A stretch of DNA of 64,000 nt from Polaribacter sp. NJDZ03. Its GTDB lineage: Bacteria; Bacteroidota; Bacteroidia; Flavobacteriales; Flavobacteriaceae. Shown here one piece after another: positions 1 through 64,000 of this stretch (position 1 is the stretch's first letter; each line of letters begins with the position of its first letter). The translations under genes and the position numbers were made by a program. A model generated the notes under the pieces. That model did no database searches. It was not told the origin of the DNA and was given only the letters and a program-made list of their open reading frames with translations. Location: the NCBI RefSeq assembly GCF_019263805.1, contig NZ_CP079195.1, positions 3,149,001 to 3,213,000 on the forward strand, written 5' to 3'.

Positions 1-2
1 CA

Positions 3-131
3 TATTTTTTAACAATTGCAAATTATTTAAGTTTTATTAAAGTTGCTGAACAATTATTCACAGAACAGCAAGCAATTTATAAATCTATTAGAAATTTAGA
101 AGAAGACTATAATGCTACTTTCTTTTTTTAA
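3..131 (+). pseudogene. Remnant of a LysR-type transcriptional regulator (N-terminal HTH)
   Basis: Frame 3 from the window edge reads without a stop to 131. It has the look of a LysR winged-helix start: a SFIKVAEQL stretch, then TEQQAIYKSIRNLEEDYNATFF. This matches the family pattern of an alanine-rich helix, a recognition helix ending in S/K-x-I-R-x-LE, and an LF-type end. The frame stops at 131, where a LysR protein should continue for about 250 residues. Downstream, all frames are short. One of them, around 342-448, could be a decayed C-terminus (an EARIIGFGIEDIIVEPL-like stretch), but this is weak. The true start lies upstream of the window. I infer a dead regulator gene; a frameshift in a still-used gene is unlikely given the many stops. 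Confidence 0.5.
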
Positions 132-811
132 AAAATCTGATTTAATAAAGTTTTTAATGAGAACTACTTTTGAAAATTGTCTTATAGCTAAAGTAAATTC
201 CAAATTTAAAATAGAATTTCTAAATTCGAAATTTCGGAATCTTAGAAGAGAAAACACCAACCGAAAATGACTATTTAGTAAATTTATAAAAGTTGAAATT
301 GGTTTAGTTACAAGCACTAAAAATTACACTTTTAAAAAGGGGATTATTAGTTAAGAAGCCTTACTAGAAATTCTGTTTATGAGGCAAGAATTATAGGTTT
401 TGGTATTGAAGATATTATAGTAGAACCTCTAAAAAAAATATCACATTAAAAAACACAATACTTTATAATGGTAAACGGTATAGAAGTCATTAAAATTAAT
501 CTTTTCCATAGCCTCTGTAGTACTTTATCCTTTTTAATAACACATTGTGTTAATAGATTTTTCACGACCTCTTAAAGCGTTTATTTCTGTATCTACTAAA
601 GTTGTTTTTAATTTCTTCTTAGCTTACCTGTATAGAAAATTTATTGATGTATATTTTTAATTCTTATCATAATCTAAATGAATATCTAACTATCTTTTAA
701 GTGTTTTTTATATGGCTGATTTTAGTATGTTCTAAAATAAATAGTGAGTTCTAATTCGTTTTAAATTGCTTTTAAAAATCTTATGGTTTTATAAGTATGT
801 GAAACTTAAAC
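132..811. other. Non-coding, apparently decayed DNA
   Basis: No frame of convincing coding character was found. Stops are frequent on both strands and the base composition is very AT-rich. A minus-strand open frame of 73 codons at 96-317 has no recognisable features and overlaps the LysR remnant. The stretch most resembles gene decay products continuing from the LysR remnant, possibly with a second decayed gene on the minus strand around 450-620. Confidence 0.4.
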
Positions 812-852
812 AAAAAAAATCTCCGGTTAATTAATTAACCGGAGATTTTAAA
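812..852. terminator. Bidirectional rho-independent terminator
   Basis: A perfect palindrome (AAAATCTCCGGTTAA and its complement, 816-849) has an A run before it and a T-rich end after it. It can therefore stop transcription in either direction, between the giant minus-strand gene and the decayed region. Confidence 0.75.
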
Positions 853-928
853 ATTTACACACTTTATAAGAAAGTGCTATTGATAATTATATTTAGCTTT
901 AAAACTTTTCCTATATAGTTTTATAAAA

Positions 929-959
929 CTACACCTCTATTTTTAAAATAGAGGTGTAG
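929..959 (-). terminator. Terminator of the giant TSP3 adhesin gene
   Basis: The inverted repeat CTACACCTCTATTTT / AAAATAGAGGTGTAG lies 9 bp after the stop codon of the minus-strand gene. On that strand it is followed by a T-rich stretch. The second palindrome at 812-852 would act as back-up. Confidence 0.75.
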
Positions 960-967
960 AGTATTTG

Positions 968-3900
968 TTATTCAATAACTACTTTCTTACTTATAGTGCC
1001 TTTATTGGTATTCATTTTTACAATATAAACACCTGCTGTTATTTGTTTTTTGATGTCTAATTGGTAAGTACTTTTTTGTTCCTTAATACTCCAAGTAGTT
1101 ACTTTTTTACCAAGTATGTCAAATAAATCAACATTATTAATATTTACTTCTTGGTTTTTAGAGATTACAATGTTGTTATTATCATTGTCTGCATAAATAC
1201 TCGTTTTACCAGTAAGTATATCTTCTTCAACACCTAATAAAGTCCCTTCTGCTGCATTAAAAGCTAAAACAAATCTGTCTGTGTAGATACCTGTTTTTAA
1301 TTGATACGTTGCACTAACATCATTTATTTTCTGTGTTTTACCTGTTAATTTGTCTTTGATGTAAACATCTTGATTGATGTTGTTTATTTCATCAATACCA
1401 ATTGTAATAATACTGTTTTCATTTACAATAACTTCTAATGGTACTTCTAATGCGCTAGAAATTTCTTGTACTCCAGAAATTACATAGCTATTTGCATCAT
1501 TTGGAAACTTCCAATAGAAATCTGTAGTATTAACATCAAACATTTCTGAGTCATATCCTTTTTCATAACCAAAAGAATTTGCTTGATTAAAAGAAATCCC
1601 TATCTGACGATGTAAATTACTTCCTTGATCATTAGAATAACTCATTCCTAATTTTAATATAGGTAGCTCATTATTAGCTGATTTTACAGTTTTTTTCTGA
1701 CTATTTTTTAAGAATATAGAGGTACCAGCTCCTTCTGTTTTATATTCTCTTTGACTATTGTTAAATTTAATTTGTCCGTTACCAATACCTTCTACAAAGA
1801 ATCCCTGTCCTATTGCAACATAAGGTTCTGGATCTTTGTATAAATCATCATATTCACTACCACCAGAGTTAGCAACACAAGATATAAGGCCATCATCATC
1901 TTGAAAGATTAATTTGTTTATAGCAAGCGTACCTAAGTCGCTTGTTGCAGTTATAGTAATATCACTACCTGCTGGTATACATAAATTTATGGTTATATCT
2001 TTATAAAATAGACCGGTAGAAGGAAAAGTAAAATCGCCTTTATCTACATTATCAATTTTTATATTAAACTTCTTAGTTAATAGTGATGCGTAGTTTATTT
2101 TTAAAGTTTCTACTCCTCTAGGAATGTTAGAGAATTTGATATAATCTCTACTGTTTAAATTAACTACAGATCCTAATAGATTTATAATAGATTCTAAAAA
2201 ACCGGTAGTTTCAGTTACATCTTCAGCTAGAAGCGTGTAGTTTACAGGTCCTGTCTCTCCCGTTTTTACTTTAGTTGCCATACTTACGTTCTGAGCAGCA
2301 TAACCACCAATATAACCACCAAAGTTATGACCTGCAGTTCCTGAAGCTTCCGTTTCCGCAACATGTTGCCAAAAATAAAGTGTTGATATTAAAGTGTTAT
2401 TGTCATCTAAAAATTTTCTAGCATTTAAAGCAGAAGGGAAGGGGTTTCCTATTAAATAAGATTGTCCAGCAGTTATCTGCTTAGTCTTAAACTCACCATC
2501 ATTAGGGGTACCTACAAATGTGTAGTTTTGTTTTCTTCCAGGTCCTTTAAAAGTATAACCATCACCTCTATCTATAAGTCCTTTTTTATATTTATGTAAC
2601 CAATTTGCTCTTCCGTTACTAGCAGGAGCATAGGTATATACCCAGTAATCTGCTAAGGAAATACCAGATCCAGTAAATGAACCATCATATCCATTAGCAA
2701 ATGTAATTTCTTTAGGTGTATTTGTTGTTGTACCGTCTCTAAGAACAGATTCTAAAGAATAGGTGTCTGTATTTAAAGTTGTAACTGGTGAACTCATGTA
2801 GTTATAACGATATAAACTAGGCACTTCTGAGTTTTGATCTACAAATAATTGTCCATCACCAGATACTTCACTACCATCTGTGTGTGTTTGTATCAATTGA
2901 GCAGAAGAACCAGATAAACGAATTTCTCCGTTTAACTCTATATCATTAGTAACGACTAATAATTGATCTGTTACTCTTAATTCATTATTCTTAACAACCT
3001 TTAATTTTCTTGCACTTAATCTATTGTTTTCATGGTTATAAAACTCATCAACTATCACATAACGAGATCTGTCTGGAAAACCATTATCCCAAGTACCACC
3101 TGCATTTGTTGTAGTTTCTTTAATTCTATGTAAACCTAACAATGTATTTGCTTGTTTATTAGAACTTGTTATTTCTGAGATTAATGGATCTTCAGGATGT
3201 CTCTTCGTGTTTCCATTACCTGCTCCATAACCAGATTGGTATGTGTTTATGGCATCATCTATAAATACAACCCATTCACTAGAAACATAATCTTTATTAG
3301 GTGCCGTTACTTCATCTATTCTAACAAATGAAGTATTGTCTGTAATATTAGAAACGATATCATATCTATTAGCCCATGCAAAATTTCCTGTTGCAGATGA
3401 AAGTGTTATAATATCATTTGCTCCAACAATTGCAGTTAATGCGCTGTTTTTTATGATTGTTGCATCACCTAAATTTGTTATGTCTGATGTTGTTTTGTTT
3501 TTAAACAAGATAGATTTACCTACTTTTAACTCAGAATCTACCACAACTTCTTCAGTTGGTGTTGCTATTGCTAGTGCATCAACCTGAGCTATTGTTTTAT
3601 TTTGATACAATTGAACTTTAATTGTGTTAGCAGGAATGTCTTCTGAACCGATATTTGTTATTTCAATCCATCTTTCTTCTCCAAACTGATAAATTTGCGT
3701 AATCATAACGTCTGAAGCTTCTGGTATATCTCTATAATCTAGGTTGCCAGTAGTTGGGTTGTTTGGATCGAAATTACCATCTGTATCTCCAAAAGCGTTT
3801 TCTAAAATAGCTAATGTTGTTACTATGTTGTTAGGTGCTGTTCCTCCATCATTTACTGTAAATCCGTTATTTATAATGTCTAAATTATCATCAAAAGCAT

Positions 3901-6900
3901 CATTTAAACCATCACCATCTGTATCTAATAATTTACCACTTGCATCCTTTGCAAGCGCATTTTGTAAATCTCCGTTTTCGGCAATATCAAGTACACCGTC
4001 ATTATCTGAATCTGCATCTAAGTAATCTGGAGTGTCAGTTCCATCCGTATTTTCTGGAATAATGCCAAAACCTGTATAGCCACCAATAGTTTCATAAGTA
4101 TCATCTACACCATTATTATTACTGTCTGCAATGTTGTTTCCAACTCCAGAAGGTTTTTTATAACCACTTGTAGATTGTCCTTCAATATTATCAGGAATAC
4201 CATCGTCATCGGCATCAATGTCTATAAAGTTTGGTTTACCATCTGCATCGGCATCTCCTTTTACATAAGAGTTTGGTTTACCATCTATTGTTGTATTTGT
4301 AGCATCTGTATCTGGTCCGGTAATTATTAAAGGGTTTGCAGCACTTATAGAACCATCTACAGCATCGTCAAAACCATCATTATCACTATCTACTGTAGTA
4401 TCTTGTTTACCATCTCTGTTGGTATCTTTACCACCAGCTTCTATAACATCTGGAATACCATCGTTGTCTGAATCTAGGTCTAAATGATTAGGGATACCAT
4501 CCTTATCAGAATCTCCTGTAATATAAGAGTCTGGTTTACCATCGTTATTATTATCTGCTCCAGTAACTACTAAGGCATTGTTGCTATTATTGATCGTACC
4601 AACTTTTCCGTCTACAGCATCATCAAAACCATCGTTATCAGTATCGTTAATTAATGTACCATTACTGTTGATGTTGTCTACTAAACCATTTCCGTCTTCA
4701 TCTACTCCGCCAGCTTCTATTAAATCTGGAATTCCATCATTATCGGCATCTAAGTCTAACATGTCTAATGTACCATCTTGGTCTGTATCTCCATTAGGGT
4801 AACTATTAGGTTTACCATTGTTGTTTGTATCTGCTCCGGTAACTATTAATGCTTTTGCACTATTATTAGTTCCGTTAACATTTCCATCTACAGCATCATC
4901 AAAACCATCGTTATCAATGTCATTTTTTAGCGTACCATCAGCATTAATAGTATCTACTAAACCATTTCCGTCTTCATCTACTCCGCCAGCTTCTACTAAA
5001 TCTGGAATACCATCATTGTCTGAATCTAAATCTAAATAATTAGGGATACCATCGTTATCTGTATCACCAGTTATGTAAGCGTCTGGTTTACCATCATTGT
5101 TAGCGTCTGTACTTCCTGTAAGTATTAAAGCTTTGTTTTTGTTGATAGTTCCGTTAACATCACCATCTACATAATCATTAAAACCGTCACCATCAGTATC
5201 TAAGAAATTATCTGCAATACCATCTCCATTAGCATCTGTACCACCTGCTTCTACAACATCTGGAACACCATCATTGTCTGAATCTAAATCTTTTGCATCT
5301 GGAATACCATCACCATCTGTATCTGGGTTTGTAATGTTATTTCCGTTCGTTGCACCGGTTACTTGAGAATCATAACGATCATCTAAACCATCATTATCTT
5401 TATCGTTTTTAAGTGTACCGTTACTGTTAATATCGTCTACTTTTCCGTTTCCGTCAGTATCAATACCACCCGCTTCTACAATATCTGCAACACCATCGTT
5501 GTCTGAGTCTAAATCTAGAAAATCTAATACACCATCTTTGTCTGTATCTCCATTAGGATAAGAATTTGGTTTACCATCATTATCTGTATCTGCTCCGGTA
5601 ACTATTAAAGCTTTATTTGGGTTGTTACTTCCATTAACGCTTCCGTCTACAGCATCGTCAAAACCATCTTCGTCAGCATCATTTTTAAGAGAACCGTCTG
5701 TATTTATATTGTCTATTTTTCCATCTCCATTGGCATCAATACCACCAGCTTCTGTAATATCTGTAATACCATCGTTATCTGAATCTAAGTCTATGTGGTT
5801 TGGTATACCGTCTCCATCTGCATCTCCTGTTGTATAAGAATCTGGTTTACCATCATTGTTCGTGTCACTTCCTGTAACAACTAATGCATTGTCTTTGTTA
5901 TTTGGTGTACCAAGTTGACCAACATCACCATCTACAAGATCATCAAAACCATCATTATCTACATCATTTTTTAGCGTACCATCAGCATTAAGGTTGTCTA
6001 CTTTACCATCTCCATTAATGTCTGTACCACCTGCTTCTACGATATCTGGGATACCATCGTTGTCTGAGTCTAAATCTTGTGTATCTGGAATACCATCTCC
6101 GTCTGTATCTGGATTTGTAATATTTTTTCCATTCGTTCCACCTGTAACATTAGCGTCATAACGATCATCTAAACCGTCTTTATCTATATCGTTTTTAAGA
6201 GTACCATCAGTATTAAGATCGTCTACTTTTCCGTTTCCATCTGTGTCAATACCACCAGCTTCTACGATATCTGGAATACCATCATTATCTGAATCTAAAT
6301 CGAAATGATTAGGAATACCATCTCCGTCGTTATCATATACATCTGGTATGCCGTCATTGTTAGAATCTGCGTAGTTTGTAGTACTTCCATCTCCATCGTT
6401 ACCATCATCATGGTTGTCTAAATAGTTAGGGATACCATCTCCATCTTCATCCCCTTCAGCTAGGTTTCCTCCATTTTCTAGAGTATCAGGTATGCCATCG
6501 TTATCATCATCTAAATCGATGCTGTCTGGAATACCATCATTATCATTATCCTTAATATCTCTATAATCTAGATTACCTGTATTTGGGTTATTAGGGTCGA
6601 AGTCTTTATCTTCATCACCAAAAGATTTTTTTAAAGTTAACAAGCTGGTTACTTTTTTATCTGGACTTAAACCATCATTTACAGTAAAACCAATAGTAGG
6701 GTTGTCTGTATTATCATCGAAAGCATCATCTAAACCGTCACCATCTGTGTCTTTTTTTGTAAGAATATTTTGAAGGTCTCCATTTTCTGCAATATCAAGA
6801 ATACCATCATTGTCTGAATCTGCATCTAAATAATCGGGTATTTTATCACCATCGGTATCTACAGGTATAAAAACTTTACCGCCTACTTCGTAAAGGTCAT

Positions 6901-9478
6901 CTATACCATTTTTATTAGTGTCTTTAATTCCTGTACCAATACCACTTGGTGCAATATAGCCAGCTGTTGTTTGTACTTCTATATTATCTGGAATACCATC
7001 ATTATCGGCATCTATATCTTTATAATCTGGTATACCATCTCCGTCTGTTGACGTAGGTGTGTTACCTGTATTTGCTGATGCAGGAATTCCGTTAGTTGAT
7101 GGTGTAGTACCTACAACTCCATCTGCCATTCCATCACGATTTTCATCTTTACCACCAGATTCTATTACATCTGGAATACCATCATTATCTGAATCTAAAT
7201 CTAAACGATTAGGAATACCATCTCCATCTGAATCTGTATTACATAATTGTCTTACTATAATGTCATCAATAGCTAAATCGTTTCCAAATATTGCTTTTGT
7301 ATTGTTTCTGATTACAACAGTAATGTCGCTGTTATTTAATGTAGTTAAAGGAGCATTTGTACCGTAATATTTCCATGCATCTTTACTGCCTGCTTTTTCT
7401 CTAACAATGTTCCCTGTATTTACAGAAGGACCTAAAAGTTTTCCATTTTGCCAAAGTTCTATTTGTATGTTTGGTAAAACTCTAAGAGGATTATCATTAA
7501 CGTTATTGTCAACATCTAAATTTAATACCCAAAAAGATACGTCTAAAAGAGCACCTGCGGTAACACCTTTTATTGTTTTTTGATAAATGACATCTGGTGT
7601 TGTACCTGCATTTACCATTAACATGTTATCTGCTGTTGGTGTTAAGCTACCACTTGTATGGTCTCCTAAAGTTTGCCATTGTCTATCTGCCCAACTTGCG
7701 GAGTTAGGGATGTTATTAAATACTGCGTAAAGATCATCTTGTAGATCACGACTGATATCATTACTACGTGGGTTTTTTAATTCTAAATATCTATAATCTG
7801 TAGTTGCCCCTCCAGATAAACGAGTACTAGTTGTAGCATTACCTACACCAAAATCTTCATTAAGTAAAGGAGTACCATAGATATCACAAATATCTTCATC
7901 AACATCTAAAATACCATCGTTGTCATCATCTAAATCACAAATATCGCTAATACCATCTCCGTCTGTATCTAAGTTACCAGAAGATTTTGCGTCACAACGG
8001 TTACCTACAGTGATGTCTTCATCATTAGAATCACCAAATTCATAATTTGTAATTACGGTATCATTTGGGGTTGTAACAGTAGCTGTTGCACTATTTTGGT
8101 ATACTGCCAAAGGTTGGTTCATAGGTACATTTACATCAAAAATAATAGTAACACTTCCTTTACCATCAATATTAAATTTCCCCCAATTAAGCGTAGTATC
8201 TCCAACTTGTGGTTTTGTTGTAGAAGTTTGTTGAGCATCTTTTAATATAATATTAGCGCCAGATGCATAGGTAAAACCTGCTGGTAGAATATCTTTAGCT
8301 GTTACGCCTTTTAAATCTACATTGGTAGCATTTGTTAAAGTTATTTGGTAAGTACCATTTTCACCGATATTAACTTTAGGTGTGGTAGTTTTTTTAGTTA
8401 CAACTAAACCTCCTGTTGGTATTTTTAATACAATTAAATCTAACATAATAAGATCTTGCCATGACCCTGCGTATAGATTTAAGTTGGTTGAACCTGCTGT
8501 AAAATTACTGTTTACAACATCTATATCCCAAGCTCCATAAGGGCTACCTGTATAAGCATTATTACCTGGAGCTGGGTCTGAAACCCCTCCTGAATTTGCA
8601 AAATCTATAGGGAAGTCTGCAAAGGCATTGTCTGAAACTTTAATACTTTCTCCGTCTATAGCTGCATCTCCTTGTAAAGAAGCTACAGATATACTACCTG
8701 CTACATCACCAGAATATACTTTGTAACCTGTTACAGGAACAGTAATATCTCCATATACAAAACCTTTTAAACCATCATATACATATACTTGATTGATACC
8801 TGGTTCAGCTGTTCTAGATTTATATACTACAAGCATTTGCCATGCTCTTACGTTTTCTTGAGAAAATGCACAAGCAGCATTAAAGTTATACAATACATTG
8901 CTATTTGTAGATGTTGAGATAACATCTGCAGTATACGTTCCAGAAGGGTTGGGTTGTGCTAATACTTCTGCAGTAATATCTGCTAAATAACCTTCGTATT
9001 GAGGACTTAAGGTATTAAACGGTACAGTTTCCTTATAACTTTTATCTCGTGTTATGGTTTTTGTGATTCCGTTAGGAAATTTAATAGGAATAGTTGTAGA
9101 TAAAGGGTTATAGGATGTTAAACCAGTTCTACCATGTTTTACAAGAGCAAACCATTGTACGTATACTGCTTGTATTACTGCATCTGCAGGTATAGATAAA
9201 TTAGCACTAGTAGCTCTTCCATTATTTTTTATACAAGTGTAAGTTGTTCCCGTTGTTTCGTATGAAACCTCACTATTACCAATTTGTTTGTAGGTAAGAT
9301 TGGCTCCAGAAAACTTCTTGTAAAAATTAATATTATCATTGGTGTCGGGTCCTTGCGCACTAATAGAAAAGGAAGTGGCAAATAACAATACGGTAAGTAT
9401 TGTTAAGCTTTTTAAGCTGTTGTTAAATAGGTGTTGAATTTCCCCAAATTCACATACCTGAAAAGTGTTTTTTTTCAT
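968..9478 (-). CDS. Giant T9SS-secreted adhesin-like protein with TSP3 repeat rod (2836 aa)
   Basis: Probably a cell-surface or released calcium-binding protein for adhesion, gliding or biofilm; the role is inferred. Residues 1-42 form a long signal peptide ending SISAQ. A DUF11-like domain covers about 356-480, and a first TSP3 pair about 493-529. A lectin- or jelly-roll-like insert follows to about 744. Then comes an Asp/Asn/Gly rod of TSP3 repeats (D-x-D-x-D-G-I-x-D) to about 1914, organised in roughly 75-85 residue super-repeats each carrying EAGG; I count eight EAGG plus one ESGG. Next is a lamin-tail-like domain (about 1920-2080), then a region shared with two paralogs at 57275 and 63119. 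The last about 75 residues are a T9SS type A sorting domain (LFDILGKKV, then [10 protein letters not shown], ending in KKVVIE). The stop is TAA at 968-970. The plus-strand frames inside are shadows of the Asp-rich repeats. Confidence 0.9.
3735..7250 (-). repeat. TSP3-encoding DNA repeat tract (about eight super-repeats)
   Basis: About 3.5 kb of imperfect DNA repeats encode the calcium-binding rod. Recurrent words on the plus strand are ACCATCATTATCTGAATCTA and variants of it. Super-repeats of roughly 230-250 bp alternate two types: one with a GLDDRYD element and one with an FDDAVDG element. Such a tract is expected to change copy number by slippage or recombination. Confidence 0.85.
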
Positions 9479-9593
9479 GGTTTTTGTTTTATTGTTCTCT
9501 GGGGGAGTTGTTAAAATTGTAAAATACGTAGGGGGAATACGACATAATCTGCTTAGGGGCGCAGTTAAGTTGGCAAAATTAGTATTAAGTTAG

Positions 9594-9609
9594 CAAATGT
9601 ACAAATATA
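9594..9609 (-). promoter_or_regulatory. Putative promoter -7 boxes for the giant adhesin gene
   Basis: On the minus strand two overlapping Bacteroidetes -7 boxes of the TAnnTTTG type occur, TATATTTG (9609-9602) and TACATTTG (9601-9594). They would give a 5' untranslated region of roughly 110 nt before the ATG at 9478. Confidence 0.45.
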
Positions 9610-10177
9610 ATGTAAGAATTATTTATTGATTTTTACGGAGTAAATTTGAGGGTTTTTCTATGTTTGTTTATACTAGGTTAAATTAATTTAATGATTTGTA
9701 GCAATTATAAAACATCTAATTGTGCTTTTGCTATTGTGGTAGCATTCCTTAAATACAAAACACATAGAATGCTGTTTTTTAGTATATAATGGTGTGGTTG
9801 CTGAAAAAAATGATATAAAAAATCCTTACCTAAAATAGTTAAATTAATACATACATATATAATGTGTGAGTGTTTTTGTTACGATACGTAGTTTATAAAA
9901 CGCATAAATAATAAGTTACTTTTTTGGGTTTAAAAGTCTATCTGAAAAAAAATAAAAAATAATAAAGAATTGTTTTAGAGAACTTGTAAATGAGGTAATT
10001 AAGAATTATCGCTGTTATAAACAGATGCTTCGGTAGAAAAAAGATAAAAGAAGAACAGTTTTACATTTAGAATTCTGTTTTTAATCTCTTTTTAGTTAAG
10101 GGAATTCATAATTATAGCTTTATTTTTTATCTGATTTTTAATAATTTATCATTTTTTTTATAAAAAATGCTATTTAG
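9610..10177. other. Intergenic region without recognised genes
   Basis: About 570 bp between the divergent adhesin gene and the aromatic operon promoter. All frames are short and AT-rich, and no RNA gene or strong hairpin was recognised. Confidence 0.5.
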
Positions 10178-10208
10178 TTTGTTTGTTTCAATTTTATCTT
10201 TAGATTTG
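10178..10208 (+). promoter_or_regulatory. Promoter of the aromatic amino acid operon
   Basis: TTTG at 10178-10181, 19 bp, then TAGATTTG at 10201-10208. This matches the Bacteroidetes housekeeping consensus TTTG-N19-TAnnTTTG. The predicted transcript start, near 10215, lies about 18 nt before the leader peptide ATG and about 165 nt before pheA. Confidence 0.65.
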
Positions 10209-10232
10209 TCAGTATAAACAAAGAGAATACAA

Positions 10233-10313
10233 ATGTTAAATAACTATTTTACTCGTTTCTATTTTTACTTTTACTTTTTTAGTAAGAGAGGAGACTTTGT
10301 ATCATGTTTTTAA
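10233..10313 (+). CDS. Phe/Tyr-rich attenuation leader peptide (26 aa)
   Basis: A short open frame, ATG 10233 to TAA 10311-10313, encodes 26 residues of which 8 are Phe and 4 are Tyr. They include an uninterrupted FYFYFYFF run at residues 9-16 (10257-10280). It sits between a consensus promoter and a terminator just before pheA, in the position and with the composition of pheL-type leader peptides. The aromatic codons mix TTC/TTT and TAC/TAT, so the run is not simply a T tract. The region before the ATG reads AAAGAGAATACAA, a weak AG-rich ribosome site. The peptide itself probably has no function; its translation is the sensor. I have found no other explanation for it. Confidence 0.7.
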   Translation: MLNNYFTRFYFYFYFFSKRGDFVSCF

Positions 10314-10364
10314 GTAACATTCATATCATATAAAGTCTCGAATTTCATTCGAGGCTTTTTTTTT
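10291..10364 (+). promoter_or_regulatory. Transcription attenuator: antiterminator/terminator pair
   Basis: Terminator: arms GTCTCGAAT (10335-10343) and ATTCGAGGC (10347-10355), 9 bp with one G-U pair and loop TTC, followed by nine T (10356-10364). Antiterminator: GAGACTTTGTAT (10291-10302) pairs over 12 bp (one G-U) with ATATAAAGTCTC (10328-10339), consuming 10335-10339 of the terminator arm, so the two are mutually exclusive. A third pairing, ATACAAA (10227-10233) with TTTGTAT (10296-10302), could block the antiterminator when the leader is untranslated. A ribosome stalled in the Phe/Tyr run leaves 10291 onward largely free; one reaching the stop at 10311 covers it. That predicts read-through when charged tRNA-Phe or tRNA-Tyr is scarce. 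Confidence 0.7.
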
Positions 10365-10381
10365 GACATTATTTGTAATAG

Positions 10382-11206
10382 ATGAATAAAATTATTGCCA
10401 TACAGGGAGCAGAAGGCTCAAATCATCATAAAGTTGCACGCAACTTTTATGGAACCACTATACAATTAAAAGAATGTATGTCTTTTGATGAGTTGGTAGC
10501 TAGTTTAATAGACAATACCGCAGATTTGGGTATTATGGCTTTAGAGAATACCATTGCGGGTTCTATAATTCCTAATTATGCTTTAATTGATAATAATAAT
10601 TTACACATAATAGATGAAGAATATTTAAATATTCATCATCACTTAATGGCTCTAAAAGGTCAGAAAATAGCAGATATTAAAGAAGTTTGGTCTCATCCAA
10701 TGGCATTGTTACAATGTAAGGAGTTTTTTAAAAAATATCCACATATAAAACTAGTGGAAGATGTTGATACTGCTGAGGTTGCAAAAAGAATTTCGAAAGA
10801 AAACTTAGTTGGTATTGCAGCAATTGCACCTAAAATTGCAGCAGAAATATTTAGTTTAGAAATCCTTGAAGATAAACTTCAAACCATAAAAGATAATTCT
10901 ACACGTTTTGTAATTGTACAAACTGCTAAACCAGAAGTTAATAAAGAAGTAAATAAAGCTTCTTTAAAATTTCAGTTGAATCATAAAAGAGGAAGTTTGG
11001 CTGCAATTTTAAATGTGTTGAGTGATTGTAAAATGAACTTAACCAAAATACAGTCTTTACCAGTGATAGAAACTCCGTGGAAATATTCATTTTTTGTAGA
11101 TGTTACTTTTGAAGAATATAGTGAGTATGAAAAAGCAAAAGCGATTATAGAAATAATGGCAGAAGAATTCAAAATTTTAGGAGTTTATAAAAACGGTAGA
11201 AAATAG
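10382..11206 (+). CDS. pheA: Prephenate dehydratase
   Basis: Converts prephenate to phenylpyruvate in phenylalanine synthesis; cytoplasmic. The 274 residues match the stand-alone monofunctional form. The N-terminal catalytic domain begins IIAIQGAEGSNHH, carries the substrate loop ALENTIAGSI near residue 55, and has the catalytic T-R-F motif as NSTRFVIV near residue 178. An ACT domain follows from about 195 (SLKFQLNHKRGSLAAILNVL), where phenylalanine probably binds for feedback inhibition. There is no chorismate mutase domain; that activity is supplied by the last gene of the operon. It starts 17 nt after the attenuator T run. The next gene starts 7 bp after its stop, so it heads a polycistronic operon. 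Confidence 0.93.
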   Translation: MNKIIAIQGAEGSNHHKVARNFYGTTIQLKECMSFDELVASLIDNTADLGIMALENTIAGSIIPNYALIDNNNLHIIDEEYLNIHHHLMALKGQKIADIKEVWSHPMALLQCKEFFKKYPHIKLVEDVDTAEVAKRISKENLVGIAAIAPKIAAEIFSLEILEDKLQTIKDNSTRFVIVQTAKPEVNKEVNKASLKFQLNHKRGSLAAILNVLSDCKMNLTKIQSLPVIETPWKYSFFVDVTFEEYSEYEKAKAIIEIMAEEFKILGVYKNGRK

Positions 11207-11213
11207 TATAGTT

Positions 11214-12356
11214 ATGATACAACCAGCTAAAAGATTAGATACAGTGCAAGAATACTATTTCTCTAAAAAGTTAAGAGAAGTTAGAGGTTTAGTTGCAGCC
11301 GGAAAACCAATTATCAATATGGGAATTGGGTCTCCAGATTTGCAGCCACCAACAGAAGTTTTAGAAGCAATTCAGGGTAGTTTAAGTGATGTAAGTGCGC
11401 ATAAATATCAATCGTATCAGGGCTTACCAGAATTAAGAAATGCAATAGCTACTTTTTATAAAAACAAATTTTCTGTAGATTCTAATCCAGAAAATGAGAT
11501 TTTACCATTAATGGGCAGTAAAGAAGGAATTATGCATATTTCTATGGCTTTTTTAAACGAAGGCGATAAAGTATTAATTCCTAATCCTGGGTATCCAACA
11601 TATACATCTGTTACGAAGTTAGTAGGAGCAGAGCCTTTGTTTTATAATTTAAGTGATAAAACTAATTGGCAACCAGATTTTACAGCATTAGAAGCACAAG
11701 ATTTGAGTGATGTAAAAATTATGTGGGTCAATTATCCGCACATGCCAACAGGAACAAATGCAACGTTAGAAACGTTTGAAAAACTAGTGGCTTTTGGTAA
11801 AAAACATCATATTTTAATTATAAATGACAATCCGTATAGCTTTATTTTAAACGATAAGCCTATTAGTATTTTACAAGTAGAAGGCGCAAAAGACATTGCT
11901 TTAGAATTAAATTCTTTAAGTAAGACTTTTAATATGGCAGGTTGGCGCGTTGGTATGGTTTTAGGAAACGCAACATTCATCAACGAAATATTAAAAGTAA
12001 AATCTAATATGGATTCTGGTATGTTTTACGGAATTCAAAAAGGAGCCATAGAAGCATTACAATTATCAGATGATTGGTTTTTAGCACAAAATAAAATATA
12101 CGAAGAACGTAGAAATTTAATTTGGCAATTGGCAGATAAATTGGATGCTGTTTATGATAAAAACTCTACAGGGTTATTTGTTTGGGCAAAAATACCAGAA
12201 GGAAAAAAATCTGAAGAAGTTACAGATGGAGTTTTATATGATAACGATATTTTTATTACACCAGGAACCATTTTTGGTTCTCAAGGAGAAGGATACATCC
12301 GTTTTTCATTATGTGTAACAACAGATATTATAAAAGAAGCAATTAGCAGGTTTTAA
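11214..12356 (+). CDS. Class I PLP-dependent aminotransferase of the aromatic operon
   Basis: A 380-residue fold-type I aminotransferase. The PLP-binding lysine is Lys237 in NSLSKTFNMAGWRVG. Other family marks are LNEGDKVLIPNPGYPTY and the conserved Asn/Asp/Tyr set (NYPHMPTG and INDNPYS). Placement between pheA and tyrA indicates it transaminates phenylpyruvate and 4-hydroxyphenylpyruvate, or possibly prephenate, using glutamate or aspartate as partner. Sequence alone cannot fix the substrate; the family also contains LL-diaminopimelate and alanine aminotransferases. The start is an ATG 7 bp after pheA. A repeat cluster lies between it and tyrA. Confidence 0.87.
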   Translation: MIQPAKRLDTVQEYYFSKKLREVRGLVAAGKPIINMGIGSPDLQPPTEVLEAIQGSLSDVSAHKYQSYQGLPELRNAIATFYKNKFSVDSNPENEILPLMGSKEGIMHISMAFLNEGDKVLIPNPGYPTYTSVTKLVGAEPLFYNLSDKTNWQPDFTALEAQDLSDVKIMWVNYPHMPTGTNATLETFEKLVAFGKKHHILIINDNPYSFILNDKPISILQVEGAKDIALELNSLSKTFNMAGWRVGMVLGNATFINEILKVKSNMDSGMFYGIQKGAIEALQLSDDWFLAQNKIYEERRNLIWQLADKLDAVYDKNSTGLFVWAKIPEGKKSEEVTDGVLYDNDIFITPGTIFGSQGEGYIRFSLCVTTDIIKEAISRF

Positions 12357-12363
12357 TGAATAG

Positions 12364-12383
12364 CAATGGGTTTCAACCCATTG
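12364..12383. repeat. Palindromic hairpin inside the aromatic operon
   Basis: The sequence CAATGGGTTTCAACCCATTG is a near-perfect palindrome (9-bp arms around TC). It forms the head of the tandem repeat that follows. It has no T run, so it is not a terminator; it could stabilise or process the operon transcript. Confidence 0.6.
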
Positions 12384-12450
12384 AACGTGGTTTCAACCCA
12401 TTGAACGTGGTTTCAACCCATTAATCGTGGTTAAAATCTATTGAAAAAAG
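12371..12450 (+). repeat. Tandem 20-bp repeat between aminotransferase and tyrA
   Basis: Units of TTTCAACCCATTGAACGTGG: two identical copies (12371-12390, 12391-12410), a third with changes (12411-12430) and a degraded fourth (12431-12450). The fourth copy creates the TTG at 12441 that looks like an upstream start for tyrA. The other gene gaps of this operon are 7 and 21 bp, so this is an insertion or expansion. Confidence 0.85.
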
Positions 12451-12455
12451 AAAAA

Positions 12456-13307
12456 ATGAAAAATATATACATGATTGGTATTGGATTAATTGGCGGTAGT
12501 TTTGCTATCGACATTAAAAAAAACAATCCAGATGTTGTAATTCACGGAATTAGTAGAAAAGATGAAACCTTAAATAAGGCTTTAGAATTAAACCTAATAG
12601 ACAAGAAAGCAACTTTAGACGATATCGAAAATGCAGACTTGGTAATTGTATCTATTCCGGTAGATGCAACCGTAAAATTATTACCTACTATTTTAGATAA
12701 AATATCTGATGATGGTTTGGTAATTGATGCCGGATCTACAAAAGAAGCAATTTGTAAAGTAGTTGAACATCATCCAAAAAGAAGAAATTTTTTAGCATGT
12801 CATCCAATTGCAGGAACAGAAAATTCTGGACCAACAGCAGCTATATCCGGCTTGTATGTTGGAAAAACCAATATTATCTGCGAAGTAGAAAAGACAACTT
12901 TTAAGCTTCAAGAAAAAGCATTAAAGCTTTTTATGGATATTGGAATGCGTATTCGTTACATGGACCCCGTTTCTCATGACAAGCATATTGCGTATGTTTC
13001 GCACTTGTCTCACATAAGTTCATTTATGTTAGGTAAAACGGTTATTGATAAAGCTAAAAATGAACGCGATATTTTTGATATGGCAGGTTCAGGATTTGCC
13101 TCCACAGTTCGTTTGGCAAAAAGTAGTCCAGCAATGTGGACACCAATTTTTAAACAAAATAAAGAAAACGTAATAGAAACGTTAGAAGCATACATTAACA
13201 ATTTACAACAGTTTAAAGAGTTGATGCAAAAAGATGATTTCTCTGAGATTTTTAACGAAATGGAGAATACAAATCACATAAAACAAATTTTAAACGGCAT
13301 AAAATAA
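12456..13307 (+). CDS. tyrA: Prephenate dehydrogenase
   Basis: Oxidatively decarboxylates prephenate to 4-hydroxyphenylpyruvate with NAD(P)+ in tyrosine synthesis. The Rossmann motif is GIGLIGGSFA at residues 8-17, followed by the family marks DAGSTK, HPIAGTE and the helical C-terminal domain (DPVSHDKHIAYVSHLSH, with the catalytic-type His). I chose ATG 12456 (start MKNIYMIGIG, 283 residues). An in-frame TTG at 12441 lies inside the degraded last unit of the tandem repeat and would only add KKEK-type residues. There is no ACT domain, so feedback control may rest elsewhere. It is the third gene of the operon, 21 bp before the next start. Confidence 0.92.
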   Translation: MKNIYMIGIGLIGGSFAIDIKKNNPDVVIHGISRKDETLNKALELNLIDKKATLDDIENADLVIVSIPVDATVKLLPTILDKISDDGLVIDAGSTKEAICKVVEHHPKRRNFLACHPIAGTENSGPTAAISGLYVGKTNIICEVEKTTFKLQEKALKLFMDIGMRIRYMDPVSHDKHIAYVSHLSHISSFMLGKTVIDKAKNERDIFDMAGSGFASTVRLAKSSPAMWTPIFKQNKENVIETLEAYINNLQQFKELMQKDDFSEIFNEMENTNHIKQILNGIK

Positions 13308-13328
13308 TAAGCCAAAACAAGCAGAAAA

Positions 13329-14411
13329 ATGGAGAATACTAAAGAATTAAGAACATGGTTGGACGATATGAAATTAAATCATCCACTAGTAATAGCAGGG
13401 CCTTGTAGTGCAGAAACCGAAGAACAGGTTTTAAAAATTGCACACGAACTAAAAGATTCTGATGTAAGCTATTTTAGAGCAGGAATATGGAAACCAAGAA
13501 CAAGACCAGGAATGTTTGAAGGTGTTGGTGAAATTGGTTTACACTGGTTAAAGAAAGTAAAAGAAGAAACAGGTATGAAAACCTGTACAGAAGTTGCAAA
13601 TGCAGCGCATGTAAAGTTAGCTTTAGAGCACGATGTAGATTTATTATGGATTGGTGCACGTTCTACAGTATCACCATTTATTATGCAAGAAATTGCAGAT
13701 GCTTTGGCAGGTACAGATAAAATTGTATTGGTAAAAAATCCAGTAAATCCAGATTTAGCTTTATGGTTAGGTGGTATCGAAAGATTATATACTGCAGGAA
13801 TCAAAAACTTAGGAGCAATCCATAGAGGGTTTTCAACATACGAAAAATCTAAATATAGAAATACTCCAGAATGGCAATTAGCTATTGAGTTTCAGAATAA
13901 ATTTCCAGACTTACCATTAATCAACGATCCATCTCATATTACAGGTAAGAGAGACATGATTTTTGATGTTTGCCAAACTGCATTAGATTTAAACTTTGAT
14001 GGTTTAATGATAGAAACTCACTTTGACCCAGAAAATGCTTGGTCAGATGCTGCACAACAAGTTACTCCTGCTGCTTTAAAGCAAATAATGGTAGACTTAA
14101 AAGTGAAGAAACAAACTGAAACTGCTGTAAGTTACAGAGAGCCTTTAGAGAACTTAAGAGCTCAAATTAACGTGGTAGACGATCAATTAATAGATTTATT
14201 AGGTAAAAGAATGCAAGTTGCCGATAAAATTGGTCAATTAAAGAAAGATCAAAACGTAGCCGTTTTACAATCACGTCGTTGGAACGAGATTTTAGGAAAC
14301 ATGGTTTTAGAAGGTAGTAGTAAAGGTTTAAGTGAAGAATTTGTTTTAAAAATGTTTAAAGCAATTCACCAAGAATCTATCGTACATCAAGAAAAAATTA
14401 TCAACGGATAA
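13329..14411 (+). CDS. Bifunctional DAHP synthase / chorismate mutase (AroQ type)
   Basis: Catalyses both the first step of the shikimate pathway (PEP + erythrose-4-phosphate to DAHP) and the branch-point step chorismate to prephenate. Residues 1 to about 260 are the KDO8P-synthase-like (type I beta) DAHP synthase, with AGPCSAE near residue 23, RAGIWKPRTRP near 51 and NDPSHITG near 198. Residues about 268-360 are an AroQ helical chorismate mutase (LRAQINVVDDQLIDLLGKRM, then KIGQLKK). The mutase is at the C-terminus, the reverse of the Bacillus order. Prephenate made here feeds both pheA and tyrA of the same transcript, so the operon covers Phe and Tyr synthesis from chorismate. A terminator follows. 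Confidence 0.92.
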   Translation: MENTKELRTWLDDMKLNHPLVIAGPCSAETEEQVLKIAHELKDSDVSYFRAGIWKPRTRPGMFEGVGEIGLHWLKKVKEETGMKTCTEVANAAHVKLALEHDVDLLWIGARSTVSPFIMQEIADALAGTDKIVLVKNPVNPDLALWLGGIERLYTAGIKNLGAIHRGFSTYEKSKYRNTPEWQLAIEFQNKFPDLPLINDPSHITGKRDMIFDVCQTALDLNFDGLMIETHFDPENAWSDAAQQVTPAALKQIMVDLKVKKQTETAVSYREPLENLRAQINVVDDQLIDLLGKRMQVADKIGQLKKDQNVAVLQSRRWNEILGNMVLEGSSKGLSEEFVLKMFKAIHQESIVHQEKIING

Positions 14412-14432
14412 TTTTTAAGCATATATTTATTT

Positions 14433-14471
14433 AAATACCTTCAAGTTTTATAATTTGAAGGTATTTTTTTT
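14433..14471 (+). terminator. Terminator of the aromatic operon
   Basis: Stem AAATACCTTCAA / TTGAAGGTATTT with a loop of about 10 nt, followed by a run of T. It lies 22 bp after the DAHP synthase stop. Confidence 0.85.
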
Positions 14472-14638
14472 GGGCGTTACCAAGCAAAAAAGCTTGGTCA
14501 GACTAGAATTTATCTTGAGCGTAGTTGAAAGGCATTCACTTTTTTTGTCAAAAAACATAAAAGAGCTCAAATAATTGCTCAATCCTTAACGCTTGGTGAA
14601 AACTTAAAAAGGATGTTTTGTTAGACTACCAAAAGTAT

Positions 14639-14682
14639 ATTAAGACCTCACAGGTTTTTAAAACCTGTGAGGTCTTATTTTA
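14639..14682. repeat. Long palindromic REP-like element
   Basis: Arms AAGACCTCACAGGTTTT and AAAACCTGTGAGGTCTT form a stem of about 17 bp with almost no loop. It lies in a gene-free stretch and is not placed like a terminator. Similar palindromes are common between genes in Flavobacteriia (general knowledge). Confidence 0.7.
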
Positions 14683-14766
14683 ATATGCAATAAATTACAA
14701 CAATTGTTAGTTTTTAAGTGTGGGTAAGTACTTTAACTACAGTAATATAGCGATAATATTCGCCCA

Positions 14767-14842
14767 GCTAGTGCTCGTTTGCAACGAGTACCGAAATTAA
14801 TGTTATACACGTTATAAACGAGCGTGAGCAATATTGCTGACC
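14767..14842. repeat. Imperfect palindromic intergenic element
   Basis: TGCTCGTTT near the left end is complementary to AAACGAGC near the right end, with further inner symmetry (TTTGCAACGAG; GTTATACACGTTATAAACGAG). It looks like a short non-autonomous repeat. The rest of 14412-14965 holds only further repeat-like pieces (for example a CTTGAGCGTAGTTGAAAGG word near 14514 and AAAAGAGCTCAAA near 14562) and no gene. Confidence 0.5.
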
Positions 14843-14965
14843 AGACAGGTCTTTTTAACACAAATTAAACCATAGGAGTTGTTAGAAAAGACAAAAACTG
14901 GTGAATTCGTGGCAATTTCAATCCATTTTTTCATAAATCAATATTAATTCAGCATCTTTGTATTA

Positions 14966-15934
14966 ATGAAAGGAATCGTATATAAATCTACAGGAAGTTG
15001 GTATCAAGTAAAAGCTGATAACGGAGAGTTTTACAAATGTAGAATCAAAGGGAAATTCAGAATTAAAGACATCAAAAGTACCAACCCAATTGCGGTTGGT
15101 GATAAAGTTGTGTTCGATTTAGAAAAAAAGAATGATGAAGAAACAGGTGTTATCAAAAAGATTTTAGACAGAGATAATTATATTGTCAGAAAATCTGTAA
15201 ACCTATCTAAGCAAATACATATTATTGCGTCTAATATAGACCAAGTTTTCTTATTGATAACCATTAATAATCCGCCTACATTTGCCACTTTTATAGATCG
15301 TTTTTTAGTAGCAACTAGAGCTTATAGAATAGATACTATATTAGTTTTTAACAAGATAGATTCTTATCAACTAGAAGAAAGAGCAGAGATTCTGTATTTA
15401 AAAGATATTTACGAAGCAATTGGGTATCGTTGTGTAGAAGTTTCTGCAACGCAAAACATAAACATAGATACCATTAAAGAACTAATGACTGGCAAAACAT
15501 CTATGTTTGTTGGGCATTCTGGTGTTGGTAAATCTACTTTAGTAAATGCAATAGAACCAACCCTAAACTTAAAAACAAAAGAAATTTCAGACCAACATAA
15601 TCAAGGTAAACACACTACTACTTTTGCAGAAATGTTCGATTTAGGTTTCGATGCAAGAATAATAGACACACCAGGTATTAAAGGTTTTGGTGTTGTTGAT
15701 ATTGATAAATATGAATTAGGAGATTATTTTCCTGAGTTTTTTGCTTTAAAACAAGACTGTAAATTCAATAATTGTATTCATACAAAAGAACCACAATGTG
15801 CTGTAAAAGAAGCATTAGAAGAAGAGCGTGTTTCTTGGTCTCGTTATAAAAGTTACCTTCAAATTTTAAGTGGAGATGAAGAGAAAGAACATTTTAGAAC
15901 TGATGTTTGGAATGAAGAAGATAATGAGGAGTAA
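14966..15934 (+). CDS. rsgA: Ribosome small subunit-dependent GTPase A
   Basis: A late 30S ribosome-assembly GTPase acting in the cytoplasm. An N-terminal OB-fold (about 1-75) is followed by a circularly permuted GTPase domain in which G4 (FNKID near residue 127) precedes G1 (GHSGVGKSTLVN near 183) and G3 (DTPGIKGFG near 232). A zinc knuckle follows (C-KFNN-C-IHTKEPQ-C). The 322 residues are typical. The ATG at 14966 is the first good start. The following gene dtd begins 7 bp after its stop, so the two are probably cotranscribed. Confidence 0.95.
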   Translation: MKGIVYKSTGSWYQVKADNGEFYKCRIKGKFRIKDIKSTNPIAVGDKVVFDLEKKNDEETGVIKKILDRDNYIVRKSVNLSKQIHIIASNIDQVFLLITINNPPTFATFIDRFLVATRAYRIDTILVFNKIDSYQLEERAEILYLKDIYEAIGYRCVEVSATQNINIDTIKELMTGKTSMFVGHSGVGKSTLVNAIEPTLNLKTKEISDQHNQGKHTTTFAEMFDLGFDARIIDTPGIKGFGVVDIDKYELGDYFPEFFALKQDCKFNNCIHTKEPQCAVKEALEEERVSWSRYKSYLQILSGDEEKEHFRTDVWNEEDNEE

Positions 15935-15940
15935 AACATT

Positions 15941-16393
15941 ATGAAAATAGTAATTCAAAGAGTATTAGAAGCCAGTGTAACAATAGATGGTGCTAAAGTT
16001 GCAGAAATAAAAACCGGACTTTTAGTATTATTAGGTATTGTTGCAGAAGACACTCAGGATGACATTGATTTCTTGGTTAGAAAAATAGCAAATCTTCGGG
16101 TTTTTAATGATGAAAATGAAGTGATGAATAAATCACTCGTAGATATTAATGGCGAAGTAATTGTTGTAAGTCAGTTTACATTACAGGCGTCCACCAAAAA
16201 AGGAAATAGACCCAGTTATATTAAAGCAGCAAGACCAGAAATTGCAATTCCTTTGTATGAGAATTTTGTAGAAACATTAGCTGCAGAAATCGATAATAAA
16301 GTACGAACAGGTAAGTTTGGTGCAGATATGAAAGTAGCTTTGGTAAATGATGGTCCGGTTACAATTATTATTGATTCTAAAAATAAAGAGTAA
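15941..16393 (+). CDS. dtd: D-aminoacyl-tRNA deacylase
   Basis: Hydrolyses D-amino acids, and glycine wrongly attached to tRNA-Ala, from tRNA. At 150 residues it is the full family length. It begins MKIVIQRVLEASVTIDG and carries the two active-site signatures SQFTLQA (near residue 77) and GPVTI close to the C-terminus (NDGPVTIII). It is translated 7 bp after rsgA, a common pairing in Bacteroidetes. Confidence 0.95.
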   Translation: MKIVIQRVLEASVTIDGAKVAEIKTGLLVLLGIVAEDTQDDIDFLVRKIANLRVFNDENEVMNKSLVDINGEVIVVSQFTLQASTKKGNRPSYIKAARPEIAIPLYENFVETLAAEIDNKVRTGKFGADMKVALVNDGPVTIIIDSKNKE

Positions 16394-16443
16394 CTTTTAT
16401 AAAACCGTTAAATGTTAATTTTATTAAAAAATTAAAACAATAC

Positions 16444-16473
16444 TTTCCATGGAAAATAAATCACGTATATTTG
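16444..16473 (+). promoter_or_regulatory. Promoter of the YceI lipoprotein gene
   Basis: A TATATTTG box (16466-16473, TAnnTTTG type) lies 18 bp after a TTTC element (16444-16447). The predicted transcript start near 16480 gives a leader of about 35 nt. The short words CCATGG at 16448 and 16474 flank the box. Confidence 0.5.
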
Positions 16474-16515
16474 CCATGGGAAATAAAATAAAAATCAATC
16501 TAAATCAAATTAAAA

Positions 16516-17157
16516 ATGAAAAAAATAGTTTTATCATTAGTATTAGTAGCATCAGTTTTAACTGCATGTAAAGGAGAAAAGAAGGAAAAAGTAGAAGTTA
16601 AAGAAGCTGTAAAAGTAGAGGTTAATGTTGCTGAATTAAATAATGTTGATACTGCTGTATCTGTTTTAAATTGGGCAGGAACAAAACCAGGTGGAGCGCA
16701 TAATGGAACAGTAGCTTTAAAAAGTGGAGGATTATTAGTTGAAAATGGTAAACTTACAAATGGTGAGTTTGTAATTGATATGTCTACAATTGTATGTTTA
16801 GATATACCTGTGGATAATGAAGGAAATGCAAAATTAGTAGGACATTTAAGTAATGAAGACTTTTTTGATGTAGCTACATATCCAACCTCTAGTTTTGTAA
16901 TTACTAAAGTAGAAGAGCTTGAAGGAAAATTAGCTGTTACTGGAAATTTACAAATTAAAGATGTAACAAAAAGTATTACAATACCAGCAACAATCTCTAC
17001 CGAGAATGGAGTTACCGTATTTACAAGTGAAACTTTTAATGTAGATAGAGCAGATTTTAATGTAAAATATGGATCTAAAAAATTCTTTGAAGGATTAAAA
17101 GATAAATTTATTGATGATATTATGACTTTCTCTTTTGTTGTAAAAACGAAAGCGTAA
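16516..17157 (+). CDS. YceI-family lipoprotein
   Basis: A 213-residue secreted lipoprotein of the YceI family, lipocalin-like barrels that bind isoprenoid or lipid ligands; the physiological role is unclear. The lipobox is VLTAC with Cys18, followed by a charged Lys/Glu linker (KGEKKEKVEVKEAV). The YceI domain spans about 45-210, with typical phrases HLSNEDFFDVATYPTSSF and GNLQIKDVTKSITIPA. It probably sits in the periplasmic face of a membrane. It is transcribed alone, with its own promoter and terminator. Confidence 0.88.
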   Translation: MKKIVLSLVLVASVLTACKGEKKEKVEVKEAVKVEVNVAELNNVDTAVSVLNWAGTKPGGAHNGTVALKSGGLLVENGKLTNGEFVIDMSTIVCLDIPVDNEGNAKLVGHLSNEDFFDVATYPTSSFVITKVEELEGKLAVTGNLQIKDVTKSITIPATISTENGVTVFTSETFNVDRADFNVKYGSKKFFEGLKDKFIDDIMTFSFVVKTKA

Positions 17158-17182
17158 ATTAGATTAATTCAAATTCAATTTT

Positions 17183-17220
17183 AGAGGCTAAAAACGTATG
17201 TTTTTAGCCTCTTTTTTTTT
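17183..17220 (+). terminator. Terminator of the YceI gene
   Basis: Stem GAGGCTAAAAA / TTTTTAGCCTC with a 6-nt loop, followed by nine or more T, 26 bp after the stop codon. Confidence 0.9.
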
Positions 17221-17257
17221 ATTTTTTTTAACTTAGGGTTGCTATTCCTATGATTGT

Positions 17258-17645
17258 ATGAAAAAGTTTATTTCATTTTGTCTATGTATTTCCCTGTTTT
17301 CAATAACTACTACTTTTAGTCAAAAAGAAAATTACGCTTCCTTATTAATCCCTAGTCCAATGCTTTAAAAGAAGCTAAAAATACAGTTATTAGAGACACT
17401 GTATAGAAATTATTATTGAAGAGGTAGATAAAATGACAGTGTTTAGAAGAGAAGTAATTACTGTTTTAATAAAATAGGAAACAGTTATGTTAACAGTTCT
17501 GCTCATTATGATAATGACATTAAAAAAAACAGAACTTTCCGCTACTATTTATGATGCTTTTGGTAATTAAATTAAAAAATATTACGAATACATGAAAATT
17601 TAAGAACTACTATCACTCAAAAAAAGAAGAGTTTTTTATGTTATA
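17258..17645 (+). pseudogene. Decayed DUF3857/transglutaminase-family secreted protein
   Basis: An ATG at 17258 opens a good signal peptide (MKKFISFCLCISLFSITTTF, then SQKENYASL) that soon hits a stop. Across several frames the conserved start of the DUF3857 transglutaminase family can still be read: N-A-L-K-E-A-K-N-T-V-I, then EIIIEEVDKMTVFRREVITVL, then NKIGNSYVNSSAHYDNDIKK, then ELSATIYDAFGN. At least three frameshifts and several stops separate these pieces, and the remaining roughly 500 codons of the family (including the transglutaminase Cys-His-Asp core) are absent. I infer a dead, truncated gene. Nothing else is seen in 17646-17796. Confidence 0.65.
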
Positions 17646-17796
17646 AAATATAAAAAGAAATTTAGCTGTATTAATATCCATAAAAAATAATTAAAGTTGT
17701 TTATTTTTCTTTTTTGCTAAAAAAGGTTGCAGACAAGGATTCAATTTGCGTAGTTTCTTCTAATATCGTAACATTACAAAACAAAATTTTTACTAT

Positions 17797-19281
17797 ATGG
17801 AGAGCAAGAATATTATACCAACAAAAATAGAAGACGAAAAAATTATTGAAAATAAAGAACTTAATATTTGGGAAGCTTTACTTCCTGTTTTTGCCTTAGT
17901 TGGTATGTTATTTTACAACGTATTTTTTGTATATGGAGACGATGCTTTAAGTGGTAGTAATCAATTTCTTTTAATAATGGGGGCAGCAGTTGCTGCACTT
18001 GTTGGTTTTAAGAATAAGGTTTCTTATAAACAAATGATAGAAGAAGTTTCAGAAAACTTAAAATCTACTTCTGGCGCTATATTAATTTTATTAATGGTTG
18101 GTGCTCTCGCAGGAACTTGGTTAATAAGTGGTATTATTCCTTCTATGATTTATTATGGACTACAAATTTTAAATCCAACAATATTTTTAGCTGCCTCTGT
18201 AGTTATTTGTGCAATTATTTCTGTAGCAACAGGTAGTTCTTGGACAACTTCTGCAACAGTAGGTATTGCTTTAGTAGGTATTGGTAATACTTTAGGCATT
18301 TCTGCAGGTATGACGGCAGGTGCGGTTTTATCTGGGGCTTATTTTGGTGATAAAATGTCTCCGTTATCAGACACAACAAATCTTGCACCAACAATGGCAG
18401 GAGGAGATTTATTTACGCATATAAAATATATGTCGATAACCACAATACCAACAATTATAATAACATTATTAATTTTTGTAATTATTGGTTTTTCTATAGA
18501 AACTACAGGTACGCCAGATATTTCAGATAAATTAGCGGCTATAGATGGCGCTTTTAATATTTCTCCTTGGTTGTTTATAGTTCCTATTACTGTAATTGTT
18601 CTAATTGTAAAAAAAACAGAACCTTTAATAGCATTATTAGCGGGTACTTTATTAGCAGGTATTGTTGCTATAATTGCACAGCCAGATATAGTAATGAACG
18701 TTGCTGGTGCAGATTCTTTAACTTTTAATTCGGCTTATAAAGGAGTTATGAACGCAATAACGGTAGATTCTGCTGTAGAAACGTCTAGTAAAGAATTAAA
18801 TGATTTATTTACGGCTGGCGGAATGAATGGTATGTTAGGTACAATTTGGTTAATTATTTGTGCAATGGTTTTTGGTGGAGTTATGGATGCAATTGGTGCA
18901 TTAGCTAGAATTAGTAAAGCTTTATTAACTTTAGCTAGTTCTGTTTTTGGTTTATTTGCAAGTACTGTTGCAAGTTGTTTAGTTTTAAATATAACAGCTT
19001 CAGACCAATATTTAGCAATTGTAGTTCCTGGTAAAATGTTTAAAAAAGCTTATGAAGACAAAGGTTTAGCACCAGAAAATTTAAGCAGAACTTTAGAAGA
19101 TTCTGGTACGGTAACGTCTGTTTTAATTCCTTGGAATACTTGTGGCGCTTATCAATCTGGAGTTTTAGGTGTCTCTGTGTCAGAATATTTTTTCTTTGCA
19201 ATCTTTAACTGGTTAAGTCCTTTTATGACTTTAATCTTTGCCGCTTTTAATATTAAAATTAAGCAACTTGTTAAAAAATAA
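17797..19281 (+). CDS. nhaC: Na+/H+ antiporter, NhaC family
   Basis: An inner-membrane sodium/proton antiporter of 494 residues. It has about 11-12 hydrophobic segments after a polar N-terminal tail of about 25 residues. NhaC-type signatures are TGSSWTTSATVGIAL near residue 148, the GAYFGDKMSPLSDTTNLAP loop near 183, and TASDQYLAIVVPGKMF in the second half. The partly symmetric DSGTVTSVLIPWNTCGAYQ loop lies near 436. It fits with the Na+-pumping NQR further along the window in a sodium-cycle economy. The acetyltransferase frame downstream overlaps its end. Confidence 0.92.
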   Translation: MESKNIIPTKIEDEKIIENKELNIWEALLPVFALVGMLFYNVFFVYGDDALSGSNQFLLIMGAAVAALVGFKNKVSYKQMIEEVSENLKSTSGAILILLMVGALAGTWLISGIIPSMIYYGLQILNPTIFLAASVVICAIISVATGSSWTTSATVGIALVGIGNTLGISAGMTAGAVLSGAYFGDKMSPLSDTTNLAPTMAGGDLFTHIKYMSITTIPTIIITLLIFVIIGFSIETTGTPDISDKLAAIDGAFNISPWLFIVPITVIVLIVKKTEPLIALLAGTLLAGIVAIIAQPDIVMNVAGADSLTFNSAYKGVMNAITVDSAVETSSKELNDLFTAGGMNGMLGTIWLIICAMVFGGVMDAIGALARISKALLTLASSVFGLFASTVASCLVLNITASDQYLAIVVPGKMFKKAYEDKGLAPENLSRTLEDSGTVTSVLIPWNTCGAYQSGVLGVSVSEYFFFAIFNWLSPFMTLIFAAFNIKIKQLVKK

Positions 19282-19729
19282 TATAATAATTGCTGCAACT
19301 ATTTCCGATGCGAAAACTCTTACAGAAGTAGCCTTAAAATCGAAAGCTTTTTGGGGATATTCTAGTGAGTTGATAGAAAGTTGGCGTGCAGACTTAACCG
19401 TAACCTCTAAAACCATACAAACTTGCCAAGTGTATAAATGTATGGTTGATAAAGTTGTTGTTGGTTTCTATGTATTAAACACTGCAAAAGAAAACCTAGT
19501 TAAATTAGAGATGTTATTTGTTTTACCTCTTTTTATAGGCAAAGGAATCGGGAAAAAGTTATTAGCCCATGCTTTAAACAAGGCAACAATTTCTAAAGTA
19601 AAAACAATAGAATTAGTAGCAGACCCAAACGCAATTCCTTTTTATAAATCGCAAGGTTTTTTAGTGAAAGAGCAAATAGGTAGTGCTATTTTAGGTCGTT
19701 TTTTGTCTTTAATGCAAAAAGATTTATAA
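19268..19729 (+). CDS. GNAT-family N-acetyltransferase
   Basis: A small acetyl-CoA-dependent N-acetyltransferase; the substrate is unknown. The acetyl-CoA loop is seen as LPLFIGKGIGKKLLAHAL (motif A), then IELVADPNAIPFYKSQGF (motif B with the usual FY-x-x-x-GF). No ATG is available. TTG codons at 19238 and 19268 are in frame, both inside the end of nhaC. I prefer 19268 because family members begin a few residues before the IIIAATISDAKTL strand; this gives 153 residues and a 14-bp overlap with nhaC, suggesting coupling. The 3' end overlaps the convergent small membrane protein gene by 44 bp. Confidence 0.78.
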   Translation: MLKNNIIIAATISDAKTLTEVALKSKAFWGYSSELIESWRADLTVTSKTIQTCQVYKCMVDKVVVGFYVLNTAKENLVKLEMLFVLPLFIGKGIGKKLLAHALNKATISKVKTIELVADPNAIPFYKSQGFLVKEQIGSAILGRFLSLMQKDL

Positions 19730-19940
19730 CAATAGAAATGATTAAAAACAACCACGGAATTCCGTGTAGCAAAACATCAAACCAATCTTTAGCTTGCATG
19801 GCATGTTCTCCAGAAAAAGCATTTCCACCTAAAATCCATTGAATTTTCCCTAAAATATGGGGCGGATTAAAAGGTGTAAGCCCTAATGTTAAACTTGCAA
19901 TTAAAAAGAGTTTCCAGTTATCTTTTAGCTGTTTTTTCAT
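19686..19940 (-). CDS. Small conserved membrane protein (84 aa)
   Basis: An unnamed protein with two hydrophobic helices (about residues 9-22 and 60-77), separated by a loop with NPPHILGKIQWILGG and AMQAKDWFDVLLHG. The pattern resembles small flavobacterial membrane proteins I have seen described only as hypothetical. The ATG start is at 19940. The upstream partner at 19918-20196 overlaps its start by 23 bp, pointing to a two-gene unit. Its last 44 bp overlap the convergent acetyltransferase gene. Confidence 0.7.
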   Translation of the reverse strand: MKKQLKDNWKLFLIASLTLGLTPFNPPHILGKIQWILGGNAFSGEHAMQAKDWFDVLLHGIPWLFLIISIVINLFALKTKNDLK

Positions 19941-20196
19941 TTATCCTTAATTTAAGATTTTTGTAAATTGAAAATATAAAAATGATAGATGATTGAAGGG
20001 TGAAATAGGTTAGAATTCTAAAGTAGAAGCCAAAATTATAATTGTCATTTATAAAATACATCAAGGTAATATAAATAATGATTATTGATATATTTAGTAA
20101 AATAAAAGTTGCTAAATGTTTCCATTTGAATAATAGCAGTAAACTAATAAGGCTTGTTGCTATTAAAATTAAAAGAAATGAAAGAATCAAGATCAT
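19918..20196 (-). CDS. Hypothetical membrane protein (92 aa)
   Basis: Three hydrophobic segments in 92 residues (about 2-22, 29-49 and 58-77) end in a basic tail (KNLKLRINEKTAKR). No family is recognised. It is followed with a 23-bp overlap by the 84-residue membrane protein. The porin gene ends 65 bp upstream on the same strand, so read-through from it is possible. Confidence 0.5.
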   Translation of the reverse strand: MILILSFLLILIATSLISLLLLFKWKHLATFILLNISIIIIYITLMYFINDNYNFGFYFRILTYFTLQSSIIFIFSIYKNLKLRINEKTAKR

Positions 20197-20261
20197 AATA
20201 AAATTAATTTTTAGACAAACGAGCTAAAATTTTTTCTTTCGGTAAGTATTTAGAATAGGAA

Positions 20262-22232
20262 CTATATAAACCAGTTCCAAACCAAACCAAAACGAATTAC
20301 AAAATCTCTATAAGGATAGTTAGGTGCAGAGTAATAATTTTTTTCTGTAAAGCTAGAAGTTACATTCTCTATTTTTAAAAACAAACGCGTTCTTCGCACT
20401 TGTGCATTAAAGAAAACATCTACAGAAGGAAAACCTATTTCTTGTTCGTTTTGTATGGTAAACTCTGCTAATAACGGATTATAAGCATTCATTTTATACT
20501 TAGAAAAATAATTAAAAGTTGCGCCAATATTTACCAGCATTGGTTTTCCTTTAAACCAATAATCTTGGTAATATAATGTGTTTCTAGTAACCAGTTCTGG
20601 AACCCTAAAAACAGAACTTCCGCTACTTACGTTTTGGTACATTATGGTATTGTCTAAAGCAAACTTTTTAATTCTAAACTCTTTACTTGCTTTTACCTTT
20701 AAATAGGTAACTTGGCTATCAAATTGTTGAGGTTTGTTGTTTTCATCAAAATACGTATAGTTGTCTATATTGGTAAAATTTAGAGAAGCATTTAGCCATT
20801 TAGAACTTAAGTCAAATCCTAAATCTCTTGTATTTACAGAACTAAAATCATTGTACCAGTTGTAATCATCATATTTACTTTGATGTAATAAGGTATTAAA
20901 ATTTGGTGACTTAGAACTAATTAACAAACTTCCTTTTACCGCAAAAAGACTGTCTTTTTTAAACAATGCTTCTCCTTGTAAAAAACTCCCAGACAATCTA
21001 CCGCTTCCTGGAGACAGATTACCTGTAGCATTTAAATAAAAGTTATTAATTTTTGCATTCCAATCTGCACCCACAGAAATAGCATTTCCTTCTAATTTAA
21101 TTTTAGAAATGGTACTATTAGAATTTAAAATAGAGTCATAACCATAAGAATAATTGGTAATATTTACTTTGGCTTTAAATTTACCAAGTACATATTTAGA
21201 GTTAAACTCTAAGTTCATTTCATTATTTGTAATGGTACTTTTAGCTTGGTTATTACTTGCGCCAGAACTATTAGATTCCCCAAAAAAGCTTGTTGTTATT
21301 GTAGGTTGTGTAAAACTATATTCTTTAGTTTCTGTAGTAAAAATATGTCCGACTTTTAAGTTGCTAAAATCTGTTTTATTAATAGTGTCTTTATTAGCTA
21401 ATAACTTATAACTATGGTCTAAGTATACTCTTCTACCTTCAAAATCATTTTCTGCATCGTTTAAATTTACATCTAAATAAGATCGAGTTCTATAGTCTGA
21501 AGCATTGCTTTCAAACTTATCAATTTCAACTTGAGGCAAACCACCACTTTCTTCATTAAAGAAATCTTGAGACGTTATATGTCCACGAATTTCATATTGA
21601 TTATCTTCTGTTCTATAATGAAAAGCACCTCTAAAATTTCCATGGCTAGCCAAAGACCTTCTATAAGCTCCCAAAGAACGAATACCTTTATACGAAAGTG
21701 AAACATTAAGTCTTGGAGAAAAATTAGCAGTAAAAATAGCATCTAAAATTTGCCCTTGTTGCAAACCAGTTCTGTACGTTATTTCTGTAGTTGGTGTTGG
21801 TACTTCGTAATATTTTATTTCATCGATATCTAAATAACTAAATTGTTTTGCAGTAAAACCAATATCTGGCATTAATTTTAGATTGCTAAAATCATATCCT
21901 AAATTAGTAAAAGTTTGTCCTTGATTATGAAAAGCCAATAACTCAAAATTATCAGTTCTTAAATAATTGAATTTATAATCCTTTTGTATCGATAGGGTAG
22001 TGTCTATATAAGTAGTATCTCTTTGGTGAGAAAATATTTTATAGTCTGTATATTTTGTCTTCCCAGATAAAGTTACAGAAATTTCACCAGAATTTCTAAT
22101 AGAATCATTTTGAGATTTAGGGTTTCTTCCTAAACCATTTCCACCATTTCCCAATTGAAAATCTGCTTGAGCATATAGCGTGTTTGTTATAAGGAGAACA
22201 AGTATTGATAAGAAAAATAACGATTTATTCAT
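20262..22232 (-). CDS. Putative outer-membrane porin
   Basis: A 656-residue outer-membrane beta-barrel of the Bacteroidetes putative porin family (Porin_10-like). The signal peptide starts MNKSLFFLSILVLLITNTLYAQ. The mature part has a glycine/asparagine-rich start (GNGGNGLG) and then many alternating-hydrophobic strands. It ends with an aromatic final strand (FRFGLVWNWFI; terminal Phe-Ile), typical for BAM-dependent insertion. I chose ATG 22232; an in-frame TTG at 22253 lies inside the -7 promoter box TACATTTG, so it cannot be the start. The transported substrate is unknown. Confidence 0.8.
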   Translation of the reverse strand: MNKSLFFLSILVLLITNTLYAQADFQLGNGGNGLGRNPKSQNDSIRNSGEISVTLSGKTKYTDYKIFSHQRDTTYIDTTLSIQKDYKFNYLRTDNFELLAFHNQGQTFTNLGYDFSNLKLMPDIGFTAKQFSYLDIDEIKYYEVPTPTTEITYRTGLQQGQILDAIFTANFSPRLNVSLSYKGIRSLGAYRRSLASHGNFRGAFHYRTEDNQYEIRGHITSQDFFNEESGGLPQVEIDKFESNASDYRTRSYLDVNLNDAENDFEGRRVYLDHSYKLLANKDTINKTDFSNLKVGHIFTTETKEYSFTQPTITTSFFGESNSSGASNNQAKSTITNNEMNLEFNSKYVLGKFKAKVNITNYSYGYDSILNSNSTISKIKLEGNAISVGADWNAKINNFYLNATGNLSPGSGRLSGSFLQGEALFKKDSLFAVKGSLLISSKSPNFNTLLHQSKYDDYNWYNDFSSVNTRDLGFDLSSKWLNASLNFTNIDNYTYFDENNKPQQFDSQVTYLKVKASKEFRIKKFALDNTIMYQNVSSGSSVFRVPELVTRNTLYYQDYWFKGKPMLVNIGATFNYFSKYKMNAYNPLLAEFTIQNEQEIGFPSVDVFFNAQVRRTRLFLKIENVTSSFTEKNYYSAPNYPYRDFVIRFGLVWNWFI

Positions 22233-22250
22233 AGATTGTTTCTGCAACGG

Positions 22251-22258
22251 CAAATGTA
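22251..22258 (-). promoter_or_regulatory. Promoter -7 box of the porin gene
   Basis: TACATTTG on the minus strand (TAnnTTTG type) ends 18 bp before the ATG at 22232. It overlaps the alternative TTG start and so decides the gene start. Confidence 0.5.
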
Positions 22259-22407
22259 AAATAATTTAACGAAAATAATCGTTAATAATTATTATGAAAT
22301 CTGTTAATTAAACTATATTTTTTATGTTTTACTTTAAAAACCTTTAAAAAAGTGTCTTTCCTTTACAAACAAGAAACTAAAAGTAAAAGTTTTCTTTTCT
22401 TTGTAAA

Positions 22408-23007
22408 ATGTTAGCATCAAATTATAGTGGTTTTTCTTTAGAAGCAGGTACAGATGAAGCTGGTAGAGGCTGTTTATGTGGGCCAGTTGTGGCAGCAGCA
22501 GTAATTTTACCAAAAGATTTTACACATCCTTTTTTAAATGATTCCAAGCAATTATCAGAAAAAAAGAGAGAAGAATTGCGTCCTTTTATAGAAAAAAACG
22601 CCATTGCTTATGGCGTTTCTTTTGTTTGGCAAGAAGAAGTAGATCTCATAAATGTTTTGCAAGCCTCTATAACGGGCATGCATCGATCTATTGAGATGCT
22701 TAAAATTGAGCCACAATATATTATTGTAGACGGTAATAAATTTAGAAATTACAAAGATATTCCGCACCAAGCCATTGTAAAAGGCGATGCAAAATACCTA
22801 AGTATTGCCGCAGCTTCTGTATTGGCAAAAACGTATAGAGACGAGTATATGGCAAAGATTCATAAAGAATTTCCTATGTATAATTGGGCAAAAAATAAAG
22901 GCTACCCAACCAAAGAACACCGAAACGGAATTAGAGAATTTGGTGCAACAAAATACCATAGAAAAACGTTTAAGTTGCTACCAGAACAGGTAAAATTAAA
23001 GTTGTAA
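22408..23007 (+). CDS. rnhB: Ribonuclease HII
   Basis: Cleaves the RNA strand of RNA-DNA hybrids and removes single ribonucleotides from DNA. The 199 residues include the metal-binding signature [19 protein letters not shown] (Asp16-Glu17), the second acidic site IIVDGNKF near residue 109, and [17 protein letters not shown] with the final active-site Asp. The length is normal and the ATG at 22408 is the natural start. It stands alone between the divergent porin gene and a repeat-like spacer. Confidence 0.95.
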
Positions 23008-23029
23008 TTTTTTTTAGAAGCTATTTCCT

Positions 23030-23150
23030 GCTTTCACTACTCGCTTTTTTTACTGCTAGTTCTCGATACAAATTTGCTCATTCTTCACAAATTCACTCGA
23101 ACGGACAGTAAAAAAGAGCTCAAAAAAACCGTTCAATCAGGGCTAAGTCG
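23030..23150. repeat. Repeat-like intergenic spacer after rnhB
   Basis: Contains CTGCTTTCACTACTCGC, TTCACTCGAACGGACAG and AAAAAGAGCTCAAAAAAACC. The last resembles AAAAGAGCTCAAATAATTGC near 14562. The G+C content is higher than the neighbouring spacer. It is probably a dispersed flavobacterial intergenic repeat. Confidence 0.4.
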
Positions 23151-23235
23151 TTTTGCTAACTTTTAAAAATCTCATACAATTATTTCCTTTTTATTTAAAA
23201 ACTTCAACTATTTTTACGCTCCAAAATTTTAAGTA

Positions 23236-24288
23236 ATGATAAGAAAAACCAAAGCAGAAATTACCAAATGTATTTTACATAAAGTTGCCAATAAATTTAA
23301 TAGTGGACAAAATGTTTTTTCTGAAGACTTAATTCGTTTCGATCAAGAAAGTTACGATTTAATGAAAGGTTTTTTATTAAAACCATTCGGAAATTTAACG
23401 CAGAGTTACCGTTTTACAAAACATGAAGATGTTCGTTTAAATGAAGTAAACAAGTTTGCTTCAGAAGTTTTTACAGACGAAGAAAGTTTTGTAGAATACT
23501 CTAAAAGTATTGTAAACCATTTATTTGAACAATCTAATTCGGCACAAATAAAAACCGGAGATGTATTGGTTGTTTATATAGAAGGTATCGAGTATAAAGA
23601 TGTTTTAACAGAAGCAATTGGTGTTTTTAAAATAGAAAATAAAGTAGATTTCTTTCAAACGTATTTAGACGATAACGAAAGTTTTGATATTGTTGTTCAA
23701 AAAGGAATTTCTACAAAAAGAATAGATAAAGGATGTTTGGTTTTAAACACATCAGACGAAGAAGGAACCGTTGTATTATCTGTAGATAATAACAATTACG
23801 ATGCACAATATTGGGTAAAGAATTTCTTATCTGTAAAACTTGCAGACGATTATAATTCTCATACACAGAACTATTTAGAAATGTGTAAAGAATTCTCTGA
23901 AGAAGTAATTCAGCCAGAATTAGGAATGCACGAAAAAGGAAACTTCTTAGCAAGTACAGTAGATTATTTTAAAGAAAATGAAGCAGTAGATTACGCTACT
24001 TTTAAAGATGAGGTTTTTGAAGACGAGAAACACAAAGAAAAATTTGACGAGTATAAAAACCACTTCGAAAAGTTAAACGATGTGTTAATTAGAAATAATT
24101 TTGATGTTTCTGGAGTTGTTTTAAAGAAAGAGAAAAACAAGCTTAAAACAGAAATTAAGTTAGATACCAACATCAACATAAAACTAGATGTAGATGCACC
24201 AGAAGCGGCATCAGAATATTTAGAAAGAGGGTATGATGAAGAAAAGAAAATGAAATTCTATAAAGTATATTTTAACGAAGAGAAGTAA
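23236..24288 (+). CDS. Nucleoid-associated protein (NdpA/YejK family)
   Basis: A 350-residue protein resembling the 37-kDa nucleoid-associated family; DNA binding is expected from the family. Residues 1-60 hold a start of the family type (ITKCILHKVANKF, then SEDLIRFDQESYDLMKGFLLKPF). The middle has a GDVLVVYIEG strand and FKIENK. The C-terminal half is strongly charged, with Lys/Glu-rich segments. It is not closely coupled to neighbours and is followed by the long repeat cluster. Assignment rests on overall pattern; exact function in Bacteroidetes is not known to me. Confidence 0.8.
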   Translation: MIRKTKAEITKCILHKVANKFNSGQNVFSEDLIRFDQESYDLMKGFLLKPFGNLTQSYRFTKHEDVRLNEVNKFASEVFTDEESFVEYSKSIVNHLFEQSNSAQIKTGDVLVVYIEGIEYKDVLTEAIGVFKIENKVDFFQTYLDDNESFDIVVQKGISTKRIDKGCLVLNTSDEEGTVVLSVDNNNYDAQYWVKNFLSVKLADDYNSHTQNYLEMCKEFSEEVIQPELGMHEKGNFLASTVDYFKENEAVDYATFKDEVFEDEKHKEKFDEYKNHFEKLNDVLIRNNFDVSGVVLKKEKNKLKTEIKLDTNINIKLDVDAPEAASEYLERGYDEEKKMKFYKVYFNEEK

Positions 24289-24300
24289 TAATAATGAATC

Positions 24301-24766
24301 CTTTGTCATGCTGAATTTATTTAGCATCTCAACACCCAATAGCCTTTAGACCCTGAAATAAATTCAGGGTGACAGGGCATCTCTTTATATTTTTTCATAC
24401 AGAATTCGTTTCAGCATCTCACAACATGATTTAAGACTCTAAAATAAATTCAGAGTGATATGTGCCATTTAACCTTTGTCATGCTGAATTTATTTCAGCA
24501 TCTCAATACCCAATAGCCTTTAGACCCTGAAATAAATTCAGGGTGACAGGCATCCCTTTATATTTTTTCATACAGAATTCGTTTCAGCATCTCACGACAT
24601 GATTTAAGACTTTAAAATAAATTCAGAGTGATATGTGCCATTTAACCTTTGTCATGCTGAATTTATTTCAGCATCTCAACACCCAATAGCCTTTAGACCC
24701 TGAAATAAATTCAGGGTGACAGGGCATCATTTTATATTTTTTCATACAGAATTCGTTTCAGCATCT
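24301..24766 (+). repeat. Tandem 173-bp repeat built from palindromic elements (2.7 copies)
   Basis: Units begin at 24301, 24474 and 24647 (period 173 bp); the third is cut after about 120 bp. Each unit opens with GTCATGCTGAATTTATTTCA and continues with GCATCTCA. It then has CCCTGAAATAAATTCAGGG, a perfect hairpin, then an ACAGAATTCGTTTCAGCATC segment and a second CTnTAAAATAAATTCAGAG hairpin. The units differ by only a few bases. The array ends 66 bp before the GIY-YIG gene, and further single elements follow that gene. Confidence 0.9.
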
Positions 24767-24831
24767 TTTCAGTTAAGAAAATCTCACATTTTTTTATTAA
24801 CTTTAGTTTCTAAAATTAAAGTTTATAAATA

Positions 24832-25137
24832 ATGGCCCCACGTACTTACCACAACTATTGGGTATATATTCTCACCAATAAAGAACGAGGAACTTTATAC
24901 ATTGGTGTAACAGGAGGTATTGATGATAGAATGGAGCGACATATTACGGGGAAAGGAAGTAAATTTACAGCAAAGTACAACCTGAAAATGTTAGTTTATT
25001 ATGAAGAATTTCAATATGTTGAGGATGCAATTGCTAGAGAAAAACAGTTAAAAAATTGGCGGCGTCAATGGAAAATAAATTTAATAGAAGAGGGTAATCC
25101 TAGTTGGAATAATTTATGGGCGTCTTTAGATTTATAG
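24832..25137 (+). CDS. GIY-YIG domain protein
   Basis: A 101-residue single-domain protein of the GIY-YIG nuclease superfamily (UPF0213-like). The signature is split as WVYILTN (residues 8-14) and LYIGVTGGIDDRMERH (about 21-36), giving the catalytic Tyr and Arg. AREKQLKNWRRQWKINLIEEGNP supplies the conserved Glu near residue 71 and the C-terminal helix. There is no added DNA-binding domain. It is enclosed by palindromic repeats on both sides (24301-24766, 25167-25236, 25324-25353). Whether it acts on those repeats is not known. Confidence 0.88.
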   Translation: MAPRTYHNYWVYILTNKERGTLYIGVTGGIDDRMERHITGKGSKFTAKYNLKMLVYYEEFQYVEDAIAREKQLKNWRRQWKINLIEEGNPSWNNLWASLDL

Positions 25138-25166
25138 GTTATGAATTTTAATGTTAATTACAAATT

Positions 25167-25236
25167 TTGTCATGCTGAATTTATTTCAGTATCTCATCTT
25201 AAGTCTGAGACCCTGAACTAAATTCAGGGTGACACG
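25167..25236. repeat. Dispersed palindromic repeat copy after the GIY-YIG gene
   Basis: TGTCATGCTGAATTTATTTC, then GACCCTGAACTAAATTCAGG and GTGACA. This is the same pair of half-elements as one half of the 173-bp units. Confidence 0.8.
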
Positions 25237-25323
25237 GTATTACTTAACATTTATCCTGTAGAACTTGTTTTATCATTTCTTTAAAGGTGAAACAAATTTA
25301 TAGAGATAGCATATTAGTCAATA

Positions 25324-25353
25324 TTTGTCATGCTGAATTTATTTCAGCATCTT
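25324..25353. repeat. Solo half-element of the palindromic repeat
   Basis: TTTGTCATGCTGAATTTATT followed by TCAGCATCTT, a single copy of the opening half-element. It lies just after the end of lipB. Confidence 0.75.
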
Positions 25354-25370
25354 GCACGAGTAGCCAAATC

Positions 25371-26078
25371 CTAAGCCTCAATAAAATCTTCAACTTCAAA
25401 CAGCGTTTTAAAATGCTTTAAGATTTTAGATTTTACTTCCTCGATATCTACTTTTCTATTTAATTCAGCTTCCATAGAGGTAACTGCTTTTCCCTTAATT
25501 CCACACGGAATAATATTATCAAAATAACCCAAATTTACATTTGCATTCAGGGCAAAACCATGCATGGTAACCCAACGAGAAGATCGAATTCCCATTGCGC
25601 AAATTTTACGTGCAAACGGAGTGCCAACATCAAGCCAAACACCTGTTTCTCCAGGACTTCTTTCTGCTTTTATACCATATTCTGCAATGGTTAAAATAAT
25701 AACTTCTTCTAAAAAGCGTAAATATTTATGAATGTCTGTAAAGAAATTTTCTAAATCTAGAATTGGGTATCCAACAATTTGTCCAGGACCGTGATACGTA
25801 ATATCTCCACCACGATTTATTTTATAAAAAGTAGCTTCTTTTTCAGCCAACTGTCTTTCATTCAATAGTAAGTTACTTAGGTCTCCACTTTTACCTAAAG
25901 TGTAAACGTGTGGATGTTCCACAAATAAAAAGTGATTTTTTGTAGGGTATTTGTTCTCATTTCTACGATTATCAATTTTAACGTCAACAATTTCTTGTAA
26001 TAGTTCAGTTTGATAGTCCCAAGTTTCCTTGTAATCTTTTACAGATAAGTCTTTTAATAGTATGTTTCTGTTCATCAT
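25371..26078 (-). CDS. lipB: Octanoyl-[acyl-carrier-protein]:protein transferase
   Basis: Transfers octanoate from ACP to lipoyl domains, the first step of lipoate synthesis. The 235 residues contain the family signature RGGDITYHGPGQIVGYPI near residue 89. They also carry the catalytic Cys-Lys pair in IIPCGIKGKAVTS near residue 193. ATG codons at 26078 and 26075 are both possible starts. The gene is divergent from the metalloprotease gene, with the two promoters sharing a short spacer. Confidence 0.95.
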   Translation of the reverse strand: MMNRNILLKDLSVKDYKETWDYQTELLQEIVDVKIDNRRNENKYPTKNHFLFVEHPHVYTLGKSGDLSNLLLNERQLAEKEATFYKINRGGDITYHGPGQIVGYPILDLENFFTDIHKYLRFLEEVIILTIAEYGIKAERSPGETGVWLDVGTPFARKICAMGIRSSRWVTMHGFALNANVNLGYFDNIIPCGIKGKAVTSMEAELNRKVDIEEVKSKILKHFKTLFEVEDFIEA

Positions 26079-26104
26079 TGCGACTACAAAGATAATTATT
26101 TCAT

Positions 26105-26112
26105 TATATTTG
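26105..26112 (+). promoter_or_regulatory. Promoter -7 box of the metalloprotease gene
   Basis: TATATTTG (TAnnTTTG type) 27 bp before the ATG at 26140. It argues against the open frame starting further up at 26062. Confidence 0.5.
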
Positions 26113-26139
26113 ATACCGATTTTATATAAATTACTGTTT

Positions 26140-29100
26140 ATGAAAACAAAATTATTATTGTTATTTATTTTTTTGATCTTCTTTTCTTCTATTGAAGTGA
26201 TAAATGCTCAGACCTTTTTAAAGAAGATTGATAAAAATAGTTTTACCATTCAAGAAGATCAAATGTATTCTAAGAAAAATTTTCCAAAAGCATATAGCTT
26301 GGTTTCTATAGATGTAAATAATTTTAATTCTGCTTTAAAATCAAAATCTAGTTCTAAATCTAAACAGAAAACTATACAATTACCGAATGCTAATGGAGGT
26401 TTTTCAAGCTTTATAATACGGGAGACTTCAATTTTTGAAACCAAATTAGCACAAAAATATTCAATGATAAAGTCGTATTCTGCTCAAGGAATAGATGATC
26501 CTACGGCAGTAGCAAAAATTAGTGTTGGTACAGATGGTTTTCATGCAGTAGTGTATTCTGGCGTAGAAAAAACATTATATATAGATCCTTATTCTAAAGA
26601 TAAAAAATCTTTAATCGTTTATAAAAGAAGTGATTTAGATGCAGATAATGATAGCTTTACATGTAATGTAGAAGGGTTTGCACGTAGAAGTGTTGCAGAA
26701 ACAATAAGTTTAAAAAATGCAAATGATGGAAAGTTAAGAACTTTTCGATTAGCCTTAGTTTGTAGTGGAGAGTATGCGCAATTTCATTTAACAAATCAGA
26801 ATATATCTGTTGCTGCTACAGATGAAGTTAAAAAAGCGGCAGTGCTTTCTGCAATGAATACAACCATGACTAGAGTAAATGGTATTTTTGAAAGAGATTT
26901 ATCTGTAAGAATGACCATGGTTGGAGATAATGATAAATTGGTTTTCTTAGATGCTGATACAGATAATATTTCAGATACTGATGCTGATACAATGCTTAAT
27001 CAAGTACAAACTATTTGTGATACTGAAATAGGAAATGCTAATTATGATATTGGACATCTTTTTAACACCGTTGGAGAAGGTTTAGCAGGTGGTGGAGTGG
27101 TTTGCACTCCAGGTCAAAAAGCACGTGGTCTATCAGGTAGAAGTCAGCCAATTGGAGATGCTTATGATGTTGATTTTGTAGCCCATGAAATGGGGCATCA
27201 ATTTGGGGCAAACCATACACAAAGTAATAGCAGTTGTAATAGATTTAATAGTACAGCTGTAGAGCCAGGGAGTGCTTCTACTATAATGGGGTATGCCGGT
27301 ATTTGTGCACCAAACGTGCAGTCTCAAAGTGATGATTATTTTAATGCAGTTAGTATTGCAGAAATGTGGAATATTATCAGTTCTACTGCAAATTGTGCTG
27401 TGTTAACAGATACAAATAATAGTGCACCAACAGCAAATGCAGGTTTGGATTATAGTATTCCAAAATCTACACCCTTTTTATTAAAGGGAGTTGGAACAGA
27501 TGCAGACGGTATTGCTAGTTTAACTTATAATTGGGAGCAAACAGATAATCAATCTGCTACAATGCCTCCACGTGAAACGAATTCTGGTGGACCAATGTTT
27601 AGGTCTTTACCATCGGCAATTAGCCCCAAAAGGTATATGCCTGCATTAGAAACTGTTTTGGCTGGTAGTACATCTTCCACCTGGGAAGTATTGCCTTCTG
27701 TAGCAAGAAAACTAAATTTTTCTTTTTTGGTAAGAGATAATCATTTTGGAGGAGGAAGTACCGCAAGAGATAATATGACAGTAACGGTAGAAGATGCAGA
27801 AGCTTTTACGGTTTTAACGCCAAGTACCGTTGTTTCTTGGTACGCAGGAACAACACAAAATATAACTTGGAATAAAGGAACAACAGATATTGCTCCTATA
27901 AATTGTAAAAATGTAACGATAAAATTATCTTTAGATGGTGGAATTACCTATCCTGTAATCTTAAAAGAAAATACCCCAAATGATGGATCTGAAAATATTG
28001 TAATTCCAGAAAATCCAACAACATCTGCCAGAATTATGGTAGAAGCAGTAGACAATATTTTTTATAATGTAAATGCAACAAATTTTACAATAAACTCATC
28101 AAAGCCAACATTTGTAATGACAAATACAAATGGAGACCAGTCTGTTTGTGATACCGGAAATAAGGCTATAAGCTATATTTTAAATTTTGATTTTATAAAC
28201 GGATTTTCAGAAAATGTATCTCTTTCAGCTAGCGGTCAACCAACTGGTAGTACAGTTAGTTTTAGTCCATCAATATTAAGTGTAGATGGAAACGTAACCA
28301 TGAATGTAGCTGGTTTAAATGGTGCCATAGCACAACCTTATACAATTAATGTTAAAGGTACTTCTACAAGTGTATCTGAAAATATAGATATTCAATTAAA
28401 TGTAACTACTTCTAGTTTTGGTACTTTAACTTTAATTTCTCCCGCAGATGATGCTGTAGATGTAGGTTTAAGTAGAGCCTTAAGTTGGAGTGCTGATACA
28501 AATGCAAGTAATTATAATGTACAAGTAGCAACAGACAGCGGTTTTACACGTTTATTTATTAACGAAAATGTAACTTTAAATGAGTATTTCTTATCTGGAC
28601 TTGATGTAAATACTACTTATTATTGGAGGGTAAAAGCTAAAAATACTTGTGCAGAAGGCGATTTTTCAAATATATTTCAATTTAAGACATTGGTTCCTGC
28701 TTATTGTACTTCTACTTTTACTGATGATATTGATGGAAAAGAATTTATTACCAATATAACATTTAACACGATTAATAATGATTCTGGTAATGCTGCTGTA
28801 AATGGATATGAAGATTTTACAGCTATAGAAACGAACGTGAAGAGAGGAGAAGCTCATCAAATATCAGTAACATTAGATACAGGAGGGTTTCAAGACCATG
28901 TATATGTATTTGTAGACTGGAATCAAGATTTTGTTTTTGATAAAACAACGGAAAGGTATGATTTAGGATCTGAGTCTGCAGATATAGGAGTTAAAAATTT
29001 GATGATTACAGTACCTACTGATGCCAAGTTTGGAAGCACAACAATGAGAGTTGTTATAGAATATGATGATTCTATAGGAGGTTTTGGAGATGGATCTTGT

Positions 29101-29436
29101 AATGCAGATCATTTAACAGAATGGGGAGAAACAGAAGATTATACTATTGTTGTAGATAATACAGCTTCTATTGATAGAGTTACTTTTGACGGTTTTAATT
29201 TATTTCCGAACCCAACAAAAGGGGAGTTTACGCTTAATTTACAAGTTGTAAATACAGATAAAGTTTCCGTTCAGTTATTTGATGTTAGAGGAAGATTAAT
29301 TGATGAAAAAACCTATTATAATACCGTTACCAATTTTTCTGAAAGAATCTTTTTTGAAAAAGCTGCTACTGGATTATATTTGTTGAAAGTTACTAATGGA
29401 AATAAACAAACAACAAGAAAACTACTTATAGAGTAA
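26140..29436 (+). CDS. T9SS-secreted reprolysin-like zinc metalloprotease with GEVED domain
   Basis: A secreted peptidase of 1098 residues. The signal peptide is MKTKLLLLFIFLIFFSSIEV with cleavage near VINAQ. A propeptide-like part precedes the catalytic domain, whose zinc motif HEMGHQFGANH (His349, Glu350, His353, His359) and Met-turn SSTIMGYAG-type segment (near 383) mark a metzincin of the M12B-like type. Ig-like segments follow, with an FN3-like one (about 767-850, ending TTYYWRVKAKN). Then comes a GEVED-like domain (about 860-1007, VFVDWNQDFVF and EWGETEDYTI) and a T9SS type A sorting domain (FNLFPNPTKGEF to the end). I chose ATG 26140; residues encoded from 26062 upstream would block the signal peptide and overlap the promoter box. 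It probably degrades external protein. Confidence 0.9.
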   Translation: MKTKLLLLFIFLIFFSSIEVINAQTFLKKIDKNSFTIQEDQMYSKKNFPKAYSLVSIDVNNFNSALKSKSSSKSKQKTIQLPNANGGFSSFIIRETSIFETKLAQKYSMIKSYSAQGIDDPTAVAKISVGTDGFHAVVYSGVEKTLYIDPYSKDKKSLIVYKRSDLDADNDSFTCNVEGFARRSVAETISLKNANDGKLRTFRLALVCSGEYAQFHLTNQNISVAATDEVKKAAVLSAMNTTMTRVNGIFERDLSVRMTMVGDNDKLVFLDADTDNISDTDADTMLNQVQTICDTEIGNANYDIGHLFNTVGEGLAGGGVVCTPGQKARGLSGRSQPIGDAYDVDFVAHEMGHQFGANHTQSNSSCNRFNSTAVEPGSASTIMGYAGICAPNVQSQSDDYFNAVSIAEMWNIISSTANCAVLTDTNNSAPTANAGLDYSIPKSTPFLLKGVGTDADGIASLTYNWEQTDNQSATMPPRETNSGGPMFRSLPSAISPKRYMPALETVLAGSTSSTWEVLPSVARKLNFSFLVRDNHFGGGSTARDNMTVTVEDAEAFTVLTPSTVVSWYAGTTQNITWNKGTTDIAPINCKNVTIKLSLDGGITYPVILKENTPNDGSENIVIPENPTTSARIMVEAVDNIFYNVNATNFTINSSKPTFVMTNTNGDQSVCDTGNKAISYILNFDFINGFSENVSLSASGQPTGSTVSFSPSILSVDGNVTMNVAGLNGAIAQPYTINVKGTSTSVSENIDIQLNVTTSSFGTLTLISPADDAVDVGLSRALSWSADTNASNYNVQVATDSGFTRLFINENVTLNEYFLSGLDVNTTYYWRVKAKNTCAEGDFSNIFQFKTLVPAYCTSTFTDDIDGKEFITNITFNTINNDSGNAAVNGYEDFTAIETNVKRGEAHQISVTLDTGGFQDHVYVFVDWNQDFVFDKTTERYDLGSESADIGVKNLMITVPTDAKFGSTTMRVVIEYDDSIGGFGDGSCNADHLTEWGETEDYTIVVDNTASIDRVTFDGFNLFPNPTKGEFTLNLQVVNTDKVSVQLFDVRGRLIDEKTYYNTVTNFSERIFFEKAATGLYLLKVTNGNKQTTRKLLIE

Positions 29437-29457
29437 CAATATATTTTTGTACTATGT

Positions 29458-29492
29458 TAAAACCACATTATAAAAACGATGTGGTTTTTTTA
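29458..29492 (+). terminator. Terminator of the metalloprotease gene
   Basis: Stem AAACCACAT / ATGTGGTTT with a loop of about 10 nt, then seven T. It begins about 22 bp after the stop codon. Confidence 0.85.
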
Positions 29493-29495
29493 TGG

Positions 29496-29885
29496 CTAAC
29501 TTCCAAAAAAGAAAGTGTGTAAATATCTACCAGGAGTAAACGTAAAACCTCCAGCAATAACAATAGCACCAACATAGAGAAAGATCATTTTTAGTTTATG
29601 TTTTTTAATTTGCTTCTTTTTTATGGCGATAATAGCCGTAGGAATACTGTAAAGTGTTAAAAAACTAAACAAATGAATAAATCCAAAATGATTTAAAACC
29701 TGAGGACCAACATAAGCAGGCATAAATAAGGTAATAATTGCTGTAATCATCATTAAGAGCATGTATATTTTACCTAAGTCTCTATGAAAAGGAGTTCCTT
29801 TTTTAACAGCTAAAAGATAAGCTCCAATAAAGACACACGGAACAACCGTTATTAAATGTGCGTACATTAAATATTTATATTCCAT
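29496..29885 (-). CDS. DUF2306-like membrane protein
   Basis: A 129-residue inner-membrane protein with four hydrophobic helices. It matches the DUF2306 pattern: an early His in the first helix (YAHLITVVPCVFIGAYLL), the loop GTPFHRDLGKIYMLLM with the conserved HR-x-x-G, and HFGFIHLFSFLTLYSI in the third helix. The conserved His residues suggest cofactor or metal binding, but no function is known to me. It ends just after the convergent protease terminator and starts 27 bp from a palindromic terminator upstream. Confidence 0.75.
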   Translation of the reverse strand: MEYKYLMYAHLITVVPCVFIGAYLLAVKKGTPFHRDLGKIYMLLMMITAIITLFMPAYVGPQVLNHFGFIHLFSFLTLYSIPTAIIAIKKKQIKKHKLKMIFLYVGAIVIAGGFTFTPGRYLHTFFFGS

Positions 29886-29910
29886 AGTTTTTTTACTAAA
29901 ATAGGAAAAT

Positions 29911-29946
29911 AAAAAAACCGTATCAAATTTGATACGGTTTTTTACT
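29911..29946. terminator. Bidirectional terminator after pruA
   Basis: AAAAACCGTATCAAATTTGA with its complementary half TACGGTTTTTT forms a perfect palindrome flanked by A and T runs. It stops pruA on the minus strand. Confidence 0.85.
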
Positions 29947-29961
29947 AAATATTATTTTTTC

Positions 29962-31587
29962 TTATCCTAAGAAAGGGTATTTGTAATCTGTAGGAGAAAC
30001 CAATGTTTCTTTGATCAATCTAACAGAAGTCCAACGTAATAAGTTTTGTGCAGAACCCGCTTTATCATTTGTTCCAGAAGCTCTTGCTCCTCCAAATGGT
30101 TGCTGACCAACAACAGCTCCAGATGGCTTGTCGTTAATATAAAAGTTTCCAGCAGCATTTTCTAATGCTTTAGAAGCTTTTTCTACAATATATCTATCCG
30201 TAGAAAAGATAGCACCTGTTAATCCGTATTCTGTAGATTCATCTACTAATTTTAATGAAGCTTCCCAATCTGCATCTTCATATACATAAACCGTCATCAC
30301 TGGGCCAAATAACTCAGTTGTCATGGTTGCGTATTTTGGAGATTGACTAACAATTACAGTAGGCTCTATAAAGTAACCAAAAGATTTGTCGTGGTTTCCA
30401 CCAATAATTATTTCTGCATCTTTATCTGTTTTTGCGGCATCAATATAACTTGTAATTTTATCAAAAGAACCTTCGTGAATAACTGCATTTATAAAGTTAG
30501 AGGTATCTTCTGGAGACCCCATTTTTAACTCGCTTGCTTGTGCAATTAAGTGTTTCTTAACTTCTGGCCAAAGTGACGCAGGAATGTAAGAACGAGAAGC
30601 AGCAGAACATTTTTGACCTTGGTATTCAAAAGCACCTCTTGTCATTGCTGTTGCAACTTGTAAAGGATTTGATGAGTTGTGCACCCAGATAAAATCTTTT
30701 CCACCAGTTTCTCCAACAATTCTTGGATATGTTTTATAGGTATGAATGTTGTTACCTATTTGTTTCCATAATTCTTTAAAAACGTGTGTAGAACCTGTAA
30801 AGTGTAATCCAGAGAAATCTGGAGAAGCTAATACAGTATCAGAAATCATAACAGGATCTCCGTAAACAACGTTAATTACACCATCTGGCAAACCAGCTTC
30901 TTTAAATAAATCTACAATTACTTGTGCAGAATAAGCTTGATGATCAGAAGGTTTCCAAACAACAACATTACCCATTAAAGCAGCAGATGCAGGTAAGTTT
31001 GCAGCAATAGATGTAAAGTTAAAAGGAGAAATAGCGTAGATAAATCCTTCTAAAGGTCTGTACTCAACTCTGTTCCATACTCCAGGAGAAGATGTTGGCT
31101 GATCTTTAAAGATGTCCGTCATGTATTCTACGTTAAAACGGAAGAAATCGATCATTTCACAAGCAGCATCAATTTCTGCTTGATACACGTTTTTAGATTG
31201 TGCAATCATTGTTGCAGCATTCATTCTTGCTCTATAAGGTCCTGCTAATAATTCTGCAGCCTTTAAGAAAATAGAAGCACGCTCCATCCAACTTACATTA
31301 GACCAAGCCTCTCTAGCAGCTAAAGCTGTAGAAATAGCAGCATCTACATGTATTTTATCTGCTGTGTGATATTGCCCAACCACATGTTTATGATCATGAG
31401 GAGGTGTAATATTTTTAGTGTTTCCTGTTCTAACTTCTTCACCATTAATATGCATTGGCACATCAATATTGCTGTTAAACATAGCTTTATAAGTAGCTAA
31501 TAATTCTTCCTTTTCAGGAGAGCCTGGAGCATACCCTTTTACAGGTTCGTTTACTGCTTTCGGAACATTATAAAATCCTCTTGACAT
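29962..31587 (-). CDS. pruA: L-glutamate gamma-semialdehyde (1-pyrroline-5-carboxylate) dehydrogenase
   Basis: Oxidises glutamate semialdehyde to glutamate with NAD+, the second step of proline breakdown. The 541 residues form a complete aldehyde dehydrogenase. They show PFNFTSIAANLPASAALMGN (cofactor-site start), HFTGSTHVFKELW, the catalytic Glu in VGETGGKDF near residue 290, and the nucleophile Cys in GQKCSAASR near 326. The terminal GGARASGTNDKAG segment is also present. There is no fused proline dehydrogenase, as usual in Bacteroidetes. It starts at ATG 31587 with a spacer of about 150 bp to the divergent NRDE gene. Confidence 0.95.
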   Translation of the reverse strand: MSRGFYNVPKAVNEPVKGYAPGSPEKEELLATYKAMFNSNIDVPMHINGEEVRTGNTKNITPPHDHKHVVGQYHTADKIHVDAAISTALAAREAWSNVSWMERASIFLKAAELLAGPYRARMNAATMIAQSKNVYQAEIDAACEMIDFFRFNVEYMTDIFKDQPTSSPGVWNRVEYRPLEGFIYAISPFNFTSIAANLPASAALMGNVVVWKPSDHQAYSAQVIVDLFKEAGLPDGVINVVYGDPVMISDTVLASPDFSGLHFTGSTHVFKELWKQIGNNIHTYKTYPRIVGETGGKDFIWVHNSSNPLQVATAMTRGAFEYQGQKCSAASRSYIPASLWPEVKKHLIAQASELKMGSPEDTSNFINAVIHEGSFDKITSYIDAAKTDKDAEIIIGGNHDKSFGYFIEPTVIVSQSPKYATMTTELFGPVMTVYVYEDADWEASLKLVDESTEYGLTGAIFSTDRYIVEKASKALENAAGNFYINDKPSGAVVGQQPFGGARASGTNDKAGSAQNLLRWTSVRLIKETLVSPTDYKYPFLG

Positions 31588-31740
31588 TTGTGTGTATTTT
31601 AAGTTTTAATCGACTAATTTTGAGTTTCAAAGTTACAATTTTTGTTTCAATAATTTTAACTGAATTTTTATCTACTTTGTTAAGGAATGCATAAAGATAT
31701 CGTCTAAACGTAAAGTTTATCATAATTAATTATAGAATAT

Positions 31741-32445
31741 ATGTGTACAGTAAGTTATTTACCTTTAGGCGATAATGATTTTATCTTAACTTCTAATAGA
31801 GATGAGACTCCATTAAGAAATACAATTCCACCCCAAAAATATGTAGAAAATGGAGTAGAATTAACATATCCTAAAGATCAATTAGCTGGAGGAACCTGGA
31901 TTGGTTTAAGTGATAAAAGTAGACTAGTTTGCCTTTTAAATGGAGGTTTTAAAATACATACAAGAAAGAGTTCTTATAAAATGAGTAGAGGGATTATTGT
32001 AAAAAATATTTTAACTGCTGATAATGGTGTAGTTTATATAAATAATTTCGACTTTACAGAAATAGAGCCTTTTACCTTGGTTTTGGTCGATTGGAAAAAT
32101 GATTTAGAAACCTACGAATTGGTTTGGGACGGAACTGTAAAACATTTTAATAAATTACCACAAGAACCTAAAATTTGGTCTTCCTCTACTTTATACACAG
32201 AAGAAATGAAAGAGATGAGACAAGTTTGGTTTTCTAATTGGTTATTAGATAATAATGAATTTCATCAAGAAAAAATAGTAGAATTTCATCAGAAAGAAAA
32301 CCTAGGAACTTTAGGTACTTCTCCTAAAATGAAACGCGAATTTGTAGAAACGGTGAGTGTTACATCCGTTATTAAAAAGAATTTAGACGTTAAAATGCAC
32401 TATTTAGATTTTGTAAATACACCTAAAACAATGCAAAAGCAATAA
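31741..32445 (+). CDS. NRDE-family (TANGO2-like) protein
   Basis: A 234-residue protein of the NRDE family, begun by MCTVSYLPLGDNDFILTSNRDE. The Cys at position 2 and the NRDE motif are typical and suggest an N-terminal-nucleophile-like fold with Cys exposed after Met removal. GGTWIGLS and LLNGGFK also fit. The biochemical role is unknown to me; TANGO2 relatives have been linked to heme or acyl-lipid handling. The 3' end overlaps the convergent DUF3667 gene by 23 bp. Confidence 0.85.
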   Translation: MCTVSYLPLGDNDFILTSNRDETPLRNTIPPQKYVENGVELTYPKDQLAGGTWIGLSDKSRLVCLLNGGFKIHTRKSSYKMSRGIIVKNILTADNGVVYINNFDFTEIEPFTLVLVDWKNDLETYELVWDGTVKHFNKLPQEPKIWSSSTLYTEEMKEMRQVWFSNWLLDNNEFHQEKIVEFHQKENLGTLGTSPKMKREFVETVSVTSVIKKNLDVKMHYLDFVNTPKTMQKQ

Positions 32446-33496
32446 ATGAAATAAAAACAACGCCTAGTGAAGTAAAAGTCATAAATAAAACATTTGCAAA
32501 TAAGTATTTAAATAATGTTTTAATAAAGCTTTGTTCGTAGAAGTTTTTCATTGCTAGAAATAAATATAATAAAAAAAGCAATAAAAATAAACCTGTATAA
32601 CAGTCTGTTTCTATAAAAATATTTAGAACATAAAATATTGAAAGTAGCAAGAAAAATAGCGTTTGCGTATGAAAAACAAAGATTAAATGCTCTACATAGG
32701 TAAACTTACTTCGAATGTAAATGAACTTTAAAAAGAGAGTAAATAAGGGTAGTAGTATAAATAACGCAATTGAAGAGTAAGAAATAAATTGCTTTTTTAA
32801 CTTTTTGGAAACTGTGCTATCTGTAAAAATAGTATTGATTAACTGAGACCTAGAATACCAAAATTTGTTCGAAAAACTTTTATGAATTTTTAAACTATCT
32901 AGAGCATCATCTACATACAGGTTAGGATGCTGTTTTTGAAACTTCAGCATTTTAACTATTTTTATTTCTTTGCCACCAACTTTAAGGAATGGCATTTTAG
33001 AAATAGTATCTTTAATAGCGGTTAATGTGGAATCTGTTTCTTTTAAATTTAAGATAGAATCCTTTTTTTGATTTTCTTTTAAATTGATATTTATAGCGTT
33101 AAAAACATCAGTATTTTTTTGGTTTTTACCGTTTCTAAAGTTATTAAAATCGTTATAACTGTCTGTAATACCTATAATTAAAAAGAAGATAACAGAAACA
33201 GTTAAGTAGAATTTAAAAGGGTTAGAATAGCGTTGTCTTTTACCTGCAATGTAATTTTTAGAAACTTCTCCGGGTCTTATTAAAAGCGGAATTAATGTTT
33301 TCCAAAATTTAGCATCAAAATTAAACAAGCCGTTAAATAAATGATGAATAAAACTGTAAAAAGTAATTCTATTTCCTTTATTTTCCTGACCACAATCTGG
33401 ACAAAATTTTTCTTGACCACTAAAAGGATGTCCACAGTTTAAACATGCAGGGTCTTTTATACTAATTGCTTTCTTTTTAGATTTTGCTAGTTTAAT
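32423..33496 (-). CDS. DUF3667 zinc-ribbon membrane protein, probably with a non-AUG start
   Basis: From TTG 33328 the frame gives 301 residues (FNFDAKFWKTLIPLLIRPGE, then about four membrane helices). It stays open upstream and encodes exactly the zinc ribbon expected at the start of DUF3667 proteins: C-x-x-C in PACLNCGHPFSG and C-x-x-C in KFCPDCGQ, then NRITFYSFIHHLFNG. No ATG, GTG or TTG precedes the ribbon before the stop at 33536-33538. The most likely start is ATT at 33496-33494 (IKLAKSKKKA), overlapping the end of apaG by 10 nt and so translationally coupled. That gives 357 residues. A sequence error or a minor CTA/ATA start cannot be excluded. Function unknown. Confidence 0.72.
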   Translation of the reverse strand: MKLAKSKKKAISIKDPACLNCGHPFSGQEKFCPDCGQENKGNRITFYSFIHHLFNGLFNFDAKFWKTLIPLLIRPGEVSKNYIAGKRQRYSNPFKFYLTVSVIFFLIIGITDSYNDFNNFRNGKNQKNTDVFNAININLKENQKKDSILNLKETDSTLTAIKDTISKMPFLKVGGKEIKIVKMLKFQKQHPNLYVDDALDSLKIHKSFSNKFWYSRSQLINTIFTDSTVSKKLKKQFISYSSIALFILLPLFTLFLKFIYIRSKFTYVEHLIFVFHTQTLFFLLLSIFYVLNIFIETDCYTGLFLLLFLLYLFLAMKNFYEQSFIKTLFKYLFANVLFMTFTSLGVVFISFIAFALF

Positions 33497-33873
33497 ATTG
33501 CTTTGGTTGTTAGTTGAAAGGTTGGTATTATAACTTTAAATTGCTCAAAAGTATCCAAGTTTATCATGGTGTAGAAACCTTTCATGGCACCAATGTTAGA
33601 TTCTAAAAAACAACCAGAACTATACGTATATGTGTCGTTTGGTTTTAGAGTTGGGGTTTGCCCCACAACACCTTCTCCGCTAACAATTTCTGTATTATTA
33701 AGTGTATCGAAAATTGTCCAAAAACGATCTGTTAGTTTTACTGTTTCTGTAGATTTATTTTCAATAGTAATTACATACCCAAAAATGTGGTGCAGTCTGT
33801 TGTTTCTATAATTAGTGCCTTTATATTTAGTATCAACAGAAATTTTTATGCCTTTTGTAATTTGGTTTATCAT
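33487..33873 (-). CDS. apaG: ApaG domain protein
   Basis: A 128-residue single-domain ApaG protein with a fibronectin-III-like beta sandwich. Family marks are NNRLHHIFGYVITIENKSTETVKL, GEGVVGQTPTLKPNDTYTYSSGC and MKGFYTMI. It has been linked to cobalt/magnesium resistance in enterobacteria; its molecular job is not settled. The frame ends with TAG at 33487-33489, inside the coupling region for the DUF3667 gene. Confidence 0.92.
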   Translation of the reverse strand: MINQITKGIKISVDTKYKGTNYRNNRLHHIFGYVITIENKSTETVKLTDRFWTIFDTLNNTEIVSGEGVVGQTPTLKPNDTYTYSSGCFLESNIGAMKGFYTMINLDTFEQFKVIIPTFQLTTKAILN

Positions 33874-34084
33874 CTATAGTAAATGTAGTTTTTTTGATTT
33901 TAAATTACAAATGATTTTTAACCTCATTTATATTTATTTAAAATTATAGTGAATATAAGGTAGGTTTTCTCACTAACAACTCATATAAATTATAAGTGTT
34001 ATTAGATAGGAGCTTCCGTGTTATTCTTTTTTAGCTTTTTGTAAACTACACTTTCGTATTATAACTGATTTTCTATTTTATATT

Positions 34085-34130
34085 GTGTAAAGTTTACTCG
34101 TTTACACTATTAATTACACATGTTTTACAC
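34085..34130 (+). promoter_or_regulatory. Inverted-repeat cluster, candidate activator (UAS) site
   Basis: GTGTAAA (34085-34091), 9 bp, TTTACAC (34101-34107), then a third copy in TGTTTTACAC (34124-34130). The centre lies roughly 90-130 bp upstream of a sigma-54-like promoter, a normal distance for an NtrC-type activator. The rest of 33874-34218 shows no gene. Confidence 0.45.
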
Positions 34131-34218
34131 GGATTAATTAAAGTGGTATAAAACATAAAAATAATTAAACGATTGATTTTAAAGGTTTAACGAGTGATTG
34201 TTGTAGGGTGATTCTTCA

Positions 34219-34233
34219 TGGCATATTTATTTC
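34219..34233 (+). promoter_or_regulatory. Candidate sigma-54 promoter of the PepSY-like array
   Basis: TGGCATATTTATTTC against the consensus TGGCAC-N5-TTGC: the GG (-24) and spacing are exact, and the -12 element is TTTC for TTGC. It is 44 bp before the first array ATG. No TAnnTTTG box is seen in this leader. Confidence 0.5.
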
Positions 34234-34276
34234 TATATACTAATCAGAAATAATAACAACCTTAAAAACTTATATC

Positions 34277-34606
34277 ATGAAAAAATTAATTTTTACAGTA
34301 GCAGTAGCAATCTTATCAAGTGGAGTTTCAATCTCAGCCGCTAACATTAACAATAATAATCATTCTGATGAAGTAATTGTAATGACAATTAATGAAGAGT
34401 TTAAAGAAGTTGCTTTAGAAGATTTGCCAGAAGGAGTAAGTAATGCAATCTTAAAAGATTATGCAACGGCTATTATTGGAAAAGCATACGTTAATGGAAG
34501 TGAACAATACAAAATAGAACTTACTATTGATGAAACTGAAAGTGTAGTTTACGCAGATAAAGAAGGTAATTGGTTAAAAGAAGGTGATGTTGTAATAACA
34601 GAATAA
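34277..34606 (+). CDS. Secreted PepSY-like protein, array copy 1
   Basis: 109 residues: a signal peptide (MKKLIFTVAVAILSSGVSIS, cleaved near ISAA), a short Asn-rich linker, then one domain with the pattern FKEVALEDLPEGVSNAI, KAYVNGSEQYKIELT and VVYADKEGNWL. This matches the PepSY-like (BLIP-like) fold of small periplasmic Bacteroidetes proteins. It is the most diverged member of six tandem copies and the first after the sigma-54-like promoter. The leader and linker differ from copies 2-6, suggesting it is the oldest. Periplasmic location is inferred; the ligand or partner is unknown. Confidence 0.82.
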   Translation: MKKLIFTVAVAILSSGVSISAANINNNNHSDEVIVMTINEEFKEVALEDLPEGVSNAILKDYATAIIGKAYVNGSEQYKIELTIDETESVVYADKEGNWLKEGDVVITE

Positions 34607-34702
34607 GATTACAATAATTTAGCTAAGTAGTTACATATATAAGAATCTTTAACTACAAATTTTAAAATATCAAATTATAAATAATATTAAAAATATACAA
34701 TC

Positions 34703-35032
34703 ATGAGAAAATTAATTTTAACAGTAACCGTAGCGCTTTTAACGAGTGGAGTATCAGTATTTGCAGCAGAGAATATTCATATTAACAATGCAGATGAAAT
34801 TGTTGTGGTAATAAATAATGACGATTTTAAAGAGATTTCAGCAAAGGAATTACCAGCAGCAGTTTCTAGCGCAATTATAAAAAATTTCCCATCAGGTATC
34901 GTTAATAAACTATATGTAAATGGTAATGAACAATATAAAATTGATCTTACTATTGATGAAACGGATGCTGTAGTTTATGCAGATAAAGAAGGAAACTGGA
35001 TAGAGGAAACAGATGTTATAGTAGTAGAATAA
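34703..35032 (+). CDS. Secreted PepSY-like protein, array copy 2
   Basis: 109 residues. The signal peptide (MRKLILTVTVALLTSGVSVF, cleaved near AAE) is the same as in copies 3-6. The domain has FKEISAKELPAAVSSAI and NKLYVNGNEQYKIDLT, and ends in EETDVIVVE. Its own version of the middle (KNFPSGIVNK) sets it apart from copies 3 and 4. It starts 96 bp after copy 1; no promoter or terminator is seen in the gap, so cotranscription is likely. Confidence 0.82.
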   Translation: MRKLILTVTVALLTSGVSVFAAENIHINNADEIVVVINNDDFKEISAKELPAAVSSAIIKNFPSGIVNKLYVNGNEQYKIDLTIDETDAVVYADKEGNWIEETDVIVVE

Positions 35033-35126
35033 GAATAAGTTAGTGTATAGAAGTATAGTGATTAGAGATTTAGGGATCTTTAATTTTAAAACATTCAAAC
35101 ATAAAATAATATAAAAACATACAATC

Positions 35127-35456
35127 ATGAGAAAATTAATTTTAACAGTAACCGTAGCACTTTTAACAAGTGGAGTATCAGTATTTGCAGCAAACAATAT
35201 CAACACGAACAATACAGATGAAATTGTTGTAGTAGTAATGAATGATGATTTTAAAGAAATTACAGCAAAGGAATTACCAATGGAAGTTTCTAACGCAATT
35301 ATAAAAGATTTTGGAACGGCTACAGTTAACAAACTATATGTAAACAGTAGTGAACAGTACAAAATAGAATTGACTAACGATGGAGTTGAAACTACCGTTT
35401 ATGCAGATAAAGAAGGAAACTGGATAGAAGACACCGATCTTATAGTAGTAGAATAA
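35127..35456 (+). CDS. Secreted PepSY-like protein, array copy 3
   Basis: 109 residues, almost identical to copy 4: I count four differences (T/A in the linker, M/V after ELP, F/L in KDFG, L/V near the end). The spacing from copy 2 to 3 and from 3 to 4 is 424 bp in each case, showing duplication of gene plus leader as one unit. The domain contains NKLYVNSSEQYKIELTNDGVE. Confidence 0.82.
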   Translation: MRKLILTVTVALLTSGVSVFAANNINTNNTDEIVVVVMNDDFKEITAKELPMEVSNAIIKDFGTATVNKLYVNSSEQYKIELTNDGVETTVYADKEGNWIEDTDLIVVE

Positions 35457-35550
35457 GTACAAGTTAGTGTATAGAAGTATAGCGATTAGAGATTTAGGGA
35501 TCTTTAATTTTAAAACATTCAAACATAAAATAATATAAAAACATACAATC

Positions 35551-35880
35551 ATGAGAAAATTAATTTTAACAGTAACCGTAGCACTTTTAACAAGTGGAGT
35601 ATCAGTATTTGCAGCAAACAATATCAACACTAACAATGCAGATGAAATTGTTGTAGTAGTAATGAATGATGATTTTAAAGAAATTACAGCAAAGGAATTA
35701 CCAGTGGAAGTTTCTAACGCAATTATAAAAGATCTTGGAACGGCTACAGTTAACAAACTATATGTAAACAGTAGTGAACAGTACAAAATAGAATTGACTA
35801 ACGATGGAGTTGAAACTACCGTTTATGCAGATAAAGAAGGGAACTGGATAGAAGACACCGATGTTATAGTAGTAGAATAA
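35551..35880 (+). CDS. Secreted PepSY-like protein, array copy 4
   Basis: 109 residues. A near-duplicate of copy 3 with the same signal peptide, linker and EDTDVIVVE end. The untranslated leader (ATTAGAGATTTAGGGATCTT, then about 60 bp) also repeats. The recent copy pair implies the array is still changing in size. Confidence 0.82.
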   Translation: MRKLILTVTVALLTSGVSVFAANNINTNNADEIVVVVMNDDFKEITAKELPVEVSNAIIKDLGTATVNKLYVNSSEQYKIELTNDGVETTVYADKEGNWIEDTDVIVVE

Positions 35881-35954
35881 GTACAGTGATTAGAGATTTA
35901 GGGATCTTTAATTTTAAAACATTCAAACATAAAATAATATAAAAACATACAATC

Positions 35955-36284
35955 ATGAGAAAATTAATTTTAACAGTAACCGTAGCACTTTTAACAAGTG
36001 GAGTATCAGTATTTGCAGCAAACAATATCAACACTAACAATACAGATGAAATTGTTGTAGTAGTAACTAATGATGATTTTAAAGAAATAAGTGTAAAAGA
36101 ATTACCAGTAGCGGTTTCTAACGCAATTGTAAAAGATTTTGGAACAGCTACAGCTATTAAGGCATACGTAAACGGTAGTGAGCAATATAAGTTTGAACTT
36201 ACTTTAGACGGGGCTGAAAGTGTAGTTTATGCAGATAAAGAAGGTAATTGGTTAAAAGAAACCGATGTTATAGTAGTAGAATAA
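35955..36284 (+). CDS. Secreted PepSY-like protein, array copy 5
   Basis: 109 residues. The first half resembles copies 3 and 4. The second half (KAYVNGSEQYKFELTLDGAESVVYADKEGNWLKE) resembles copy 1, which looks like a mosaic from recombination between copies. It starts 404 bp after copy 4, the gap being 20 bp shorter than in the other repeats. Confidence 0.82.
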   Translation: MRKLILTVTVALLTSGVSVFAANNINTNNTDEIVVVVTNDDFKEISVKELPVAVSNAIVKDFGTATAIKAYVNGSEQYKFELTLDGAESVVYADKEGNWLKETDVIVVE

Positions 36285-36367
36285 GGGTGTAGTATTACAG
36301 TGATTACAGATCTAAGGATCTTTAATTTAAAAGTATTCAATCATAAAAAATATAAAAACATATAATC

Positions 36368-36730
36368 ATGAGAAAATTAATTTTAACAGTAACCGTAGCA
36401 CTTTTAACAAGTGGAGTATCAGTATTTGCAGCAGACAATATCCAAACGAACAATGTAGACGAAATTGTTGTAGTAGTAACGAATGATGATTTTAAAGAAA
36501 TAAGTGTAAAAGAATTGCCAGAAGCGGTTTCTAATTCAGTTTCAAGAGATTTTTCTACAGCTACAGTAGTTAAAGCATATTTAAATGGTAGTGAGCAGTA
36601 TAAAATTGAACTTACTGCAGATGGAACTCAAGGTATTGTTTATTTAGATAAAGAAGGAAACTGGTTAAAAGGTACAGACATTATATCACCAAGTGAAGAA
36701 GGGGACGTTAGTGAAGAAAAAGAGGAGTAG
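36368..36730 (+). CDS. Secreted PepSY-like protein, array copy 6 with acidic tail
   Basis: 120 residues. Same signal peptide and domain type (FKEISVKELPEAVSNSV, KAYLNGSEQYKIELT), but the end differs: after LKGTDII it has an acidic tail PSEEGDVSEEKEE absent from the other copies. It is the last copy before a strong terminator, and the response regulator gene follows. Confidence 0.82.
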   Translation: MRKLILTVTVALLTSGVSVFAADNIQTNNVDEIVVVVTNDDFKEISVKELPEAVSNSVSRDFSTATVVKAYLNGSEQYKIELTADGTQGIVYLDKEGNWLKGTDIISPSEEGDVSEEKEE

Positions 36731-36771
36731 TTAGAAGACTTAAGGATCTTTAACCTCAATTTTTCAAAGAG

Positions 36772-36808
36772 AAAGACATTTTTTAATTAAAATGTCTTTT
36801 TTTTTTAC
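36772..36808 (+). terminator. Terminator of the PepSY-like array
   Basis: Stem AAAGACATTTT / AAAATGTCTTT with an AT loop and a run of about ten T, 41 bp after the stop of copy 6. It separates the array from the regulator gene. Confidence 0.85.
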
Positions 36809-36827
36809 CACAATCAATTTATCTTGA

Positions 36828-36835
36828 TATTTTTG
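36828..36835 (+). promoter_or_regulatory. Promoter -7 box of the response regulator gene
   Basis: TATTTTTG (TAnnTTTG type) 19 bp before the ATG at 36855, directly after the array terminator. The regulator thus appears to have its own housekeeping promoter. Confidence 0.45.
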
Positions 36836-36854
36836 TAAGAAATGTATAAGCTTT

Positions 36855-38213
36855 ATGAAGGAGATTTTATTAGTTGAAGATGATGTAGCATTTTCAGAAA
36901 TGTTGAAGCAGTTTCTTAAGCGACATAAGTATGTTGTGGAGGTTAGTTATAATATAAAAAATGCTTTGCAGCAGTTAGAAAAGAAAAACTACGATTTAGT
37001 TTTTACAGATTTGCGTCTTCCTGATGGTGATGGAATTACCTTGTTAAAGCAAATAAAACTTAGTAAACATGCTATTCCCGTAGTTTTAATGACTAGCTAC
37101 GCAGAGGTTTCTACCGCTGTACAAGCAATGAAACAAGGGGCTTTTGATTATATATCGAAACCTTTTAACCCAAGTGAAGTTTTAGAAGTTATTAGCAATG
37201 CTTTAGAGGAAAAGGCAAGTGATGTTGCTGATGATCAAGAAAAACAGCAAAAAGAAGCGCAGCAAGAAAAAGAAAATAGTAAAACCGATAATGGCTTTGT
37301 TAAAGGTATAAGTAGTTCATCAAAAGTACTTGATGAATATATTTGTCTAGTTGCTCCTATTAATATGTCTGTGCTTATTACAGGAGAAAGTGGTACGGGA
37401 AAAGAAGTGGTTGCAAAAACAATTCACTTACAAAGCCCTAGGCATAACAAACCTTTTATAGCCGTAGATTGTGGTGCAATACCTAGAGAAATAGCTTCGA
37501 GCGAGTTTTTCGGACATAAAAAAGGTTCTTTTACGGGGGCTAATGAAGATAAAATTGGGCATTTTGAATCTGCAAATGGTGGCACTCTTTTTTTAGATGA
37601 GGTAGGTAACTTAACCTATGAAAATCAAATACAACTCTTACGTGCTTTGCAAGAAAGAAGAATTAAACCAGTAGGAAGTAGTAAAGAAATTAATGTTGAT
37701 ATTCGTTTAATTACGGCAACAAATGAAGATTTGCTTTTGGCAGTTGAAAAAGGCGATTTTAGAGAAGATTTGTACCACCGTTTAAATGAGTTTTCTATTA
37801 AAGTACCTAATTTAAAAGATAGAAAAGACGACTTAATCTTATATGCAGATTTCTTTTTAAACAAAGCAAACCAACAGTTGAGTAAATCTGTAATTGGTTT
37901 TTCTAAAAAAGTATTAACTATTTTTCAGAATTATCAGTGGCCTGGTAACCTAAGAGAACTGTCTAATGTAATTAAAAGAGCTACTTTATTAACAAAATCA
38001 GAAATTATTGATGTAGATGTTTTACCTAGTGAATTAACTAAAGTAAAAGCAAATACTGTTTCATCAAATAAATTTTCTACAAAAGAAAACGAAAAGGTGC
38101 TGATTATAAGTGCGCTAGAAGAAGCAGGAAATAATAAAACACAAGCGGCAAAATTATTAAATGTTACTAGAAAAACACTTTATAACAAAATGAAAGAGTA
38201 CGACCTTAATTAA
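36855..38213 (+). CDS. Sigma-54-dependent response regulator (NtrC family)
   Basis: 452 residues in three parts. A receiver domain (1 to about 118) has phospho-acceptor Asp52 in FTDLRLPDGDG, acidic pocket ED-D at 8-10 and the KPFNP loop. The AAA+ domain has Walker A GESGTGKE near residue 175, the sigma-54 contact loop GSFTGA near 224 (GAFTGA in most relatives) and Walker B GGTLFLDEVGN near 241. The last 30 residues are a Fis-type HTH (NNKTQAAKLLNVTRKTLYNKM). Once phosphorylated it should activate sigma-54 RNA polymerase. The nearest sigma-54-like promoter seen is that of the PepSY-like array just upstream. It overlaps the convergent kinase gene by 8 bp. Confidence 0.94.
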   Translation: MKEILLVEDDVAFSEMLKQFLKRHKYVVEVSYNIKNALQQLEKKNYDLVFTDLRLPDGDGITLLKQIKLSKHAIPVVLMTSYAEVSTAVQAMKQGAFDYISKPFNPSEVLEVISNALEEKASDVADDQEKQQKEAQQEKENSKTDNGFVKGISSSSKVLDEYICLVAPINMSVLITGESGTGKEVVAKTIHLQSPRHNKPFIAVDCGAIPREIASSEFFGHKKGSFTGANEDKIGHFESANGGTLFLDEVGNLTYENQIQLLRALQERRIKPVGSSKEINVDIRLITATNEDLLLAVEKGDFREDLYHRLNEFSIKVPNLKDRKDDLILYADFFLNKANQQLSKSVIGFSKKVLTIFQNYQWPGNLRELSNVIKRATLLTKSEIIDVDVLPSELTKVKANTVSSNKFSTKENEKVLIISALEEAGNNKTQAAKLLNVTRKTLYNKMKEYDLN

Positions 38214-40635
38214 GGTACTCTTTTAAAGTTGTTATAAAAATATTTAACTGGTTCTCAAAATCAATAAAATCATCTTTATTAATAGCTGTCGTAGTTTCAA
38301 ATACTTCTAAATAAGGAATTACGGCTTTTACTTCTAATTGTTTAAACATACTAAGCATTTTATGACTTATTTCATTTAAAGTCTTAATATCAGTGTCTTC
38401 TTTTGCCTTTTTTAGAGTTAAAAGATTCTTTTCAGTGTCTTCTAAAAAAATATGTAAAGTGTTTTTAATAGCAGCAATATCATTGCCTAAAAAAGATTGT
38501 AAAGATTCTATACTAAAACCTGCAGTTGCTTTTTCTGTACTTTCTACAACTTTGGTTTTAAGTGGTATGTTGCTCGACTTAAAAAAACGATGTAATACAT
38601 CTTGAAGCTGGTTGGAGTTAAAAGGTTTTATCAATACTTCTGCAAAGCCAATTTTTAAATATTCTTCTCTAGAAATATTTGCACGCCCAGTCATGGCAAT
38701 AATCGGTTGATTTTTATAAAGTTTATGATTTTTAAGGATTTCCATAAAATGAATTCCATTCATTTTTGGAAGTTGAATGTCTGTTATTACAAAATTATAC
38801 GAAATTTCATCAATAGCATTAATGGCATTTTGTGCATTTTCAAAAGTGTATACTTCAATATTAAATTGTTTTAAAAAGTCATTTAAAAGTAAGCGAACAG
38901 AGGCATCGTCTTCTACAACAACAGCTGTTAAGTTAAAATTGGTAGTAGTCTTTTTAGTTTCCTCAATCTTTACAATTGGTTTGTCAGATAATTTTACCGG
39001 TATTTTTAAGGTAAAAGTACTTCCTACATTTAGTTTGCTATCTAGCGTTAGTTTTCCGCCTAAAAGTTCTACTAGTTTTTTAGAGATGGTTAAACCCAAA
39101 CCAAAACCTTTTAAATTGTTGTCGCTTGCATTTTCTGCCTGATTAAAGGCATTAAAAATAGTTGCTTTTTTGTCTTTACTAATCCCGATTCCTGTATCTA
39201 TAATTAAAATTTCTAAGGTGCTCTTGTGGTCTTGTTGCTTTATAGAACTTTGAATAGTAATGGTACCTTCGTTGGTGAATTTACACGCATTTACAACTAA
39301 ATTATATAAAATTTGTTTAATTCTAAACGGATCACTAATAATAAGACTGTTAATAGAATTGTCTTGTTTAACCACAAACCGTACTGGTTTATCTTGAATG
39401 ATATTTTTTGAATTTAGAATAATTTCATTGATATAACTTTCTAGGTTGAAAGGAATAGATTCTATAGCAATATGACCATTTTCTAATTTAGAGAACTCTA
39501 AAAGATCATCTACCAATTGCCCCATGTATGTAGATGCGCTTCTTATATGGTCTAAATAATTTTTGTCTTTTGTGTTCTCTGTAGATTTTTGAAGTAGTTC
39601 ACTAAACCCAGAAATAGTACTTAGCGGAGTTCTTAAATCATGGCTAACCATAGAGATTAACTGTTCTCTACTTTTTAAAAGTGATTGTGTTGTGCTGTTT
39701 GCTTTTTCTAATTGTAAACGGTAACGCTGGGTTTTCCAGAAATCGCTTAGAATAATAATAGAAAAAATAATAATGATGATAAAACTAATTCCGGCAGCAA
39801 ATAAAATAATTTTTCTACTCTGGTTTAATGTTTCTTCTCGTTGTTTGTCCATATTACTAGTATAGAAAAGAATGTCTTTTTCTAGATTCTCTAACAATTC
39901 TTGTAATTTTCTAGAAATGGTTAAATCATTATTTATAAGTTCATTTTGTTTTTTTCTAAGAAAAAAACGCTGGTTGTTACTTTTATTTTGAGCCTCTTTT
40001 AGCATTTTTCTAGAAATAGAAACTAAAGAGTCTATTTGTTTTTGTTCAATATTATTAATAGAATCTTTTGGGACGTATTGGTTTAAGGCTAGTGCAAAAT
40101 TTTCTAATTTAGAACTTGTTCCATTATCAAAATACAACGGATTTTTAATAAAATCGTTTATTGTAATTTTTAAAAGCAGCGAATCTATAGAACCTAATTT
40201 ATTGATCGCTTCGTTTATAGATTTATTAGAATCATAGTTGGTATTTAAATCTTTTAAATCGATAATATTTTTTAGTTTTTTATCAATTATTAATTTAATA
40301 CTATCTAAAATAAATTCTTGAGAATTGTTAGCAACAATAAGGCTCAGTGAGTCTATTTTTGATACTAATTTTTTGTTTTCTTCTAGGTATTCATTAAATT
40401 GTGTTGGAGAATTTAACTGTAATGCGGCTCTGGCGATACTTTCGTTTTTGTATATGTGAGCTATTAAAGTACCCGTTCTAACAATTACGTTTCTGTCTGA
40501 GATATCTTGTTTTTGTAATTGTGTAAATGTTTTTAGTTCAGAAAGCACTAAATAACCAGCAACAGTAGCTAAAAGCCCCAGAATGATGTAGCCTATTATA
40601 ACTTTAAAAGTAATATTCTTTTTTAATGATTTCAT
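38206..40635 (-). CDS. Hybrid sensor histidine kinase with REC and Hpt domains
   Basis: 809 residues. TM1 is near 11-30 and TM2 near 272-292, enclosing a helical periplasmic sensor region of about 240 residues without a known family. HisKA carries the phospho-His in MVSHDLRTPLS near residue 328. The HATPase has NACKFTNEG, DTGIGISKDK and GFGLGLTISKKL. A receiver domain has Asp near 620 in ITDIQLPKMNG. The C-terminal Hpt domain has ISHKMLSMFKQL with His near 757. A phosphorelay His-Asp-His can end on the neighbouring response regulator's Asp52. The genes converge and overlap by 8 bp, which supports but does not prove pairing. The signal sensed is unknown. Confidence 0.93.
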   Translation of the reverse strand: MKSLKKNITFKVIIGYIILGLLATVAGYLVLSELKTFTQLQKQDISDRNVIVRTGTLIAHIYKNESIARAALQLNSPTQFNEYLEENKKLVSKIDSLSLIVANNSQEFILDSIKLIIDKKLKNIIDLKDLNTNYDSNKSINEAINKLGSIDSLLLKITINDFIKNPLYFDNGTSSKLENFALALNQYVPKDSINNIEQKQIDSLVSISRKMLKEAQNKSNNQRFFLRKKQNELINNDLTISRKLQELLENLEKDILFYTSNMDKQREETLNQSRKIILFAAGISFIIIIIFSIIILSDFWKTQRYRLQLEKANSTTQSLLKSREQLISMVSHDLRTPLSTISGFSELLQKSTENTKDKNYLDHIRSASTYMGQLVDDLLEFSKLENGHIAIESIPFNLESYINEIILNSKNIIQDKPVRFVVKQDNSINSLIISDPFRIKQILYNLVVNACKFTNEGTITIQSSIKQQDHKSTLEILIIDTGIGISKDKKATIFNAFNQAENASDNNLKGFGLGLTISKKLVELLGGKLTLDSKLNVGSTFTLKIPVKLSDKPIVKIEETKKTTTNFNLTAVVVEDDASVRLLLNDFLKQFNIEVYTFENAQNAINAIDEISYNFVITDIQLPKMNGIHFMEILKNHKLYKNQPIIAMTGRANISREEYLKIGFAEVLIKPFNSNQLQDVLHRFFKSSNIPLKTKVVESTEKATAGFSIESLQSFLGNDIAAIKNTLHIFLEDTEKNLLTLKKAKEDTDIKTLNEISHKMLSMFKQLEVKAVIPYLEVFETTTAINKDDFIDFENQLNIFITTLKEYLN

Positions 40636-40696
40636 AAAGTAAGTGTGTAATATTTTTTAAAGCAAGCTAATTTTATAAAAAAAAACAATATTTTGT

Positions 40697-41914
40697 TTAC
40701 CTATTCTGATTGAAATAACCGTTTCCAATACCAATTACACGTTCATAAAAACTACCAAAAGGTTTGTAATATACAATTACAGTGTATTCGTTTTCAGTTT
40801 CATAAAATGTACCAAGTATGTCATTTGTATTTACATTTCCATCGGCATTTAAGGTTGCAAAAGTGTAATTGTAAAAACCTTGTTTTAAAAGCATATTTGC
40901 AGCATAGTATTTTTCCTTAGAATTATATTCCATTCTATTTTCTTCCGTAATATTAAAATCATTAAAAGCACCGTAAACATAAAGATCTTTATTAGCAATA
41001 GGTTCATCAGCCAAAACAGAAAAGTGCATCATTGCATAATCTGCTTCCGTTCTAGAATCATCTGCTTCTATAGTTCTAACCACAAATTGTCCGTTAATAT
41101 CTGGGTTGTATTTGTATTCGTTAAATTCATTATAGGTGTAAGGATATAAGTAATGATTAAAAACATCTTCCTTAATTACTTTAACCACATTTAAACTACT
41201 ATTTCTAATAATTTTATTGTCGAAATTTAGATATTCGTTTCCTCCCCAAAAATTAGTTTTGTTGGTATACGTATATAATAATTGATTTGGTTTAAAAAAT
41301 GTAGGTTGAATGTCTGTTATTTTTTCGTTCCAATTATTGTTTTTTAAGATAACAACATTTATTTCTTGATTAGGGTTATTTATTTTTATGTTTGGATGCG
41401 TAATCGAAAACTGAACTGTTTGTTGTGTGTTTAATGTTTTTGTATTTCTACTTCTTTCTACAGATACTCCAACGGTAGTAGCGTTTTCGTACAAAACAAA
41501 ACGTCTTGTAAAGATAAGCTCGTCATAACTATTTAAAATTGATACAAGGTAATTTCCACTTTTTGTAATTACCGTATTTACATTTGGTATTTCTACAGAA
41601 TAATGAGAGTAGCTTTGTAGGGTGTTAAATGAGTTTGTTACTTCTATAATGGTATTTTGATTAAATCCATTTATATATTGACTAGAAGACAATCTACTAG
41701 GTTGCCAATCATGCGTCATGTGTTCTATTTTGTATTGATAATCTTTGCTATCTGCATCTAAATCATCAAAAGAAAGTTCTAGTACAGTACCAAGAGGAAC
41801 AATGGCAGAAAAGTTGTTTTCTTGCAATGGTCTTAACTGAATAGATTTTATGTTTTGCGAAAAAGAGTTTAGGCAAAACAAGATTGAAACAGTGATTAGA
41901 AGCTTTTTATACAT
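40697..41914 (-). CDS. Type IX secretion system plug protein (DUF5103)
   Basis: A 405-residue secreted protein of the T9SS plug family, which closes the periplasmic end of the SprA translocon when no cargo is engaged (family knowledge). It has a signal peptide (MYKKLLITVSILFCLNSFSQ). The first domain has KSIQLRPLQENNFSAIVPLG and KIEHMTHDWQPSRLSSSQYINGF, which is characteristic. It ends in beta-rich segments. I chose ATG 41914; the longer frame from TTG 41950 covers the promoter box TATTTTTG (41926-41919) and blocks the signal peptide. Confidence 0.85.
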   Translation of the reverse strand: MYKKLLITVSILFCLNSFSQNIKSIQLRPLQENNFSAIVPLGTVLELSFDDLDADSKDYQYKIEHMTHDWQPSRLSSSQYINGFNQNTIIEVTNSFNTLQSYSHYSVEIPNVNTVITKSGNYLVSILNSYDELIFTRRFVLYENATTVGVSVERSRNTKTLNTQQTVQFSITHPNIKINNPNQEINVVILKNNNWNEKITDIQPTFFKPNQLLYTYTNKTNFWGGNEYLNFDNKIIRNSSLNVVKVIKEDVFNHYLYPYTYNEFNEYKYNPDINGQFVVRTIEADDSRTEADYAMMHFSVLADEPIANKDLYVYGAFNDFNITEENRMEYNSKEKYYAANMLLKQGFYNYTFATLNADGNVNTNDILGTFYETENEYTVIVYYKPFGSFYERVIGIGNGYFNQNR

Positions 41915-41918
41915 ATTA

Positions 41919-41926
41919 CAAAAATA
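41919..41926 (-). promoter_or_regulatory. Possible promoter -7 box touching the plug gene start
   Basis: TATTTTTG on the minus strand ends only 4 bp before the ATG at 41914. If used, the transcript would be leaderless or nearly so. Confidence 0.35.
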
Positions 41927-42073
41927 GTGTTCATTTATTTTAATTATCAATATTTAAGCCAAAATTTATGACATAACCGTTCTCATTTATTTCAATTATT
42001 TAGATTAGATATAAATAAGAATATTTAACTAAGATAAAAGTTAAAATATTTCACTCATACATAGCAAAAAGCC

Positions 42074-42081
42074 TAAATTTG
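42074..42081 (+). promoter_or_regulatory. Promoter -7 box of the nqr operon
   Basis: TAAATTTG (TAnnTTTG type) 37 bp before the nqrA ATG, with TTTC elements roughly 20 bp further up. Confidence 0.5.
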
Positions 42082-42118
42082 CTTGATTTTTTAAGATAAC
42101 TAACAATTCCAATTTACT

Positions 42119-43468
42119 ATGTCAAAAGACATTCGTATTAAAAAAGGCTTAGATATTAAGCTTATTGGCGGTGCAGAAAAAACGACTAAAGAGGTTTCTT
42201 TAAGTAGTGTTTATGCAGTTTTGCCAGAAGACTTTCACGGAATTACACCCAAACTTGTTGCCAAAGAAGGAGCAGAAGTAAAAGCAGGAGAAGTACTTTT
42301 TTATTCAAAAAGTGACGAACGCATTTTATTTCCAAGTCCTGTTTCTGGTAAAGTAGTAGAGGTTATACGTGGAGCAAGAAGAAAAGTATTAGCAGTTAAG
42401 ATCTCTGCAGACTCAACACAAGAATATAAAGATTTCGGTACTAAAGATGCAGCTAAAATGTCTGCAGAAGAAGTTAAGAATCATTTATTTGCTTCTGGTT
42501 GTTGGCCATTTGTAAAACAACGTCCTTATGATGTAGTTGCAAATCCAAACCAAGCACCTAAAGCTATTTTTGTTTCTGCGTATGCAAGTGCACCTTTAGC
42601 AGCCGATTTAGACTTTACTTTAGCTGGTAAAGAAGCCGAATTGCAAGCAGCAATTACCGCGGTTTCTAAACTTACTAACGGTAAAGTACATGTTTCTGTA
42701 GGAGCCAATTCTAACTCACCTTTAGCTAATATTAAAGGAATAGAGTTGCATAAGGTTTCTGGCCCACATCCTTCTGGGAATGTGAGTACTCAAATTGCAA
42801 GCATAGATCCTATTAATAAGGGAGAAGTTGTTTGGGTAATTACACCACAAGACTTAATTGTTATTGGTGAATTGCTTTTAACTGGTAAGTATAATGCAAC
42901 TAGAACAGTAGCTTTAACAGGTTCTAAATTTAGCAAACCACAATATGTAACTGCAATTGCAGGAGCCTCTATTGCAGATGTTACGGCTAACAATTTAGTA
43001 AATGATAATACACGAATTATTAGTGGAAACGTACTTTCTGGAAAGCAAGTAAAAGAAACTGAATTTTTAGGGTATTATGATAATCAAGTTACTGCAATTC
43101 CTGAAGGAGATGATTATGAATTATTTGGTTGGAATAAGCCAGTTTTTAATAAGATATCTGCCTCTAGAGCGTTAACTTTTTCTTGGTTAACACCAAAGAA
43201 AAAATACGATTTAAATACAAATACAAACGGAGAGCATAGAGCATTTGTTGTAACAGGTTCTTACGAGAATGTTTTTCCTTTAGATATTTATCCAATGCAA
43301 TTGTTAAAAGCATGTATGTATAAAGATTTAGATGAAATGGAAGCTTTAGGAGGTTACGAAGTAGCTCCAGAAGATTTTGCACTAACAGAATTTATTTGTG
43401 TATCTAAACAACCTCATCAGAAAATAATACGTGAAGGTTTAGATTTAATGAGAGAAGAATTAGGATAA
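42119..43468 (+). CDS. nqrA: Na+-translocating NADH:quinone reductase subunit A
   Basis: The largest soluble subunit of Na+-NQR, which pumps sodium out while passing electrons from NADH to quinone. The 449 residues begin DIRIKKGLDIKLIGGAEK. They show the family segments KSDERILFPSPVSGKV and FASGCWPFVKQRPYDVVANP, then VSGPHPSGNVSTQI and the C-terminal EFICVSKQPHQKIIREGLD. It is the first gene of an operon in standard order A-F; nqrB starts 4 bp after its stop. Confidence 0.96.
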   Translation: MSKDIRIKKGLDIKLIGGAEKTTKEVSLSSVYAVLPEDFHGITPKLVAKEGAEVKAGEVLFYSKSDERILFPSPVSGKVVEVIRGARRKVLAVKISADSTQEYKDFGTKDAAKMSAEEVKNHLFASGCWPFVKQRPYDVVANPNQAPKAIFVSAYASAPLAADLDFTLAGKEAELQAAITAVSKLTNGKVHVSVGANSNSPLANIKGIELHKVSGPHPSGNVSTQIASIDPINKGEVVWVITPQDLIVIGELLLTGKYNATRTVALTGSKFSKPQYVTAIAGASIADVTANNLVNDNTRIISGNVLSGKQVKETEFLGYYDNQVTAIPEGDDYELFGWNKPVFNKISASRALTFSWLTPKKKYDLNTNTNGEHRAFVVTGSYENVFPLDIYPMQLLKACMYKDLDEMEALGGYEVAPEDFALTEFICVSKQPHQKIIREGLDLMREELG

Positions 43469-43472
43469 GATT

Positions 43473-44672
43473 ATGGGCTTAAAACAAAATTTACATAATT
43501 TAAAAGAGAAATATAAAGGAACTAAAATGGCTCCTGCGTTTAACGCAATCCATACCTTTTTATATTTACCAAATGATGTTACTCACGGAGGAACTCATAT
43601 AAAAGCAGCAGACGATTTAAAGCGTACCATGAACACGGTAATTATGGCTTTAGTTCCTTGTTTGATTTTTGGAATGTTTAATGCAGGTTATCAACACTAT
43701 GCAGCAATAGATGGTTCTTTAAGAGCAGATGTATTAGCTAACTTTTTTACGTTAGATAATCTTTGGATAGGAATCATTAAAGTATTACCACTAGTAATCG
43801 TTTCTTACGGAATTGGTCTTGGAGTAGAATTTATTTTTGCGATCATTAAAGGTCATGAAGTAGAAGAAGGATACTTAGTAACAGGTATGTTAGTGCCATT
43901 AATTGTACCAGTTGATACACCGTTATGGATGTTGGCTGTTGCCGTTGTTTTTGGTGTAGTAATAGGTAAAGAAGTTTTTGGTGGTACAGGAATGAACATC
44001 TTAAACCCAGCTTTAACCATTAGAGCTTTCTTGTTTTTCGCATATCCTACATGGATGTCTGGAGATAAAGTTTGGGTACACGATGCTGTAAATAGAGCCG
44101 GAACTGCAGATGCAATTTCTGGTGAAACTATTTTAGGTAGTTACGCTCAAAATAGTGAAGTAATTTATTCTAACTTTGATAAGTTCATGGGGTTCATTCC
44201 TGGTTCTGTTGGAGAAACATCTACATTATTAATCCTTTTAGGAGCCGCTTTCTTAATCTTTACTAAGATTGGAAGTTGGAGAATTATTCTTTCTACATTT
44301 ATAGGAGCAGCCGTTATGGGATTAATCTTTAATCAAATTGTAGCAGCAGATATTATTACAGAATCTAGTTCTTTTTACGGATTAATGAATACGGTTTGGT
44401 GGGAACATTTAATGATTGGTGGTTTAGCATTTGGAGCTGTTTATATGGCTACAGATCCTGTAACAGCATCACAAACAAACAAAGGGAAATGGATTTACGG
44501 TTTCTTAATTGGTTTTATGTCAATTATGATTCGTGTATTTAACCCAGCGTACCCAGAAGGAGTATTTTTAGCAATCTTATTAATGAATGTTTTTGCTCCA
44601 ACAATAGATCACTATGTGGTACAAGGAAATGTAAAGAAAAGATTAAAACGTGCTAAAGTTAAAACTGCCTAA
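43473..44672 (+). CDS. nqrB: Na+-NQR subunit B
   Basis: An inner-membrane subunit of 399 residues and about 10 helices. It carries covalent FMN, quinone-site residues and part of the Na+ channel. The flavin-attachment threonine is expected in DAISGETILG near residue 218; the common motif is SGAT, here SGET. FGGTGMNILNPALTIRAFLFFAYP and GAVYMATDPVTA are family marks. nqrC follows after 2 bp. Confidence 0.96.
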   Translation: MGLKQNLHNLKEKYKGTKMAPAFNAIHTFLYLPNDVTHGGTHIKAADDLKRTMNTVIMALVPCLIFGMFNAGYQHYAAIDGSLRADVLANFFTLDNLWIGIIKVLPLVIVSYGIGLGVEFIFAIIKGHEVEEGYLVTGMLVPLIVPVDTPLWMLAVAVVFGVVIGKEVFGGTGMNILNPALTIRAFLFFAYPTWMSGDKVWVHDAVNRAGTADAISGETILGSYAQNSEVIYSNFDKFMGFIPGSVGETSTLLILLGAAFLIFTKIGSWRIILSTFIGAAVMGLIFNQIVAADIITESSSFYGLMNTVWWEHLMIGGLAFGAVYMATDPVTASQTNKGKWIYGFLIGFMSIMIRVFNPAYPEGVFLAILLMNVFAPTIDHYVVQGNVKKRLKRAKVKTA

Positions 44673-44674
44673 TT

Positions 44675-45421
44675 ATGAGTAAGAGAACAGATAGTAATTC
44701 ATATACAATGATTTTTGCCGTAGCAATGGTATTAGTTGTTGGTACTATGTTGGCTTTTACGGCTTCGTCTTTAAGACCAACCATAACAGCGAATCAACGT
44801 ATAGAAAAACAGCAAAATATCTTATACGCTATGGGCGTAAATGATAATGATGAAACAAGTGCAAACTTTGTTTCTACAGATATTGCTCAAGAGGAATTTG
44901 AAAAATACATTAAAAAACAATTAGTTATTCAAGGTGATAAAGTTACTGAAGATGACAAAGCGTTTTTAATTGATATTAAAAAAGAACAAACAAGCGCAAA
45001 AGAAGGAAACGAACGTCGCTTACCATTGTTTATTGGTGAGAAAGATGGTGAGACTTTTTATATTGCACCAATTAGAGGAAAAGGACTTTGGGATGCTATT
45101 TGGGCTTATATTTCTATAGATAAGGACATGGTTATACAAGGTGCTTATTTTGATCATAAAGGAGAAACAGCTGGTTTAGGTGCAAACATAAAACAACGTT
45201 TTTTTATGGATGATTTTATTGGAGAACACTTATTATCTAGCAATGGAAACTTTAAAGGAATTGATGTAGCAAAAGGTAATAACGATCCATTAAATGAAGA
45301 CAAAACGGATAATGAAGTAGATGCCATCGCTGGAGCAACAATTACAGGTAACGGAGTGTCTGCAATGATTAAAGATGAGTTAAAGCTTTACATTCCTTAT
45401 TTTAAAACTTTAAAAAAATAA
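44675..45421 (+). CDS. nqrC: Na+-NQR subunit C
   Basis: A 248-residue subunit with one N-terminal membrane helix (MIFAVAMVLVVGTMLAFTAS) and a periplasmic domain. The flavin-binding motif is DAIAGATITG near residue 219, where the Thr takes covalent FMN by ApbE-type transfer. RGKGLWDAIWAYIS and the HKGETAGLGANI segment are also typical. It starts 2 bp after nqrB. Confidence 0.96.
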   Translation: MSKRTDSNSYTMIFAVAMVLVVGTMLAFTASSLRPTITANQRIEKQQNILYAMGVNDNDETSANFVSTDIAQEEFEKYIKKQLVIQGDKVTEDDKAFLIDIKKEQTSAKEGNERRLPLFIGEKDGETFYIAPIRGKGLWDAIWAYISIDKDMVIQGAYFDHKGETAGLGANIKQRFFMDDFIGEHLLSSNGNFKGIDVAKGNNDPLNEDKTDNEVDAIAGATITGNGVSAMIKDELKLYIPYFKTLKK

Positions 45422-45424
45422 TTT

Positions 45425-46072
45425 ATGGGACTTTTATCAAAAAAAGACGCAGCATTAATTACAGATCCTTTATTAGATGACAACCCTATTACGATACAAG
45501 TATTAGGTATTTGTTCTGCTTTAGCTATTACAGCAGAATTAAAAGCATCTTTAATTATGGCGTTTTCAGTAATGGCAGTATTAGCTGTAGGAAACGTAGT
45601 TATTTCATTGATGCGTAACATTATACCATCTAAAATTAGAATTATTGTACAACTAGTTGTAGTTGCTGCTTTAGTAATTGTGGTAGATTTAGTTTTAAAA
45701 GCTTTTGCTTATGAACTAAGTAAAACACTTTCTGTTTTTGTTGGTTTAATTATTACAAACTGTATTATTATGGGACGTTTTGAAGCTTTTGCTTTAGCAA
45801 ACGGACCATGGAGATCTTTCTTAGATGGAATTGGTAATGCAGCAGGTTATGGTTTAATTTTAGTGATTGTAGGTTTCTTTAGAGAATTATTAGGTTCTGG
45901 TACTTTATTAGGATTTAAAGTTTTAGGAGACCCTATTACTAAAACAGGTTTGTATGCATTTGGTTACGAAAATAATGGATTTATGATTATGCCTCCAATG
46001 GCATTAATTGTAGTTGGTATTATTATTTGGATACAGCGTAGTAAAAACACATCATTAATAGAAGAAAATTAA
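45425..46072 (+). CDS. nqrD: Na+-NQR subunit D
   Basis: An integral membrane subunit of 215 residues and six helices, homologous to RnfE. The segments GICSALAITAELKASLIMAFSV and NCIIMGRFEAFALANGPWRS are typical; the first holds a Cys of the membrane iron centre shared with NqrE. It starts 3 bp after nqrC. Unlike the other junctions, the gap to nqrE is 79 bp and holds a small repeat. Confidence 0.96.
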   Translation: MGLLSKKDAALITDPLLDDNPITIQVLGICSALAITAELKASLIMAFSVMAVLAVGNVVISLMRNIIPSKIRIIVQLVVVAALVIVVDLVLKAFAYELSKTLSVFVGLIITNCIIMGRFEAFALANGPWRSFLDGIGNAAGYGLILVIVGFFRELLGSGTLLGFKVLGDPITKTGLYAFGYENNGFMIMPPMALIVVGIIIWIQRSKNTSLIEEN

Positions 46073-46077
46073 AATGA

Positions 46078-46110
46078 GTTTGCAGTAAGCAGTTACAGTT
46101 TGCAGTAAAA
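46078..46110 (+). repeat. Short repeat in the nqrD-nqrE gap
   Basis: The word AGTTTGCAGTAA occurs twice (near 46078 and 46099), linked by a CAGTTA segment. The gap is otherwise AT-rich. All other nqr junctions are 2-4 bp, so this looks inserted. Confidence 0.55.
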
Positions 46111-46151
46111 TGCTCACTAAATACTGATACTAAAAACTGAAAACTAAAAAT

Positions 46152-46877
46152 ATGGAACATATAGAATTATTTTTCAAATCGATATTTATAGATAACATGG
46201 TATTTTCAGTATTCTTAGGAATGTGTTCTTACCTTGCCGTATCTAAAAAAGTAACTACTGCCGTTGGTTTAGGAGCTGCTGTAATTTTTGTATTAGCAGT
46301 AACTGTACCTTTAAACTGGTTATTAGATCAATATATCTTACAACCAGGTGCATTAAAATGGTTAGGTGCAGAGTATGCAGAATACGACTTAAGTTTCTTA
46401 TCATTCATCATGTTTATTGCAACAATTGCAACCATGGTACAATTGGTAGAGATTATTGTTGAAAAATTCTCACCTTCATTATACAACTCACTAGGTATTT
46501 TCTTACCATTAATTGCAGTAAACTGTGCTATTTTAGGTGGAAGTTTATTTATGCAATCTCGTGAAATTCCTACTTTAGGTTTGGCATTAACTTACGGAGT
46601 TGGTTCTGGAATTGGATGGTTTTTAGCAATTGTAGCAATTGCTGCAATTCGTGAAAAAATTAGATACTCTAACGTTCCACCTGCATTAAGAGGTTTAGGA
46701 ATTACGTTTATCATTACAGGATTAATGGCTATTGGATTTATGAGCTTTGGAGGAATGTTAACTGGTGGTGGTGATGAAGAAGAAAAACCAGCTACGGAAG
46801 CTAGTATTAAGAAAGAAGAAGTAAAACCAGCAACGAAAGAAATTGTAGCTGAAAACACAAATACAAACCAAGAGTAG
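46152..46877 (+). CDS. nqrE: Na+-NQR subunit E with acidic C-terminal tail
   Basis: An integral membrane subunit of 241 residues, homologous to RnfA. It has six helices, with [21 protein letters not shown] near residue 24 and [12 protein letters not shown] near 118 supplying iron-site cysteines. From about residue 201 it bears a hydrophilic Glu/Lys/Pro/Ala-rich tail of some 40 residues ([19 protein letters not shown] onward) that goes beyond the usual end of the family (about 200 residues). nqrF starts 2 bp after its stop. Confidence 0.95.
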
Positions 46878-46879
46878 AT

Positions 46880-48190
46880 ATGATATTAGCAGCAGGTACA
46901 ACAGGAACCATAATTGCAACAGTAGCAGCTTTTTTAGTATTAACACTGGTATTGGTCGCGTTATTATTATTTGTAAAACAAAAACTATCGCCATCTGGTC
47001 CAGTAACAATTACTATTAATGGTGAGCGTAAAATAGAAGTTGGTTCAGGAAGTTCTCTTCTATCAACTTTAGGAAACGAAAAGATATTTTTACCATCTGC
47101 ATGTGGAGGTGGTGGAACTTGTATTCAATGTGAGTGTCACGTAAATTCTGGTGGAGGTGAAGCTTTGCCAACAGAAATACCTAACTTTACTCGTAAAGAA
47201 TTAAAAGAAGGAATTCGTTTAGCTTGTCAAGTAAAAGTAAAACAAGATATGGATATTTCTATTCCTGAAGAAATCTTCGGAATTAAGAAATTTGATGCAG
47301 TTGTTGTAAGAAATTACAACGTAGCTACATTTATTAAGGAATTTGTTGTTGAAATTCCAGAAGATATGGGGTATAAAGCAGGTGGATATATTCAAATTGA
47401 AATTCCAGCTTGTGAAGTAAACTATGCAGATATGGATATTACAGCGCATCCAGAAGAGCATGATACACCAGATAAGTTTGAAGGTGAGTGGGATAAGTTT
47501 AACTTACGTCCATTAGTAATGAAGAATACAGAAACTGTAGAAAGAGCATATTCTATGGCTTCTTACCCTGCAGAGGGAAGAGAAATTATGTTAAATGTAC
47601 GTATTGCAACACCTCCTTTTGATAGAGTGAAAGGTGGCTGGATGGATGTAAATCCTGGTATTGCATCTTCATATATTTTCAACCTTAAAAAAGGAGATAA
47701 ATGTGTTATTTCTGGACCTTATGGAGAGTTCTTTATTAATGAGTCTGAAGCAGAAATGTTATATGTAGGTGGTGGAGCAGGTATGGCACCAATGCGTTCT
47801 CACTTATATCATTTATTCAGAACCTTAAAAACGGGTAGAAAAGTAACATATTGGTACGGAGGTCGTTCTAAAGCAGAATTATTTTATATCGAACACTTTA
47901 GAGCATTGGAAAAAGATTTTCCAAACTTTAAATTCTATATTGCTTTATCAGACCCTACAGAGGCAGATAACTGGACAAAGAAAACAGACATTCATGATGA
48001 AGCTGGAGATGGTTTTGTTGGGTTTATTCACAACTGTGTAATTGATAATTATTTATCTAAGCATGACTCACCAGAAGATTTAGAATTGTATTTCTGTGGG
48101 CCACCATTAATGAACAATGCAGTTCAGAAAATGGGTGAAGATTTTGGTCTTGCAGACGAGAATATTCGTTTTGATGATTTTGGAGGATAG
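46880..48190 (+). CDS. nqrF: Na+-NQR subunit F, NADH entry subunit
   Basis: 436 residues. A single N-terminal helix is followed by a plant-type 2Fe-2S ferredoxin domain (cysteines in SACGGGGTCIQCECHV near residue 74 and the single Cys of RLACQVK near 116). Then come FAD-binding (ERAYSMASYP, with the RxYS pattern) and NADH-binding (GGGAGMAPMRSHLYH, YFCGPPLMNNAV) domains. It is the electron entry point of the complex. It ends DENIRFDDFGG, as is typical. A terminator follows. Confidence 0.96.
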   Translation: MILAAGTTGTIIATVAAFLVLTLVLVALLLFVKQKLSPSGPVTITINGERKIEVGSGSSLLSTLGNEKIFLPSACGGGGTCIQCECHVNSGGGEALPTEIPNFTRKELKEGIRLACQVKVKQDMDISIPEEIFGIKKFDAVVVRNYNVATFIKEFVVEIPEDMGYKAGGYIQIEIPACEVNYADMDITAHPEEHDTPDKFEGEWDKFNLRPLVMKNTETVERAYSMASYPAEGREIMLNVRIATPPFDRVKGGWMDVNPGIASSYIFNLKKGDKCVISGPYGEFFINESEAEMLYVGGGAGMAPMRSHLYHLFRTLKTGRKVTYWYGGRSKAELFYIEHFRALEKDFPNFKFYIALSDPTEADNWTKKTDIHDEAGDGFVGFIHNCVIDNYLSKHDSPEDLELYFCGPPLMNNAVQKMGEDFGLADENIRFDDFGG

Positions 48191-48212
48191 ACTTCAATTA
48201 ATTATAATATTA

Positions 48213-48243
48213 CAAACCGATTCAGAAATGAATCGGTTTTTTT
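48213..48243 (+). terminator. Terminator of the nqr operon
   Basis: Stem AAACCGATTCA / TGAATCGGTTT with loop GAAA-like and seven T, 23 bp after the nqrF stop. Confidence 0.9.
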
Positions 48244-48430
48244 GTGGAATTAACTTTCTAAAATATACAGGTATTCCTCTATATAACCTCATCATTACCA
48301 TTTATAGATTGAAAACGTCAGTTTATAAAATCACCCTTTAATAAATTAAGATTTAATAGAATATTTGTTCAGTATTAATCAGATAAAAAGCAATTAAGAG
48401 TAAATGCTTTTTTGTAAAACAAACTCTATT

Positions 48431-50155
48431 ATGAAAAATTTATTTAAACTATTACTAACGCTATTTGTACTTACAAATACATTCTCATCATTGGCACAAC
48501 AACAGCCTTTAGATAATAATTATTTTCAATTAAGTCCCAGAGTAGGATACGATTTTCCGACCTACAATAATAATACTCCTTATATCGATTATAAAGGTGG
48601 TTTAGATTTAGGAATTTCCTTAGACTATTATTGGACATGGTTTGGGGTAGGTGCAGATTTTGATTACATTAAAAACAAGCCAGAAAGCACATATCCAATA
48701 ATAGCAAGTACTTTACCAACAGCTTTATCCGAAGCCAAAATTACACGTATATTTTATGGAATTGGTCCCAATGCACAAATAAGAAGTAATTCTGGTAGAT
48801 TTAAAACTGAATTTAATACCCGTTTCGGATTAGCATCTATAAAAGGTGGTAGAACACTTTTAGCAGGTCCAACAGCAGCAAACATATTAAATTTTCATGC
48901 TGGTTATAATGCATCAAGTGTATTTACATTTAAAGGTCAAGTTCGTTTTACTTATTTCTTATCTGAAAATTTTGGAATTAATGCTGGTGCCTATTATATG
49001 CGACACTTTGGCGTTACAGAGTTAAATGAAGCAGGGAGTTCTGCAAGTTACCAACCTTTTACAGAAGATGCTGGGGAGTTTTATCTTGATCAAGGAAATC
49101 CAGAGGTAAGAAGTGAACCGTGTGATTGCGATATATCTTCAGTTGGTTTATTTGTAGGTGTTACGTTTAAATTCAGTAAAAAAGAGAACTCATGTCCGGT
49201 TTGTGGAGAAGACCATGTTCCACATTGCTGTGCAACTTGTGGGTGTAGTGTAACTGTAACTGCTAAAGATAAATTTACAAAACAAGTTTTACCAAATACA
49301 GATATTGTGTTAACAGATTTAAACGGCAATATTGTAAAAAGTGCCACTACAAATTCTTATGGCGTTGTGGTATTTACAGATGTACCAGAAGATAATTATG
49401 TAATTAAAGGAAAATTGTATAATGTTTCATTAGATGAAGGCACAATTACCAAGGCAGAATTTAAAAACTGTAAAAAGGAAAGTGCTGGTATACAAAAAGT
49501 GATTGTATATGCTGATGAAAATTTTATTTTAAAGGGAAATGTAGTTGAATGTAATTCTACAACCGGAATACAAGGTGTAGATATCATCTTAAAAGATAAA
49601 ATAAATGCAGGTCAAAAAAACACTTTATCAAATGCAGAAGGAGATTTTATTTTCCATTTAAAACAAGCATCAACTTTTGGTTTAAACGGAAGAAAAGATG
49701 GGTATTTTTCTAATGAAGTAGAAGTTTCTACAAATTCTTATAATAGAGATAATACTCTTTTTATAGATTTTGAAATGTGTATTGATCCTTGTGGTGTGGC
49801 TATTAAATTAGACAATATCAATTTCGATTTAGATAAAGCAATTATTCTACCAGCTGCAAAACCAGATTTAGATTATGTGGTAAAATTAATGCAAGACAAC
49901 CCAAGTATAACTGTAGAAATGTCATCGCACACAGATAGTCAAGGAGGAGATGATTATAATCAAAGTTTATCTCAAAGAAGAGCAGATGCTACCGTAAATT
50001 ATATTGCTGGTAAAGGTATTTCAAGAAGTAGATTAATTTCTCGAGGTGCAGGAGAAAGTGAATTAAAGAATACCAAATGTGCTAATAATGTACCATGTAC
50101 AGATGATGAACATAGAATAAACCGTAGAACAGAATTTAAAGTAGTTTGCTTTTAA
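48431..50155 (+). CDS. OmpA-family outer-membrane protein with cysteine-rich linker
   Basis: 574 residues. The signal peptide is MKNLFKLLLTLFVLTNTFSS, cleaved near SLAQ. An N-terminal beta-barrel (to about 245) is followed by a cysteine-rich link CPVCGEDHVPHCCATCGC (six Cys and two His, near residue 255). Two carboxypeptidase-regulatory-like Ig segments follow (TAKDKFTKQVLPNTDIVLTD; LKGNVVECNSTTGIQGVDII). The C-terminal OmpA domain (about 453-574, INFDLDKAIILP, SSHTDSQGGDDYNQSLSQRR) binds peptidoglycan. I chose ATG 48431 because the frame from 48404 puts polar residues before the signal peptide. It probably links the outer membrane to the wall. Confidence 0.88.
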   Translation: MKNLFKLLLTLFVLTNTFSSLAQQQPLDNNYFQLSPRVGYDFPTYNNNTPYIDYKGGLDLGISLDYYWTWFGVGADFDYIKNKPESTYPIIASTLPTALSEAKITRIFYGIGPNAQIRSNSGRFKTEFNTRFGLASIKGGRTLLAGPTAANILNFHAGYNASSVFTFKGQVRFTYFLSENFGINAGAYYMRHFGVTELNEAGSSASYQPFTEDAGEFYLDQGNPEVRSEPCDCDISSVGLFVGVTFKFSKKENSCPVCGEDHVPHCCATCGCSVTVTAKDKFTKQVLPNTDIVLTDLNGNIVKSATTNSYGVVVFTDVPEDNYVIKGKLYNVSLDEGTITKAEFKNCKKESAGIQKVIVYADENFILKGNVVECNSTTGIQGVDIILKDKINAGQKNTLSNAEGDFIFHLKQASTFGLNGRKDGYFSNEVEVSTNSYNRDNTLFIDFEMCIDPCGVAIKLDNINFDLDKAIILPAAKPDLDYVVKLMQDNPSITVEMSSHTDSQGGDDYNQSLSQRRADATVNYIAGKGISRSRLISRGAGESELKNTKCANNVPCTDDEHRINRRTEFKVVCF

Positions 50156-50194
50156 TAAAATTATTTGAGTTTGATTTATTAATAATTAGTACCC

Positions 50195-50225
50195 AAGTCA
50201 AGGCAGTAAAAGGCTGTCTTGACTT
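50195..50225 (+). terminator. Hairpin after the OmpA gene
   Basis: AAGTCAAGGCAG / CTGTCTTGACTT forms a 12-bp stem (one G-U) with a loop of about 7 nt. It lacks a proper T run (TACATTTTA follows), so it may be a weak terminator or an RNA-stabilising hairpin. Confidence 0.5.
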
Positions 50226-50247
50226 ACATTTTAAAAACCTAGAAAAT

Positions 50248-51603
50248 ATGAAAACGAGATATAAAAATAGAAGAGTTAAAACTTTTCAAAATTCAATTAA
50301 ATTATTAAGCCTTTTTGCATTAATTAATCTTATTGGTTGTAGTGATGATGATGGTTGTGCTTATGATTCTAATACTAGTTCGTGTACTTTTTCAAAAACG
50401 AATACAAAACTTTCAGGTTGGTCAGTTGCAACCTGTTACGCAGGTACAGCAAGTAATCCTATTGGCGTAATTTATGATACAAGTCTAAATTCATCTGCAG
50501 TGCCAGGTGATGATTGGGGAGCTATTTTAGGTCCAGTTTTTCCTATTTCTCCAAAAGCTATCCATCCACCGAGCTGGACAGCAGCAAATATTGGACAAGT
50601 TTTTGGAATTGCTATTGATGACAGTGAAAATATTTTTTTAGCAACTTCAGGAATTTATAATCAATCATCAGGATATAATTATGATAATGGTGTTAAATCA
50701 GCAACTATTTATAAAAGTAGTTCTCCTAGTTGGAGTGCAACTCCTTTTATTAGTCTACCAACATCAACAGGAAATTTTAATGATATTGGTAATATTGCTT
50801 ATGATAAAAGAAACAATCAATTATTTGCAACAAATTTAGAGAATGGTATCATATATAGAATTACGGGTTTAAATGGCTCTTTAGGCACAGTGGTTGACGT
50901 ATACGATCCATGGTCTCAAGATCCATTACCTTCTGCACCTGGTATTGTAAGTCAAGATGAACAAGTATGGGGTATTGGCGTAAACTATGAAGGAGGAAAC
51001 ACAAAGGTTTATTTTCCAAGAGTAACAAGTGTTGGGGCAAGAGAAATTTATTCAATTACATTAAATAATGATGGTAGTTTTCCTGTAACAGCTTCAGAAG
51101 TTGTAGAAATAAGTGCTGTTCCAGGAACTCAAAATGTAATTTCAGATTTTGCTTTTTCTAGTGATACTAACGAAATGTTACTTTCTGAAAGAGGAAACCC
51201 TCATGCTTCAAAAGTTATTAGTTATTCTAGAACGTCTGCATGGAACTTTAATAAGCAATATTTTGTTGGAGCAAACGCAGGAGCAGATGGTGAAAATTCT
51301 GCAGGTGGAGTAGACTTTGCTTATAAAGAACTAAATGGAGATATTAGTGCTGATTGTGATGATTTCTTTTGGGCTTCAGGGAATTATATGGATGCTAGTA
51401 ATATTTCGGGTAAAGTCTATGGGCTAGAGGGTATTTCATATTCAGGAAATAATTCTTCTACTGCCGTAAGTCCAACAGCAAATAAAGACACAGATTTATT
51501 TATAGATTTAAATGGAAGCTATTCAACTGGAGATAAATTAGGAATAGGGGATGTAGAAGTTTTTGATGCAAACTCTTGTTTTATAGATATCTGTAGTCAA
51601 TAA
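50248..51603 (+). CDS. Surface lipoprotein, probable beta-propeller, unknown function
   Basis: 451 residues. The lipobox is LINLIGC and is followed at once by SDDDG, the Asp-rich signal that sends Bacteroidetes lipoproteins to the cell surface. The body has repeated strands of the type GIAIDDSENIFLAT, IAYDKRNNQLFATN and FAFSSDTNEMLLSE, as in beta-propellers of the NHL or SMP-30 kind. I do not recognise a named family. The ATG at 50248 is preferred to the frame opening at 50146, which overlaps the OmpA gene and the hairpin. Confidence 0.75.
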   Translation: MKTRYKNRRVKTFQNSIKLLSLFALINLIGCSDDDGCAYDSNTSSCTFSKTNTKLSGWSVATCYAGTASNPIGVIYDTSLNSSAVPGDDWGAILGPVFPISPKAIHPPSWTAANIGQVFGIAIDDSENIFLATSGIYNQSSGYNYDNGVKSATIYKSSSPSWSATPFISLPTSTGNFNDIGNIAYDKRNNQLFATNLENGIIYRITGLNGSLGTVVDVYDPWSQDPLPSAPGIVSQDEQVWGIGVNYEGGNTKVYFPRVTSVGAREIYSITLNNDGSFPVTASEVVEISAVPGTQNVISDFAFSSDTNEMLLSERGNPHASKVISYSRTSAWNFNKQYFVGANAGADGENSAGGVDFAYKELNGDISADCDDFFWASGNYMDASNISGKVYGLEGISYSGNNSSTAVSPTANKDTDLFIDLNGSYSTGDKLGIGDVEVFDANSCFIDICSQ

Positions 51604-51774
51604 CTAAAATAAATAATTTATTTTGGATTGATTATTCATGAAAAGGCAATGGAGATGGTATCAAAGTTGCTTTTTTAAACCTTATTTTAAAAACTAATAC
51701 AGAAGTTATTTATTTAGATATCAAACATTTTTTTTAACATTTCATTAATTAACATTAACTTTCAAGAAAAAAAT

Positions 51775-52467
51775 ATGAAAAATTTAAAAATCAAACACCT
51801 TTTTTACGCAACTATTACTGCTTTAATCTTTTGTTCTTGTGCAAGCCCAATTGAATTATATGAAAAATCAGGGCACGCAATTACAATGAAGCAAAGCCAC
51901 AGTTTATATGAAAATTACAATGATAATATAAAGCCTTACGTTGAAAAAGCACAAAATTCAATTTTGGATAGAAAAGGATATGAAGGAACAGAATATGTAT
52001 TGGTTAGCATACAACAATTAGAAAATTACATTCAATTTTTAAAGGAAGTAGAAAAAACAAATAAAGGTAATGAGAACAATAAAGTTACTGGAATTGCAAT
52101 ATTTTTAGGTGCTCATGATAAAAATAAAACACTTAATTCCATACCTAAATTTAATCATAATATTAAGAGTTATGACGAGATGAATGAGAAAAATGATAGG
52201 GTAGTTGGAGACATGAGACATAGAGAAACAGTTTTTTTAGCACCAACCTTTAGAGAGAATCATAAAGATTCAATATTCAAAAATGAGTTTGATAGACATA
52301 TTCCCTTTTTTATTGAATACACAAACCAAGATAATAAATATAAAGGAACTTATAAATATTTATTACCCTACCTGAAAAATAAGGAAACTAAAAGTGCTAC
52401 AAGGTCTTTAGAAAGAAATTCAAGTTTAAATGCAGATGAGTTTAATATAATGCCTCCTAGGCAATAA
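51775..52467 (+). CDS. Hypothetical lipoprotein (230 aa)
   Basis: Signal peptide with lipobox IFCSC (Cys near residue 23), followed by ASPIELYEKSGHAI. The rest is a charged, mostly helical protein without a recognised domain (LVSIQQLENYIQFLKEVEKT; NHIPF-type ends). It ends 34 bp before the membrane protein gene, so cotranscription with the LytS/LytTR group is possible. It might serve as an input to that group, but this is speculation. Confidence 0.7.
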   Translation: MKNLKIKHLFYATITALIFCSCASPIELYEKSGHAITMKQSHSLYENYNDNIKPYVEKAQNSILDRKGYEGTEYVLVSIQQLENYIQFLKEVEKTNKGNENNKVTGIAIFLGAHDKNKTLNSIPKFNHNIKSYDEMNEKNDRVVGDMRHRETVFLAPTFRENHKDSIFKNEFDRHIPFFIEYTNQDNKYKGTYKYLLPYLKNKETKSATRSLERNSSLNADEFNIMPPRQ

Positions 52468-52501
52468 GATTTATAAAATAGCAACTAAAAAATAAATAAT
52501 T

Positions 52502-53164
52502 TTGTTAGAAGTAATATATGATTCTGTTGTTTACTATCATTTATATTTGCAGATTATTCCAGCATTTATTGGTTTATTTTATATTAAGAAACTAGATGTT
52601 AAACATCGATATTTTGTACTATTACTTTGGTATGGAATATTTAATGAAATTTTTGCCTTATACTATGGTAGATATATTGTAATACAAAAAAACGCAGTTT
52701 TTTATAATATATATAATGTCATTTATTTTAGTTTTCTATTTTGGTTATTCTATTCTAAATTCAATAGTAAAATATTTAAAAATATAATTATATTTTTTGG
52801 AGTTCTATATTTCACAGTTGTTGCGTATGAATTACTGATTAAACAAATAGATTACACTAGTCAGAGTTTTTTAGAGTCTTACATAATTGGTGGATTTAGT
52901 ATTTTAATCTTTGTAGCTTATTATTTAATGGTGTTATTAACATCTAGTAAACAAGAAAATATATATACCAATTTATTACTATGGATTGCAATTGCACATT
53001 TTATCTACTATTTAGGCTTTATACCTTTTAAAGTAGGTCAAAATTATTTTGCAAGTTTTAAAGAGTTTCATCATTTGTTTGGTTTATTAATTACAATTAC
53101 AAGTTTAAAAAGTATCATTTTAAGTATCGGTTTTATATGCACTCACCAGAAGGTTCAATCATAG
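52502..53164 (+). CDS. Polytopic membrane protein upstream of a LytS-type kinase
   Basis: 220 residues with about seven hydrophobic segments. Only a TTG start at 52502 is available: there is a stop just before it and no ATG in the first half. Aromatic-rich helices (YYHLYLQIIPAFIGLFYI; NIYNVIYFSFLFWLFY) show no known family. Its end overlaps the kinase gene by 28 bp, so the two are translationally coupled. It may be the sensory membrane part for a kinase that has only one helix of its own. Confidence 0.72.
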   Translation: MLEVIYDSVVYYHLYLQIIPAFIGLFYIKKLDVKHRYFVLLLWYGIFNEIFALYYGRYIVIQKNAVFYNIYNVIYFSFLFWLFYSKFNSKIFKNIIIFFGVLYFTVVAYELLIKQIDYTSQSFLESYIIGGFSILIFVAYYLMVLLTSSKQENIYTNLLLWIAIAHFIYYLGFIPFKVGQNYFASFKEFHHLFGLLITITSLKSIILSIGFICTHQKVQS

Positions 53165-53943
53165 GTTATTCAATATTAATACTCGTTTTTTTAGGGGTAT
53201 TACTAGTATTGCTTTTTTTTGTGTTTATAAACCGAAAAAACAAATTAGTGCGTGATAATTTTGAGGCAACTATACAAAACCAAAAACGCCAACACGATCT
53301 AGAATTAAAGGCGTTGCGTAGTCAAATGAATCCACATTTTGTACATAATTCTTTAAATGCGATTCAATATTATATTCAACAGAATGATGTAGAAACATCA
53401 GAAAACTATTTAGCAAAATTCTCGAAATTGATGCGTCAGTTTTTTGATTATTCAAGAAGGAAAAGTGTTAGTTTAAGTGAAGAAATTAGCTTGCTAGAAA
53501 ATTACCTTCAAATAGAAAAATTACGCTTCGAAGAAAAAATAGCGTATGAAATAAAGGTAGATTCAGAATTAGATATTGAAGAAGAACAGATACCTTCTAT
53601 GCTTATACAACCGTTAGTAGAAAATGCTATAAACCATGGTTTATTTCATAAAAAAGGGAATGGAAAAGTAACTGTACTATTCAATTTTATAAATGCAAAT
53701 TGCTTTAAAGTTAGTGTAATAGATAATGGTGTTGGTTTACAAAAATCGAAAGAACTAAATACTTCTATTAAAAGTCAAAATGCTTCACATTCATCTGAAG
53801 TATTAACCGAGCGAATTCATTTTTTAAATGAAAGTGGTTCTTGGAATGTAAGCCATAAGATGATAGATCGTTCTATAGAAACAGGTAAAACAGGTACAGA
53901 AATTGTTTTAGAATTTAATCAAAACTATGATGACAAAAATTAA
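53137..53943 (+). CDS. LytS-type sensor histidine kinase
   Basis: 268 residues. One N-terminal helix (ILILVFLGVLLVLLFFVFI), a short coiled segment, then the His_kinase domain with the phospho-site LRSQMNPHFVHNSLNAIQYY (His near residue 65). The ATP-binding part follows (QPLVENAINHGL; VIDNGVGL). It lacks a large sensor domain of its own. It overlaps both neighbours (28 bp upstream, 17 bp downstream). Confidence 0.9.
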   Translation: MHSPEGSIIGYSILILVFLGVLLVLLFFVFINRKNKLVRDNFEATIQNQKRQHDLELKALRSQMNPHFVHNSLNAIQYYIQQNDVETSENYLAKFSKLMRQFFDYSRRKSVSLSEEISLLENYLQIEKLRFEEKIAYEIKVDSELDIEEEQIPSMLIQPLVENAINHGLFHKKGNGKVTVLFNFINANCFKVSVIDNGVGLQKSKELNTSIKSQNASHSSEVLTERIHFLNESGSWNVSHKMIDRSIETGKTGTEIVLEFNQNYDDKN

Positions 53944-54676
53944 AACGATACTTATTGATGATGAGCGTAAAGCATTATCTATTTTAAAAAATAAAATTGA
54001 AAGATACTGTCCAAACATAGATATTATTGCAGAAACTCAGAGTCCAGAAAAAGGTTTAGAACTTATAGATAAATTGCAACCTCAACTGGTATTTATAGAC
54101 ATTGCAATGCCTGTAATGAATGGGTTTGATGTTTTAGCAAAGGTAAAGAACCCAAATTTCGAAATTATTTTTGTAACCGCTTTTGACCAATATGCAATAG
54201 ATGCTATAAATTATAGTGCTATTGGTTACTTATTGAAGCCGGTGGATAATGAAACTTTAATAGCAACCGTAATAAAGGCTTCTAAAAATATTGCTGATAA
54301 ATCTGCCTTAGAAAAAAACAAATTACTGATTGAGAATTTAGGCATACAAAATTTTCAGAAGAAAAAAATAGTCATTCCATCTGCAGATGGATTAGAGTTT
54401 GTAAAAATAGATGCAATTATACATTGCGAAGGTGTAGATGGCTATACTAAGATTCATTTCAGCAATCAAAAACCTATTTTAAGCTCACAAAGCATAGGTC
54501 ATTTTAATAAATTATTACAGCAGCAAGATTTTTACTTAGTCCATAAATCTCATTTGATAAATCTAGAGCATATAAAAAAATATTTGAACGAAGGTTACGT
54601 ATTATTAAGTGAGAATCATAAAGTGCCTGTCTCTAGAAATAGACGACAAGATTTTTTAAATAATTTAAAAGGTTAA
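53927..54676 (+). CDS. LytTR-family response regulator
   Basis: 249 residues. A receiver domain (phospho-Asp58 in VFIDIAMPVMNG, acidic pair in LIDDER) is followed by a LytTR DNA-binding domain from about 145 (KKIVIPSADGLEFVKIDAIIHCEG; FYLVHKSHLINLEHIKKYL). It is the direct partner of the LytS-type kinase that overlaps it. Target genes cannot be deduced from the window. Confidence 0.92.
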   Translation: MMTKIKTILIDDERKALSILKNKIERYCPNIDIIAETQSPEKGLELIDKLQPQLVFIDIAMPVMNGFDVLAKVKNPNFEIIFVTAFDQYAIDAINYSAIGYLLKPVDNETLIATVIKASKNIADKSALEKNKLLIENLGIQNFQKKKIVIPSADGLEFVKIDAIIHCEGVDGYTKIHFSNQKPILSSQSIGHFNKLLQQQDFYLVHKSHLINLEHIKKYLNEGYVLLSENHKVPVSRNRRQDFLNNLKG

Positions 54677-54751
54677 TTTTAAGTTTTTTGAAAAGGTAGT
54701 TCGTTCATTTAATGTTTCATCAAAGAAGCTTTTATCAACATAAAATTTAAT

Positions 54752-54787
54752 AAAAAACCCGATTCATTTCTAAATCGGTTTTTTTAT
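54752..54787 (+). terminator. Terminator after the LytTR regulator gene
   Basis: AAACCCGATT, loop, AAATCGGTTTTTTT: stem of about 8-9 bp with a T run. The A run on its left also allows use from the minus strand by the small lipoprotein gene. Confidence 0.75.
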
Positions 54788-54842
54788 ACACATAAATTTT
54801 GCTTTCTAAATAAAAAAGAAAATTTACTTTAAGTTTTACTAT

Positions 54843-55022
54843 TTACTCTTTAATTTTAATATCTACATTTCCGTCTCCATCAGTTTTTACACTTCCTTTT
54901 GGAGTTTCAATATTTACATTATTTTCAGTTTTAACTTCAGTCTTTTTTTCTGATTTTTTATCTTCTCTACAAGCGGTAAATGATATTGTTAAACATACAA
55001 CTACAAATAATAATTTCTTCAT
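54843..55022 (-). CDS. Small lipoprotein (59 aa)
   Basis: A short frame between ATG 55022-55020 and TAA 54845-54843. It starts MKKLLFVVVCLTISFTAC with a clear lipobox (SFTAC, Cys18) followed by a Lys/Glu-rich linker (REDKKSEKKTEVKTE). The end is NVNIETPKGSVKTDGDGNVD followed by a basic tail. Nothing in the sequence reveals a function; similar tiny lipoproteins occur widely in flavobacteria. Signal peptide and clean codon use make it a real gene despite its size. Confidence 0.72.
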   Translation of the reverse strand: MKKLLFVVVCLTISFTACREDKKSEKKTEVKTENNVNIETPKGSVKTDGDGNVDIKIKE

Positions 55023-55231
55023 TTTTTTATGTTTTATAATTCATAGTAAGTTAAAAACATTTTTTTACTAATGTGCTTTTTATTTAAAAAGTTAATTAAT
55101 TATTTATAAATACTTTTATACTCATTAAATCTATTTTTTAGGTTGATTATCTCTTAATTCATTTAGATATATTGTAATCACGTTTATTTTATAATCATTA
55201 AAATGATTAATTTTGTTGTTCAAATTTATAA

Positions 55232-56023
55232 ATGGTTTATTTAGTATATTCTTTACCTGTAATAATAAGTGTTGTTTTTATTGTTCTTTATCTCTTTCAA
55301 GAAAAATTCATTTTTTTAAATGGTGATATATTAGCTAAAAATTATCAATATAAATTTACAAACAAGTTTGAAGAAGTCTTTATTAAGACAGATGGAAGCA
55401 ATGTAATTAATGGACTTCACTTTCAATTACCAAACCCAAAAGGAGTTGTTTTATTTTGTCATGGTAATAAAGGTAATTTAACAAAATGGGGAGATCGGGT
55501 TGCTTACTTTTTAGAATACAATTATGAAGTCTTTGTTTTTGATTATCGTAATTACGGAAAAAGTACTGGTGCATTTAATGAAGCAGCCATGTACAAGGAT
55601 GGTTTAGTTGTTTATAATCAGCTAAAAAAAAGTTTTAAAGAAAAGAATATTGTTGTTTATGGTTTTTCTTTAGGTGGAACTTTTGCAACCAAAATAGCGT
55701 CTCTTAATACCCCAAAAGAATTAATTTTAGAAGCTCCTTTTTACAATTTTAAAAAAGCAGCTACTTATAAATTTAAGGTTGTTCCAACTTTTTTGTTAAA
55801 ATATCAATTTAGGTCTGATAAGGATATTTCTAAAATAACGTGTCCTATTACCCTTTTTCATGGTAATAAAGACGATACAACCTCTTATAAGCAATCTAAA
55901 AGCTTGTTAGCACTAAATACATCAACTAGAAATAAGTTTGTAGAGATTGATGGAGGAACGCATCATAATCTTAGAGAATTTGCTATTTACAAAGAGAATC
56001 TTAAAGAAATTTTAGAACGATAG
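55232..56023 (+). CDS. Membrane-anchored alpha/beta hydrolase
   Basis: 263 residues. An N-terminal membrane helix (LVYSLPVIISVVFIVLYLF) is followed by an alpha/beta hydrolase of the BEM46/serine-aminopeptidase type. HGN oxyanion region is in VLFCHGNKGNLTKWG. The nucleophile Ser lies in VYGFSLGGTFA, the Asp in FHGNKDDTTS and the His in GGTHHNLREF, giving a complete triad. The substrate is unknown; esters or peptides are usual for the family. The gene stands alone and starts at ATG 55232. Confidence 0.85.
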   Translation: MVYLVYSLPVIISVVFIVLYLFQEKFIFLNGDILAKNYQYKFTNKFEEVFIKTDGSNVINGLHFQLPNPKGVVLFCHGNKGNLTKWGDRVAYFLEYNYEVFVFDYRNYGKSTGAFNEAAMYKDGLVVYNQLKKSFKEKNIVVYGFSLGGTFATKIASLNTPKELILEAPFYNFKKAATYKFKVVPTFLLKYQFRSDKDISKITCPITLFHGNKDDTTSYKQSKSLLALNTSTRNKFVEIDGGTHHNLREFAIYKENLKEILER

Positions 56024-56046
56024 TACTTCTTAAAATTTATAAATCG

Positions 56047-56054
56047 TATTTTTG
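56047..56054 (+). promoter_or_regulatory. Promoter -7 box of the retropepsin-like gene
   Basis: TATTTTTG lies 21 bp before ATG 56076 and covers the alternative TTG at 56052, so it decides the start. Confidence 0.5.
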
Positions 56055-56075
56055 ATCACTTCAAAGCATAATAAG

Positions 56076-56525
56076 ATGAGTAGTATTGAGAAAATTTTAA
56101 AGAAGAAGAAATTCGTCAAAATAAAGCTAAAGAAAATTGCTACCAATCATTTAGAATTGAAGGCAACAATTAATGGTGTTAAAGGGCGATTTATTTTAGA
56201 TACAGGTGCTTCTAATTCTTGTGTTGGGTTAGATATGATTACTCATTTTAATTTGGATGCTCAAGAAAGTGAAACCAAAGCGGCTGGGGCAGGAGCAACA
56301 GATATGGAAACGTTACAATCTGATAATAATTCTTTAAAAATAGGAAATTGGAATACTAAGAAATGTCATTTAGTATTGTTTGATTTATCGCATGTAAATA
56401 CTGCTTTAACGCAGCACAAAGCAAAGGAAGTACATGGTATTATTGGTGCAGATGTACTACAAAAAGGAAAAGCATTTATAGATTATCATAAAAAAGTTTT
56501 ATACTTAAAGAAAACAAAGAAATAA
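56076..56525 (+). CDS. Retropepsin-like aspartic protease
   Basis: 149 residues, one retropepsin lobe, thus active as a dimer if at all. The catalytic motif is FILDTGASNSCVG near residue 42. The second hydrophobic-hydrophobic-Gly element is VHGIIGADVLQKGKAFIDY. There is no signal peptide; the N-terminus is very Lys-rich (KILKKKKFVKIKLKKI). Start at ATG 56076; TTG 56052 falls in the promoter box. It is followed after 20 bp by a YqeY-like gene. Confidence 0.85.
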   Translation: MSSIEKILKKKKFVKIKLKKIATNHLELKATINGVKGRFILDTGASNSCVGLDMITHFNLDAQESETKAAGAGATDMETLQSDNNSLKIGNWNTKKCHLVLFDLSHVNTALTQHKAKEVHGIIGADVLQKGKAFIDYHKKVLYLKKTKK

Positions 56526-56545
56526 TTAATTTAAAATAAAATACA

Positions 56546-56995
56546 ATGAGTTTGCAAAAAGAAGTAATGGATAAAATGAAAGAAGCAATGAAAGCAAAAG
56601 ATACGCTTGCTTTACAAGCTTTAAGAGCGGTTAAATCTGCCTTTTTATTAGCGAAAACCGAAACAGGTGTTCAAGCAGAAATTACGGAAGAGCAAGAAAT
56701 TAAAATTATTCAGAAGCAAGTTAAACAAAGAAAAGACAGTGCAGCTATCTTTATAGAACAAGGCAGACAAGATTTAGCAGACCCGGAATTGGCTGAATTA
56801 GCTGTTTTAGAACAGTTTTTGCCAGAAGCATTATCTAAAGAAGAAATTGAAAGTGTTGTTGTTGCTACGATTAGTAAAGTAGGAGCATCTGGAATGAAAG
56901 ATATGGGGAAAGTTATGGGAATTGTTTCTGCTGAGTTAGCAGGTAAGGCAGATGGTAAAACCATTTCTACTTTAGTGAAAAAGAATTTAATGTAA
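56546..56995 (+). CDS. GatB/YqeY domain protein
   Basis: 149 residues with the helical YqeY fold related to the tail of GatB, an amidotransferase subunit that handles tRNA. Typical phrases are LQKEVMDKMKEAMKAKDTLALQALRAVKSAF, AVLEQFLPEALSKEEIE and GKVMGIVSAELAGKADGKTIS. Function is not established for stand-alone members. It is probably cotranscribed with the upstream protease gene. Confidence 0.92.
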   Translation: MSLQKEVMDKMKEAMKAKDTLALQALRAVKSAFLLAKTETGVQAEITEEQEIKIIQKQVKQRKDSAAIFIEQGRQDLADPELAELAVLEQFLPEALSKEEIESVVVATISKVGASGMKDMGKVMGIVSAELAGKADGKTISTLVKKNLM

Positions 56996-57029
56996 AAAAT
57001 ATTTTTGTTTTCTTTATAGAAAACAAAAT

Positions 57030-57103
57030 GGCTGCGTAGTTCAACTGGATAGAATATCAGATTTCGGCTCTGAGGGTTGGGGGTTCGAATCCCTTCGCGG
57101 TCA
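57030..57103 (+). tRNA. tRNA-Arg (anticodon TCG)
   Basis: A 74-nt cloverleaf. Acceptor GGCTGCG / CGCGGTC (57030-57036 with 57096-57102, two G-U pairs), D stem GTTC / GAAT, anticodon stem TCAGA / TCTGA with loop TTTCGGC (anticodon TCG at 57064-57066). The T stem is GGGGG / CCCTT with loop TTCGAAT, and the discriminator is A57103. CCA is not encoded. Anticodon TCG reads CGA and possibly other CGN Arg codons. Confidence 0.88.
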
Positions 57104-57109
57104 CAAAAA

Positions 57110-57149
57110 AAAGGCTAAGAATTACATTTTGTAATTCTTAGCCTTTTTT
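57110..57149. terminator. Terminator after tRNA-Arg
   Basis: A 16-bp perfect stem AAAGGCTAAGAATTAC / GTAATTCTTAGCCTTT with loop ATTTT, an A run before it and a T run after. Confidence 0.9.
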
Positions 57150-57179
57150 AATTTATAAGATAAAAGAGGTTATCTTTTT

Positions 57180-57264
57180 TTGTCAACCTAAATTTATTTC
57201 AGATTCTTATGATGGTTGAAGTTGCATCAGTTAAGATGCTGAAACAAGTTCAGCATGACAAGGT
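57180..57264. repeat. Diverged copy of the TTTATTTCAG repeat family
   Basis: AAATTTATTTCAGATTCTTA, then TGATGGTTGAA and GATGCTGAAACAAGTTCAGC, then ATGACAAGG. It is related both to the repeats round the GIY-YIG gene and to the copy at 62927-63016. Each of the last two copies sits just after the end of a giant TSP3 gene or just before one. Confidence 0.65.
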
Positions 57265-57274
57265 TTTAATCTAA

Positions 57275-60200
57275 TTATTCAATAATCAATTTTTTGCTTA
57301 TGGTACCTTTATCTGTATTCATTTTTACAATATAAATACCTGTTGTTATTTGTTTTTTGACGTTTAATTGATACGTAGATTTTTGTTCTTTAATATTCCA
57401 TGTACTTACTTTTTTACCAAGAATATTAAATAACTCTACATTTTGAATGTTTACTTCTTGGTTTTTAGAGATTACAATGTTGTTATTATCATTGTCTGCA
57501 TAAATACTCGTTTTACCAGCAAGTATATCTTCTTGAACACCAAGTAGTGTTTCCTCGGTTGCGTTAAAAGCTAAAACAAACCTATCTGTGTACGTTCCTG
57601 CTTTTAATTGATACGTTACATTGGCATTGTTTATTTGCTGTGTTTTACCTGTTAATTTGTCTTTGATGTAAACGTCTTGATTGATGTTGTTTATTTCATC
57701 AATATTAATGGTAATAATACTGTTTTCACTTACAATAACTTCTAAAGGTACTTCTAATGCGTTAGAAATTTCTTGTACTCCAGAAATTACATAGCTATTT
57801 GCGTCATTTGGAAACTTCCAATAGAAATCTGTAGTACTAACATCAAACATTTCTGAGTCATATCCTTTTTCATAACTAAAAGAATTTGCTTGATTAAAAG
57901 AAATTCCAATTTGACGATGTAAATTACTTCCTTGATCATTAGAGTAACTCATTCCTAATTTTAATATAGGTAGCTCATTATTAACTGATTTCACAGTTTT
58001 TTTCTGACTACTTTTTAAGAATATAGAGGTACCATCTCCTTCTGTTTTGTACTCTCTTTGACTATTGTTAAATTTAATTTTTCCGTTACCAATACCTTCT
58101 ACAAAGAATCCTTGACCAATTGCAACATATGGTTCTGGAGTTTTGTATAAATTTGTATAAGTATCACCTCCTGAGTCTGGAATACAAGCTAACTGACCAT
58201 CTTCATCTTTTAAAATTATCTTATCAATATAAAGACGTTCACTAGAGTTAGAGTTAGAGGTTAATGTTATGTCACTACCTGATGTTATGCACATAGCAAA
58301 CTTTATTTCTTCAAAACGATTACTAGTGTTTGGAAGCTTAAATTCTCCTCTTTCAACATTATTTATTTTAATTTTTAATTTTTTAAGTCCTGTTGCTCTA
58401 TATACAATTCTTAAAGAATCTACTCCTCTAGTAATATTTTCAAAAGTGATATATTCATCTTTAGCTAAAGAAACTTCTTTATTACCTAGACCAATTAGGT
58501 CTAATATAGCTCCAATTAATGTTGGTGAATCTTCAGCTTCAAGCGTGTAGTTAACAGGTTCTATTTTACCCGTTTTTACAGCTGTTGCCATACTTACGTT
58601 TTGAGCAGCATATCCACCAATATAACCTCCAAAGTTATGACCAGCAGTTCCTGAAGCTTCCGTTTCTGCTACATGTTGCCAAAAATAAATAGTTGATATT
58701 AAAGCGTTATTATCATCTAAAAACTTTCTAGCATTTAAAGCAGAAGGGAAAGGATTACCTATTAAATAAGATTGTCCTTTAGTTATATTCTTAGTCTCAA
58801 ACTTACCATCATTAGGGGTACCCACAAATGTGTAATTTTGGTTTCTTCCTGGTCCTTTAAAAGTATAACCATCACCTCTATCTATAATTCCTTTATTATA
58901 TTTATGTGCCCAGTTAGCTCTTCCGTTACTAGCAGGAGTATAGGTATATACCCAGTAATCTGCTAAGGAAATACCAGATCCAGTAAATGCACCATCATAA
59001 CCACCAACAAATTTAATTTCTTTAGGTGTATTTGCTATGGTACCGTCTCTAAGAACAGATTCTATAGTATAGGTATCTTCATTTAAAGTGGTAACAGGAG
59101 AACTCATGTAGTTGTAACGATATAAACTAGGTACTTCTGAGTTTTGATCTACAAACAACCTTCCATCCCCAGAAACGGTACTTGCATCTGTGTGTGTTTG
59201 TATCAATTGAGCAGAAGAACCAGATAAACGAATTTCTCCGTTTAACTCTATATCATTAGTAACGACTAATAATTGATCTGTTACTCTTAATTCATTATTC
59301 TTAACAACCTTTAATTTTCTTGCACTTAATCTATTGTTCTCATGATTGTAATATGCATTAACTATAACATAACGAGATCTGTCTGGAAAACCATTATTCC
59401 AAGTACCATCTGTATTTGTTGTAGTTTCCTTAATTCTGTGTAAACCTAACAAGGTATTTGCTTGTTTATTAGAAGTCTTTATTTCTGAAATTAAAGGATC
59501 TTGAGAGTGTCTTTTAGTATTGCTATTACCACCACCATATCCAGATTGGTATGAGTTTATTGCATCATCTATAAATACTACCCACTCACTTTTTGTATAG
59601 TTAGGATTCGTTTTTAATGTTTCATCTATTCTTACAACCGAAGTTTTGTTAGCAATATTAGAGGCTACATCGTATCTATATGCCCAAGAATACACTCCAG
59701 AAACAGAAGAAAGCGTAATAATATCATTAGTAGCATCATCTAAACTAGTTAACGCATTATTAATAATAATGGTTGCATCTGCTGCTAATTCATCCTTAGA
59801 AATAATACTGTTTGTACTATTTTTAAATAATACAGATTTACCTGCTTTTAGTTCTGTACCAACAATATAAGAAGCATCTGCTTCTACACCTGTTTGATCG
59901 CCTGTTTTATCTTTATATAATTGAATTTTAATAGTTTTAGCAGGTATAACTTTAGAACTGATATTTGTAATTTCAATCCATTTTTCATTGTTGAATTGAT
60001 ATACTTGGGTAATCATCACATCTGCAGCTACAGGTACATCTCTATAATCAAGATTACCGGTAGTTGGGGTTTTAGGGTCGAAGTCATTGTCTTCATCACC
60101 AAAAGAGTTTTCTAAAGTTACTAGGTCTGTTACTTTATTGTCAGGATTTAAACCATCATTAACAGTAGCTCCATTTATTGATGAATCATCATTATCCTCA

Positions 60201-62689
60201 AAATTATCATCTAAACCGTCATTATCTTTGTCATTTCCACTAAGGATATTCTTTGTATGACCATTTTCAAAAATATCAGGAATTCCATCATTATCTGAGT
60301 CTGAATCTAAATAATCTGCTTCGTCTGTTTTATCCGTATTTTCAGGAGTAAGACCAACAATATTATTTGAGATGTCTTCATAATTGTCATCTACACCATT
60401 GTTGTTGGTGTCTTTTATAGTAGTTCCTATTCCGCTAGGGGCGATGTAATCAGCTGTAGTTTGTCCTTCAATATTATCTGGAATCCCATCATTGTCTGCA
60501 TCAATATCTAAGTGGTTTAATTTACCATCATTGTCTGCATCACCTGTTTTGTAAGAGTTTGGTTTTCCATTATTATTCGTGTCAGTTCCTGTAATTATTA
60601 AAGGAGTACCAGAATTTATAGCACCATCTACTGCATCGTCAAAACCATTTGTATTTCTATCAGTTGTTAACTTTCCGTTGGTATCAATATTATCTACTTT
60701 ACCATCTTTGTTAGCATCTGTTCCTCCAGCTTCAATAATATCTACAATACCATCGTTGTCTGAATCTAGGTCTAAATGATTTGGAATTCCATCTCCATCA
60801 GTATCTCCAGTTGCATAAGAGTTTGGTTTACCATCTTTATCTGTATCAGATCCGGTAATTATTAATGCATTATTCTTGTTATTTGATGTTCCTGATTGGC
60901 CAACATCACCATCTACAAGATCATCAAAACCATCACTGTCAATATCATTTTTAAGTTTACCATTGGCGTTAATAGTATCTACTAAACCATTTCCGTCAGT
61001 ATCTGTTCCGCCTGCTTCTATAATATCAGGAATTCCATCATTGTCGGCATCTAAATCTTGTGCATCAGAAATTCCGTCGTTATCTGTATCTGGGTTCGTA
61101 ATAGCAATTCCATTAGTTCCTCCTTTTACATTAGCGTCGTAACGATCATCTAAACCATCTTTATCAACATCATTTTTAAGAGTACCATTCGTATTAATAT
61201 TGTCTACTAAACCATTTCCGTCTGTATCAACTCCACCAGCTTCTACAATATCAGGGATACCATCGTTGTCTGAATCTAAATCTAAATGATTAGGTATACC
61301 ATCTCCATCTACATCATATACATCTGGGATACCATCCTTATTTGCATCTGTGTAATTTGTTGTACTACCATCACCAGAATTACCATTATCTACAGTGTCT
61401 AAATAGTTAGGAATTCCATCACCATCCTCATCACCATCAGCAAAGTTGTTTCCGTTTTCAACAGTATCTAAAATACCGTCGTTATCATCATCTAAATCTA
61501 AAATATTAGGAATACCATCATTATCTGTATCTGCAGATACTGTAATTTGTAATTTTCCATCATTAGAATTTGCGCCAAGTGTATCTGCTACTCTAAATAG
61601 AATAGAAGCATCTCCAACATAATCTGTTGCAGGAGTATATATTACTTTTCCATTTTTATTTACGGTATAGGTACCAACTCCAGGAATTACTAACGGATTG
61701 CCAACACTTCCTAGGTTTGTAGGGTTATTTGGGTCTATTAACGTAATTGTTTCTGGAGCTAAATTACCATCAAGATCACTAGATCCGTTAAGTACATTTT
61801 TTGTAAATGTGGTGTTAGAAATAATGATGTTGTTTAAGTTATTTATTACAACTGGTGGCTCATTTACTTCTACTACAACAGGTCTCGTAAAGACTACTTC
61901 TCCTAGAAATCCAACAGAAATATTTCTTGTTATATTTGGTACGTTGTTATTTCTACCTAATGTAAAGTCTACAACACTTACGTTTGTGTAATTAATTCTT
62001 ACAATAGATCTTGTGTTATTTATAGATACACTTTGGTCTGTTGTATTTGTTTCACTAGTAAAACGAGTTGAGTTCGCTACCGAAGTTCCTGGAGTTGCAG
62101 AAATAATAGTAGGACTAGCAAGTTGATAACTATCTGGTACAATAACTTCTGCCCATTCTCCTGCATCTAAATCTATAATTTCTAACGTATAAGAATCTAA
62201 AGGAAACACTACTGCGTCATTTATATTACTATCTGCAGAACCGGCAGCAATAAATTCTATTCTCCAACGTACAGCCTGATTAGGTTGACTGTATGTTATA
62301 ACAGGTTCAAATCTGTTTTCAACAAATTGTGTATCATCAATGCTTACAATAGTTGGTGTACCAATAAAGGATACAATACTTAGAATTGCATCTACATCAT
62401 AAAGGCTTCCATTGGCTTTAAGTTGTACATCTTCTATTAAATACTTTGCACCTGGTTTTTTGTCTGTACCTTGCTTTAACACTTGACTATTTGGAAAAAT
62501 AGGAGTGCTTTGCCCATTTGTGTTTTGAAAAGTAATAAGTAAACATGTAGTAAGTATAAGATAAGAAACCTTATTTGAATTTGATACTAATGTATTTTTT
62601 AAACTAAATAAAGATAAGTTTATAGGGTTAAATACATTAAAACGAGCTATTTCCCCAAATAGTTTCGTTTCTTTTAGATATTTAATCAT
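57275..62689 (-). CDS. T9SS-secreted TSP3-repeat adhesin-like protein (1804 aa), paralog 2
   Basis: A long signal region (cleavage near NTNGQ at residue 60) with about 35 residues before the hydrophobic core. The N-terminal part is unlike paralog 1 and includes a cadherin-like segment (VGDASILFRVADTLG, near 370). A shorter TSP3 rod follows (about 385-885; three EAGG super-repeats against eight). From about residue 886 on it follows paralog 1 closely: the lamin-tail-like domain (DVMITQVYQFNNEKWIEITN), the stretch [36 protein letters not shown] and [12 protein letters not shown]. The T9SS sorting domain (LFNILGKKVSTW, ending KKLIIE) also matches. Surface location is inferred. Confidence 0.9.
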   Translation of the reverse strand: MIKYLKETKLFGEIARFNVFNPINLSLFSLKNTLVSNSNKVSYLILTTCLLITFQNTNGQSTPIFPNSQVLKQGTDKKPGAKYLIEDVQLKANGSLYDVDAILSIVSFIGTPTIVSIDDTQFVENRFEPVITYSQPNQAVRWRIEFIAAGSADSNINDAVVFPLDSYTLEIIDLDAGEWAEVIVPDSYQLASPTIISATPGTSVANSTRFTSETNTTDQSVSINNTRSIVRINYTNVSVVDFTLGRNNNVPNITRNISVGFLGEVVFTRPVVVEVNEPPVVINNLNNIIISNTTFTKNVLNGSSDLDGNLAPETITLIDPNNPTNLGSVGNPLVIPGVGTYTVNKNGKVIYTPATDYVGDASILFRVADTLGANSNDGKLQITVSADTDNDGIPNILDLDDDNDGILDTVENGNNFADGDEDGDGIPNYLDTVDNGNSGDGSTTNYTDANKDGIPDVYDVDGDGIPNHLDLDSDNDGIPDIVEAGGVDTDGNGLVDNINTNGTLKNDVDKDGLDDRYDANVKGGTNGIAITNPDTDNDGISDAQDLDADNDGIPDIIEAGGTDTDGNGLVDTINANGKLKNDIDSDGFDDLVDGDVGQSGTSNNKNNALIITGSDTDKDGKPNSYATGDTDGDGIPNHLDLDSDNDGIVDIIEAGGTDANKDGKVDNIDTNGKLTTDRNTNGFDDAVDGAINSGTPLIITGTDTNNNGKPNSYKTGDADNDGKLNHLDIDADNDGIPDNIEGQTTADYIAPSGIGTTIKDTNNNGVDDNYEDISNNIVGLTPENTDKTDEADYLDSDSDNDGIPDIFENGHTKNILSGNDKDNDGLDDNFEDNDDSSINGATVNDGLNPDNKVTDLVTLENSFGDEDNDFDPKTPTTGNLDYRDVPVAADVMITQVYQFNNEKWIEITNISSKVIPAKTIKIQLYKDKTGDQTGVEADASYIVGTELKAGKSVLFKNSTNSIISKDELAADATIIINNALTSLDDATNDIITLSSVSGVYSWAYRYDVASNIANKTSVVRIDETLKTNPNYTKSEWVVFIDDAINSYQSGYGGGNSNTKRHSQDPLISEIKTSNKQANTLLGLHRIKETTTNTDGTWNNGFPDRSRYVIVNAYYNHENNRLSARKLKVVKNNELRVTDQLLVVTNDIELNGEIRLSGSSAQLIQTHTDASTVSGDGRLFVDQNSEVPSLYRYNYMSSPVTTLNEDTYTIESVLRDGTIANTPKEIKFVGGYDGAFTGSGISLADYWVYTYTPASNGRANWAHKYNKGIIDRGDGYTFKGPGRNQNYTFVGTPNDGKFETKNITKGQSYLIGNPFPSALNARKFLDDNNALISTIYFWQHVAETEASGTAGHNFGGYIGGYAAQNVSMATAVKTGKIEPVNYTLEAEDSPTLIGAILDLIGLGNKEVSLAKDEYITFENITRGVDSLRIVYRATGLKKLKIKINNVERGEFKLPNTSNRFEEIKFAMCITSGSDITLTSNSNSSERLYIDKIILKDEDGQLACIPDSGGDTYTNLYKTPEPYVAIGQGFFVEGIGNGKIKFNNSQREYKTEGDGTSIFLKSSQKKTVKSVNNELPILKLGMSYSNDQGSNLHRQIGISFNQANSFSYEKGYDSEMFDVSTTDFYWKFPNDANSYVISGVQEISNALEVPLEVIVSENSIITINIDEINNINQDVYIKDKLTGKTQQINNANVTYQLKAGTYTDRFVLAFNATEETLLGVQEDILAGKTSIYADNDNNNIVISKNQEVNIQNVELFNILGKKVSTWNIKEQKSTYQLNVKKQITTGIYIVKMNTDKGTISKKLIIE
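60035..61535 (-). repeat. TSP3-encoding DNA repeat tract of paralog 2
   Basis: About 1.5 kb of the same repeat family as 3735-7250, with three EAGG-type super-repeats. Plus-strand frames in it are shadows of the Asp-rich coding. Confidence 0.85.
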
Positions 62690-62926
62690 TTAAGAAAGTT
62701 TTTTTTAAAAGGGTGCAAAAGTAGTTATTATTAACTGAGCACCATGTTATAGACACTATTAAATTTTATATGTCACACTTAATTTAAATATTTAATTGTT
62801 TAAGATATTTTAGGACGAGAATTTTAAATAAATAATACATTCATTATATAGATAATTTGAAAAAGTAACTGATTGAGAGAATTTCCTTTTTAGAAGCTAT
62901 CCTAAAAGAGGTTGTCTAATTTTTCT
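62690..62926. other. Intergenic region upstream of paralog 2
   Basis: AT-rich spacer with no recognised gene. It should hold the promoter of the minus-strand gene at 62689, but no clear TAnnTTTG box was identified. Confidence 0.4.
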
Positions 62927-63016
62927 TGTCAATCTGAATTTATTTCAGATTCTTATGATGGTTGAACTTCCGTAAATTTAGATGCTGAAACAGGTTCTAC
63001 ATAACAAGGTTTAATC
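62927..63016. repeat. Second diverged copy of the TTTATTTCAG repeat
   Basis: Nearly the same sequence as 57180-57264 (TTTATTTCAGATTCTTATGA, then GGTTGAA, GATGCTGAAACA and ACAAGGTTTAATC). Confidence 0.65.
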
Positions 63017-63040
63017 TTTTTTTATTGAATTTATTTTGAC

Positions 63041-63073
63041 AAAAAAAAACCAGTGAAAATTTTTCACTGGTTT
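63041..63073 (-). terminator. Terminator of the third TSP3-family gene
   Basis: CCAGTGAAAA / TTTTCACTGG stem (63050-63070). On the minus strand it is followed by nine T, 46 bp after the stop codon. Confidence 0.9.
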
Positions 63074-63118
63074 AAATTTTAAGAATTGTTCCTTTATATT
63101 TGGAATATTTCTAAAGTA

Positions 63119-64000
63119 TTATTCAATAACTACTTTTTTATTGATAGTACCTTTATCTGTATCCATTTTTACAATATAAATACCTGTTGGTAATTGTTTT
63201 TTGATACCTAATTGATAAGTCTCTTTTTGTTCTTTAATATTCCAAAGGCTTACTTTTTTACCAAGGATGTCAAACAACTCTACCTTGTTTATTTCTATTT
63301 CATTGTTTATAGAAATTACAATTTGGTTGTTTTTATTGTCTGCATAAATATTGGTGTATGCAGCTAATATTTCATCTTCTAGATCTAAAGTATTGCTTGG
63401 AGTAAAAGCAAGTACAAAACGATTAGTGTATAGTCCTTTATCTAAAGTTAAAGTAGTTTTTCCGTTTTTAACACTATATGAAGTTCCAGTAAGTTTATCT
63501 GTAATGTAAATATCTCTAGAAACATTCTGAATTTCATCTACCATAATATTTACTTTACCAGAATAATCCATGATAACTTCTAAAGGCACTTCTAATTCAT
63601 TAGAAATAGATTGCACACCAGCAATTACGTATTTTCTATAATCATTAGAGAATTTCCAATACATATCGGTTTTACCAATTTCATAAGCTTCAGAATCATA
63701 TCCTTTATCATAAGCAAAGGAGTTACTTTCTTGAAAAGAAATTGCTATCTGATTATGTAATAACAAGTCATCTGTGTTTTTATATTCAAACCCTAATTTA
63801 ATAACTGGTAATAAACTAGTAGTATTTACTTTTTTACTACTTTTTTTACTTCCTTTAAAGAATACAGATTCTGCACCTTCTGTTATATAGGCTCTTTGGC
63901 TGTTGTTAAATTCAATAGGTCCACCGGATGCATCTTCTCCTTCTACAAAGAAACCTTGGCCAATTGCTATATAAGCCTTTGGTGTTTTATATAAATTTGC
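63119..64000 (-). CDS. Third adhesin-family protein, C-terminal part (runs off the window)
   Basis: The frame is open from the stop at 63119 to the window edge (294 codons, reading [20 protein letters not shown] at the edge), so the start lies beyond 64000. An internal ATG at 63766 is not the start. The visible part matches the last 290 or so residues of paralogs 1 and 2 (NNSQRAYITEGAESVFFKG; QIAISFQESNSFAYDKGYDSE) but is more diverged. It ends with a T9SS type A sorting domain ([17 protein letters not shown], ending KKVVIE). Whether it has TSP3 repeats cannot be seen. Confidence 0.9.
   Translation of the reverse strand, partial: ANLYKTPKAYIAIGQGFFVEGEDASGGPIEFNNSQRAYITEGAESVFFKGSKKSSKKVNTTSLLPVIKLGFEYKNTDDLLLHNQIAISFQESNSFAYDKGYDSEAYEIGKTDMYWKFSNDYRKYVIAGVQSISNELEVPLEVIMDYSGKVNIMVDEIQNVSRDIYITDKLTGTSYSVKNGKTTLTLDKGLYTNRFVLAFTPSNTLDLEDEILAAYTNIYADNKNNQIVISINNEIEINKVELFDILGKKVSLWNIKEQKETYQLGIKKQLPTGIYIVKMDTDKGTINKKVVIE

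Follow-up and report, generated by a model that had tools for sequence, protein, structure and literature searches.

Does the short Phe/Tyr-rich reading frame in front of the pheA operon of Polaribacter sp. NJDZ03 belong to a leader-peptide attenuator, and which amino acids would such a switch sense? An earlier note had proposed a leader-peptide attenuator at this site in the 64,000-nucleotide stretch of DNA analysed here (the window), and comparison with related genomes strongly supports that core claim. We conclude with high confidence that the region represents a ribosome-mediated transcription attenuator of the trpL/pheL type, predicted to control the pheA–aminotransferase–tyrA–DAHP synthase/chorismate mutase operon.

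Architecture of the leader region and the operon

Direct reading of the sequence confirmed the promoter motifs, the 26-residue leader with its 12 aromatic residues and the FYFYFYFF run, all of which had been noted before (Table 1). The run comprises leader residues 9–16 (10257–10280), and the gaps found within it in three aligned rows (6, 6 and 3 nt in L024, L041 and L052) are all in frame. The promoter motif TAnnTTTG is retained in 70 of 81 aligned rows (the window and relatives), the −33 TTTG being less regular. Codon 6, three codons before the run, is aromatic in 77 of the 81 aligned rows (Trp 44, Phe 20, Tyr 13), a count in which the diverged Algibacter-type rows are not codon-aligned with certainty. 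Position −3 of the leader ATG is C in the window, whereas 62 of the 78 distinct rows have A in the corresponding column, 10230. The leader RNA (10211–10375) folds better than 200 of 200 shuffles (−32.2 versus a mean of −21.2, z −3.65).

Table 1. Features of the pheA leader region and operon, in window coordinates
Feature	Position	Strand	Description and basis
Predicted Bacteroidota-type promoter	10178..10208	+	TTTG (−33) and TAGATTTG (−7) at 10201–10208; TTTG-N19-TAGATTTG read in the sequence
Leader peptide ORF	10233..10313	+	26 aa, MLNNYFTRFYFYFYFFSKRGDFVSCF, 12 aromatic
Codon 6, aromatic outlier ahead of the run	10248..10250	+	Phe in the window; alignment of 81 rows
Segment 1, outer part	10255..10260	+	Pairs with 10290–10295; 417/468 cells paired
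Segment 1:2 inner hairpin	10268..10288	+	10268–10275 with 10281–10288; 599/614 cells paired
Segment 2, antiterminator 5' strand	10291..10302	+	Pairs with segment 3; co-varies across genera
Segment 3, antiterminator 3' strand	10328..10339	+	Overlaps the terminator 5' arm; pairing, cross-locus comparison
Intrinsic terminator (predicted)	10332..10364	+	Stem 10332–10358, 12 pairs, loop 3; nine T at 10356–10364
pheA, prephenate dehydratase	10382..11206	+	NCBIfam prephenate dehydratase models, below cut-offs; PF00800 match in own genome
Aminotransferase of the pheA operon	11214..12356	+	Best NCBIfam match LL-diaminopimelate aminotransferase, below cut-off
tyrA, prephenate dehydrogenase	12441..13307	+	NCBIfam match above cut-off; TTG start as listed
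Fused DAHP synthase/chorismate mutase	13329..14411	+	NCBIfam matches below cut-off; PF00793 match above cut-off

The antiterminator, previously described as a 12-bp pairing that excludes the terminator through a common strand, was recovered as such: it joins 10291–10302 to 10328–10339 in 12 pairs, one of them G-U. The 9-bp terminator proposed alongside it is present with its nine T residues, and proved to be the core of the 12-pair stem. Since the antiterminator and the terminator both use 10332–10339, they are mutually exclusive.

Profile searches with PF00793 and a class II model detected a single DAHP synthase in the genome of the strain, namely the fusion gene of this operon; the second DAHP_synth_1 match is a KDO8P synthase, and the class II profile had no match in this genome. 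Likewise, 78 of 80 genomes of the family carry at most two DAHP_synth_1 matches, and none of these 80 has a class II match. The 80 genomes were drawn from 85, leaving out G161, G171, G172, G183 and G228, and these five include four genomes without a leader call. Among the matches listed, the operon-type DAHP synthase lies within 6 kb of pheA in 71 of 73 rows. The view that the downstream genes make exactly Phe and Tyr is thus too narrow, because the operon encodes the sole detected DAHP synthase of the genome and also feeds Trp. The tyrA gene possibly starts at an ATG a few codons inside the listed TTG. The intergenic region that follows the operon (14412–14965) is long and shows several inverted repeats by eye, of which one near 14470, followed by a T tract, may be the operon terminator. 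On the minus strand, divergent from the operon, 968–9478 encodes a 2836-residue protein that carries a sorting domain for type IX secretion and numerous Asp-rich repeats.

Distribution of aromatic leaders upstream of pheA

Upstream regions of pheA were collected from 199 loci: the window, 80 relatives, 83 genomes of the family, 32 loci belonging to other families in the class, and three nearer kin. By its PheA, the window itself is Polaribacter-like. In 184 of the 199, a short ORF was called in which five or more residues within a span of eight are aromatic, compared with 149 of 995 dinucleotide shuffles; with six or more required, the counts were 177 of 199 and 25 of 995. As about 15% of shuffles pass the threshold of five, the seven real loci that score exactly five are the least sure. 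The leader was called in the window and in all 80 relatives (the best 80 of 248; mostly Polaribacter and Tenacibaculum, with some Algibacter, Flaviramulus and Flavivirga); in every one of these 80, the short ORF ahead of pheA is rich in Phe and Tyr and holds 4 to 8 of them in an uninterrupted row. It was also called in 78 of 83 family genomes with pheA, each of another genus, taken from a sample of 100 genomes of the family, and in all three nearer kin (one locus of the same genus and two of the same family). Beyond the family, 22 of the 32 loci examined carried a leader; these represent 32 of the 34 pheA matches from other families in a 149-genome sample of the class (G031 and G072 were left out, and G021 entered only the comparison outside the class).

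The 15 loci without a call were L085, L086, L087, L088, L090, L094, L097, L103, L110, L139, L143, L147, L172, L179 and L199; in L143 the contig starts within the leader, whose run can be made out by eye. A further 30 loci, the best 30 of 172 genomes with a match, served as an outside comparison: no leader with more than four aromatic residues in eight was found in the 29 from classes other than Bacteroidia, nor in the one from another family of the same order. A similar putative aromatic-leader switch precedes pheA in most of the relatives examined.

Conservation of the terminator and antiterminator

Across 78 distinct leaders (the window and relatives), the terminator pairs are kept in 852 of 883 cells and the antiterminator pairs in 821 of 916. 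A terminator follows the leader in 177 of the 184 called leaders, those without one by the rule used being L091, L100, L106, L107, L174, L194 and L195. Segment 2 could be scored in 176 loci, one of the 177 terminator loci having no scorable segment 2. In 154 of these 176, no more than one in 50 shuffled versions of the sequence downstream of the run matched segment 2 in pairing with the terminator 5' arm, and in 172 of 176 a stem of five or more pairs is common to segments 2, 3 and 4. The three segments vary jointly between groups, as GAGAC/GTCTC/GAGAC, GGGAC/GTCCC/GGGAC, CAGGA/TCCTG/CAGGA, CCGGG/CCCGG/CCGGG and others. Comparison of pheA upstream regions, of the kind that the earlier note had suggested as a check, yielded both the aromatic leader, in 184 of 199 loci, and joint changes in segments 2, 3 and 4.

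The same structures were assessed in an alignment blind to pairing, built from 81 leaders (the window, L057 and 79 same-family loci from the genome samples). The terminator was paired in 739 of 808 cells, against 444 of 808 in the best slid control, and the first six antiterminator pairs in 354 of 477, against 254 of 477. Changes on both sides were seen at 6 of the 10 pairs of the terminator, where slid controls gave no more than 5, and at 5 of the first 6 pairs of the antiterminator (42 cells), a figure also reached by the control slid by −2 (5 pairs, 36 cells). Beyond its core the antiterminator is weak across genera, with 519 of 834 cells paired over all 12 pairs. When segment 2 was swapped between 98 loci, the mean was −13.8 for a locus's own segment and −10.0 for swapped ones; the own segment beat all 60 swaps in 12 of the 98 loci and was within the best 5% in 28, swapping being poorly discriminating because the GAGAC core is common to most loci.

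The TGA that ends the leader frame overlaps the beginning of segment 2 (..TGAGAC..) in L032, L043, L050, L074 and further Tenacibaculum-type loci, where a terminating ribosome would therefore sit on the antiterminator. The window differs from these loci in that its leader ORF reads through segment 2.

Folding within the leader frame and the proposed switch

The conserved 1:2 hairpin lies within the leader ORF. Its inner part is built from the Phe/Tyr codons and the Ser/Asn-Lys-Arg codons, and the pair 10274–10282 is TA in 55 of 77 and CG in 22 of 77, a compensatory change in which a Ser-to-Asn replacement in the peptide accompanies a synonymous change of the Tyr codon from TAC to TAT. The outer stem (10255–10260 with 10290–10295) takes up the start of segment 2, and its end pair, 10260–10290, is paired in just 42 of 78. 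The order of the synonymous Phe/Tyr codons favours folding of the 1:2 type: their permutation weakens folding, with a mean z of −0.79 over all sets and 147 of 172 values below zero. For the window with L083–L199 the mean z was −0.89 (78 of 92 negative; downstream-shuffled control −0.11, 50 of 88), and for the scan set of 80 relatives −0.66 (68 of 79 negative; control 0.03, 32 of 78). No probability is attached to these z values because the rows are related. A third pairing, 10227–10233 with 10296–10302, had been proposed in addition; it exists in the window sequence and is not conserved (317 of 511 cells in 78 distinct leaders), and it was rejected as a part of the switch.

The geometry of the leader was examined with a codon scan that assumes the ribosome to shield 12 nt, counted from the start of the A-site codon. 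In the window, the antiterminator is free to form for ribosome positions at codons 1–17, one codon beyond the end of the run at codon 16, and is blocked at codons 18–27. Over 97 loci (the window and 96 others), its probability exceeds 0.5 at the last codon of the run in 96 and at the stop codon in 2; the first of these figures is partly a matter of construction, as segment 2 had been looked for downstream of the run. Segment 2 begins 7 to 16 nt downstream of the run in the middle 90% of the 176 scored loci. Both the window scan and the 97 loci agree with the earlier suggestion that a stall in the run frees the antiterminator and a ribosome at the stop codon hides it.

From these parts, with their observed conservation, exclusivity and geometry, we infer transcription start, leader translation, termination and amino-acid response as follows. 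RNA polymerase would start near 10213, and a ribosome would begin the leader at 10233 with no Shine-Dalgarno site. When charged Phe- or Tyr-tRNA is scarce, the ribosome would stall in codons 5–16 with its front edge no further than about 10290, opening the 1:2 hairpin and leaving segment 2 (10291–10302) free to capture segment 3 as it emerges; the terminator would then not form in time, and the operon would be transcribed. When the aromatic tRNAs are charged, the ribosome would run on and, between about codon 18 and the stop, cover segment 2, allowing the terminator (10332–10364) to form and transcription to end before pheA. At equilibrium, the terminator is favoured in all computed states of the full window RNA (P at least 0.70), including those with a ribosome stalled at codons 9–16 (P 0.70–0.90), which implies that antitermination must be kinetic. 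An untranslated, terminating state, as formerly envisaged or as would result if the 1:2 hairpin held segment 2, is uncertain and finds no support at equilibrium: in naked window RNA the antiterminator can form before the 3' arm of the terminator is available.

Alternative explanations and the amino acids sensed

A terminator/antiterminator switch upstream of a biosynthetic operon could also be a small-molecule riboswitch or a T-box-like element that senses Phe/Tyr or uncharged tRNA directly, the ORF being incidental. An Rfam scan of the region (E up to 5, and gathering cut-off) gave nothing at the cut-off, just Yfr10 far below it (E 1.4); in the same scan neither the T-box model nor the covariance model of the Phe leader family had a match. 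Conservation falls on the leader ORF and the switch arms, every called leader contains both amino acids, and the gaps in the run keep the frame, all of which makes direct sensing very improbable. It is scarcely credible that a plain upstream terminator or transcript end lies next to a Phe/Tyr run that arose by chance from T-rich DNA. TTT and TAT codons are indeed common in this AT-rich genome, and shuffles do reach five in eight at an appreciable rate; however, they seldom reach six, and the in-frame gaps and the joint change of three segments already contradict chance. Leader translation might instead act on the translation of pheA, through coupling or re-initiation, and in many relatives pheA follows closely on the terminator (median 18 nt). 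Against this, a terminator with a T tract accompanies nearly all called leaders, and in the window 68 nt separate the leader stop from pheA downstream, a distance too great for simple coupling; we regard such translational control as quite improbable.

The attenuator might respond to Phe alone, with Tyr and Trp codons tolerated or tuning speed. Mixed Phe and Tyr codons would indeed not prove that both amino acids are sensed, because the C. glutamicum AroR leader contains Phe-Tyr-Phe and yet, in the part of the review that deals with it (PMC11802643), Tyr availability is described as having no effect on the operon it leads. In the leaders studied here, however, Tyr alternates with Phe throughout the run, both occur in 184 of 184 called leaders, codon 6 is most commonly Trp, and the operon makes Tyr too and holds the sole detected DAHP synthase, so that a response to Phe alone, while deserving serious attention, appears unlikely. 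Trp is present in 108 of the 184 called leaders (longest reading of each ORF). In leaders from the sampled genomes, it occurs within the run or up to eight codons ahead of it in 59 of 103, with 60 Trp codons there against 12.6 expected from base composition. Given this enrichment and the sole detected DAHP synthase in the operon, control of the operon by all three aromatic amino acids is plausible. Going further, a Trp codon just before or inside the run in over half of the leaders, in front of an operon with what may be the cell's only DAHP synthase, leads us to suggest, tentatively and with some doubt, that one leader peptide could integrate Phe, Tyr and Trp supply and so control entry into the aromatic pathway across the class Bacteroidia. 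If true, integration in the window would cover two amino acids, its Trp position being held by Phe. Whether one mixed Phe/Tyr/Trp leader can sense three tRNAs is thereby posed as a testable question.

Other likely leaders in the same genome

Upstream of hisG (near genome position 413149, locus L230) lies a His-rich short ORF, MTFIQNHHHHFYNCSQAI from an internal ATG and longer from a TTG, with a strong terminator (−16.5 kcal/mol) that lies 45 nt ahead of the hisG start adopted; this region is likely a His leader attenuator. A trpE-like gene (below the model cut-off; near genome position 3578295, locus L232) is preceded by the short ORF MKNNTINTGWWNSLIS, with Trp-Trp, and a terminator, likely a Trp leader attenuator. 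No convincing leader was seen upstream of ilvD in this genome, the start of ilvD not being resolved.

Comparison with known attenuators

Amino-acid attenuation is understood chiefly from work on Proteobacteria and Actinobacteria, and Vitreschak and co-workers reportedly made a comparative prediction of classic attenuators in Bacteroidetes/Chlorobi in 2004. To our knowledge, Bacteroidia mRNAs lack Shine-Dalgarno sites; a widespread and easily recognised Bacteroidia leader would offer a ready test of how leader initiation and coupling to the polymerase proceed without them. The window leader differs from E. coli pheL in having no Shine-Dalgarno site, a different sequence and no Rfam match, and pheL is not known to have regulatory Tyr or Trp.

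With the pheA attenuator of E. coli (pheL) the window leader shares a leader peptide carrying the product amino acid, the same first gene and, as predicted for the window, control by charged tRNA (PMC11802643). The passage of that review on pheL names Phe-charged tRNA alone, whereas leaders of the window type contain Phe and Tyr and often Trp. The aroR-aroF attenuator of C. glutamicum likewise places a leader with Phe and Tyr codons ahead of an operon for DAHP synthase; in the account given there (PMC11802643), aroR has one Phe-Tyr-Phe and responds to Phe, not Tyr, whereas the window has a longer mixed run and a four-gene operon. Leader-like sORFs have been noted in Bacteroides in the portion of text available (PMC7366714), and initiation without a Shine-Dalgarno sequence has been described in F. 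johnsoniae in a paper in whose available text the word 'attenuation' is absent (PMC6847099).

Closest to the present case, the available portion of a study of F. psychrophilum reports clues to leader-peptide attenuation before amino-acid operons and, in a separate context, lists pheA as one of the structured 5' elements that other genera of Flavobacteriaceae conserve (PMC9723704). The novelty in Bacteroidetes that the earlier note had seen is reduced to that extent, a conserved 5' element before pheA being already in print. As here, that element belongs to the same gene in the same family and has no Rfam match, and it is very probably the same element as that of the window. The account in that portion (PMC9723704) comes without the anatomy of the pheA element and does not state pheA to be a leader-peptide case; among the matches listed in a search of titles and abstract openings of the open-access literature, with subscription papers mostly outside, no description of the anatomy of a pheA leader was found. 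The kind of switch is thus already known, and what the present analysis adds is its anatomy, its breadth, the occurrence of Phe and Tyr in all 184 called leaders and Trp in 108, and its place before an operon with the sole detected DAHP synthase.
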